This document shows positions 1 to 33,527 of a stretch of DNA of 33,527 nt, piece after piece (positions within the stretch are counted from its first letter, which is position 1; each line of letters opens with the position of its first letter). The translations under genes and the position numbers were made by a program. The notes beneath the pieces were generated by a model. It was not told the DNA's origin. It saw nothing but the letters and a program-made list of their open reading frames with translations, and searched no databases. The stretch is taken from positions 1 to 33,527 of the IMG/VR virus record IMGVR_UViG_3300046004_001823; one strand, given 5' to 3'. Source of the DNA: a virus.

Positions 1-127
1 GCCATCGAAGAGACCCTGTTTCGGATGACGCTGTGACGGGAGTCACCATGCGCGCCAAGGCGCACGGATTCGGGGACGAAATACGCCAAAAGGCTCACGG
101 GTCCTCCCTAGGGGGGAGCCCGACGTG
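1..127. repeat. Terminal direct repeat, copy 1 (circular-overlap signature)
   Basis: Bases 1-127 are identical to bases 33401-33527. A perfect 127-base overlap is the usual product of assembling a circular or circularly permuted molecule with a k-mer of 127, so I read the window as one genome of about 33,400 bp opened arbitrarily. Bases 1-36 are the last 36 bases of the tail-completion gene at 32675-33436, including its stop, so no separate gene should be called there. A true short direct terminal repeat is less likely because the repeat begins in the middle of a gene. Confidence 0.9.
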
Positions 128-203
128 GATTCCCGCGGACCACGGTAATTCGCTAGAGAATAGATTATCGGTAACGGCTGCACTTGCCCTGGGGGGCGCA
201 TGA
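48..203 (+). CDS. Small ORF of 51 codons ahead of terminase (doubtful)
   Basis: This 51-residue frame begins at ATG 48 with a good ribosome site (GGGAG at 38-42). It ends in an ATGA overlap with the small terminase start at 200, which is how real genes here are joined. Against it being real, it uses ATA, TTA, CTA and AGA codons that are rare in neighbouring genes, shows no recognisable domain, and covers the likely packaging site. It may act only as a leader that feeds ribosomes into the terminase start. I do not recognise a family. Confidence 0.3.
   Translation: MRAKAHGFGDEIRQKAHGSSLGGSPTWIPADHGNSLENRLSVTAALALGGA
99..121. other. Inverted repeat upstream of terminase, possible part of cos
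   Basis: GGGTCCTCCC (99-108) and GGGGGAGCCC (112-121) form two imperfect arms around TAG. At the centre is the perfect 8-bp palindrome CCCTAGGG (106-113), about 90 bases before the small terminase gene. In lambda-type phages cos lies just upstream of the Nu1-like gene and has partial two-fold symmetry at the nick, so this is the best place for cos. No sequence similarity to lambda cosN or cosB was seen. The whole stretch 37-199 has no confident gene. It ends in the most AT-rich patch of the area (143-174), which holds two CGGTAA direct repeats (143-148 and 169-174). Confidence 0.3.
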
Positions 204-691
204 GCGAGCGCTGGGTCTCACTCAACCAGCTCGCCGAGGAGACGGGACTGGCCGTCCGCACGCTCCAGTACATCCGAGCGCAGGAACCGGCGGTGCTCGT
301 CACACGCCAGCGCAAAGCGGTCGAGTATCGGCAGCCCGACTGCGCGATCAACCTGCGAAAGCGCGAGGCCGAGAAGGCGGTGGTCGAGGCGAACCCCGGC
401 GACCTCGAGACGGCACGCACCCGCAAGGCCAACGCCGAAGCCGAACTCGCCGAGATCGACGTGGCGAAGGCCCGCGGCGAGGTGGTGAGCGTGGCCGATT
501 ACGAGGCGGCACTGGCCCGCGTGCTCGATCGGCTGACTGCTCGACTGCGGGCGATGCCCGTTCGCCTGGCGCATCTCGGGACCGACGCCGAGCTGGCAGC
601 GGAAACGGAAGCGGAGCGGATCGTGGTGGAGTTGTCCACATTCGACGAGGATGTGATCGACGAGCCAGAGCCAGCCAAGGCGGCGGCATGA
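200..691 (+). CDS. Terminase small subunit (Nu1-like)
   Basis: A 163-aa protein that would recognise phage DNA at the packaging site and recruit the large terminase subunit. Residues 1-45 form a MerR/Nu1-type winged helix-turn-helix (LNQLAEETGLAVRTLQYI). A charged helical segment at about 50-95 (ARTRKANAEAELAEIDVAKA) resembles the dimerisation helix of the Nu1 family, and the acidic C-terminus would contact the large subunit. Length is close to the lambda protein (about 180 aa). The start at ATG 200 follows a GGGGGG run at 191-196, and the stop overlaps the large-subunit start as ATGA. Position directly before a gpA-type ATPase supports the call. Confidence 0.85.
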   Translation: MSERWVSLNQLAEETGLAVRTLQYIRAQEPAVLVTRQRKAVEYRQPDCAINLRKREAEKAVVEANPGDLETARTRKANAEAELAEIDVAKARGEVVSVADYEAALARVLDRLTARLRAMPVRLAHLGTDAELAAETEAERIVVELSTFDEDVIDEPEPAKAAA

Positions 692-2625
692 CCCACGCTC
701 TCGGACGCGAGGCGCTCAACCGCGTCACCCGCGAACGGTTCCGCCGGCACTGTCGGCCCCTGCCCCGGCTGACGATGAGCCAGTGGGCCGAGAAGTACCG
801 GGTGCTGAGTCCCGAGGCGACGGCGAACCACGGGCCGTGGCTCAACACGATGGTGCCGTACCTGCCTGAGATCATGGACGCCGTGAGCGACCGGACCACG
901 CAGGAGATCGTCGTGGTCTCACCATCACAAGCAGCGAAGACGGAACTGATCCTCAATGCGATCGGCTACTTCACGCACCAAGAGCCGAGCCCGATGCTCT
1001 GCGTGCAGCCGACCGTCGAGACCGCGGAGTCGTTCAGCAAGGACCGCGTGGCGCCGATGATCCGCGACTGCGGGGCGCTGTCGGCCTTGGTTGCCCCGGC
1101 TCGCTCGAGGGAGAGCAACAATACCATCCTGAGCAAAGCGTACCCCGGCGGGCAGCTCGATATGACCGGCGCCAACGCGCCGTCGGGTCTGGCCATGCGC
1201 CCGAAGCGGGTGGTGCTGCTCGACGAACGGGACCGGCACCCGAGGAGCGCCGGGACGGAGGGCGACGTGAAAGCGATCGCTCGCGCCCGCACGCGATCGT
1301 TTCAGCGGCGCCGCAAGATCGTGGAAGTGTCGAGCCCCACCTCGCAGGAGGAGTCGCTGATCTGGCCGAGCTACCTCGAAGGGACACAAGAGGTCTACGA
1401 GGTGCCATGTTCGGACTGCGGGCACTTCCAGACGCTGCACTTCGACCGGCTCAAGTGGGGCGTGGACACGGCGGGCAAGGTGATCGCGTCGTCCGTCGCG
1501 TACCAGTGCGCGGCGTGCGAGCATTTGATGCCGGCGCGTGAGAAGGGCGCGCTCTTGCGGGCGGGCCGGTGGACGCCGACCGCCGAGCCGCGGGTGCCGC
1601 ACAAGCGGTCGTTCCACATCCACGGGCTCGTGGCGGCGTTCGCCTTGTGGGAGGAAGTGGCGCAAGAGTTCGTGACCGCAAACGGGCAACGCGATCTTGC
1701 GATGCGGGCCGAGATGCTGCGCGCGTTCTTCAACACGACGCTCGGCGAGTTGTGGAAAGACCAGACGGCCGAGACGGTGAAGTCGACGTTGCTGGCGCGA
1801 TCCACCCGGTACGACAGCACGGACGACGCGGCCCCGATCACTTGGCATATCCCGCGCGACGCCGCGATCCTGACGGCTGGCCTCGACTTGCAGCACGACC
1901 GCGGGGAGCTCGTGGTGCGGGCGTGGGGCGTGGGCGAGACGTCGTGGCTGATCGAGCGGGCCATCTTGCGCGGCGACACCAGCCAGCCCGAGTGGTGGGC
2001 GCGGCTCGAGGACTACCGCACGCAACGCCGCTGGACGCACGAGAGCGGCACGCTGCTGGCGATCCGCTCGCTCACCATCGACGCCGGCGACGGCACGCAC
2101 AGCAAGCAGGTGTACACGTACTGCGCGCCGCGCTTGGCCCAGCACGTCTACGCCATCAAGGGCTCGAGCAACCCCGTGGCGCCGATGGTGCCGTCGAAGC
2201 CGACCAAGGTCAAGCCGGGGCGCCTGTATATCCTCGGCGTCCACGCGATCATGGACCGACTGTACCGTCGCTTGGCGATGGACGAGCCGGGGCCCGGCTA
2301 CCTGCACCTGAACCAGCACGCGGACGAGGACTACGTCACGCAGCTGCTGTCGATGCGGCGGCGGGTCGACGAGCGGACCCGCAAGCGGAAGTGGGAAGCG
2401 ACGCCTGGCGTCCGCAACGAAGTGGCCGACTGTGAGACGTATGCCTACGCCGCACTGCTGCTCGGCCCCGTGCCCGTGATGTCGCTCGCGTCGGAGGTGG
2501 ACCGCGTGAACGCCGAGGGCACCCGACAGACGCCCGTCGCCCCGACCACCGAGAAGCCGACCCCGTCACCGGCGAAGCCGTCCGGCAGTTGGCTGCCGCG
2601 TCGGCCAGGCGGGTGGATGCGATGA
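688..2625 (+). CDS. Terminase large subunit (gpA-like ATPase/nuclease)
   Basis: A 645-aa motor that cuts concatemeric DNA and pumps it into the prohead through the portal. The N-terminal ATPase has a divergent Walker A (SPSQAAKTE, residues 78-86) and a Walker B ending in LLDERD (177-182). Two CxxC pairs (C241/C244 and C274/C277) look like a zinc ribbon. The C-terminal RNase H-fold nuclease carries acidic residues near D400 (LDLQHD), D465 (TIDAGD) and D581 (VADCETYAY). The length fits the lambda gpA family (641 aa). The same frame is open upstream to 184, but that part is Arg/Gly-rich shadow of the small subunit; ATG 688 overlaps the upstream stop as ATGA. Confidence 0.93.
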   Translation: MTHALGREALNRVTRERFRRHCRPLPRLTMSQWAEKYRVLSPEATANHGPWLNTMVPYLPEIMDAVSDRTTQEIVVVSPSQAAKTELILNAIGYFTHQEPSPMLCVQPTVETAESFSKDRVAPMIRDCGALSALVAPARSRESNNTILSKAYPGGQLDMTGANAPSGLAMRPKRVVLLDERDRHPRSAGTEGDVKAIARARTRSFQRRRKIVEVSSPTSQEESLIWPSYLEGTQEVYEVPCSDCGHFQTLHFDRLKWGVDTAGKVIASSVAYQCAACEHLMPAREKGALLRAGRWTPTAEPRVPHKRSFHIHGLVAAFALWEEVAQEFVTANGQRDLAMRAEMLRAFFNTTLGELWKDQTAETVKSTLLARSTRYDSTDDAAPITWHIPRDAAILTAGLDLQHDRGELVVRAWGVGETSWLIERAILRGDTSQPEWWARLEDYRTQRRWTHESGTLLAIRSLTIDAGDGTHSKQVYTYCAPRLAQHVYAIKGSSNPVAPMVPSKPTKVKPGRLYILGVHAIMDRLYRRLAMDEPGPGYLHLNQHADEDYVTQLLSMRRRVDERTRKRKWEATPGVRNEVADCETYAYAALLLGPVPVMSLASEVDRVNAEGTRQTPVAPTTEKPTPSPAKPSGSWLPRRPGGWMR

Positions 2626-2669
2626 CCGCGGAGACCGAAGCCCGCCCCTCACCCCGTGGAGCGCCATGA
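2622..2669 (+). CDS. 15-codon bridging mini-ORF
   Basis: ATG 2622 overlaps the large-terminase stop as ATGA, and its own stop overlaps the next start (ATG 2666) again as ATGA. The peptide is MTAETEARPSPRGAP. No function is implied for the peptide. It could carry terminating ribosomes to the next gene, or be the scar of a deleted gene that once had ATGA joints at both ends. Confidence 0.3.
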   Translation: MTAETEARPSPRGAP

Positions 2670-2947
2670 CCTACTGCCTCGCCGTCGAACAAGCGCTGGA
2701 TGATGTGTCGCTGCCCCCCGCCGCCCGCCTCACCATGTGGCACGTCCGCAAGCGGCTGACCATGCAGGCCTACACGGAGGTGAAAGCGGAATCGCTGGCG
2801 AATGAAATGCGCGTCCTCGACACCACGGTGGGCAAGATGCTGACGCTGTTGGTGGACCGCGGATACTTGGAGGAATCGGGCAAGCGAAAGCCGCGGGCGT
2901 TCCGGTTGCCGTGGTCGCGGCGAGAGGGAAATGAGCGAGCGGCCTAG
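2666..2947 (+). CDS. Small winged-helix DNA-binding-like protein
   Basis: A 93-aa protein whose fold reads as a winged helix. Residues about 35-75 (KAESLANEMRVLDTTVGKML, then a helix and LVDRGYLEESG) match the helix-turn-helix plus wing of replication or regulatory wHTH proteins, and the tail is basic. It sits between terminase and the head-tail connector, an unusual place for a regulator, so it could act in packaging or late control. No named family is claimed. The start at ATG 2666 is joined to the mini-ORF stop. An untranslated gap of about 70 bases follows it. Confidence 0.6.
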   Translation: MTYCLAVEQALDDVSLPPAARLTMWHVRKRLTMQAYTEVKAESLANEMRVLDTTVGKMLTLLVDRGYLEESGKRKPRAFRLPWSRREGNERAA

Positions 2948-2955
2948 CAAACCCC

Positions 2956-2990
2956 TCCGTTGGACCGTAGTGGGGCCGCTGCCCCGTAGG
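2956..2990 (+). promoter_or_regulatory. Promoter-like element, copy A
   Basis: TCCGTTGGACCGT (2956-2968), nine variable bases, then GCTGCCCCGTAGG (2978-2990). A second copy with identical spacing and one mismatch lies at 17579-17613. Both copies occupy short gaps just ahead of a block of co-directional genes: here the connector/portal/capsid/tail block, there the lysis block. GGACCG and CGTAGG are 17 bases apart in both copies, a spacing typical of -35/-10 pairs. The sigma factor or activator is unknown. The GGGGC/GCCCC hairpin possible here is absent from copy B, so a terminator is less likely. Confidence 0.55.
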
Positions 2991-3021
2991 ATGGCGGGGC
3001 GAGCGCGACGACTATGCCAGT

Positions 3022-3555
3022 GTGACCACGACGCTGACGGCCATCCCGGACACACTTACCGCAGGCGATTCCCTGTCGGTGACGCTGTCGCTGTCTGAAT
3101 ATCCCGCGACGGCCGGATGGGTGGTGTCGTGCGCGCTGGCGGGACCGACCGTCCTCACGGCCACGGCCACGGCGAGCGGCGACCAGCACGTGCTCGCACT
3201 CACGAGCGTGCAGACGACGTGGCTCACGCCGGCGCTGTACCAGTGGCGGCTCCGCGCCACTCTGGGCCTCGTCGTCGAGACCTTCGACCGCGGCACACTG
3301 CTCGTGGCGCCCGACCTCGGCGCCGCCGCGGCCGGCGATCTCTCCAGCTATCCCGAGCGGATGCTGGCCATCTGCCGCACCGCACGCGAGAGCATCCTGG
3401 CGGGCGAGATGAAGATGTTCCAGATCGGCGGGCGCCAGGTGCAGATGCACACGTTGGCCGACGTGCAACGCGAAGAAGCACACTGGCGCCGTGAGCTCGC
3501 CCGCGAGCGGCGCGGCAGCGCGTTCGGCAAGGTCTCCGTCGGGTTCACGTCGTGA
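3022..3555 (+). CDS. Ig-like domain fused to gpW-like head-tail joining protein
   Basis: A 177-aa protein with two parts. Residues about 1-100 look like an all-beta, Ig-like domain (LTAGDSLSVTLSLSEYPATA, then strands ending TLLVAP). Residues about 115-170 (ARESILAGEMKMFQIGGRQ, then helix DVQREEAHWRRELARER) match the fold and spacing of lambda gpW, which plugs the portal and prepares the head for the tail. Lambda gpW alone is 68 aa. The gene order terminase, gpW, portal is also lambda-like. GTG 3022 starts right after a four-codon mini-frame at 3014-3025, and the stop overlaps the portal start as GTGA. Confidence 0.65.
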   Translation: MTTTLTAIPDTLTAGDSLSVTLSLSEYPATAGWVVSCALAGPTVLTATATASGDQHVLALTSVQTTWLTPALYQWRLRATLGLVVETFDRGTLLVAPDLGAAAAGDLSSYPERMLAICRTARESILAGEMKMFQIGGRQVQMHTLADVQREEAHWRRELARERRGSAFGKVSVGFTS

Positions 3556-5033
3556 CGACGGCCCCGCTCCCGCTCCGCTTGTGGCGTGCGGTGACTGGCG
3601 CGTTCCGTGCCACGCCGACGGCGACGCGCAGCTATCAGGCGGCGGGCGCGCATCGCCTCCTCTCCGACTGGCCCGGCACGGCGCAGAGCGCCGACAAGTC
3701 GACGCGCTACCAGGCGAAGGTGCTGCGCTTTCGCGCCCGCGAGCTGCGCGAGAACAGCCCGATCGTGGCACGGTACGCCGCGCTGGTGCGCGACAACGTC
3801 ATCGGGCCGGACGGCATCACGCTGCAAGCGATCGTCCCGTCGACCAGTGGCCGCAATACGACGGCGAGCGAGGCCATCGAAGCCGCGTGGTACCAGTGGG
3901 CCGCGTCCTGCACGCCGGATGGGCGGTCGTGGGTGGAGGTCTGCGGCATTGTCGCGGAATCGTGGAAGGTCGAGGGCGAGGCGTTGCTCGAGCTGATCCC
4001 GTCGAAGCTCGCGCCGGCGGGGCTCTGGGTGCAGCCGCTCGACCCCGACCTGCTGGACGAGATGGAGAACACCGATCGTACGCCGCAGGGCGGCAGCATC
4101 GTGCAGGGCGTGGAGTACGACGCGACCGGCCGCATCGTCGGGTACCATCTGCTGACGCGGCACCCGTCGGACAGCGGCGGCCGCACGCAGCGTCGCTTCC
4201 TTTCCGCCGCCCGCCTGCTCGTGCTCGGCCATCGCCAGCGGCCGCAGCAGTCGCGTGGTGTCACCGCCCTCGCGCCGGTGATGCTGCTGCTGCAACACTT
4301 GGAGAAGACGGACGAAGCGATCGTCGTGCTCAACCGCGTCACGGCGAGCAAGATGGGCGCGCTGATCCCCGGCGCCGACGCGCAGCCGCTCGAGACTGAC
4401 GGCGTGCCGCCGCAGATCGAGCAGGCGCCAGGTGAGTGGTGGACGCTGCCGCAGGGGTGGGACGTCAAGATGCTCGACCCGGGTCAGCCGACGCAGGAGT
4501 ACGACGTCTTCGCGCGCCACTTGCTGCGCAAGATCGCGTCGGGGCTCCACGTCGCCTACGCCTCACTGACGGGCGACCTGTCCGACGTGAACTACTCGTC
4601 GATGCGCGCGGGCCTGCTCGTGGAGCGCGATGCGTGGCAGGGCGCGCAGGCGCAGTTCATTCAGACGATCGTGGCGCCCGTGTTCCGGCTCTGGCTCGAC
4701 ACGGCGCCGATGACGCAAGCCTTCCCGATGGTGGCCGGCCAGAACGCCGCCACGATCGCCGAGGCGTCGGTGTGGCACCCGCGGCGGTGGCCGTGGGTGG
4801 ACCCGCTCAAAGACGCCAACGCGATCGACGTGCTCCTGAGCCTTGGGCTCACGACGCGCACCCGCGAAGCCAACAAGCAGGGGCTCTCGTTCGCCGCGCT
4901 GGTCGATGAGCGCGCCGCCGAAGAGGCCTATCTCCTCGCCAAGGGCGTCACGCTCGGGGCCGTGCCTGCGCCCGTCCCCGATCCGGCCGACGCGCCGGCG
5001 GTGCCGGTGCGCCAACTGAGGGCCGTATCATGA
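3552..5033 (+). CDS. Portal protein (lambda gpB family)
   Basis: A 493-aa protein that would form the dodecameric portal ring at one capsid vertex, dock terminase and later join the tail connector. The N-terminal part has the family pattern of LRFRARELRENSPIVARYA followed by RDNVIGPDGI. The core has the LDPDLLDEM region and the PAPVMLLLQHLEKTDEA-type clip/stem helices. Near residues 340-365 the conserved stretch SGLHVAYASLTGDLSDVNYS with SSMRAGLL is typical of lambda-type portals. Length is close to gpB (533 aa). GTG 3552 overlaps the upstream stop, and the downstream start overlaps as ATGA. Confidence 0.92.
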   Translation: MTTAPLPLRLWRAVTGAFRATPTATRSYQAAGAHRLLSDWPGTAQSADKSTRYQAKVLRFRARELRENSPIVARYAALVRDNVIGPDGITLQAIVPSTSGRNTTASEAIEAAWYQWAASCTPDGRSWVEVCGIVAESWKVEGEALLELIPSKLAPAGLWVQPLDPDLLDEMENTDRTPQGGSIVQGVEYDATGRIVGYHLLTRHPSDSGGRTQRRFLSAARLLVLGHRQRPQQSRGVTALAPVMLLLQHLEKTDEAIVVLNRVTASKMGALIPGADAQPLETDGVPPQIEQAPGEWWTLPQGWDVKMLDPGQPTQEYDVFARHLLRKIASGLHVAYASLTGDLSDVNYSSMRAGLLVERDAWQGAQAQFIQTIVAPVFRLWLDTAPMTQAFPMVAGQNAATIAEASVWHPRRWPWVDPLKDANAIDVLLSLGLTTRTREANKQGLSFAALVDERAAEEAYLLAKGVTLGAVPAPVPDPADAPAVPVRQLRAVS

Positions 5034-6913
5034 CGACAGTGCTCGAAACGCGGGCCGTGTCCTGCGCGATGACGATCGACGAACGGGCGCTCGAGCACCG
5101 CGCCGCGGGCGACAGCCGCGTGCCCGTCGCCATCTCGAGCGAGATGCCGGTCGAGCGCATGGACTGGTCGACGGGCAAAGCGTTTGCCGAAGTGCTTGAT
5201 CACTCCCCCGACGCCGTAAACATGGCGTGGGCGCAGCGAGGCATCCCGCTGCTGCTCTCGCACGACTCGCGCGACCAGTACGGGCTCGTGACCGATCTGA
5301 CGATTGGCGACGACCGGATGCTGCGCGGCTGGATCAAGTTCTCGCGCGGCGCCAAGGCGCAGGAGATCCGCCAGGACATCGAGGACGGGATTCGTCCGAT
5401 GGTGTCCGTCGGCTACACGACCGGCAACGACTTCACGACCGAACGTACCGCGGACGGCATCGAGCTGCGCCGCTTTAAGAACTGGACCGTGTTCGAGGTT
5501 TCGACGGTCCCCATCCCTGCCGACCCCACGGTCGGCATCGGGCGTTCGCATTCCGCGAACGACCACCATCACTCCACCGACGCCGCGTCTGCGGGTCTGG
5601 AGGCACTTGTGGAAGAAGCACCCACGGTGACTGCCGCGCCGACTGCATCGGCGACGGTCGCGCCTGTTCTCTCCGACGTGCGGTCTCGCGTCGAGACCAT
5701 CTATGGCTTCGCCGCTTCGGCTGGCCTCTCGGCACGCGAGGCTGATGCCCTCGTCGCGTCGGGTCGTGACCCGCAGAGCATCGGACAGGAGCTGCTGGAG
5801 CGTATGAATAAGGCCTCGGACCACAGCGGCGCCCCGGCGCCGGCCGTCGTGTTGACGGACAAGGAGCAGAAGTCGTACTCGCTGATGCGCGTGCTCTCGG
5901 GCATCGCCGCCGGCAAGCGCGACGGCTTCGAGTTTGAAGTGTCGGATGAGTTCGCGAAGAAGACGGGCCGCACCTACACCAACGCCTCGTCGTTCTTCCT
6001 CCCGCTGAACCTGCGCACGCAGATGAGCGTCGGCACGGCGGCCAAGGGTGGCAACATCGTGGCGACCGACTTCCGCCCGGAGCTGATCGACTTGCTCCGT
6101 CAGCAGTCGCTCGTGCTCGGCACGCTCGGCGCCCGCTTCATGCCGGGTCTGGTGGGCAACGTGGTGTTCCCGCGCCAGACGGCCGGCAACAGCGCGGTGT
6201 GGGTCGCCGAAGGACCGGGCTCCGATATGGCGCTCACGTCGCTCTCGCTCGATCAGGTGACGCTCTCCCCGAAGACGCTCCAGGCGTCGACGACGGTGTC
6301 GCGTCAGCTCCTTGCGCAGTCCACGCCGGCCGCCGACCAGCTCGTGTTCGACGACCTGATCGCGCAGCACGCCGTCGCGATCGACACCGCCGCGCTGTAC
6401 GGCAGCGGGGCGTCCAACCAGCCGACCGGTGTCGGTGTCGCCTCGGGCACGAACCTGATCGCGATGGGCACGAACGGTCTGGCGGCGACCTACGCCAAGG
6501 TGCTCGAAGCCTTCAAGGCGCTGGCCGTGGCCAACGCCTCCACCGACGGCGTGTCGTTTGTGACCACGCCCGGCATCAAGTACAGCATGGCCGCGATTGC
6601 CCGCATCGCGTCGACCGACAGCAAGACGCTGTGGGACCTCGACACGAACACGGTGAGCGGCGCCCCGGCGTACGCCACCAACAACCTGCCGTCGACGCTG
6701 ACCAAGGGCTCGTCCACGAGCGTGGCGCACGCGGCCATCCTCGGCGACTTCTCGAACGTCATGGTCGGTGAGTGGGGGGCGGGCGCCGAGATCATCGTCG
6801 ACCCGTACACCTTGGCCCGCAAGAACCTGCTCCAGATCACGTCGATCCAGTTCGCCGACGTGGCCGTCCGTCAGCCGTCAGCGTTCGCGGTCTATCGCGA
6901 CCTGCTGGTCTAA
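5030..6913 (+). CDS. Prohead protease fused to HK97-type major capsid protein
   Basis: A single 627-aa reading frame carrying two morphogenesis functions. Residues about 15-180 are an HK97 gp4-like (U35) prohead protease, with His in LLLSHD (about H78) and Ser in MVSVGY (about S126). Residues about 185-300 are Ala/Thr-rich and helical, in the place of the scaffold (delta) domain. From about 300 to the end is an HK97-fold capsid protein, with the FRPELIDLLRQQSL N-arm region, NSAVWVAEG, a DLIAQHAVAIDTAALYG spine helix and a VAVRQPSAFAV C-terminal strand. The protease would release the mature capsid part by self-cleavage in the prohead. No separate scaffold or protease gene is present. Confidence 0.9.
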   Translation: MTTVLETRAVSCAMTIDERALEHRAAGDSRVPVAISSEMPVERMDWSTGKAFAEVLDHSPDAVNMAWAQRGIPLLLSHDSRDQYGLVTDLTIGDDRMLRGWIKFSRGAKAQEIRQDIEDGIRPMVSVGYTTGNDFTTERTADGIELRRFKNWTVFEVSTVPIPADPTVGIGRSHSANDHHHSTDAASAGLEALVEEAPTVTAAPTASATVAPVLSDVRSRVETIYGFAASAGLSAREADALVASGRDPQSIGQELLERMNKASDHSGAPAPAVVLTDKEQKSYSLMRVLSGIAAGKRDGFEFEVSDEFAKKTGRTYTNASSFFLPLNLRTQMSVGTAAKGGNIVATDFRPELIDLLRQQSLVLGTLGARFMPGLVGNVVFPRQTAGNSAVWVAEGPGSDMALTSLSLDQVTLSPKTLQASTTVSRQLLAQSTPAADQLVFDDLIAQHAVAIDTAALYGSGASNQPTGVGVASGTNLIAMGTNGLAATYAKVLEAFKALAVANASTDGVSFVTTPGIKYSMAAIARIASTDSKTLWDLDTNTVSGAPAYATNNLPSTLTKGSSTSVAHAAILGDFSNVMVGEWGAGAEIIVDPYTLARKNLLQITSIQFADVAVRQPSAFAVYRDLLV

Positions 6914-6924
6914 GGCGACACGCG

Positions 6925-7134
6925 ATGCTCATTCGTATGCTCATCGGGACGGGTGGTCCGAATGGCACCGCGTGCTTCGTCGGGGAGGTCTACGATCTCC
7001 CCGACACCCTGGCGCGGTCGTGGGTGGCCCTTGGGCGCGCCGAGCTGGCGCCCGATCCCTCCACGCCCGTGGTCGTTCTACAGCACGATCCGGTGGCCAG
7101 TACGGCGCCGGTGCCGCCGCGGAAGCGTCGGTAA
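6925..7134 (+). CDS. Small head-region protein
   Basis: A 69-aa protein directly after the capsid gene. It begins MLIRMLIGTGGPNGTACFVG and continues as a compact beta-rich unit (VYDLPDTLARSWVALGRAEL), then a Pro/Arg-rich tail. Short proteins with this LIR..G..Y.LPD..A...V..G.AE pattern are common after capsid genes in lambda- and HK97-like phages. Their role is usually unassigned, with head decoration or connector suggested. The start ATG 6925 lies 11 bases after the capsid stop. The stop shares its last base with the next start (TAATG). Confidence 0.6.
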   Translation: MLIRMLIGTGGPNGTACFVGEVYDLPDTLARSWVALGRAELAPDPSTPVVVLQHDPVASTAPVPPRKRR

Positions 7135-7433
7135 TGCCGCTGGACACGCGCCGCCTCGCCGCGCTGATGCTGGCCCGCACGCCGGACGCGAAAGCGTTGG
7201 TGGTCGGGTCGGTCTCGGTGCTATGCCCGCTCGACGATCGGCAGGAGATGATCGACGACGGCGCGGGTGGCGGGATCAAGGCGAGCGAGAAGGCCGTGCT
7301 CGTCGCGGTGGGCTCGATCGCTACGCCGTCACGGGAAGCGACGGTGACGTATGACGGCACCGCGTACACCGTGCGCGACACGATGCGCCAGGAGAACGGC
7401 GACTACGAGCGCTGGCTGCTGGTGCCGGTATGA
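7134..7433 (+). CDS. Head-tail joining protein (gpFII-like)
   Basis: A 99-aa protein whose position and length fit the lambda gpFII class of head completion proteins, which form the ring between portal-gpW and the tail tube. The C-terminal half has the family-like strand pattern (TVTYDGTAYTVRDTMRQENG followed by YERWLLVPV). The start at ATG 7134 overlaps the preceding stop as TAATG. Its stop overlaps the tail-terminator-like gene as ATGA. Sequence similarity to gpFII is weak by eye, so the call rests partly on gene order. Confidence 0.55.
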   Translation: MPLDTRRLAALMLARTPDAKALVVGSVSVLCPLDDRQEMIDDGAGGGIKASEKAVLVAVGSIATPSREATVTYDGTAYTVRDTMRQENGDYERWLLVPV

Positions 7434-7951
7434 TGCACGAGATGGTGCGGATCGTGGCGGCGGCGCTGCGCGACGGCACGATTGGGGTGGCCGCGCAGTT
7501 GGCGACCATCCCGCGTGAGACCGGTGATCCGGTGCCGTCGACCCCGACGATCCTCGATGAGTCGTCCGACGCCCAGACCGCGCTCGACCAAATCCCCGAC
7601 GCGCCGGGACCGTTCCTGCAAGTCGCGGGCACGACGTTGCGCGAGATGGACATCACGGTCACGCCGTCGCGCAAGACGGAGGTGGAGCTCGTGATCCGGT
7701 ATAGCGTGCGGTCCTCGCTGACCACGCGCAGCCTCAACGAAGCACGGCAGACCGAGCGGGCGATTCGTCGCCTCCTCTCGATCCTGCCGCAGCAGTCCGA
7801 CGCGCTGAAGTATCGCAATCGGGCCCAGCTGTTTCACGTGACCAACTACACCGTGGACGAACACAAGGCACCGATCGAAGACGTGGGCCTCGTGCTCGTG
7901 ATGCGGTTCACCGTACACGGCCGCGATCTGCGGACGATGGAAGGCTCATGA
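7430..7951 (+). CDS. Tail terminator-like protein (gpU position)
   Basis: A 173-aa protein likely to cap the tail tube and set its final length. The N-terminal helix (MVRIVAAALRD), the middle long helix with SLNEARQTERAIRRLLSIL, and the terminal beta strands (APIEDVGLVLVMRFTVHGRD) match the alpha/beta plan of tail terminator proteins. These usually sit between the head-tail joiners and the tail tube gene, as here. No exact family is recognised. ATG 7430 is followed by a second ATG; the first overlaps the upstream stop. The downstream 55-aa gene starts at the stop as ATGA. Confidence 0.55.
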   Translation: MMHEMVRIVAAALRDGTIGVAAQLATIPRETGDPVPSTPTILDESSDAQTALDQIPDAPGPFLQVAGTTLREMDITVTPSRKTEVELVIRYSVRSSLTTRSLNEARQTERAIRRLLSILPQQSDALKYRNRAQLFHVTNYTVDEHKAPIEDVGLVLVMRFTVHGRDLRTMEGS

Positions 7952-8115
7952 TTGCGTTCTGGGTGCTGCTGACGATCGACGACGAGACCCGCCGCATCCC
8001 GGTGCCCGTGGGCATCGCGACGGATGAGGACGCGGTGCTCGACTACGTGACGAGCGATGCGGCATGGGCCACGGGTGACGTGGTCGCTGCCGATTGGCCG
8101 TCTTCCCCTCTCTGA
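7948..8115 (+). CDS. Hypothetical 55-aa protein before tail tube
   Basis: A short frame of 55 aa starting MIAFWVLLTIDDETRRIPVP, joined to the previous stop by ATGA. Composition and codon use match the neighbours. It holds a predicted beta hairpin and an acidic helix (TDEDAVLDYVTSDA). I do not recognise it. Position between tail terminator and tail tube suggests a minor tail or assembly function, by inference only. Confidence 0.55.
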   Translation: MIAFWVLLTIDDETRRIPVPVGIATDEDAVLDYVTSDAAWATGDVVAADWPSSPL

Positions 8116-8130
8116 TTAGGAGTATCGACG

Positions 8131-9135
8131 ATGCCCGTTCCCGCCCTGCTGAATCAAGTCGCCGGCTACATGGCGAAGGTGGAGGCCGTGTACGGCACCG
8201 CCGAGACGTTGACCAACACGACCGACGGTGTCTTCCCGTACCTCGGCGACGGCTTGCCGCCTGCCCCGGCGGCGCTCGAGTACCTGTTCGACGGCAACAT
8301 CGGCCGCGACATCGCGACACTGTTCCCCGCCCGGAGCGTGGCCCCGAACGGCCGCGGTCGCAAGGCCGAGTTCCCGGTGCTGTTCAAGGGCGCGGGCGTC
8401 ACCTACAGCGCGCTCGTGTTGCCGCCGCGTGAAGTGGATCTGATGCTCCAGGCGGCGGGCTTCGACCGCACGTTCGCGACGGCGGCGCACACCTACACGC
8501 CGACGGCCGCGGGCACGGGCTACAAGTCGCTGACGTTTGGCCACTACGCGCAGGGCAAGGCGCACGTGATGGCGGGCGCGCTGGCCGATTGGTCGTTCGA
8601 CTTCAACGACCTGGGCGTGCCGACGCATTCCTTCGCGTTGCAGGGCATCGGCGGTCTGCCGACGACGCTCTCGCTGCCGACGATCTCGTACGAATACGGC
8701 AGCATCATCCCGCCCGTCTCGGCGGGCTCGGTGGTCAGCATCGGCACGTGGGTCGCGCCGATTGTGAAGGGCGGCAGCTTCAAGCTGAACCGCAACCTCG
8801 GCACCGCCCGCGCCCGCATCACGGACGCCGGTGGGCATCTCGGCTTCGTGCCGGGCGCCATGAAGCCGGAACTCACGCTGATGGTCGAGCAGACGGCGCT
8901 CGTGGCGTCCCCGTTCCACACGACGGGCGGCATTGCCCCGGACGCGCTGCGGGAAGCGGCGACGCCGATCACGGTCTCCGCGCGCTTTGGCACCTCGACC
9001 TTCAACCGCTTCACGGTGACGCTGAACAACGCGCAGCTGGTGGACGTCAAGCCGGCCGCCGACGATGCCATCGCCATGTACGAGCTGACGTTCCGCGGCT
9101 CGGGCAGCAACGCGGTCGCCGTCCTGTTCGACTGA
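8131..9135 (+). CDS. Major tail tube protein
   Basis: A 334-aa protein placed just before the tail chaperone and tape measure, where siphoviruses encode the tube subunit that polymerises into the tail. It is rich in beta strands, Gly, Thr and Ala. It has the tube-like start (VAGYMAKVEAVYGTAETLT), a central repeat of long strands, and a C-terminal strand pair (DDAIAMYELTFRGSG) common in tube proteins. It is longer than lambda gpV (246 aa), so it may carry an extra surface domain. AGGAG at 8118-8122 is a clear ribosome site for ATG 8131, one of few non-overlapping starts here, which fits high expression. Confidence 0.75.
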   Translation: MPVPALLNQVAGYMAKVEAVYGTAETLTNTTDGVFPYLGDGLPPAPAALEYLFDGNIGRDIATLFPARSVAPNGRGRKAEFPVLFKGAGVTYSALVLPPREVDLMLQAAGFDRTFATAAHTYTPTAAGTGYKSLTFGHYAQGKAHVMAGALADWSFDFNDLGVPTHSFALQGIGGLPTTLSLPTISYEYGSIIPPVSAGSVVSIGTWVAPIVKGGSFKLNRNLGTARARITDAGGHLGFVPGAMKPELTLMVEQTALVASPFHTTGGIAPDALREAATPITVSARFGTSTFNRFTVTLNNAQLVDVKPAADDAIAMYELTFRGSGSNAVAVLFD

Positions 9136-9136
9136 C

Positions 9137-9775
9137 GTGGCCTTCACGGCAAAAGCGGTCACGGCGTCTACGGCCCCGTGGCCGCTTGCGGTATCTGGCC
9201 GCAGGTATTGGGTGCAGCCGGTCTCGGCGGCGCTCTTGCTCCGCCTCTTGCCCGCGATGCGCGTGGCCGACACGGCCGACGCCGCGCTGACCGACCTCCT
9301 GCGGGCCGCCCTCGGGCCGCGTCGGTGGTTCCGAGACCCCGTGCGGATGGCGCGCCGCTTGCCGCTCGGCATCCTCGCGCACGTCCTCGACCGCATTCTT
9401 GCGGTGCCAGGGCACGACGCCGACCCCTCGCTCGACCCTGAAGCGGCCCTGATCGCCGCGCACCGCAAGCTGGCGCACCCGGACGAACACCGCACGGGGC
9501 CGTCGTTAGCCTTGGCCGCGCTCACGTGCGAGGTGCGGCTCGGTGCCGGGTGGTACTTCGCCCCCGATCGCTGGCCCACCGCGGACGGCTACGCGCCGAT
9601 GGCGGCGGTGTGGACCACCTACGGCGGACTGATGGCGCTCGATGCGGGCGCGCAACTGTCCGCGGCAAACGCGGCACGACTGGCCGCGAGCACCGACAAG
9701 GGCGTCGAACGCGCCTACCGTGCGCTGCACAAAGCTGCGTATCCCCCCGACCCCACGATGCGAGGCGCGGCGTAA
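9137..9775 (+). CDS. Putative tail assembly chaperone
   Basis: A 212-aa mainly helical protein lying exactly between tail tube and tape measure, the conserved slot for tail assembly chaperones that coat the tape measure during tail building. The sequence (WVQPVSAALLLRLLPAMRVA near the start; ERAYRALHKAAYPPDP near the end) matches no family I can name. Lambda-like phages make a longer chaperone by -1 frameshifting. Here a run of six C (9743-9748, read TAT CCC CCC GAC) lies near the end, and the -1 frame runs open into the tape measure gene. GTG 9137 follows the tube stop by one base. The stop shares a base with ATG 9775. Confidence 0.5.
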   Translation: MAFTAKAVTASTAPWPLAVSGRRYWVQPVSAALLLRLLPAMRVADTADAALTDLLRAALGPRRWFRDPVRMARRLPLGILAHVLDRILAVPGHDADPSLDPEAALIAAHRKLAHPDEHRTGPSLALAALTCEVRLGAGWYFAPDRWPTADGYAPMAAVWTTYGGLMALDAGAQLSAANAARLAASTDKGVERAYRALHKAAYPPDPTMRGAA

Positions 9776-12384
9776 TGGCAGAGAAAACGATCAAGGTCGT
9801 GATTGACGGGCAAGAGATGGTCAGCACCGCTGCGAAGAAAGCAGAGGGGTCGATCGAGAGTTTCAGCTCCAAGGTCAAGAATCTGCTCGCGCCGCTGGCC
9901 GCGCTCGGGATTGGTGCCGCGCTGGGTGGATTCTTCAAGAAGGCCATTGAGGAGTCGCTCGAGGGCGAGCAGTCCATGCAGCGGATGCAGTCGGCCGTGG
10001 AGAATGCCGGCACGTCGTTCGCGCAGATGCGCCCCAAAATCGACAGCACGATCGGCGACCTGACGCGGCTGACGGTCTACACCGACGACCAGCTCATGGC
10101 GGCATTTTCCGACATGACCATCCAGACCGGCGACGCGGATGGCGCCCTCGCCAACCTCGGGTTGGCGGCGGATCTCGCGGCGGCTAAGTCGATCCCGCTG
10201 GAAGCGGCCTCGTCGGCAATTGGCAAAGCGGTCGCGGGCAACACCAAAGCACTCGGCATGCTGATCCCAGAGCTCAAAGGCTCCAGCGATATGATTGGCG
10301 ACCTGCGGATCAAGGTCGAAGGCACCGCCGAACAGATGGGCGGCACCTTTGCCGGCTCGGTGGAGCGCGCCAAGAACCAGTTTTCGGAGTTTGCGCAGGC
10401 CGTCGGTGATGCGATCCTCGGCGCCGACAGTATGCAGGGGAGCGGCAATATCCTGGTGGATACGCTCGCCGACATGGCCAAGTGGGTGGAGGACAACAGC
10501 GAACAGATTGGACTCCTGGTCGATGTCCTGAAGCTGGCGGGCATGGCCATCTGGGAAGCTTTAGCCCCCGCCCTGACGATGCTCGGCAAGATCGCGAAGC
10601 CGATCCTCGGCGGCTTCGTGGCGTTGGTGGCTGAGATGTCGTTCGCGCTCCGCTCGTGGGCGGTGTTTTCGCAGGACACGTTCGGCAAGGTCGTCACCAA
10701 CATCGCCAACTTCGGGCAGTCGGTGGCGGGCCTGCTCAGGAAGGTCGGCATCGATCTGAATACCGAAGGGCTCGACCGGATGAAGTCCTACGGCGAGGCG
10801 CAGACGAAGGAGGCCGACGGCCGCTGGACCTCGCTGACCGGCGAGCATAAGGCGTTCTGGGACAAGTTCACCGACACGGCCAAGACCGGCGAAGCGAACA
10901 CGGTGAAGGCACTGCAAACGGGCAGCACCGACTCCATCGCGGAAATCAAAAAGCGCGCGGGAGAAGTCGACGCCGAAGCCAAGAAAATGAAGGAGGCGCT
11001 CGAGAAGAACCTCGGGCCGCCGGTCGCCACCATGATCGCCTTGACGGAAGGCGCGATAAGGAAGCTGGGCGAGGCCGCCAAGGAGCAGCTCCCGCCCGAA
11101 ACGGCACAAAAGTTCAGCGAGCACATGGAGTCGCTGGCGGCCAACGCGGAACTGGTGCGTCAGCGGTTGACGGACTCGACGCCGGCCGTCAACGAGGCGC
11201 GCGATAGTACGAGCGATATGGCGCAACAAACCGCCAGCATTGCCCGCGCTGGACTCGAAGCGGCGCAAGCGTTCGGCGTCATGAGCGATGGGGCTGCAAA
11301 AACGCTGAGCAGCGTCATCACGCTGGGCGAAAGCATAGCCCTGGTGGCCGGTGGCGATCCGTCCGCCATCCCGGCAATGATTGCCAGCGCCGCCAACTTG
11401 ATCTCGCAGATGGTGAGCGATGGTGGGCGGAAGAAGCTGATCTCGGACAACACCCGCGAGATGGAGCGTCTGCGGCTCGAGCTTGGCAACCTGTCGCTGA
11501 ACGTCTCCGGCGATGATTTCGCCAAGATTCGCAGCGCGCTCGGCGAAGTGATGCCGCAACTGCGTGGTGGCCGCGGCGCCGCAAATACGACCGACATCGT
11601 CAACGCACTCGCCAAGCGTGGACTCGGCATGGGCGACTTGAAGAAGCTCGCCGACCAGTTGGGCATCCGCATCTTTTCCGACTCCGGCGCCCTTAGTGTC
11701 GATGGAATCAAGCAGCTCTTCGAGTCGATGGGGTTGGTCGAGCTTGGGCAGTTCGGGCAAGACTACGCCTCCCAGAGACAGTCGACCGAGTCCGGGTTTG
11801 GCGTCAACAAGACCGGCGACCTCGGGCAGATCGGCGAGCTCGGCGCGCTGGGTGGCCGGTTCTCGTCAGCGCTGGCGGGCGTGGTCGACGTCGCAAACCT
11901 TGCGGACACGCGCGACCGGCTCAAAGGGCTGTTTGAGCGGATGCAAACGGGCGGGCTGTCTGCCGCGGACTTGGGCGGCCTGACGGGCTCCGAGTTCTTG
12001 GCTTTTGTCACGGACCTCATCAGCCGCATCGACAACCTGAGTCCAAGCACCGGGCCGACGGGCGGTGGAGCAGCGGGCGGCGGCGGCAGCGGCAGCGGCA
12101 GCGCGGGCTCCAGCGGCGGCGCTACGGTCCCCGTCAAGACGCTGGCCGACGTGCTGGATGGCGTCGTCGCGCAGACCACGGCGCTCGGCACCTACCACGT
12201 CAAGCATCTCAGCATCGCCACGGACCATCTCGCCGAAGCCAAAATGCACACCGGCATACTGACCGAGATCGCGGCGAATACGCGGGCGCTGACCAACGGT
12301 GGCATCGAGGACATCGTGGATAAGGCGCTCGCCGCCAAGCAATCCATCGCCGGGTTGTCGGGCGGTGCGGGGCCGTCGTTTTGA
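9775..12384 (+). CDS. Tape measure protein
   Basis: An 869-aa protein that spans the tail tube lumen and sets tail length, then leaves during DNA ejection. It is long, helical and Ala/Gln/Lys-rich. A hydrophobic stretch lies near residues 36-55 (LLAPLAALGIGAALGGFF) and another near 255-290 (LTMLGKIAKPILGGFVALVA), as in known tape measures. Around residue 760-785 a Gly/Ser linker separates a C-terminal helical piece likely to contact the tail tip. At roughly 1.5 angstroms per residue the tail would be about 130 nm. The frame is open upstream to 9526, but that part is a shadow; ATG 9775 is the start. Confidence 0.9.
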   Translation: MAEKTIKVVIDGQEMVSTAAKKAEGSIESFSSKVKNLLAPLAALGIGAALGGFFKKAIEESLEGEQSMQRMQSAVENAGTSFAQMRPKIDSTIGDLTRLTVYTDDQLMAAFSDMTIQTGDADGALANLGLAADLAAAKSIPLEAASSAIGKAVAGNTKALGMLIPELKGSSDMIGDLRIKVEGTAEQMGGTFAGSVERAKNQFSEFAQAVGDAILGADSMQGSGNILVDTLADMAKWVEDNSEQIGLLVDVLKLAGMAIWEALAPALTMLGKIAKPILGGFVALVAEMSFALRSWAVFSQDTFGKVVTNIANFGQSVAGLLRKVGIDLNTEGLDRMKSYGEAQTKEADGRWTSLTGEHKAFWDKFTDTAKTGEANTVKALQTGSTDSIAEIKKRAGEVDAEAKKMKEALEKNLGPPVATMIALTEGAIRKLGEAAKEQLPPETAQKFSEHMESLAANAELVRQRLTDSTPAVNEARDSTSDMAQQTASIARAGLEAAQAFGVMSDGAAKTLSSVITLGESIALVAGGDPSAIPAMIASAANLISQMVSDGGRKKLISDNTREMERLRLELGNLSLNVSGDDFAKIRSALGEVMPQLRGGRGAANTTDIVNALAKRGLGMGDLKKLADQLGIRIFSDSGALSVDGIKQLFESMGLVELGQFGQDYASQRQSTESGFGVNKTGDLGQIGELGALGGRFSSALAGVVDVANLADTRDRLKGLFERMQTGGLSAADLGGLTGSEFLAFVTDLISRIDNLSPSTGPTGGGAAGGGGSGSGSAGSSGGATVPVKTLADVLDGVVAQTTALGTYHVKHLSIATDHLAEAKMHTGILTEIAANTRALTNGGIEDIVDKALAAKQSIAGLSGGAGPSF

Positions 12385-15300
12385 GCGCGCCGATTCTGCA
12401 AGTCTGGTCGGCGCCCAAGTGCCAGAGCGACGCACAGCCGATCGCGGCGTTGCCGTCCGTCACGTCGGCGCAGATCACGGAAACGATCAACGGCACGGAC
12501 TCGGGCACGATCCGCGTGCCGGCCGACGTGGCTCGAGCGGCCGGCATCGCCGAAGGGCGGATCATTCGGGCGATCGTGCCGCTCCGTGGCGTCGTCGAGT
12601 GGGTCATCACGTCGGTCGCCGACAGCACATCAGGCACGACGGTCTCCGTGACGCTCGGCCCTGTGCGCCAGCTGCTGGCCCTGCGCGGCTTCGTGCGCGA
12701 ACAGACGGGCACCGCGGTGTCGCTGTCCTTCGCGCCGTCCGCGATGACGGTGACGGACCTGCTTACCCGCTACGTGCTCACCAATCTGGCCGAGGACGGA
12801 CTCGCGTGGCTCTCTCTCGGCACCATCGAGTACACGGACACGATCGACACCGGGTCCTTCAGCGCGATCCGCCGCGGCGGACTGCTGGCCCTCATCGAGA
12901 AGACGACGGGCTACGAGGTACAACTGCGCCGCCTCGACAACGACGCCGGCTACGCGATCGACGTGCTCGAGCGGCGCGGCGCGGATCTGCCGACGCTGTT
13001 GATGGAGGCGCCCGCGACGGCGACGGCGATCAGTCGCATCCGCGATCTCGCGCAGACGGCGACAGCGGTCGTGCCGGTGGGCACCGACGGGAAGGTGCTC
13101 GGCGAGGTGGACTGGGTGGGCGGCGCGGCGTCCGGCACCGGTCCGTTCTACATCCCGCTGACGGATCCCGCGGGCGGTGCGCCCCCGATCCGTGAAGACG
13201 ACCAGTTCGCGGGCGCGTTCCTGCGGTTGGCGGACGGCTCGGTCCTCGCGGTGACCGGATCACGGGCCAGCGACAGCGCCGTGCGCGTGGACGCGGTCGG
13301 GAGCTACGTCTCGGGGCAGTCGGTCATCCTCTGCGAGACGACCGCGGGGCGCCCGATCTCGGTGATCGCCTCGCCCTCGGCGCTGGCTGATGCGCGGGGG
13401 CTGATCGTCGCCAAGGTCACGGCCCGCGGCTCACGCCAGGAGCGGACCCTCACCCCCAACGCAGGCTTTGAGACGGGCGCGACCTCGTGGACGGAGGTCA
13501 ACAGTTCGGGTCCGGTCGTGGGTATCGCCCGCGACGAGCTTGGGCGCACGCTGGCGATGGCGGCCAACGGCACCCGCGGCGCCGGCACCGCGACCGCCAC
13601 GCCGTTCTCGGTGAAGTCGCTCCCGCCGAGCACGTGGATCCGGCGCGGCGACTCGCTCGTGGTCTCGGGCCAGACCTACACCATCACGGCGGACGCGATC
13701 CCGACGACGGGCGGCGCGCTCACGCTCAGTATCTCGCCGGTGCTGGTCGGGTCGCTGTCGAATGGCAATCCGGTCACGCTGGTGCGAAAAGAGCAGCGCA
13801 CGCTGACGGCCGACGGGGCGCAGTCGGCCGCGAGCCCGATCCTCGTCTTCACGGATAGCAACACGGACAACCTGCCGCTGGCCGACGGCACGCTCTCGAT
13901 CCCCGCCACGGGGCCGGGGGGCGCCGTCACCGGCACGACGACGGCGGCCCGAGCGCGGTACACCAAGAACCGCGCGGCGGGCGTGCTGTTCGTGGATGTC
14001 TCGATCGGGGGCGATGCGTACGCGGCGCCGACGGATGGGTGGTCCACGCTCAGTGCATCGGGTGTGACGTCACTCACCAACCCGCAGCAGCTCGGCGAAC
14101 TGATAAACAACGGCCGCATCCGGTTCTTTGCCGACCACGCCGCAAACGGCGTCGTGGTCGGATCGGTGATCGTGGCGCCGTATGCCCATACCATCACCGG
14201 ACAGATCGAGCGCGTGATCGGGGCGTGGCCCTACACGGTGACCGCGGTGACGACCGATGGCGCGAACGAGTGGTGCGCCGTGTCCCCGTCCACGCTGGGG
14301 GGTCGCGTCACCGCCACGATTGGGTCGGGCCCGTTCATGACCAACGCCGCCACGACGCTGCCGTATCTCTTGAGCAACACGACCATCGCCACGGCCGCCT
14401 CGGCCACGCTGACGCACACCCGTGAGACACGAGAGCTGCTGGCGAGCGGCACGCAGTCGGCCGGCACCGCGAGCCTCGTGTTCCAAGCCGACCCCGTCAT
14501 CGCCCGGCGCGATTGGACGAGCGCCGACACGCTCGAGGTCGGGCGCAGCCTCAACGACGCCGCGATCCAGATCACGTCGGGGACGATCGCCTTTATCTCG
14601 GGCGTCGGGTACGAGATCACCTGCACCATCAATCTCGCGGGCAGCACGGTGCAGAGTCTCCCGACGAGCGACTACACGGGCGCCAACGCGGGGCGGGCCG
14701 TCTATCAGGTGCGGACGTCGTCGTTTTCGACGCTGTACGCGATGTCGCTCTATTCGATCAGCGGCACCACGCTGAAGTTCCGCAGCACGGCCGCCCTCAA
14801 CACGGGGTGGACCATCCCCGCGCAAACACGCACCGGCTCGTGGGTCGCGTACTACTCGCACACGATCACGGGCTCGGCGTCGTGGGCCGCCACGGGTCGC
14901 GTCACCCTCGCCATCAGTGCGACCCCGACGGGGGTCACGTACGCCCGCGGCGATCGGGTGTGGGCGAACTGGCACACGCGGGCCGTCCACGGCGACAGCA
15001 CCCTGCTGCGGACGCACGCCGCCGTCAGTAGTGGCGCGACCAGCATCCAGCTGTATGGCAACGACCGCTGGGCCAGCGGCGACGATGCGACGGTCTCGCA
15101 GCCCTGCACGCTCTACCGCGTGGCCGCGACGCACTCCACGATCCCGCGCCCAGGCGAAACGGTCATCGCGGCCGCTGACGCGCAGGCCAACGGCAGCGGC
15201 ATCGCGGCCGTCACGCTCACCGCTGTCAACGCGAACGCCATCACGGCCGACGTCCCGGTGACGCTCACCCGCCCCGTCCTGCTCGGCCCCCAAGACCGCA

Positions 15301-15998
15301 CTGACGGCAGCGTCCTCCGGCTGCTCTCCGCGCCCGGGTCCGCGACCCCGAGCATCTCCATCGGGGCCGTGCAAAGCGGGCCTGTGTGGGTGCCCGTGGC
15401 AGCGGGCGAGGCCGTCACGGTGACCGCCGTGGCGCGATTCCGCGTGACGGCCGAGTCGCTGGCCGTTGGTCAGGCGCCGCTCGTGGCGATCGTGAACCTG
15501 ACCACGAATACCGTGCTCGCCCGCGGGACGATCACGGCCACGACGGTCTACGAGGCGCCGTACGGCGAGGTGCAATGCGTGGCGACGGCGACGATCACGG
15601 CCGGCGCGTCGCTTGCCCTGCGCCTCTACGGCGGCAGCAGCAGCAGCGTCGGCCGCTGGCACGTCTGTACCGACGCCTCGCTCTATGTGGGCACCGACGT
15701 GCTGCCCTATGCCGCGGGCGCGCGCTCGCGGGTCGGCTTCCAGCGCGGGCAGGACGTGCTGGCGCAGCGGAAGACCTCGGCGCGCTATGTCGTCCGCGGC
15801 GTGGACACGGCAACGCTCGATGCCACCGGCACCCCGGTGCAGATCGGGCAGCGCGTCCGGCTGCGCGCCGCGTCTCTCGACCTCGACACGACCGAGCGCA
15901 TCGTGGCGCTTACGTGGCGATGGCCCGGGGCCGAGCTGGTGGAGATGGAATGCGCGGCACTCACGCCGCGTCTCACTGACGTCGAGGTGTCGACATGA
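12381..15998 (+). CDS. Large tail-tip hub protein with inserted beta domains
   Basis: A 1205-aa tail-tip protein. Residues 1 to about 370 look like a baseplate-hub/Tal N-terminal region (FSAIRRGGLLALIEKTTGYE, AISRIRDLAQTATAVVPVGT). The last 85 residues (RYVVRGVDTATLDATGTPVQ, RIVALTWRWPGAELVEMECA) look like the closing part of the same hub. Between them lie about 750 residues of Thr/Gly/Ala-rich beta domains, including a carbohydrate-binding-like start (NAGFETGATSWTEV, near 357). Two related units begin RTLTADGAQSAASPILVF (about 472) and RELLASGTQSAGTASLVF (about 683). It probably binds the host surface while anchoring the tip. Start is TTG 12381, overlapping the tape measure stop. Confidence 0.7.
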   Translation: MSAPILQVWSAPKCQSDAQPIAALPSVTSAQITETINGTDSGTIRVPADVARAAGIAEGRIIRAIVPLRGVVEWVITSVADSTSGTTVSVTLGPVRQLLALRGFVREQTGTAVSLSFAPSAMTVTDLLTRYVLTNLAEDGLAWLSLGTIEYTDTIDTGSFSAIRRGGLLALIEKTTGYEVQLRRLDNDAGYAIDVLERRGADLPTLLMEAPATATAISRIRDLAQTATAVVPVGTDGKVLGEVDWVGGAASGTGPFYIPLTDPAGGAPPIREDDQFAGAFLRLADGSVLAVTGSRASDSAVRVDAVGSYVSGQSVILCETTAGRPISVIASPSALADARGLIVAKVTARGSRQERTLTPNAGFETGATSWTEVNSSGPVVGIARDELGRTLAMAANGTRGAGTATATPFSVKSLPPSTWIRRGDSLVVSGQTYTITADAIPTTGGALTLSISPVLVGSLSNGNPVTLVRKEQRTLTADGAQSAASPILVFTDSNTDNLPLADGTLSIPATGPGGAVTGTTTAARARYTKNRAAGVLFVDVSIGGDAYAAPTDGWSTLSASGVTSLTNPQQLGELINNGRIRFFADHAANGVVVGSVIVAPYAHTITGQIERVIGAWPYTVTAVTTDGANEWCAVSPSTLGGRVTATIGSGPFMTNAATTLPYLLSNTTIATAASATLTHTRETRELLASGTQSAGTASLVFQADPVIARRDWTSADTLEVGRSLNDAAIQITSGTIAFISGVGYEITCTINLAGSTVQSLPTSDYTGANAGRAVYQVRTSSFSTLYAMSLYSISGTTLKFRSTAALNTGWTIPAQTRTGSWVAYYSHTITGSASWAATGRVTLAISATPTGVTYARGDRVWANWHTRAVHGDSTLLRTHAAVSSGATSIQLYGNDRWASGDDATVSQPCTLYRVAATHSTIPRPGETVIAAADAQANGSGIAAVTLTAVNANAITADVPVTLTRPVLLGPQDRTDGSVLRLLSAPGSATPSISIGAVQSGPVWVPVAAGEAVTVTAVARFRVTAESLAVGQAPLVAIVNLTTNTVLARGTITATTVYEAPYGEVQCVATATITAGASLALRLYGGSSSSVGRWHVCTDASLYVGTDVLPYAAGARSRVGFQRGQDVLAQRKTSARYVVRGVDTATLDATGTPVQIGQRVRLRAASLDLDTTERIVALTWRWPGAELVEMECAALTPRLTDVEVST

Positions 15999-16792
15999 GT
16001 ATCTGGATCAATGATCGACCATTGAGCGCCCTGGTCACGGCGATCACCGGGCTTGATGGCTACCTCGCGCCGGACGCGCCGGCCCGCGAGCTCGTCGCGC
16101 TGTCCAATAGCGCGGCCATCGTCGGCAGCACGGTCACGGTGTCGCCGCGCACGATCACGGTCACCGTGGACATTGTCACGGAGTCGCTGCTGGATCGCCA
16201 GACGATGCTGGATGCCCTCGCGCGCGAGACCCGTGGCCGGCTGGTGCTTCGGACGGCCGACCGACCAGATCGCGAGATCAGTGTCGTGTGCCAGGGGACC
16301 GGCCTCACGTTCTACGACCAGCCGCTCGCGGTCAGCGCGGCGTCGCTCATGCTGACGTTCGTCGCGCCCGATCCCGTGTGGATGGACCGCGAGCCGCTGG
16401 TGCTGGGCCTCAGCAGCACGCGGGTGCCCTGTCCGCTCGGCACCGCCACCGTCGCGCCCGCGCTCACGCTGTACGGCGGCACCGTGGTGAACCCCGTCGT
16501 GATTGTGCGCGCCGCCAGCGGCGAGGAAGTCGGCCGGCTGACCCTGACGGGCTCGCTCGTGAGCACGGGGGCGCTGGTCATCGACGCGGCCGCGCAGACC
16601 CTCGAGCACGTCGTGGCGGGCGTGCGGCAGACGGGCGCCACGGTCGGTCTCGCGTGGCTCACGAGCGGCACCTTCCCGCTGCTGGACCCTTCCGACGCCG
16701 ACGCCGCGCAGTCGGCGTGGCCGACCATCGAACTGAGCGCGTCGAGTGGGACGCCGACGGGCGTGCTGACGTACGCCAGGAGATACTCGTGA
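15995..16792 (+). CDS. Distal tail (Dit)-like protein
   Basis: A 265-aa protein resembling siphovirus distal tail proteins, which form the hexameric ring between the tail tube and the hub. The N-terminal half shows the Dit-like pattern of strands around a short helix (SLLDRQTMLDALARETRGRL followed by LVLRTADRPDREISVVCQGT, and FVAPDPVWMDREP). The second half is a beta domain that could be galectin-like. In most siphoviruses Dit precedes the hub; here it follows the hub. ATG 15995 overlaps the upstream stop, and its stop overlaps GTG 16789. Confidence 0.6.
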   Translation: MSIWINDRPLSALVTAITGLDGYLAPDAPARELVALSNSAAIVGSTVTVSPRTITVTVDIVTESLLDRQTMLDALARETRGRLVLRTADRPDREISVVCQGTGLTFYDQPLAVSAASLMLTFVAPDPVWMDREPLVLGLSSTRVPCPLGTATVAPALTLYGGTVVNPVVIVRAASGEEVGRLTLTGSLVSTGALVIDAAAQTLEHVVAGVRQTGATVGLAWLTSGTFPLLDPSDADAAQSAWPTIELSASSGTPTGVLTYARRYS

Positions 16793-17535
16793 TCCGCATC
16801 CCACCCCCGACGACCCGCCACGCCGGCGCCCCCGACGTGCGCGCTCGGGCGCTCTTCCGCTGGCAGGCCCGCGCCCTCACCACGACCGCGATCACGGGGC
16901 AGGAGGGCGCCCTCGTGCGGGCGGCCACGGGCACGGCGGTCGATAGCACCGGCGCCACCTACACGGCCGTGCATTCGATGCCGCGGTGGGAGTCGCGCAC
17001 CTTCGGCGACGGCGCACGCGTCGGGCTCCGTCTCGCGGCCGACGATCTCGCCTGGCCGGTGCTCTGGACGCCGCGCACGGCGTCGCTGCTCGTGGAGTGT
17101 GCCGAGGCCGGCACGCGCACCACGGCCGGCGCGGGCCTGCTGTATGTGGGCAACGACGCCCAGTCCGGCGCCCGCTGGACGCTCGACAGCACGGGCACGA
17201 ATTACCGCGCCACGGTCCACAACGGCACCACGAGCGTCAGCGCGACGCTCAGCACGGCGACCCCGACCACCGGCCAGGGCGCCTACCTGCTCATGCAAGT
17301 CGAGGACACCGGCACGACCTGGCGTGTCCGCCTCCTGCTCAGCCTCCCCAGCGGATTCGGCGAGACGGTCACCGGCTGGAGCAGCACCATCGCGCGGGCC
17401 GCCACGTTTGGCGCCGCGCCGCAGCTCCGCCTGAATCGCGTCGGCAGTGCGGGCACACCGGGCTCGACATGGGTGGCGCAGGTCGCGGTCGTGGCCGGAC
17501 TTCGCACGACGACCGACGTGCTGGAGGACTGCTAA
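16789..17535 (+). CDS. Beta-rich tail protein, LamG/lectin-like
   Basis: A 248-aa protein with a jelly-roll-like pattern: alternating strands with WTLDSTGTNYRATVHNGTTS, AYLLMQVEDTGTTWRVRLLL and a closing TWVAQVAVVAGLRTTTDVLE strand. This resembles concanavalin/LamG-type domains in phage adhesion proteins. It is probably a tail-tip or fibre part that touches surface glycans. The family is not certain. GTG 16789 overlaps the Dit-like stop and follows AGGAG at 16778-16782. The frame upstream of it is a shadow. The stop shares a base with the start of a 25-codon mini-ORF at 17535-17612. Confidence 0.55.
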   Translation: MIRIPPPTTRHAGAPDVRARALFRWQARALTTTAITGQEGALVRAATGTAVDSTGATYTAVHSMPRWESRTFGDGARVGLRLAADDLAWPVLWTPRTASLLVECAEAGTRTTAGAGLLYVGNDAQSGARWTLDSTGTNYRATVHNGTTSVSATLSTATPTTGQGAYLLMQVEDTGTTWRVRLLLSLPSGFGETVTGWSSTIARAATFGAAPQLRLNRVGSAGTPGSTWVAQVAVVAGLRTTTDVLEDC

Positions 17536-17612
17536 TGCCGACCATGGAGCCGGGCACGGCGCGGCCTCGGCATTCCCATCCGTTGGACCGTGATCGATGC
17601 GCTGCGCCGTAG
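17535..17612 (+). CDS. 25-codon mini-ORF over promoter-like element (doubtful)
   Basis: The frame begins at ATG 17535 in a TAATG overlap with the preceding stop and ends inside the promoter-like element at 17579-17613. Its peptide is Pro/Arg/His-rich and unlike any family I know. It is probably untranslated or a leftover gene start after recombination. Confidence 0.2.
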   Translation: MPTMEPGTARPRHSHPLDRDRCAAP

Positions 17613-17613
17613 G
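17579..17613 (+). promoter_or_regulatory. Promoter-like element, copy B (lysis block)
   Basis: TCCGTTGGACCGT (17579-17591), nine variable bases, then GCTGCGCCGTAGG (17601-17613). It matches copy A at 2956-2990 in 25 of 26 block positions with the same spacing, and a further TGGCG follows each copy after a one-base offset. It precedes the lysis cassette by about 95 bases, so a role as the promoter or activator site for lysis genes is likely. The spacer differs between copies, as expected between two contact boxes. Confidence 0.55.
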
Positions 17614-17644
17614 TGGCGCGGCCGGCGTGCGTCAGCTTGCAGGC

Positions 17645-17710
17645 ATGCCGTACGCTCTCACCCGCTCCGGCGTTTCCGCGCCGCGCGTTGCCTTGGCCCC
17701 CTTGCGATGA
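17645..17710 (+). CDS. 21-aa leader mini-ORF ahead of holin-like gene
   Basis: The first ATG after the promoter-like element opens a 21-codon frame whose stop overlaps the holin-like start as ATGA (17707-17710). The holin-like gene has no clear ribosome site of its own, so this leader may supply ribosomes by termination-reinitiation. The peptide has no recognisable features. Confidence 0.3.
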   Translation: MPYALTRSGVSAPRVALAPLR

Positions 17711-18030
17711 CGCCTGCCGAATGGATCGGGGGCGCCGTCGCCCTCGGCACCCTCATCGCGTTAGCAGGACGTGGACTGCGCAGCCTGCTGCGGTCCTTCC
17801 ATGCCGAGCACATCGCCCCGTCGATCATCAACGTGAGCCATGCGATCGCGGACAACACCAAGGCCACGTCGGCCCTGACCGACGCGCTGGCGCGCACGAA
17901 CGAGGCGCAGGAACGCGGATTCAATCGCCTGGGCGACATCATCGCCGACCACGAGACCCGCATCACCGTCCTCGAGCTGCCGCAGCCGAAGGGGTCGGCC
18001 AAAGCCCGACCCAAGCGGAGGGCGCCATGA
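17707..18030 (+). CDS. Holin-like membrane protein
   Basis: A 107-aa protein with one membrane segment near the N-terminus (EWIGGAVALGTLIALAGRGL, about 4-23). An amphipathic/coiled region follows (DALARTNEAQERGFNRLGDI), then a basic tail. It comes directly before an endolysin gene, so a holin or holin-like pore role is the best guess. Single-segment holins with an N-out/C-in layout and a charged tail are known. The frame is open upstream to 17590, but that extension is Arg-rich and overlaps the promoter-like element, so I chose ATG 17707. The stop overlaps the endolysin start as ATGA. Confidence 0.55.
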   Translation: MTPAEWIGGAVALGTLIALAGRGLRSLLRSFHAEHIAPSIINVSHAIADNTKATSALTDALARTNEAQERGFNRLGDIIADHETRITVLELPQPKGSAKARPKRRAP

Positions 18031-18641
18031 CGCCACGCCCGCACCACACACATCGGCCACGCCTCCTGACGGTGTTCGCGGCGATGAGTCTGGCGACCCT
18101 CCCGCTCGTCGTGTCCGCCCAACGGCCGACACCCTGCACGCCGCGCTCGCAGCTCACGGGTCGCGACACACTGCTTGTGATCCTGCCCTGCCGCTCACTG
18201 GACGTGCTCCCGGTGGGGATGCGCCGGCAAGTGGACTGCACGCTGGCGAAGATGAAGGCGGGCGGCTGGGACGCGACCGTCATCGAGACCTACCGCAGCG
18301 ACGAGCGGCAGCGGTTCCTGTACAGCTACGGTCGCACGCGGCCGGGTCCTCGCGTCACGAACGTGGCGACCGCGGCCACCGGTCTGCACTACTGGACGCT
18401 GGCCGTGGACGTGATCGACCGCAAGAAACACTGGAACGCCAGCCCAAAGTTCTGGTACTGGCTCGGGCAGCACGCCGAGTCGTGCGGGCTGATCGCGGGC
18501 GCGTTCTGGCGGTCCTTCCCTGACCGCCCGCATCTTCAGTACGCCGCGTGGGAATCCGCCGCAAGACGGCCGGCGTGGGCGAAGCGGTTGCAGGCTGAAG
18601 GCAAGCGCGACTCGCTGCTGCTCCGCCTCGGGGCGATGTGA
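18027..18641 (+). CDS. Endolysin, M15 peptidase with secretion signal
   Basis: A 204-aa cell-wall peptidase likely to cut peptide bonds in peptidoglycan cross-links at lysis. Residues 1-31 form a Sec signal peptide (basic start, hydrophobic LLTVFAAMSLATLPLVVSA, likely cleavage after A31). The M15 (VanY/VanX-type) zinc site is visible: H121 and D128 in HYWTLAVD, H169 in the motif DRPHLQY with D166 as the acid, and the YRSDERQR loop at 89-96. Because it carries its own signal, export need not depend on the holin. An AGCGGAGG site (18014-18021) precedes ATG 18027. The stop overlaps GTG 18638. Confidence 0.85.
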   Translation: MTPRPHHTHRPRLLTVFAAMSLATLPLVVSAQRPTPCTPRSQLTGRDTLLVILPCRSLDVLPVGMRRQVDCTLAKMKAGGWDATVIETYRSDERQRFLYSYGRTRPGPRVTNVATAATGLHYWTLAVDVIDRKKHWNASPKFWYWLGQHAESCGLIAGAFWRSFPDRPHLQYAAWESAARRPAWAKRLQAEGKRDSLLLRLGAM

Positions 18642-19165
18642 TTCCGCTCCCCAAGTGGCTGTCGTGGCCGATCGTGGTGCTCGCGACCCTTATCGCCGCG
18701 TGGGTCGCCGTGGCGAGCTATGGCGCGAGCCGCTACGCGGACGGCCGTCGCAGCGTGACACGATCGGGGGATGTTGTCCCGCTGGGCGTGACCGTGGCCC
18801 GCGCAGCCGACAGCACGGCGAAAGCGCACACCGACACGGTCGTGCAGCGCATCGTCGTCACGCGGTGGAAGGTGGACACGTTGATCCGCGAGGTGCCGGA
18901 TTCGCTGAAGAGCGTCCCGCAGATCACGGTGCTCATCGCAGCCACGCAGACGCTGACGGCGCAGGTCGACACGCTCACGCGCGCGCTCGACGTCGAGCGC
19001 GCGGTCTCGCGACTCCAAGCGTCGACCGACAGCGCCGCGCTCGTGTCCGCGCAGCTCGTGCTGGCCGCCAGCGCCGACAAGATCCGGGCGCTCGCGCAGC
19101 GCCCACAGTGGCGCACCGTCGCGCTCGCGCTCGGCGCGGGCGTCGTCGCGGGGCTGCTGCGCTGA
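18638..19165 (+). CDS. Spanin-like two-segment membrane protein
   Basis: A 175-aa protein with an N-terminal membrane segment (LSWPIVVLATLIAAWVAVAS, about 8-27). A charged, helical periplasmic-type region follows (TLTAQVDTLTRALDVERAVS), and a second hydrophobic stretch lies at the very end (TVALALGAGVVAGLLR). Position after the endolysin and the coiled-coil middle point to an i-spanin-like role in outer-membrane disruption. The hydrophobic C-terminus is unlike classical Rz and could instead indicate a two-segment holin. No convincing outer-membrane lipoprotein partner is present. GTG 18638 overlaps the endolysin stop. Confidence 0.5.
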   Translation: MIPLPKWLSWPIVVLATLIAAWVAVASYGASRYADGRRSVTRSGDVVPLGVTVARAADSTAKAHTDTVVQRIVVTRWKVDTLIREVPDSLKSVPQITVLIAATQTLTAQVDTLTRALDVERAVSRLQASTDSAALVSAQLVLAASADKIRALAQRPQWRTVALALGAGVVAGLLR

Positions 19166-19218
19166 TGGGGTGCTCGCGTCGCGCCACGTTGGCACCCCTG
19201 CCTCCCCTGACCCGCTGA
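19165..19218 (+). CDS. 17-codon mini-ORF with LMGC-like context (doubtful)
   Basis: ATG 19165 overlaps the spanin-like stop as TGATG and encodes MGCSRRATLAPLPPLTR. It ends two bases before the receptor-binding protein start. The same frame is open upstream and reads AAALMGCS, which resembles a lipobox followed by a short Pro-containing tail as in Rz1-type o-spanins. The upstream part is Arg-rich and lacks a proper hydrophobic core. I rate an o-spanin as unlikely and translational coupling as likelier. Confidence 0.2.
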   Translation: MGCSRRATLAPLPPLTR

Positions 19219-19220
19219 TC

Positions 19221-20573
19221 ATGTTCACTTTGCGCCAAGCGCCGGCCCTCTCAAGCCTCTCGGTGCGCCAAGCCCCCGCCCTCGCGAGCCTCTCCGTGCG
19301 TCAGTCCGCCGGCGCCGCGCTCGTGCCCTCGCTCGTGCTGGACTTCGCGCACGTCGCCGCCCTCGATCCCCGCCTGACCTTTGCGCGAGCCAGCACCGGC
19401 ACGTACACGGACGCGCAAGGCGTGCTGCGGACGGCCGCGAGCGGTGTGCCGCGGTTCACATACGACCCCATCACGCGTGAAGGGTTGGGGCTGCTGATCG
19501 AGCAACAGTCGACGAACCTGTGCCTGTACAGTGAAGCGCTTGAGACGTGGCCCGGTATCGGCGTAGCCAACACGGTGACGTCGAATGTCATCAGCGCCCC
19601 CGATGGGACGATGACGGCCGATCTCGTGCAGCAGGCGGCAGCTGGACCTGCGAGCAGTGGGCGGAACCGCGCCATCACATTTGGCGGAGACGGCGAAAAG
19701 GCGATCGCGGTGTTTCTGCGACGCGGCAGCGGAGCGCCTTGCACGGTCGGCGTGTTCGACGCGACCGCGGCTGTGTTTCGTAATGCCGTGACCGTGACCT
19801 GGGCGGCCGATGGTGCGCCCACCGTCAGTTCCGCGGCCCTTGGCGGCAGTGGGACGATCTTTCCCGCGCAAAACGCGGGGAATGGGTGGTATCGTGTCGC
19901 CTTCTCGGCCGCGAGCGTGGTCGCCGCCAACGTGAACCAACTGCGCATCTATGTCGCCACGGTCGCCGCGGCCGTTAACGGTGACAGCGTCTATGTATGG
20001 GGAGCGCAGGCCGAGGACCTCAACGTCCCGACGAGCTACATCCCGACGGCCGCCAGCACGGTCACGCGCAGCGCGGATACCTGCGTAATGACCGGCACGG
20101 CATTCTCCGCGTGGTATCGGGCCGACGAAGGGACGCTGGTCGCTGAAGGACGCCTTAGCCCGGCGGGGACGGGAGTGACTGGTCCGGGGCCAGTGCTTGC
20201 GTGCTTGGTTGGCGCGAACCTCAACGATTTGATTGAGATCAATCGCAACAGCAGCGGGGATAGAACGCAAGCAGGACCATATATAGTCAGCGGTGGATCG
20301 GAACAGTTTGCTCCGTCAACTTTTGGCTCTGGCACGTTTAGCACAACTCAGCGTGGGCGTGTTGCGCTTGCTTACCGCACCAACGACTGCCGAGCCGCCG
20401 CCAGTGGCGTGCTGTCAACGCTCGACACGTCGGTGACGTTGCCAGCCATCAGCCAGCTTTCTATCGGGGCCCGCACGTCCGGCGCCTCGCGATGGTTTAA
20501 CGGGCCCATTGCGCGTGTCGCCTATTATCCGAAGCGTCTGCCGGACGCGCAGCTCCAGCAGGTGACGCTATGA
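19221..20573 (+). CDS. Receptor-binding/tail fibre protein
   Basis: A 450-aa adhesion protein. After a short N-terminal repeat region it has the phrase typical of many phage and prophage fibre proteins: LTFARASTGTYTDAQGVLRT, then PRFTYDPITREGLGLLIEQQ and STNLCLYSEALETW. A carbohydrate-binding jelly roll follows (about 130-300; NGDSVYVWGAQAEDLNVPTS and YIPTAASTVTRSADTC). A second domain closes with GPIARVAYYPKRLPDAQLQQ, a LamG-like ending. It would bind host surface sugars. ATG 19221 is chosen over GTG 19170 because the repeats begin there. The segment near 20205-20365 is clearly less GC-rich than its neighbours. Confidence 0.75.
   Translation: MFTLRQAPALSSLSVRQAPALASLSVRQSAGAALVPSLVLDFAHVAALDPRLTFARASTGTYTDAQGVLRTAASGVPRFTYDPITREGLGLLIEQQSTNLCLYSEALETWPGIGVANTVTSNVISAPDGTMTADLVQQAAAGPASSGRNRAITFGGDGEKAIAVFLRRGSGAPCTVGVFDATAAVFRNAVTVTWAADGAPTVSSAALGGSGTIFPAQNAGNGWYRVAFSAASVVAANVNQLRIYVATVAAAVNGDSVYVWGAQAEDLNVPTSYIPTAASTVTRSADTCVMTGTAFSAWYRADEGTLVAEGRLSPAGTGVTGPGPVLACLVGANLNDLIEINRNSSGDRTQAGPYIVSGGSEQFAPSTFGSGTFSTTQRGRVALAYRTNDCRAAASGVLSTLDTSVTLPAISQLSIGARTSGASRWFNGPIARVAYYPKRLPDAQLQQVTL
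19231..19320 (+). repeat. 33-bp tandem repeat in fibre gene
   Basis: TGCGCCAAGC recurs at 19231 and 19264, with a diverged TGCGTCAGTC at 19297, exactly 33 bases apart. At the protein level this gives three 11-residue units (LRQAPALSSLS, VRQAPALASLS, VRQSAGAALVP). Such a repeat at the N-terminus could form the attachment stalk and may vary in number between relatives. Confidence 0.8.
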
Positions 20574-20884
20574 CCTACGCCGACTACTACCTGCGCTTCC
20601 CCGACGGCGCGACCGCCGCGACCGTGCTCGGTGACGCGGACGCCCCGCGCTACCAGTACGTCGACACGATCGGCACCATGTACGTCGACGCCACCGACCC
20701 GCCGCCCGAGGGCGATCCCCCGGCGGAGCCGCCGACGCCCTACGACGGCTGGCACGTCAACGTACGCGCGATCGTCGGCACCGATGACGTCGCCCCGCTC
20801 CTCCCGTACGCCATCACGCCGACGCATCCGCGCCGGACGTGGTCGGGCGGCATGTCCCCTGCCCTCCCAGAGCCCACGCCATGA
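20570..20884 (+). CDS. Hypothetical protein after fibre gene
   Basis: A 104-aa protein starting MTYADYYLRFPDGATAATVL, with a Pro-rich middle (PPPEGDPPAEPPTPYDGW) and a closing beta segment (VNVRAIVGTDDVAPLLPYAI). Similar small proteins behind fibre genes in other phages often sit at the tail tip or assist fibre assembly. No family is recognised here. ATG 20570 overlaps the fibre stop, and its stop overlaps the next start, both as ATGA, so it is translated with the fibre gene. Confidence 0.6.
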   Translation: MTYADYYLRFPDGATAATVLGDADAPRYQYVDTIGTMYVDATDPPPEGDPPAEPPTPYDGWHVNVRAIVGTDDVAPLLPYAITPTHPRRTWSGGMSPALPEPTP

Positions 20885-21219
20885 CCCGCCGCCCGCAGTA
20901 CCTCTATCTGAACGAGCCGCTCATCATCGCCGCTGACCCGGCCGCGACGGGGACCACCACCCTCACGGCGTGGGTCGCGGAGTCGCCCCGCGGCGTCCCC
21001 AGCCCCATCGGCACGCTCACCGGCAGCACCTCGAGTCCCGTCGGCACGCCGGCCGCGTACGTGGTGTCCTTCGCGCCCGCGCTGTTGCAGGCCGAGCTCT
21101 CGACCTACGTGACGCGCCCCGTCTGGGTCCACGTGCGCTCGAGCGCCACCCTGGCCCACGAGGTCTACGCATGCCAAGTCACCGACGTCGACCCAGACCT
21201 CCTGCCGACGCTGCTGTGA
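20881..21219 (+). CDS. Hypothetical beta-rich protein, tail-associated
   Basis: A 112-aa protein that reads as a small all-beta domain: YLYLNEPLIIAADPAATGTT, TLTAWVAESPRGVPSPIGTL, VVSFAPALLQAELSTYVTRP, VWVHVRSSATLAHEVYACQV. The plan is similar to the Ig-like N-terminal half of the gpW fusion at 3022-3555. It may be a structural or decoration domain. The start ATG 20881 is an ATGA overlap. After its stop there is a gap of 25 bases before the zinc-ribbon gene. Confidence 0.6.
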   Translation: MTRRPQYLYLNEPLIIAADPAATGTTTLTAWVAESPRGVPSPIGTLTGSTSSPVGTPAAYVVSFAPALLQAELSTYVTRPVWVHVRSSATLAHEVYACQVTDVDPDLLPTLL

Positions 21220-21244
21220 CCGGCTCGCGCGCAGCCCCGCGATC

Positions 21245-21376
21245 GTGACGTCCACCAGCCCACGCCGCTGCGCCACCTGCAAAGAGTGGGGCAAGCCCAA
21301 CCCGACGGGCCACTGTAAGCACTGCGGCGACGTGTTCACCCCCGCCGACCTACAGGGACTGCCGAGGGGCGCATGA
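21245..21376 (+). CDS. 43-aa zinc-ribbon protein
   Basis: A very short gene with two CxxC knuckles, C9/C12 (CATC) and C24/C27 (CKHC), with a Gly after the second pair. This is a classic four-Cys zinc ribbon. It could bind nucleic acid or a protein partner. GTG 21245 is the only usable start in the frame. The stop overlaps the phosphoesterase start as ATGA, so the two are probably translated together. The spacing of the cysteines makes chance unlikely. Confidence 0.6.
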   Translation: MTSTSPRRCATCKEWGKPNPTGHCKHCGDVFTPADLQGLPRGA

Positions 21377-22512
21377 GAGCCAAAGGCCAGAGCTACCGCC
21401 CGTGGACGAAGTCGGAACTCGCGGCGCTCGAGCAGGGCGCCCGGGCGATGTTGACCGCCGAGCAGATGGCGCAGACGCTGTTCCCGCATCGGACGCGCGT
21501 CGGCATCAGTCAGAAGCTGCGGGCAATGGGGCTCGGGCTCCACACGATCGCGCGAGCCGACGTGATCCCCATGGTGCGCCCCGTGGCCGAGTATCGCGCG
21601 CCAGAGGGGCCGACGCTGGTCGAGGCGTTCGCGCCCGACGCCAGCGCGGACGAATCCGAGGACGTGTTTTTGGCGCGGGTGATGGGCACGGCGGTCCGCA
21701 GCATCGAGAAAGCCAAGGCGCAGCGCCACGCCCGGCTGCGGATCGCCAGCGAACGGCCGATCGCGATCTCGATCTCGAGCGACTGGCACATCTCGACGCA
21801 CGGCACCGATCTCCCCGCGCTCAAAGAGTACGCCGAGTACGTGGGGCGCACACCGGATCTCTACGCCCTGGGCGTCGGCGACTTGCTCGACAACCCGATC
21901 AAACACAAGGGTGGCAACGTCGGGCAGCTCGGCGACGACCTGCGGCTCCTCGACATTCTGGTCGGCTGCTTCAAGGGCAAGCTGCTCGGGACCACGTCGG
22001 GCAATCACGACGACTGGTCGAAGGTGCTGGCCGGTACGGATCACTTGCAGACGCTCGCCCGCCGGCATCGCATCCACTACGCGCCCGACGAGCTGCTGTG
22101 GGTGGTGGAGATCGTCAACCCGCTCGACGTGGACGAAGTGACGGCGACCTATCGCATCCACACGCGCCACCAGTGGCGCCGGCATTCCAACCTGAACCCG
22201 CTGCACGCCTGCTGGACGTGGTTGCAGGAAGAGGGGCCGAACTGGGACACGTGCCCCGACGTGCTGGCCATCGGCCACAACCACACCGCGGCGCACGGCT
22301 GCCACCAGTTCGAGCAGCGCGATGTGTGGGGGCTGCGGATGGGCGCCTGGCAGGTCGATAGCAGCTACGCCCGCGCCAAGGGATTCGCCCGCTATCGCGC
22401 CACGGCGCCGACCGTCGTGCTCTGTCCGACGCGGGACCAGCGGGTGCAGTGCTTCTCAGACCCGCAGGACGCGGTGCGGTTCATGAACGGTGAACACGAC
22501 GACGCCGCATGA
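21373..22512 (+). CDS. Calcineurin-like metallophosphoesterase with N-terminal HTH/SANT-like domain
   Basis: A 379-aa enzyme expected to hydrolyse a phosphodiester, perhaps on nucleic acid, using two metal ions. The set of metal ligands is complete: D137 and H139 (SDWH), D170 (GVGDLLDN), N211-H212-D213 (GNHD), and H302/H304 (GHNH). Residues about 8-55 (YRPWTKSELAALEQGARAML, then a helix up to KLRAMGLG) look like a Myb/SANT-type DNA-binding domain. Phage enzymes of this kind often sit near replication or late genes and their substrates are unknown. ATG 21373 overlaps the zinc-ribbon stop, and its own stop overlaps the zincin gene. Confidence 0.85.
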   Translation: MRAKGQSYRPWTKSELAALEQGARAMLTAEQMAQTLFPHRTRVGISQKLRAMGLGLHTIARADVIPMVRPVAEYRAPEGPTLVEAFAPDASADESEDVFLARVMGTAVRSIEKAKAQRHARLRIASERPIAISISSDWHISTHGTDLPALKEYAEYVGRTPDLYALGVGDLLDNPIKHKGGNVGQLGDDLRLLDILVGCFKGKLLGTTSGNHDDWSKVLAGTDHLQTLARRHRIHYAPDELLWVVEIVNPLDVDEVTATYRIHTRHQWRRHSNLNPLHACWTWLQEEGPNWDTCPDVLAIGHNHTAAHGCHQFEQRDVWGLRMGAWQVDSSYARAKGFARYRATAPTVVLCPTRDQRVQCFSDPQDAVRFMNGEHDDAA

Positions 22513-22808
22513 AGTACCCCGCCCTGCCGACCACGGCGGAGGCGCCAGGCGGCACCATTGCCGTGACCTGTAAGCCCACGCTCCGCCACGCCGACGGCAC
22601 CGAGTGCTGGGGAATGTGGGACGCCGCCAACCGCACCATCGAGATCGCGTCCAGCGCGGCCCGCCGGCACCAGTGGCGCACGTTCTACCACGAGCTGACG
22701 CACGCGGCGCTCGACGACTCAGGCATCAGCCAAGGGATGACCGACGCCATGCAAGAGACCATCTGCGAAGCGCTGGCCACCGCCCGAATGCGGGAACGGT
22801 TTGGCTAA
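22509..22808 (+). CDS. Stand-alone HExxH zincin (ImmA/IrrE-like)
   Basis: A 99-aa protein with the zinc-protease motif YHELTHAALDD (H61, E62, H65). A later acidic residue in AMQETICEAL could be the third ligand. The layout and small size resemble the catalytic core of ImmA/IrrE-type (DUF955) proteases without an attached HTH. ImmA-type enzymes cut a phage or plasmid repressor to trigger induction. Here the gene lies shortly before the repressor gene, so that role is possible but inferred. The product may instead be a SprT-like fragment. ATG 22509 overlaps the phosphoesterase stop. Confidence 0.7.
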   Translation: MKYPALPTTAEAPGGTIAVTCKPTLRHADGTECWGMWDAANRTIEIASSAARRHQWRTFYHELTHAALDDSGISQGMTDAMQETICEALATARMRERFG

Positions 22809-22813
22809 ATTGC

Positions 22814-22841
22814 TTGCAATTGCGGCGGGCTCAGGTATTAT
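22814..22841 (+). promoter_or_regulatory. Sigma70-type promoter candidate
   Basis: TTGCAA (22814-22819), a 16-base spacer, then TATTAT (22836-22841). This is the best sigma70-like promoter I can see in the window. A perfect palindrome GCAATTGC (22816-22823) overlaps the -35 box and may be an operator. The start of transcription would fall near 22848, directly at a 9-bp hairpin, and the message would read into the small gene at 22892. Confidence 0.6.
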
Positions 22842-22849
22842 CGCGATGA

Positions 22850-22871
22850 CCTCCGGCGGAGTCGCCGGAGG
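22850..22871 (+). other. Perfect 9-bp stem-loop in 5' leader
   Basis: CCTCCGGCG (22850-22858), loop GAGT, CGCCGGAGG (22863-22871). It would form right at the predicted 5' end of the transcript from the promoter at 22814-22841, some 20 bases before the gene at 22892. It lacks a U tract, so a simple terminator is unlikely. A stabilising 5' hairpin, an operator or a translation control element fits better. Confidence 0.6.
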
Positions 22872-22891
22872 CAAGGACTTGGGGGCGATGA

Positions 22892-23137
22892 ATGCGTAGT
22901 GCGGCGTATGTCTTTGACGTGATCGAACCATTCATCCACCCTGTCCCTGCCCGCACCGGTGATCTGCTGGTGGTGCGCCCCGGGACGGCCGTGCCGATTG
23001 CCGTCGTGCGAAAGATCCGGCAGGTGTGGACCGTGGTCCATGTCGGGCCGCCCAACTACGGCGCGCTCCTGATCCCCATCTGCGACGGTCTGCTCATCCC
23101 TCAGACGCCCGCCGACGCGCTTTTTTGGGCCGCGTGA
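22892..23137 (+). CDS. Hypothetical 81-aa protein opposite the repressor
   Basis: A small protein (MRSAAYVFDVIEPFIHPVPA start) of beta-rich character, with an SH3-like look in DLLVVRPGTAVPIAVVRKIR and QVWTVVHVGPPNYGALLIPI. I cannot assign a family. It has its own sigma70-like promoter and leader hairpin, and a GGGGGCG site before ATG 22892. Its last 44 bases overlap the 3' end of the repressor gene on the opposite strand, so transcription of the two may interfere. A lysogeny-related role is possible from position only. An inverted repeat (TGGACC, GT, GGTCCA; 23027-23040) lies inside the gene. Confidence 0.55.
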   Translation: MRSAAYVFDVIEPFIHPVPARTGDLLVVRPGTAVPIAVVRKIRQVWTVVHVGPPNYGALLIPICDGLLIPQTPADALFWAA

Positions 23138-23573
23138 GCTCTGCATCGAGCACTTCGATTGCGGTCAAGGCCTCCTCGCGGTCCTTCTTCGTGACCCGGC
23201 CGACCATCACCCGCCCCTCGGCCGCCGCGTAGGGCTCCAGCGCGTCCACGACCCGCTGCTGCTCGTCCGCCACCGCGCGCATCATCGCCAGCACCGACCG
23301 GGCATAGCCACGGATCTCGGCTAGTCGCACGAGGTTCGCGCCCGTGCGCTCCATGGCGAGCGCAATCGTCTCGTCTTCGGCCGGCATCGCGGGCCGCGAC
23401 GGCAGCGACTCGGCCCAGGCTAACAGCTTTTCACGCAACTCGCCCTGAGGCGACTCGCCCTGCTTCCATCGGCTCAGCGCAGAGCGTTGCACGCCCATGC
23501 GGTCCGCCACGCGATTCTGCGAGCTGCGCTTGGCTTCCTGCCACACGAGTTCCAGTGCGTCTTGTACGTCCAT
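23094..23573 (-). CDS. Xre-like repressor candidate
   Basis: A 159-aa protein, the only confident - strand gene. Residues about 16-40 form a helix-turn-helix (RSSQNRVADRMGVQRSALSR), followed by WKQGE as in Xre/CI proteins. The rest is helical (GANLVRLAEIRGYARSVLAM) and likely serves in dimerisation. There is no visible S24 protease domain with Ser/Lys, so RecA-driven self-cleavage is unlikely. It is divergent from the RHH gene at 23678, with a shared control region of 104 bases between them, and so probably holds the lysogenic state. ATG is at 23573-23571, preceded by AGGGG. Confidence 0.7.
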   Translation of the reverse strand: MDVQDALELVWQEAKRSSQNRVADRMGVQRSALSRWKQGESPQGELREKLLAWAESLPSRPAMPAEDETIALAMERTGANLVRLAEIRGYARSVLAMMRAVADEQQRVVDALEPYAAAEGRVMVGRVTKKDREEALTAIEVLDAELTRPKKARRRASEG

Positions 23574-23677
23574 GTAGACCCCTAAAGGATGAAACTGGAT
23601 AGTAGGTCTTGCGCCATCCCGTACTGTCCTGCATTATCCTGACGCGAAGCGATTTATCACTAACTGCCGCCTTCACT
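23574..23677. promoter_or_regulatory. Divergent control region (lysogeny switch)
   Basis: The gap between the repressor (-) and the RHH gene (+). Rightward promoter candidate: TTGCGC (23609-23614), 17 bases, CATTAT (23632-23637). Leftward -10 candidate: TACTAT on the - strand (23599-23604), with no good -35 at normal spacing. TCCTG recurs at 23627-23631 and 23637-23641, ten bases apart and overlapping the rightward -10 box. GGAT recurs at 23587-23590 and 23597-23600 near the leftward one. These direct half-sites are candidate operators. The region is clearly more AT-rich than the genome average. Confidence 0.5.
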
Positions 23678-23875
23678 ATGTCAGAAGAAAGTACACCGCG
23701 TCAACTCAAACTGCGCACGTCGCCCCTGTCGGTGAGCTTCTCACGTCCGGAACGCGACCTCGTGGTGCAAGCGGCCGGGCAGCTCGGCGACACCGTGTCG
23801 GCGTTTATCCGCGATGCCGCGGTGCGGTCCGCGGCCCGAAAGCTGCACGCCGCATCGCGCGCGAAAGCCGCCTAG
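23678..23875 (+). CDS. Ribbon-helix-helix regulator (Cro/antirepressor position)
   Basis: A 65-aa protein with an RHH-type pattern: a basic strand (KLRTSPLSVSFSRPE), helix A (RDLVVQAAGQLGDT) and helix B (VSAFIRDAAVRSAARKL). The plan is the same as Arc/MetJ and DUF1778-type antitoxins. Its place, divergent from the Xre-like repressor, is that of Cro, so it likely shuts down repressor expression or early genes. An antitoxin role is less likely because no toxin gene is next to it. The start at ATG 23678 is chosen over TTG 23609, which lies within the promoter. No strong ribosome site is seen. Confidence 0.65.
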   Translation: MSEESTPRQLKLRTSPLSVSFSRPERDLVVQAAGQLGDTVSAFIRDAAVRSAARKLHAASRAKAA

Positions 23876-23884
23876 CGGCTCTGG

Positions 23885-23930
23885 GGGCGCCCAAAAACGC
23901 ACGCGGCCCACTGCTGACACAGTGGACCGC
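23885..23930 (+). other. Stem-loops in gap 23876-23989
   Basis: GGGCGCCC (23885-23892) is a perfect palindrome. It is followed by a hairpin with arms GCGGCCCACTG (23903-23913) and CAGTGGACCGC (23920-23930), loop CTGACA, and one C/A mismatch. No U tract follows. The hairpin could be a terminator-like or processing site, or a short structured RNA. A TATAAC box (23971-23976) before ATG 23990 may be a -10 element, but no matching -35 is evident. Confidence 0.4.
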
Positions 23931-23989
23931 GGTAACACGAGGGCGGCGCACTCGGCGCCGTCGTTCAACTATAACGCACGAGGGCACAA

Positions 23990-24241
23990 ATGGCACACGA
24001 GACCCGGCGTACGGTCCTTTACGTAAGCACCGACGGACAGCGGCGGCGCACCTACCCCGTCATGCACCCGGGCGAGCCGGCCGACAGCATCACCGCCGCC
24101 GACGGCACGGTGCTGCATAAGACGCTGATGATGAGCGTCCCGAACCCCGACGCCAGCCAGGAGGTCGAGTCGTTCGCGCGTGAGGTGTCGGCGGCCAACG
24201 ATCGGCGCGAGCGGCAGCGCGCCGTGTGGGAGGCCGCGTAG
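23990..24241 (+). CDS. Hypothetical early protein, 83 aa
   Basis: The first gene of the early block after the switch. It begins MAHETRRTVLYVSTDGQRRR and has a beta-rich first half (ITAADGTVLHKTLMMSVPNP) and a helical charged end (SFAREVSAANDRRERQRAVW). I do not recognise a family. Size and position are those of small host-takeover or recombination accessory proteins, but there is no direct sign of function. The stop shares a base with GTG 24241. Confidence 0.55.
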   Translation: MAHETRRTVLYVSTDGQRRRTYPVMHPGEPADSITAADGTVLHKTLMMSVPNPDASQEVESFAREVSAANDRRERQRAVWEAA

Positions 24242-24543
24242 TGGCCCGCGAGTATGGCGTGCCCGACGAGGCGCCGGTGATCCGCGCCCTACGCGAACGC
24301 CGCGAAGCCGCGGAGGCCAAGCAGCGCGCCGCAGAGCACGCGGTCGCGCTCGAGGCCTTCACGCTGCGCTACCTCGTGCACCAGACCGCGACGGTGCAGT
24401 TCACGGTGCGCGGCACGACGTATACCGCCGTCGGCGCCGAGATCCCCGCCGTGGTGATGCAGGCGTACGACGCCGGACGACAGCTCGAGATCCAGCAGGC
24501 GGAGGCCGATGCGGCCCACCGGTCAATTTCATGGGGGACCTGA
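24241..24543 (+). CDS. Hypothetical early protein, coiled-coil plus beta, 100 aa
   Basis: Starts at GTG 24241, sharing a base with the upstream TAG. The first 55 residues form a long charged helix (VIRALRERREAAEAKQRAAE, then HAVALEAFTLRYLVH). A short beta unit (TVQFTVRGTTYTAVGAEIPA) and another helix (MQAYDAGRQLEIQQAEADAA) follow. The layout suggests an oligomeric helical protein. No family is recognised. It lies between two other unknown genes and ahead of the RecT-like gene. Confidence 0.55.
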   Translation: MAREYGVPDEAPVIRALRERREAAEAKQRAAEHAVALEAFTLRYLVHQTATVQFTVRGTTYTAVGAEIPAVVMQAYDAGRQLEIQQAEADAAHRSISWGT

Positions 24544-24548
24544 GTCAC

Positions 24549-24845
24549 ATGACACACCGCAAGATCATGTTCGCGGCCGAAGCGCTGGTCGCCGCCGCCG
24601 AAGCCCTGCACCCGGGCGACCGCGTCAAGCAGTGCGTGCACCTGCTGGGGCGCCGTGGGGCGCCGTCTGATGCGTACGAGCAGGCCGAGCGCGACGTGGC
24701 TTTCGACCGCGTGTTCCGCGCCATGACCGACGCCGAGGCCACGGTCTGGGCCATGTACTGCCTGCACGACGAGGTCCCGGCGTTGTCCCGTGGACGGGCG
24801 TGGCGCACCGACACCCAACACGATGCCCCGAGGCACGCCGCATGA
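24549..24845 (+). CDS. Hypothetical early helical protein, 98 aa
   Basis: A mainly helical protein (FAAEALVAAAEALHPGDRVK, YEQAERDVAFDRVFRAMTDA, ATVWAMYCLHDEVPALSRGR) with a basic, His-containing tail. No family is recognised. GGGGGACC (24533-24540) is a good ribosome site for ATG 24549; ATG 24531 in the same frame is a weaker alternative. The stop overlaps the RecT-like start as ATGA, so it may be a partner of that protein. Confidence 0.55.
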   Translation: MTHRKIMFAAEALVAAAEALHPGDRVKQCVHLLGRRGAPSDAYEQAERDVAFDRVFRAMTDAEATVWAMYCLHDEVPALSRGRAWRTDTQHDAPRHAA

Positions 24846-25690
24846 GCGAAGGCACCGCCGTCACCACCCGCGGCAGCTTCGGCCCCGAAGCCGAGCAGCG
24901 CATCGCCGAGAATAAGGCGAAGAACCGCATGGCCGCCGCGATCCGGGGCACCCAGTGGTCCAAAGACCTGAGCGCGGAGGGCGTCTACGCGCTCGCCGAG
25001 TACTGCCGCAGCAACGGGCTCGACCCGCTGCGGCACATCGAAGTGCTCGGCGGCAAGCCGTACCTCACGGCCACGCTGTACGAAGAGCGCGCCGCGCCGC
25101 TGATCCAGTCCGGCGCCCTCATCCCGCACGAGCCGGAGTTCATCAACCCCGACGCCCGCCTCGACGCGCTGGCCGCGACCGGCGACGCCTGGGCGATTGA
25201 GGAGAGCACCCGCCGGATCCGCGCCCGCATCATGCACGGCGTGCCCGAGAAGGCGGCGGCGGCCGTGGTCTACCGCATCACCGTCGCCGCGACCGGCCAG
25301 ACCGTCGTCGGCGTGAACTGGTGCGGCGGCGGCGTGCGCCAGCGCGACCCCGTGGGCGACAACGAGCCGACCAAGACCGCCATCACGCGCGCCGGCCGAC
25401 GCGCGTGGAAGCAGGTGGCCGAGGTCGTGCCCACCTTCGGCCAGCACTTCGCGACGCTCGAGCAGGGCGCCGCCGAGACGGGCAAGGCCATCGTGGCCGA
25501 CGCCGCCCTTGAGATGGCCCGCGCGCCGCAGCTCGTGAGCGGCTCCACGCGCGGCAGCGTGGTCACCCCCGACGCCTACGGGCACGGCGACGACATGCCG
25601 ACGACCGAGCAGGCCGTCGCCAACGCCCGCCGGGCACTGGCGGCGCCGGACCCGTACGCGGTGGACTACACCGTGGAGGACGCCGCATGA
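24842..25690 (+). CDS. RecT-like single-strand annealing protein (tentative)
   Basis: A 282-aa protein likely to anneal complementary DNA strands in phage recombination. Evidence is a Bet/RecT-like phrase near residues 50-75 (LAEYCRSNGLDPLRHIEVLG, then GKPYLTATLYEERAAPL). A conserved-looking core follows with NWCGGG, RQRDPVGDNEPTKTAITRAG and RRAWKQVAEVVP, recalling the WCGG/DPVGD/TRAxRRA pattern of a RecT-like subgroup. No exonuclease gene is seen next to it. The long C-terminal tail is disordered. The call is from memory of the pattern and needs a profile search. Start ATG 24842, stop overlapping the next gene as ATGA. Confidence 0.5.
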   Translation: MSEGTAVTTRGSFGPEAEQRIAENKAKNRMAAAIRGTQWSKDLSAEGVYALAEYCRSNGLDPLRHIEVLGGKPYLTATLYEERAAPLIQSGALIPHEPEFINPDARLDALAATGDAWAIEESTRRIRARIMHGVPEKAAAAVVYRITVAATGQTVVGVNWCGGGVRQRDPVGDNEPTKTAITRAGRRAWKQVAEVVPTFGQHFATLEQGAAETGKAIVADAALEMARAPQLVSGSTRGSVVTPDAYGHGDDMPTTEQAVANARRALAAPDPYAVDYTVEDAA

Positions 25691-25983
25691 GTGAGATCCT
25701 GATCTCGGCCGCCGTGCTCGCCCTGCTGGGATGGCTCTGCGTGCGGCAGTACCGCGCGGAGCTCGAGGACGAGCAGCGCGCCGCGGCCTACCTGACCGCG
25801 GCAACCCGACGGCACGAGGCCTTCTTCGCGCGCATGGACAGCGCCACGACCGACGGCGAGACCTGCGACCTCTGCGGGTCCGTCTCGCGTGTCCGCGAGA
25901 TGGTCGACCTCGCCGACGACGTGGTGCTGCTGTGCCTTGGCTGCGCCCCCATGCTGCGTCGGCGCGCGCAGGAGGCCGCATGA
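25687..25983 (+). CDS. Membrane-anchored zinc-ribbon protein
   Basis: A 98-aa protein with one N-terminal membrane segment (ILISAAVLALLGWLCV, about 4-19) and a charged linker helix (RQYRAELEDEQRAAAYLTAA). A four-Cys zinc ribbon follows: C60/C63 (CDLC) and C83/C86 (CLGC). The ribbon would face the cytoplasm if the N-terminus is outside. I know no family with this exact combination. It stands between the RecT-like gene and excisionase, so an early-phase role at the membrane is possible. ATGA overlaps join it on both sides. Confidence 0.6.
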   Translation: MSEILISAAVLALLGWLCVRQYRAELEDEQRAAAYLTAATRRHEAFFARMDSATTDGETCDLCGSVSRVREMVDLADDVVLLCLGCAPMLRRRAQEAA

Positions 25984-26177
25984 CGAACACCGAGCAGCGG
26001 TTGCTCCGGACGCAGGAGGTCGCGGCACTGCTGAGAGTGCATCGCTGCACGCTGTACAGTGTGCCCGGGCTGATGGAGTGCCGCGTCGACATTGGCGGGC
26101 GGGGCGTGCGATATGATGCGAAGAAGGTGGACGCGCTGTTGACGCCCAAGGCGTCGAAAGCGAGGAAGGCGGCCTGA
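25980..26177 (+). CDS. Excisionase-like HTH protein
   Basis: A 65-aa protein with a MerR/HTH_17-type helix-turn-helix (LLRTQEVAALLRVHRCTLYS), a short wing (CRVDIGGRGVRYD) and a basic end (LTPKASKARKAA). Proteins of this size directly before an integrase gene are usually excisionases (Xis), which bend attP/attR DNA and direct excision. The stop shares a base with the integrase start (TGATG), so the pair is probably translated together. A GGAGG ribosome site (25971-25975) precedes ATG 25980. Confidence 0.75.
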   Translation: MTNTEQRLLRTQEVAALLRVHRCTLYSVPGLMECRVDIGGRGVRYDAKKVDALLTPKASKARKAA

Positions 26178-27298
26178 TGTATCGCAAAGCGAACGGCAAG
26201 ACGTTCTACACCCGCGTGACGTCCTCGACGGGCGAGCGGCGCGTGTGCTCGACCGGCACGACGCTCCGGGCGACGGCGAAGCACATGGAGGACTGGGTGT
26301 CCGCGCTGCGTGGGCGCCACGACATGCACGGCGTCCTGGATGCCGTCGTCGCCAAGCGGATCGACTTGGCCGAGGCCTACCGCCTGGGCGAAGCGGGCAG
26401 CCGTGACCTGTTGGACGCGAAGGCCGTCGCCGACGCCGACCTCGATCTCGCGCCGTTGCTCGCGCAGTGGGCCGCGCAGCGCGAAGGCAAGCGGCGCGGG
26501 GCGATCTCCACGCCGAAGTACGTCAAGCAGATTGGGGTGCTGTTCCCCGAGGTCCCGTGGCGTCGGTCCACCCTGACCGCGCCAACGGTCGCGCAACGCC
26601 TGGACGCGTTGGCCGTGAGCGATCCCACGCGCAACCGCTATCGGGCGGCGCTGTCGGCGTTCTGCACGTGGCTCGTGCGTCGGGGCGATCTCGCGCAGAA
26701 TCCGGCGCGACAGGCCGGGGGCTACGCCGAACCCGAGCAGCCCATCGTGTTCTATGGCATGGTGGACGCCAAGCGGCTGGTGCTGGCGCTGCCGGCGGAG
26801 TGGCGTGGACGCGAAGCCTTGATGGCAGGCACGGGCGCCGACTGGTCAGACACGGAACGGCTGACCGTGCGGGACATCGACCTGACGGCGCGCACGGTGC
26901 GCCTGCACGGCTCGAAAACGCCGTGGCGGAACCGACTGGTGCGGATCACGCAGCCGTGGGTGCTCCCGATCCTGAAGGCGGCGATTGCCGGCAAGCTCCC
27001 CGACGCGCCGGCGTTTCAGGGGATCGAGCCGCGGGCGCTGGCGGCCCATAAGGCAGCGGCCACGGCCTGCAAGCTGGAGAAGACGACCCTGCACCAGTGG
27101 CGGCACACGTACGCCGTCGCCGAGCTGCGGGCGGGTGAGAAAGCGACCGTCGTGGCCTACCAGCTCGGGCACCGCGACGCCTCGCTGGTCTGGAAACGCT
27201 ACGGGCGATACGTGCCCGAGGCGATCGACTACCGATCCAATAGTGAAGCGGACTCTGCTACCGATTTGGCTACCACTCAATTCAGGAAAAACGCGTGA
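26177..27298 (+). CDS. int: Tyrosine recombinase integrase with altered Arg I position
   Basis: A 373-aa integrase that would recombine attP with the host attB. Residues about 1-30 are an arm-binding strand region (YRKANGKTFYTRVTSSTGER). A core-binding domain occupies about 85-180 (NRYRAALSAFCTWLVRRGDL). The catalytic domain follows with K247 (GSKTPWRNR), H306-x-x-R309 (HQWRHTYA), H332 (LGHRD) and a nucleophile candidate Y342 (KRYGRY). At the place of the first catalytic Arg, normally TGxRxxE, it reads TGADWSD with Asp222. Either the active site differs from the norm or the protein belongs to a divergent group. AttP begins 16 bases after its stop. Confidence 0.85.
   Translation: MYRKANGKTFYTRVTSSTGERRVCSTGTTLRATAKHMEDWVSALRGRHDMHGVLDAVVAKRIDLAEAYRLGEAGSRDLLDAKAVADADLDLAPLLAQWAAQREGKRRGAISTPKYVKQIGVLFPEVPWRRSTLTAPTVAQRLDALAVSDPTRNRYRAALSAFCTWLVRRGDLAQNPARQAGGYAEPEQPIVFYGMVDAKRLVLALPAEWRGREALMAGTGADWSDTERLTVRDIDLTARTVRLHGSKTPWRNRLVRITQPWVLPILKAAIAGKLPDAPAFQGIEPRALAAHKAAATACKLEKTTLHQWRHTYAVAELRAGEKATVVAYQLGHRDASLVWKRYGRYVPEAIDYRSNSEADSATDLATTQFRKNA
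27257..27274 (+). repeat. Arm-type 18-bp direct repeat, left copy
   Basis: GCTACCGATTTGGCTACC lies inside the 3' end of the integrase gene, about 40 bases left of the tRNA-derived core, and recurs exactly at 27466-27483 on the other side. Each copy contains GCTACC twice, 12 bases apart. Paired repeats flanking a core are typical of integrase arm-binding sites. Confidence 0.7.
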
Positions 27299-27313
27299 CG
27301 ATCATTTTTCATA

Positions 27314-27367
27314 GTGCCCAGACCGGGGGTCGAACCCGGAAACCCTTGCGAGTGGGGGATTTTGAGT
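27314..27367 (-). other. attP: attP core: 3' half of tRNA-Leu(CAA)
   Basis: Read on the - strand this gives the anticodon loop CTCAAAA (anticodon CAA), the 3' anticodon strand TCCCC, a class II variable arm (ACTC, GCAA, GGGT), a perfect T arm (CCGGG TTCGACC CCCGG), the acceptor strand TCTGGGC and discriminator A. The 5' half of a tRNA is absent: the sequence before the loop does not form the anticodon or D stems. This is the pattern of an attP whose integration rebuilds the 3' end of a host tRNA gene. It lies 16 bases after the integrase stop. It is not a working tRNA gene. Confidence 0.88.
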
Positions 27368-27423
27368 CGGAACAGGCCCATTTGCAGCATAACGACTTAC
27401 CCCCGTTTCACTCTAGGGGGGTG

Positions 27424-27483
27424 TTGCAGATTGTTGCCGGTTGTGGCCGAAAGTTGCGGGTTGTGGCTACCGATTTGGCTACC
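27424..27483 (+). repeat. Phased repeats and right arm-type repeat of attP
   Basis: GGTTGTGGC occurs at 27439-27447 and 27459-27467, 20 bases apart, among several TTG steps spaced near 10 bases (27424, 27434, 27441, 27454, 27461). The 18-base repeat GCTACCGATTTGGCTACC closes the array at 27466-27483, matching 27257-27274. Helically phased sites next to attP fit binding by integrase, Xis or a host bending protein. ACCCCC (27399-27404) and GGGGGGT (27416-27422) also form an inverted repeat just before it. No gene is seen in 27299-27518. Confidence 0.6.
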
Positions 27484-27518
27484 GGTACTTGGGCCTCCCT
27501 AGAGGCCGAGGCCGCCGC

Positions 27519-27674
27519 ATGACGCTCTCCCCGTGGTGGTCTGCCTACGCCGTCCTGCTCGTCGTGCTGTTCGTCTGGATCCGCCGGCTGAGCGCCGAGG
27601 TGACGCGCCAAGACGTGGGCTCGAGCGATCGGGATGTTGCGCCGCTGCTGCGCGACATCGGGAGCGACGAATGA
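27519..27674 (+). CDS. Small single-pass membrane protein
   Basis: A 51-aa protein with one membrane segment (WWSAYAVLLVVLFVWI, about 6-21), a basic stop-transfer RR, and an acidic cytoplasmic tail (TRQDVGSSDRDVAPLLRDIG). It is the first gene after attP. No family is recognised. Small phage membrane proteins in such places can affect superinfection or membrane potential, but nothing here proves that. GAGGCCGAGG precedes ATG 27519. The stop overlaps the next gene as ATGA. Confidence 0.55.
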   Translation: MTLSPWWSAYAVLLVVLFVWIRRLSAEVTRQDVGSSDRDVAPLLRDIGSDE

Positions 27675-27994
27675 CCCCGATCCTATCCATCTATGACGCC
27701 ACCACGCCCGCAGAACTGCGGGCGGCGGTGGTCGCGCTGTGCGCTGCCGCCATCGGAATAGCCCGATACGATGGACACGCGCCCGCGCGGCACGTGGCCG
27801 AAGACGTAATCCCGCCGGTCCCTCCGGTCTGGCGCGTGGTCACCGTGTCCGGGCACAGCTACCGCTGTGTGAACGGCGTGGTTGAGTACCGGCAGGGCGA
27901 CGGCGAATGGCGTGAGACAGTGTGGGTGCACGGTCGGCACCTCGCCGTGATCGCGGACCTGATCGCGCACCCGTGTGAGGAGGTGAGCGCATGA
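27671..27994 (+). CDS. Hypothetical protein, 107 aa
   Basis: The N-terminal half is helical (ATTPAELRAAVVALCAAAIG). The C-terminal half is beta-rich, with WRVVTVSGHSYRCVNGVVEY and DGEWRETVWVHGRHLAVIAD. I do not recognise a family. It is joined to its neighbours by ATGA overlaps: upstream to the small membrane protein, downstream to a 14-codon mini-ORF with a GAGGAGG site (27977-27983). Confidence 0.55.
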   Translation: MTPILSIYDATTPAELRAAVVALCAAAIGIARYDGHAPARHVAEDVIPPVPPVWRVVTVSGHSYRCVNGVVEYRQGDGEWRETVWVHGRHLAVIADLIAHPCEEVSA

Positions 27995-28035
27995 GCGCAT
28001 CTAACGACACCACCAAGGCGGAGGTGGCCTCATGA
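27991..28035 (+). CDS. 14-codon bridging mini-ORF
   Basis: MSASNDTTKAEVAS, with ATGA overlaps at both ends (27991-27994 and 28032-28035) and a strong GAGGAGG ribosome site ahead. It looks either like a translational bridge or like what is left after precise loss of a gene between two ATGA joints. GGAGG inside it (28020-28024) also serves as the ribosome site of the next gene. Confidence 0.35.
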   Translation: MSASNDTTKAEVAS

Positions 28036-28283
28036 AAAACCGGCTCACCGACCTAAATGACCTGCTGTTCGCTCAGCTCGAGCGCATCGCCGACGAGGAC
28101 CTCTCGACCGAGCAGCTGACGCAGGAGATTCAGCGGGCGACGGCCGTGGTGCAGATCGCCGATCGCATCGTCGACACGGCGACGCTCCAGCTGCAAGGGG
28201 CGCGCTTGATCGCCGAGCATGGCGGCGGGATGCTCAAGGCATTGCCGCCCACGATGGTGCTGTCGAGCGGGGTGGTGGCATGA
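28032..28283 (+). CDS. Conserved-type phage helical protein next to HNH gene
   Basis: An 83-aa all-helical protein (RLTDLNDLLFAQLERIADED, LSTEQLTQEIQRATAVVQIA, DRIVDTATLQLQGARLIAEH). Small proteins with this LNDxLFAQLERLxDE start are frequent in lambdoid phages and prophages directly before an HNH endonuclease gene, as here. Their function is unknown to me. The ATGA overlap with the HNH gene suggests co-translation and perhaps a complex. Confidence 0.65.
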   Translation: MKNRLTDLNDLLFAQLERIADEDLSTEQLTQEIQRATAVVQIADRIVDTATLQLQGARLIAEHGGGMLKALPPTMVLSSGVVA

Positions 28284-29131
28284 ATAGCGGCCGCATTGCC
28301 TACAGCCAGGGCGAACTGCTGTTCGTCGCGGCCCGGCGCGATCTGCCACGCAAGGAGCTCCACGCGGCCTTCGTGGCTCGGTTCGGGCGACACGATGTGG
28401 AGGTGCGTCACCTCAAGGCGCTCTGCACGCGGCACGGCTGGTCGACGGGGCGGCAGCCGTACTCGCCGGCCGAGGATGCGCTGCTTCGAGCACGGTTCGC
28501 GGACACGACGACGGCGCAGCTGGCGGCGGAGCTTGGGCGGTCGCCCGCGGCCGTGTCCCATCGGGCGTATGCGCTGGGGCTGGGCAAGAGTGCGGAGCAC
28601 CTCGCCAGCGCCGCCTCCGGCCGCCTCCAGCGCGGTGACCAGATCGGCGCAGCGACGCAATTCAAGAGAGGGCACGTGTCGCCGACGAAGGGACTCAAGC
28701 GTCCGGAGGGCTGGGCGCCTGGGCGCATGAGCGACACGCAATTCAAGAAGGCGCAGTCACCGCGCAACTGGCGCCCGTTGGGCAGCCGTCGCGTCATTAA
28801 GGGCTACGAGTTCACCAAGATCGGGGACGCGCCGATGGTGTCCTGGACCGTGAACTGGCGGCAGACCCATATCCTGCAATGGGAAGCCGTGCACGGGCCG
28901 GTGCCGGCTGGGCATGCGCTCAAGAGCCGAGACGGCAATTCGCGCAACACCGACCCGGCGAACTGGCAGTTGATCCCGCGCGCGATCCTCCCGGGACTGA
29001 ACGGCGGGCGACACCAGACCCGTCTCGGCTACGATCAGGCGCCGGCCGACCTGCGCCCGGTGCTGCTGACGCTGGCCACGCTGGCCCACACGGTGTCGCA
29101 GCGGAAGCGGGCCGGGAGCGTGCGCGCATGA
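28280..29131 (+). CDS. HNH endonuclease
   Basis: A 283-aa DNA endonuclease. The first 115 residues hold two helix-turn-helix-like parts (YSQGELLFVAARRDLPRKEL and YSPAEDALLRARFADTTTAQ), likely for DNA recognition. The catalytic HNH_3-type domain follows: TVNWRQTHILQWEAVHGPVP with H197, GHALKSRDGN with H212, and NTDPANWQLIPRA with the closing Asn. Such proteins may be free-standing homing enzymes or nicking enzymes used with lambdoid recombination. Position within the replication half and joint translation with the 83-aa gene make a phage function likely. The stop overlaps the next gene as ATGA. Confidence 0.85.
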   Translation: MNSGRIAYSQGELLFVAARRDLPRKELHAAFVARFGRHDVEVRHLKALCTRHGWSTGRQPYSPAEDALLRARFADTTTAQLAAELGRSPAAVSHRAYALGLGKSAEHLASAASGRLQRGDQIGAATQFKRGHVSPTKGLKRPEGWAPGRMSDTQFKKAQSPRNWRPLGSRRVIKGYEFTKIGDAPMVSWTVNWRQTHILQWEAVHGPVPAGHALKSRDGNSRNTDPANWQLIPRAILPGLNGGRHQTRLGYDQAPADLRPVLLTLATLAHTVSQRKRAGSVRA

Positions 29132-29334
29132 CCGACGCACAGCTACGCCGGTACGTCCGCACCCTCGCGCAGCACTGCGAGACGATCAGCGCACGGTGCC
29201 GAGCGGTCGAGGACGTGATAACGAGGGGCGAAGTGTTCGGCGTTCCCGTGCCGCCTGCACGGGTTGAGAAAGCGGTCAAGGACATAGAATCGCGGGTCGC
29301 GGCGGCGGCTCGCCTTATCGGGGTGAGTGCATGA
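29128..29334 (+). CDS. Hypothetical helical protein, 68 aa
   Basis: A small helical protein (LRRYVRTLAQHCETISARCR, VEKAVKDIESRVAAAARLIG). No family is recognised. ATGA overlaps join it to the HNH gene before and the small membrane protein after. The helical pattern with heptad-like spacing could allow dimers. Confidence 0.5.
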   Translation: MTDAQLRRYVRTLAQHCETISARCRAVEDVITRGEVFGVPVPPARVEKAVKDIESRVAAAARLIGVSA

Positions 29335-29468
29335 CGATCCCAACACACTGGCTCTGGCCGCTGGGCTGTCTCGCGCTGCTCGGGGCCGTCCACTTCGCAT
29401 TCTGGGCCGAAGACTTGGCACGCGCTGCGATGCGCACACTCGCCGAGGCGCTCAACCGATGGCGGTGA
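29331..29468 (+). CDS. 45-aa small membrane protein
   Basis: MTIPTHWLWPLGCLALLGAV begins a single membrane segment (about 6-24), followed by a short amphipathic helix (AEDLARAAMRTLAEALNRWR). ATG 29331 overlaps the upstream stop as ATGA. The end overlaps the next gene by 10 bases in another frame. It is too short for a family call. Confidence 0.45.
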   Translation: MTIPTHWLWPLGCLALLGAVHFAFWAEDLARAAMRTLAEALNRWR

Positions 29469-29893
29469 GCCGAAAAAGCCGCCAACGCCGTGTGCCGAAA
29501 AACGCGTTGCATATGGCCATCTTCGCCGCTCTCGCGGACGGCGCGACGGCGACGCGCGACGAACTGCTGGCCGCCGTGCCGCAGATCCATCAGTCGACCG
29601 CATACCGGCTGTTCCGCGAGATGCTGCGCGCGGGCGTGATCTACGCCCGCCGCACGGCCCCGGGAGCAACCCACCCGCTGCGGTTCGCGCTGACGCTCGA
29701 AGCGTTGCACGCGGCGGGAACGCCGAAACGGACGTCAAAGGTGTCGCGTGGCCGACCCGCCGGGGCCGACACGTGGACGCCGGCGCCGTGGGTCAATCCG
29801 ATCCGCGCGCGGGCGCTCGGGCTGCCCGTGGCGCAGGCGCCGCGTGAGGTTCCCGCAACAGACTTCGGGAACCCCCGCCGGGTGGCCGCATGA
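29459..29893 (+). CDS. Winged-helix DNA-binding-like protein, 144 aa
   Basis: After a basic start (SRKSRQRRVPKN) residues about 15-65 form a winged helix: HMAIFAALADGATATRDELL, VPQIHQSTAYRLFREMLRAG, VIYARRTAPG. The rest is Pro/Arg-rich and probably disordered. It may regulate early genes or help replication, since it lies just before the replication genes. ATG 29459 is inside the end of the previous gene; the longer frame upstream is a shadow. The stop overlaps the next start as ATGA. Confidence 0.6.
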   Translation: MAVSRKSRQRRVPKNALHMAIFAALADGATATRDELLAAVPQIHQSTAYRLFREMLRAGVIYARRTAPGATHPLRFALTLEALHAAGTPKRTSKVSRGRPAGADTWTPAPWVNPIRARALGLPVAQAPREVPATDFGNPRRVAA

Positions 29894-30141
29894 GCATCAC
29901 CACGAACGGCGAGCTGCGCACCGCGATCCAACAGGCCGAGATGTGCGCGGCCCGCCTGACGATGCGCGGGCATCACCTCACCATCGGAGAGCGCGCCGTG
30001 GTGGCTGGCCTTCTCAAGGACTTGGCCGGCGTCGCGCGGCGCGCGTTTGACCCGACGGCACGGATCGACATGGCGGCCGAGCCGCGTGAGCCCCGCCAAG
30101 ACGACACGGCGCCCATGCTGTTCGACGAAGGGGTGGCGTGA
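29890..30141 (+). CDS. Hypothetical protein, 83 aa
   Basis: Helical in the first 50 residues (ELRTAIQQAEMCAARLTMRG, LTIGERAVVAGLLKDLAGVA), then an acidic tail ending APMLFDEGVA. Short hydrophobic C-terminal motifs of this kind (MLFDE) can bind a partner such as a sliding clamp or replication protein, which would suit its place before the helicase gene, but this is only a guess. No family is recognised. Confidence 0.5.
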   Translation: MSITTNGELRTAIQQAEMCAARLTMRGHHLTIGERAVVAGLLKDLAGVARRAFDPTARIDMAAEPREPRQDDTAPMLFDEGVA

Positions 30142-31280
30142 TGCGCCCCGCACTTCTCTGCCGCTTTTGCCATAACCTCGTCGACCTGCCCCAGCGCGGG
30201 TGGGTCGACGGAGACCCCGCATACTGCGTCGCTCACCATGCCCTTGCCGACCGCGACCCGTGGGTCATCGGTCAAGGGGCGCTCGACTACGCCGAATGGC
30301 TGCACGACATGGAGTCGTCGTCGCTCATTCGCTGGCCATGGAAGGCGATGAACGACTTCGCAGGGCCACTCGTGCCGGGGAGGCTGACGTACATCGCCGC
30401 CTTCCCTGGCAACGGAAAGACCAGTTTCGCCGCCCACCTGCTTCAGCACTTCTTACGAGTGCAGGGCAAGAAGGTCACATACCTGCCGCTCGAGGCCGAT
30501 CCGGGCGAGACGTTTACCCGCCTGGCGTGCCTCGACTGCGGGATCAGTGCCGACGACGCGCTCTCCAAGCGTCTGCGAGATCGGGCCGATGCCGGCGACG
30601 CGACGGCGAAGGCTCAGCACGAGGACCTGAGCGTGGCCTATCGGCTCATGCGCGAGGATCGGCAGCTGCTGGAGAGCCTGCGGATCGAGCCGATCGACGC
30701 GTTGACGCCCAAGAGCTTCGCGCGGGCGCTGCACGTCGCGCACCTGCAAGAGTCGGACATCGTGATCGTGGACCACATGGACCACGCGGAGAACGATGTG
30801 GGAGAGTCGGGGCCGGAGATCGCGCTGTCGAACCAGATGCAGTCGATGGCGCTGCGGGCGGCCAAGGCCATGAACATCCCCATGATCCTGCTCACCCAGC
30901 TCAACAGCAGCCGCACCGGCGGCGATGCCCTCGCCCACTACCGGCGGCCCTTGGTCGACTGGCTCTACAACAAAGGCAAGAAGGAGCAGATGGCGGCCAA
31001 CATCTTCGGGCTCTCACGGGTGCTCGACCCCAACGCGGCCTCGGACGCACTGCAAGACGTGCGGGCAGGCCGGCGCGATGTGTCCACGATTGTGCTGCCG
31101 GACGTGATGGAAGTCTCCGGCATGAAAATGCGATACGGCGGGGCGTCCCGCGACAAGTCGATCAAACTGAGGTACCTGCGGGGGCATATCATGGATATGG
31201 CAGACGACGACGGCCGCGACGTGTTCGCGAGCCAGCACGGGATCGCGATGGGCTCGCCGTCGAATTGGAGGGTCGCCTAG
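30141..31280 (+). CDS. DnaB-like replicative helicase/ATPase with zinc-finger start
   Basis: A 379-aa RecA-fold ATPase likely to unwind DNA at the phage origin or to load the host helicase. It has Walker A PGNGKTS (89-95), the DnaB-like lead-in GRLTYIAAF, and Walker B DIVIVDH (about D211). A DnaB-type arginine/sensor region includes PMILLTQLNSSR and LSRVLD. The first 33 residues hold a Cys/His cluster (C7, C10, C29, H32), perhaps a zinc finger replacing the usual DnaB N-terminal domain. No primase gene is present. GTG 30138 is an alternative start; ATG 30141 has better spacing from AAGGGG. The stop shares a base with GTG 31280. Confidence 0.8.
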   Translation: MRPALLCRFCHNLVDLPQRGWVDGDPAYCVAHHALADRDPWVIGQGALDYAEWLHDMESSSLIRWPWKAMNDFAGPLVPGRLTYIAAFPGNGKTSFAAHLLQHFLRVQGKKVTYLPLEADPGETFTRLACLDCGISADDALSKRLRDRADAGDATAKAQHEDLSVAYRLMREDRQLLESLRIEPIDALTPKSFARALHVAHLQESDIVIVDHMDHAENDVGESGPEIALSNQMQSMALRAAKAMNIPMILLTQLNSSRTGGDALAHYRRPLVDWLYNKGKKEQMAANIFGLSRVLDPNAASDALQDVRAGRRDVSTIVLPDVMEVSGMKMRYGGASRDKSIKLRYLRGHIMDMADDDGRDVFASQHGIAMGSPSNWRVA

Positions 31281-32137
31281 TGGCGCGCATCAGGACGATT
31301 AAGCCGGAGTTCTGGCAGGACGAGAAGCTGACCCCGCTGTCCGACGTAGATCGGCTGCTGTTCCTGTTTCTCGTGTCCAGCGCCGACGATTGCGGGCGGG
31401 TGCTGGACAAGCCGGTCAAGATCGAGGCCGACATGTTCGACGGGGAGACTGATCGCCGTCAGGATGTGTGCACAGGCCTCGCGAATCTCTCGCGAATTGG
31501 TCGGATTCGGCGCGGAAAAACGTCCTCGGGCCAGCGCATCATCGAGATCGTGAATTGGGGCAAGCACCAGAAGGTCGATCACCCAAATACGAAGTCTGCC
31601 TTCCCAGAAATCGTTGAAACGTATGAAGATACGGACATTCGCGAGGCATTCGCGAATGATTCGCGAGGCATTCGCGAGGCATTCGCGCACCATACCAACG
31701 ACCTACGACCAGTACCAACGACCAGTACCAACGACCAACAGGTGCACCACGCGAAACGGCGGCGTGGTGCGCCCCGATCGCTCGACGTGGAGGCCAAGTA
31801 CCCCCATTTTTCGCCCACCGACCGCACCGCCTGCCTCGACGCCTGGCGAGGCAAGATCGGCGACGTCAACGTCGGCCAGCTCATCAGCGTCCTCGGTCCG
31901 TCCTTTCGGACCATCGACGACCCGTACTACGTGACCCACCCGGCTCTCGTCATGGCGGTCCGGGACTACTGCGGGATCGTCACGAAGGGCCGGTCGGCGC
32001 CGTGGGCCTCGCCGGCCGACCTCGGCAAGCGGCTGGCCGCCCTCGCGAAGAACGCCACCGACCACCGCGACGACCCGCTGGCACGGTTGGACGGGGCGCT
32101 CATGATCGTCCACGGCTCGACCAAGGTGGCCGCATGA
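31280..32137 (+). CDS. Replisome organizer / replication initiator
   Basis: A 285-aa protein with the hallmark start MARIRTIKPEFWQDEKLTPL and DRLLFLFLVSSADDCGRVL, common to phage replication initiators with a winged-helix DNA-binding domain. VDHPNTKSAFPE ends the DNA-binding part near residue 112. A linker coded by tandem DNA repeats (IREAFA units) follows, then a C-terminal domain (SLDVEAKYPHFSPTDRTACL, to LAALAKNA) that likely contacts the helicase. As with lambda O, the origin seems to lie inside the gene. GTG 31280 overlaps the preceding TAG. Upstream frame extension is shadow. Confidence 0.8.
   Translation: MARIRTIKPEFWQDEKLTPLSDVDRLLFLFLVSSADDCGRVLDKPVKIEADMFDGETDRRQDVCTGLANLSRIGRIRRGKTSSGQRIIEIVNWGKHQKVDHPNTKSAFPEIVETYEDTDIREAFANDSRGIREAFAHHTNDLRPVPTTSTNDQQVHHAKRRRGAPRSLDVEAKYPHFSPTDRTACLDAWRGKIGDVNVGQLISVLGPSFRTIDDPYYVTHPALVMAVRDYCGIVTKGRSAPWASPADLGKRLAALAKNATDHRDDPLARLDGALMIVHGSTKVAA
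31637..31691 (+). repeat. Iterons: five 11-bp tandem repeats (probable origin)
   Basis: Units at 31637, 31648, 31659, 31670 and 31681, each 11 bases, begin ATTCGCG. Three are exactly ATTCGCGAGGC; the others end AATG and CACC. Two related units with the same 11-base period (TCGCGAATCTC and TCGCGAATTGG) occur at 31479-31500. The stretch 31590-31640 just upstream is AT-richer and could open. Iterons inside the initiator gene are the layout of lambda-type origins. Confidence 0.8.
31692..31738 (+). repeat. 13-bp repeats downstream of iterons
   Basis: ACCAGTACCAACG occurs twice in tandem (31708-31720 and 31721-31733), flanked by partial copies (ATACCAACG at 31692 and ACCAACA at 31734). They adjoin the five iterons and code the Thr/Pro/Asn-rich linker. 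They may be a second protein-binding set of the origin or simply slippage in a linker. Confidence 0.65.
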
Positions 32138-32646
32138 CCCCCCTACGTGGCGCTGAGAGGCCCCGTCCTGACAAGAAGGCTCGAAAGACGAGCAACGGGC
32201 AGGGTTCGACCACAAAACCCCGCAAAACGGCCACCAACGCGAAACGGGCCGCGCCGCTCACGTGGGCGGAGGCCACGGTCACCATGCGCCCTGGCGGAGC
32301 GTGGCGGTTCACGCTGCCCGTGGTGACCAGTGCCAATCGACTCTGGAAGGTGGGCAAAGGTCGGACCTACAAGGCGAAGGGCGCCAGCGTGGACACGAAA
32401 GCCGCGGCTTTGCTCTTTCGGCACGTCGTCCCCTTGGCCGGCGAGTTGTCGGTGAGCATCACATGGCACCGGTCACAAAAGACAGGCGATGTGGACAACC
32501 GGATCAAGGGCACGCTCGACCTGCTCCGCGGCATTGCCTACGCCGACGACGCCAGTGTGGCGCGCGTGAGCTGCGAGCGGGTGGATGACGGGACATCGGC
32601 CCGACTGGTCGTCGATGTGGATAACTTCCAGAGGGCAGCGGCGTGA
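32134..32646 (+). CDS. rusA: RusA-like Holliday junction resolvase
   Basis: A 170-aa resolvase that would cut four-way DNA junctions formed in replication and recombination. The RusA signature is complete: D119-V-D121-N122 (TGDVDNRIK), K125, then DLLRGIAYADD with D138-D139. The N-terminal 45 residues are Lys/Arg/Thr-rich and disordered, an extension compared with E. coli RusA (120 aa). The strand FTLPVVTSANRLWKVGKGRT matches the family start. ATG 32134 overlaps the initiator stop. The stop overlaps the next mini-ORF as TGATG. Confidence 0.85.
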   Translation: MTPLRGAERPRPDKKARKTSNGQGSTTKPRKTATNAKRAAPLTWAEATVTMRPGGAWRFTLPVVTSANRLWKVGKGRTYKAKGASVDTKAAALLFRHVVPLAGELSVSITWHRSQKTGDVDNRIKGTLDLLRGIAYADDASVARVSCERVDDGTSARLVVDVDNFQRAAA

Positions 32647-32678
32647 TGCCGATCACAAAACGGGGGGAACGGTCGTGA
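32646..32678 (+). CDS. 10-codon bridging mini-ORF
   Basis: MPITKRGERS, with ATG overlapping the RusA stop (TGATG) and its stop overlapping GTG 32675. It contains the GGGGGG ribosome site of the next gene. It is probably a coupling device or a deletion scar rather than a functional peptide. Confidence 0.3.
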   Translation: MPITKRGERS

Positions 32679-33436
32679 ATCTGAGCATCCGCACCGAAGG
32701 CGTGGCCGAGGTCAAGCAGGCCATGGCCGCACTGGGCCGCAACGCACCCAAGGCTGTCACCCTGTGGGTCAACTGGGTCGGCCTGACCGCTCAGGGGGAG
32801 ATGCGCGAACGCCTGCCCTCGAGCTTCTCTATGCGTGGCACGCAAGAGCAGTTCAAGAAGGCCGTGGTGTTCCAATCGGCCTCGACCTCGGGCAAGCGCG
32901 AGAAGCAGGCCATCCTCGTCATCGGGAGCGATGGCCCAGGTGGGACCAAAGCCAGCGCGACCAAGAACTTCGGGCGCATCCTCGCACGGCACGAGGAAGG
33001 GGAGACCCGCACCGAGCGGAACCAAGCGTACCGCCTCGGCAGCGGTAAGGTCATCACGTCCGGCTTCTTCCTGCCGGCCAAAGGATTGCGGACGCCCACG
33101 ACAAATGTGCCGCGCTCTATGTATCCAACCAGTGTTGGCGCACAGATCCGCAGCGACCCGAGCGGCAAGGTGTTCTTCGCCAGTGGCACGAAGAAAGGGA
33201 GCAAGAAGCAAGGCGCGGGCGTCAGCTACTTCGCGACCGACAAGGGCATCTTCCGTCGTCGCCATTCCAGCTTCGGCGGTCGCGTCGATGTGGAAGCAAT
33301 CTGGTGGTTCCGGTACACGGTGCGCACGCCTGCCCGAACGAAGCTGTGGGAGACCGCCCAGCGCGTGTGGGACACCAAGGCCGTCGCGCTCGGCCAGCAG
33401 GCCATCGAAGAGACCCTGTTTCGGATGACGCTGTGA
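32675..33436 (+). CDS. Tail completion / minor tail protein Z-like
   Basis: A 253-aa protein with the look of gpZ-type tail completion proteins. The start is IRTEGVAEVKQAMAALGRNA with a long helix to TAQGEMRERLPSSFSMRGTQ. A middle with Lys/Arg-rich strands follows (TSGFFLPAKGLRTPTTNVPR; GVSYFATDKGIFRRRHSSFG), then a closing helix (LWETAQRVWDTKAVALGQQA). Such proteins seal the upper tail. In lambda the gene lies after the head-tail joiners, whereas here it precedes terminase on the circle. GTG 32675 follows GGGGGG (32662-32667). The longer open frame upstream is out of context. The last 36 bases are repeated at 1-36. Confidence 0.6.
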   Translation: MNLSIRTEGVAEVKQAMAALGRNAPKAVTLWVNWVGLTAQGEMRERLPSSFSMRGTQEQFKKAVVFQSASTSGKREKQAILVIGSDGPGGTKASATKNFGRILARHEEGETRTERNQAYRLGSGKVITSGFFLPAKGLRTPTTNVPRSMYPTSVGAQIRSDPSGKVFFASGTKKGSKKQGAGVSYFATDKGIFRRRHSSFGGRVDVEAIWWFRYTVRTPARTKLWETAQRVWDTKAVALGQQAIEETLFRMTL

Positions 33437-33527
33437 CGGGAGTCACCATGCGCGCCAAGGCGCACGGATTCGGGGACGAAATACGCCAAAAGGCTCACGG
33501 GTCCTCCCTAGGGGGGAGCCCGACGTG
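33401..33527. repeat. Terminal direct repeat, copy 2
   Basis: This is the second copy of the 127-base end repeat. It starts inside the tail-completion gene, 36 bases before the end of its stop codon, and runs into the region ahead of the small terminase. Joining base 33400 to base 1 restores an uninterrupted order from RusA through the tail-completion protein to terminase. Confidence 0.9.

What the first reader, a model, noticed from the sequence alone, without database searches (positions are those of the whole stretch)
27314..27367. attP carries the 3' half of tRNA-Leu(CAA)
On the - strand the anticodon loop, variable arm, T arm and acceptor strand are intact, and the similarity stops within the 5' anticodon strand. 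Integration should restore the host tRNA gene. The fragment is also a direct clue to the host.
Basis: partly seen in the sequence, partly recalled or inferred. Interest (0 to 1): 0.75.

Follow-up and report, generated by a model that had tools for sequence, protein, structure and literature searches.

The report
Phage attachment site with half tRNA-Leu
This circular phage genome carries the last 54 bases of a Gemmatimonadota tRNA-leucine gene beside its integrase, so it can insert into that gene without breaking it; this is a textbook arrangement that names the host, but the integrase belongs to a group that lacks a normally near-invariant catalytic arginine.

Summary
Confirmed, one base off. 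Window 27315-27368 (- strand) is identical over 54 bases to the 3' part of intact tRNA-Leu(CAA) genes in three Gemmatimonadaceae MAGs. In relatives the match keeps these ends and falls from 100 to about 81%. It starts two bases before the anticodon loop and ends at the discriminator base. Joining host 5' half to phage 3' half in silico gives an intact tRNA-Leu(CAA); attR has none. The window has 127-bp terminal repeats, so it is a circular genome and this is attP. An 18-bp direct repeat flanks the core at 97 and 39 bp. The same layout occurs in phage ctjLE16 (integrase 71% identical, own tRNA-Leu(CAA) half) and in a 42.8-kb prophage of a 4.64-Mb Gemmatimonadota contig bounded by tRNA-Leu(TAA) and its 3' half. 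No prophage was found at tRNA-Leu(CAA) of the three best hosts. The att site is ordinary (anticodon-loop class). Less ordinary: this integrase and 23 of 24 relatives with readable box I have Asp/Glu where tyrosine recombinases have catalytic Arg I, yet such relatives mark precise tRNA insertions.

The parts
27315..27368 (-). attP core: 3' part of tRNA-Leu(CAA), from 2 bases before the anticodon loop to the discriminator base
   Evidence: 54/54 identical to tRNA-Leu(CAA) of L002, L003, L004; sharp ends in relatives
27360..27366 (-). anticodon loop CTCAAAA, inferred 7-bp strand-exchange (overlap) region
   Evidence: phage/host identity begins at or just before this loop here and in the mapped elements G022, G226, G029, G042; cut positions inferred
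27257..27274 (+). P' arm-type site, GCTACCGATTTGGCTACC (two GCTACC 12 bp apart), overlaps the end of int
   Evidence: exact 18-bp repeat, only two sites in the window, chance expectation 0.02; same site in ctjLE16 and, with another sequence, in G022
27466..27483 (+). P arm-type site, second copy of GCTACCGATTTGGCTACC
27391..27414 (-). conserved P-arm element AGAGTGAAACGGGGGTAAGTCGTT, function unknown (possible accessory-protein site)
   Evidence: matches AGAGTGAAGCGGGCCTAAGTCGTT at the same place in the attR of the G022 prophage; not seen in ctjLE16
26177..27298 (+). tyrosine integrase, 373 aa, convergent with the tRNA half, stop codon 16 bp from the core; Asp222 in place of catalytic Arg I
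   Evidence: PF00589, phrog_1; AlphaFold model matches lambda Int, XerA, IntI4, HP1 Int; box I alignments
25731..26177 (+). possible excisionase directly upstream of int (weak match)
   Evidence: phrog_66 excisionase and transcriptional regulator, E 1.9e-4
1..127 (+). terminal direct repeat, copy 1 (circular assembly)
   Evidence: exact 127-base match of both ends
33401..33527 (+). terminal direct repeat, copy 2

Best explanation
The feature is the attP site of a temperate tailed phage of Gemmatimonadaceae. The phage carries the 3' part of the host tRNA-Leu(CAA) gene. Its tyrosine integrase (inferred) binds the two direct 18-bp arm sites and the anticodon stem-loop core, and exchanges strands within the anticodon loop of the host gene. 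After integration the host 5' half joins the phage 3' half, giving a complete tRNA gene at the int end (attL), while the original 3' half is displaced to the far end (attR). Shown here: the identity, its ends, the restored gene in silico, the arm repeats, and the same outcome in a mapped prophage with a 52%-identical integrase. Inferred: strand-exchange position, arm binding, and activity of this particular integrase.
For: 54/54 identity to tRNA-Leu(CAA) of three Gemmatimonadaceae MAGs, sharp ends and a graded decline in relatives; in-silico attL gives intact tRNA-Leu(CAA), attR none; circular genome with terminase, portal, capsid and integrase genes; integrase relatives: 22 of the 24 Gemmatimonadota loci with a nearby tRNA are convergent with it, 12 of them tRNA-Leu; 42.8-kb prophage in single-contig G022 with complete tRNA-Leu(TAA) at the int end, displaced 3' half at the other end, and arm repeats at similar distances; ctjLE16 with a 71% integrase, its own tRNA-Leu(CAA) half and a near-identical arm site.
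Against: No integrated copy of this phage was found; the three best hosts have an uninterrupted site (tRNA-Leu followed by tRNA-Asn) and no portal homologue (an empty answer without a positive control). The integrase lacks Arg I, so its activity is inferred from relatives. Only one genome per species was searched.
Confidence: 0.95

Rival explanations
1. The fragment is a decayed phage tRNA gene or a chance pick-up unrelated to integration.
For: The 5' half is missing and ARAGORN sees no tRNA.
Against: Exact identity with sharp ends, integrase next to it, flanking arm repeats, and the same layout at mapped prophage ends. A decayed gene would not be 100% identical over exactly the 3' part.
Confidence: 0.02
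2. The record is an integrated prophage or chromosomal island with the tRNA half as attR, not a free circular genome with attP.
For: The displaced half of an integrated element looks the same in sequence.
Against: Exact 127-bp terminal repeats indicate a circular molecule; arm sites lie on both sides of the single core; no complete tRNA is present.
Confidence: 0.02
3. The phage now integrates elsewhere, for example at a different tRNA-Leu isoacceptor, and the CAA half is a relic of an earlier host.
For: Relatives of the integrase use tRNA-Leu(TAA), (TAG) and tRNA-Met, so target switching happens.
Against: Identity to the CAA gene is perfect over 54 bases including anticodon, variable arm and acceptor strand; a relic would have drifted. 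ctjLE16, the closest relative, also carries a CAA half.
Confidence: 0.03

Closest known systems
tRNA-gene integration sites, anticodon-loop class (site A in Islander, PMC4383910)
   Same: Tyrosine integrase; attP carries a 3' tDNA fragment; exchange at the anticodon loop; target restored, fragment displaced. Islander counts 2083 islands of site A and 3760 with 3' fragments.
   Different: Nothing in the core itself; the host phylum is poorly covered and the integrase clade is unusual.
Caudoviricetes sp. ctjLE16 (MW202627.1, Manatee Spring)
   Same: Integrase 71% identical, own tRNA-Leu(CAA) 3' half, P' site identical and P site nearly identical.
   Different: Different variable arm, T stem and core flank; its tRNA half matches none of 395 Gemmatimonadota genomes with up to 2 mismatches.
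Prophage in G022 (single contig, 4.64 Mb), about 2130770-2173569
   Same: Integrase 52% identical, same orientation and arm layout, conserved P-arm element, homologous helicase region.
   Different: Targets tRNA-Leu(TAA); arm-site sequence differs; most structural genes show no match.
IntCTnDOT and IntDes tyrosine recombinase subgroups (PMC8138268)
   Same: Precedents for tyrosine recombinases without Arg I at its usual place; in CTnDOT integrase another, downstream arginine substitutes.
   Different: Here the position is Asp/Glu across the clade, and the clade is in Gemmatimonadota phages and islands, a phylum the paper's text does not mention. Which residue compensates here is unknown.

Membership tests
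attP in a tRNA gene, anticodon-loop class | attP contains a terminal fragment of a host tRNA gene | tested here: met
   54/54 identity
attP in a tRNA gene, anticodon-loop class | fragment begins at the anticodon loop | tested here: met
   identity starts 2 bases before the loop
attP in a tRNA gene, anticodon-loop class | integration restores the tRNA and displaces a fragment | tested here: met
   in silico for this phage; observed in G022 and smaller elements of relatives
attP in a tRNA gene, anticodon-loop class | recombination at the site shown by experiment | not testable with these tools
   needs assay or junction reads
lambda-type attP | arm-type sites on both sides of the core | tested here: met
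   exact 18-bp direct repeats, also in ctjLE16, G022 and G029; binding itself not tested
tyrosine recombinase (R-K-H-R-H pentad plus Tyr) | fold with arm-binding, core-binding and catalytic domains | tested here: met
   AlphaFold model, mean pLDDT 71, blocks 191-340 at 74-95; matches lambda Int, XerA, IntI4, HP1 Int; N-terminal part is low confidence
tyrosine recombinase (R-K-H-R-H pentad plus Tyr) | Lys, His-x-x-Arg, LGH and Tyr nucleophile | tested here: met
   K247, H306, R309, H332, Y342; K, R, H332 and Y invariant in 16 sequences
tyrosine recombinase (R-K-H-R-H pentad plus Tyr) | catalytic Arg I (TG-x-R) | tested here: not met
   Asp222 in the window; Asp/Glu in 23 of 24 relatives with readable box I, the exception being the weak hit L032

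The most novel reading that the evidence does not exclude
The integrase represents a clade of tRNA-targeting tyrosine recombinases, widespread in Gemmatimonadota, in which catalytic Arg I is replaced by Asp/Glu and its role is taken by another residue, for example the invariant Arg251 of a K-x3-R-x-R motif. That would be a further rearrangement of this active site besides IntCTnDOT and IntDes.
Probability: 0.45. Interest if true: 0.6.

Novelty: new variant of a known kind. Interest (0 to 1): 0.42.

Why it matters
The att site gives a strong host call for an uncultured phage: Gemmatimonadaceae, near three MAGs (one labelled Gemmatimonas phototrophica in its record title). It also predicts attB and both junctions exactly, so integration can be tested by PCR or read mapping. 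The integrase clade matters more widely: Arg I is part of the otherwise strictly preserved catalytic pentad, and filters that demand it (or rely on the Pfam model, which scores this protein just above its cut-off, 27.7 against 27.1 bits) would miss such integrases, although their relatives mark precise insertions. The two-arm att layout with a 12-bp repeat pitch gives a rule for finding such elements in the phylum.

Tried and rejected
Rfam and ARAGORN on the window gave nothing, as expected for a half tRNA. Exact core and arm-site scans of viral contigs gave nothing; records near the window may be left out there. A single-protein scan for the integrase in viral contigs gave nothing; alignments gave L065 and L069 plus two distant canonical integrases. 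Terminase search of the phylum failed twice on the server; the portal was used instead and found in 8 of 395 genomes at up to 48% identity. The portal is not found in the three best hosts. ctjLE16's tRNA half matched no genome of 395 with up to 2 mismatches. The short 25-40-base matches were not read as CRISPR spacers. Arm repeats were not found in the G226 element. Alignment A1 was too diverse for a viral scan. Williams 2002 (tRNA sublocations) is not held. The rival readings (decayed tRNA, integrated copy, relic target) were considered and rated low.

Full report
Observation. The - strand of the window reads GACTCAAAATCCCCCACTCGCAAGGGTTTCCGGGTTCGACCCCCGGTCTGGGCA at 27368..27315. A scan of one genome per species for 84,980 bacteria and archaea found the 52-base core exactly in three records, all Gemmatimonadota (L002, L003, L004). 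In each it lies in an ARAGORN tRNA-Leu(CAA) gene, followed 120-130 bases on by tRNA-Asn. All 54 bases are shared and identity stops abruptly on both sides. In 179 genomes of the same family only these three match with up to 3 mismatches, and all three match exactly. A blastn search of the right part of the window against 41 relatives gives matches that end exactly at 27315 and 27368 in most genomes, at 100, 93, 89, 87, 83 and 81% identity. This is both a precise boundary and a host gradient.

Is it attP? The window's ends share an exact 127-base repeat, so it is a circular assembly. It encodes terminase, portal, capsid and a tyrosine integrase. The integrase gene runs toward the tRNA half and stops 16 bases from it. 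A sequence GCTACCGATTTGGCTACC occurs exactly twice in the window, once on each side of the core (27257-27274, 27466-27483), with a chance expectation of 0.02 sites at up to 3 mismatches. Each is itself two GCTACC units 12 bp apart. These are best read as arm-type integrase sites; binding is inferred.

Does integration restore the gene? Joining host 5' part, core and phage int side gives an intact tRNA-Leu(CAA) for all three hosts; the other junction holds no tRNA-Leu.

Do relatives behave so? The integrase finds 29 of 395 Gemmatimonadota genomes at E <= 1e-10. Of the 30 loci fetched, 24 have a tRNA nearby and in 22 it is convergent with int: 12 Leu (TAA, CAA, TAG), 7 Met, 2 Gln, 1 Asn. In some, the int frame runs into or across the tRNA. 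L009 and L013 use tRNA-Leu(CAA). The best case is G022, a 4.64-Mb single contig: complete tRNA-Leu(TAA) at the int end (3' part at 2173569-2173522) and a 48-base exact copy of its 3' part at 2130817-2130770, 42.8 kb away. Both arms carry GGGTAGCAGTTTGGGTAGCAG. Arm-site distances from the core are 97 and 39 bp in the window, 99 and 31 in ctjLE16, 97 and 29 in G022, and 87 and 28 in a G029 element, with best 19-base matches of 17-19 against a shuffled maximum of 14-15. Smaller elements in G226 (6.8 kb), G029 (10.6 kb) and G042 (5.0 kb) also have a tRNA and a displaced 3' half. Phage ctjLE16 (MW202627.1) has a 71%-identical integrase, its own tRNA-Leu(CAA) half and the same arm site.

Integrase. 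Aligning the integrase with its relatives showed box I as TG-x-[D/E] where tyrosine recombinases have TG-x-R. phmmer aligns GADW with the SGLR of integron integrase IntI4, placing Asp222 at Arg I; alignment with two canonical, distant viral integrases (L066, L067) does the same. Of 24 relatives with readable box I, including viral L064, L065 and L069, 23 have Asp or Glu; the exception, L032, is a weak hit with canonical Arg and with its tRNA in the other orientation. Xer-like recombinases in the same genomes have Arg. Lys247, Arg309, His332 and Tyr342 are invariant in 16 sequences, as are Arg251 and Arg253. The model is of moderate quality (mean pLDDT 71, ten-residue blocks 191-340 at 74-95) and matches XerA, Tn1549 Int, IntI4, lambda Int and HP1 Int. 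Because relatives of this clade bound precise insertions, the clade is likely active. Precedents exist: Smyshlyaev et al. 2021 (PMC8138268) report that Arg I is absent in some IntCTnDOT members, with another arginine substituting, and shifted in IntDes. Arg251 as the substitute here is a guess.

Known context. Islander (PMC4383910) lists anticodon-loop sites (A, 2083 islands) and 3' fragments (3760) as common. The core is therefore a new example of a well-known arrangement. What departs from the known is the Arg-I-less integrase clade, and it is that, not the att site, for which I chose 'new variant of a known kind'. The library held almost nothing on Gemmatimonadota temperate phages, though that is a limited open-access search.

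Host. The evidence (exact tRNA, graded decline, integrase and helicase relatives in G022, a 77% DNA match in G409, portal at 48% in G221) consistently points to Gemmatimonadaceae. Species is not settled.

Noticed in passing
26177-27298 (integrase), L005-L023, L029, L031, L064, L065, L069: Catalytic Arg I of the tyrosine recombinase is replaced by Asp/Glu across the clade; an invariant K-x3-R-x-R motif follows.
   Followed up: partly
L057 2167 and 7202 (G042): The tRNA-Leu(TAG) copy at the int end and the displaced copy differ by two changes that swap one T-stem base pair (GCCGG/CCGGC against CCCGG/CCGGG), as if the element's half tRNA kept pairing by compensation.
   Followed up: no
L052 1982, 12610, 17005 (G029 contig 34): Three successive tRNA-Leu(TAA) 3' parts, suggesting tandem integration of elements at one tRNA gene.
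   Followed up: no
L067, downstream of the integrase at 2578-3690 (- strand listing): A distant viral integrase with canonical Arg I also lies beside a tRNA-Leu(CAA)-like 3' half, so this target is used by more than one integrase lineage.
   Followed up: no
28032-28283: 83-aa protein matching phrog_2044, labelled RNA polymerase beta subunit (E 5e-24); the label looks doubtful for so short a protein.
   Followed up: no
27419-27458: Three imperfect repeats at 10-bp spacing (GTTGTGGCC type) between the core and the P arm site, possibly for an accessory DNA-bending or excision protein.
   Followed up: no
30138-32137: Overlapping frames with a DnaB-like helicase (30138-31280) and a replication-initiation match (within 30200-32137); 31278-31730 is 78% identical in DNA to the G022 prophage.
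   Followed up: no
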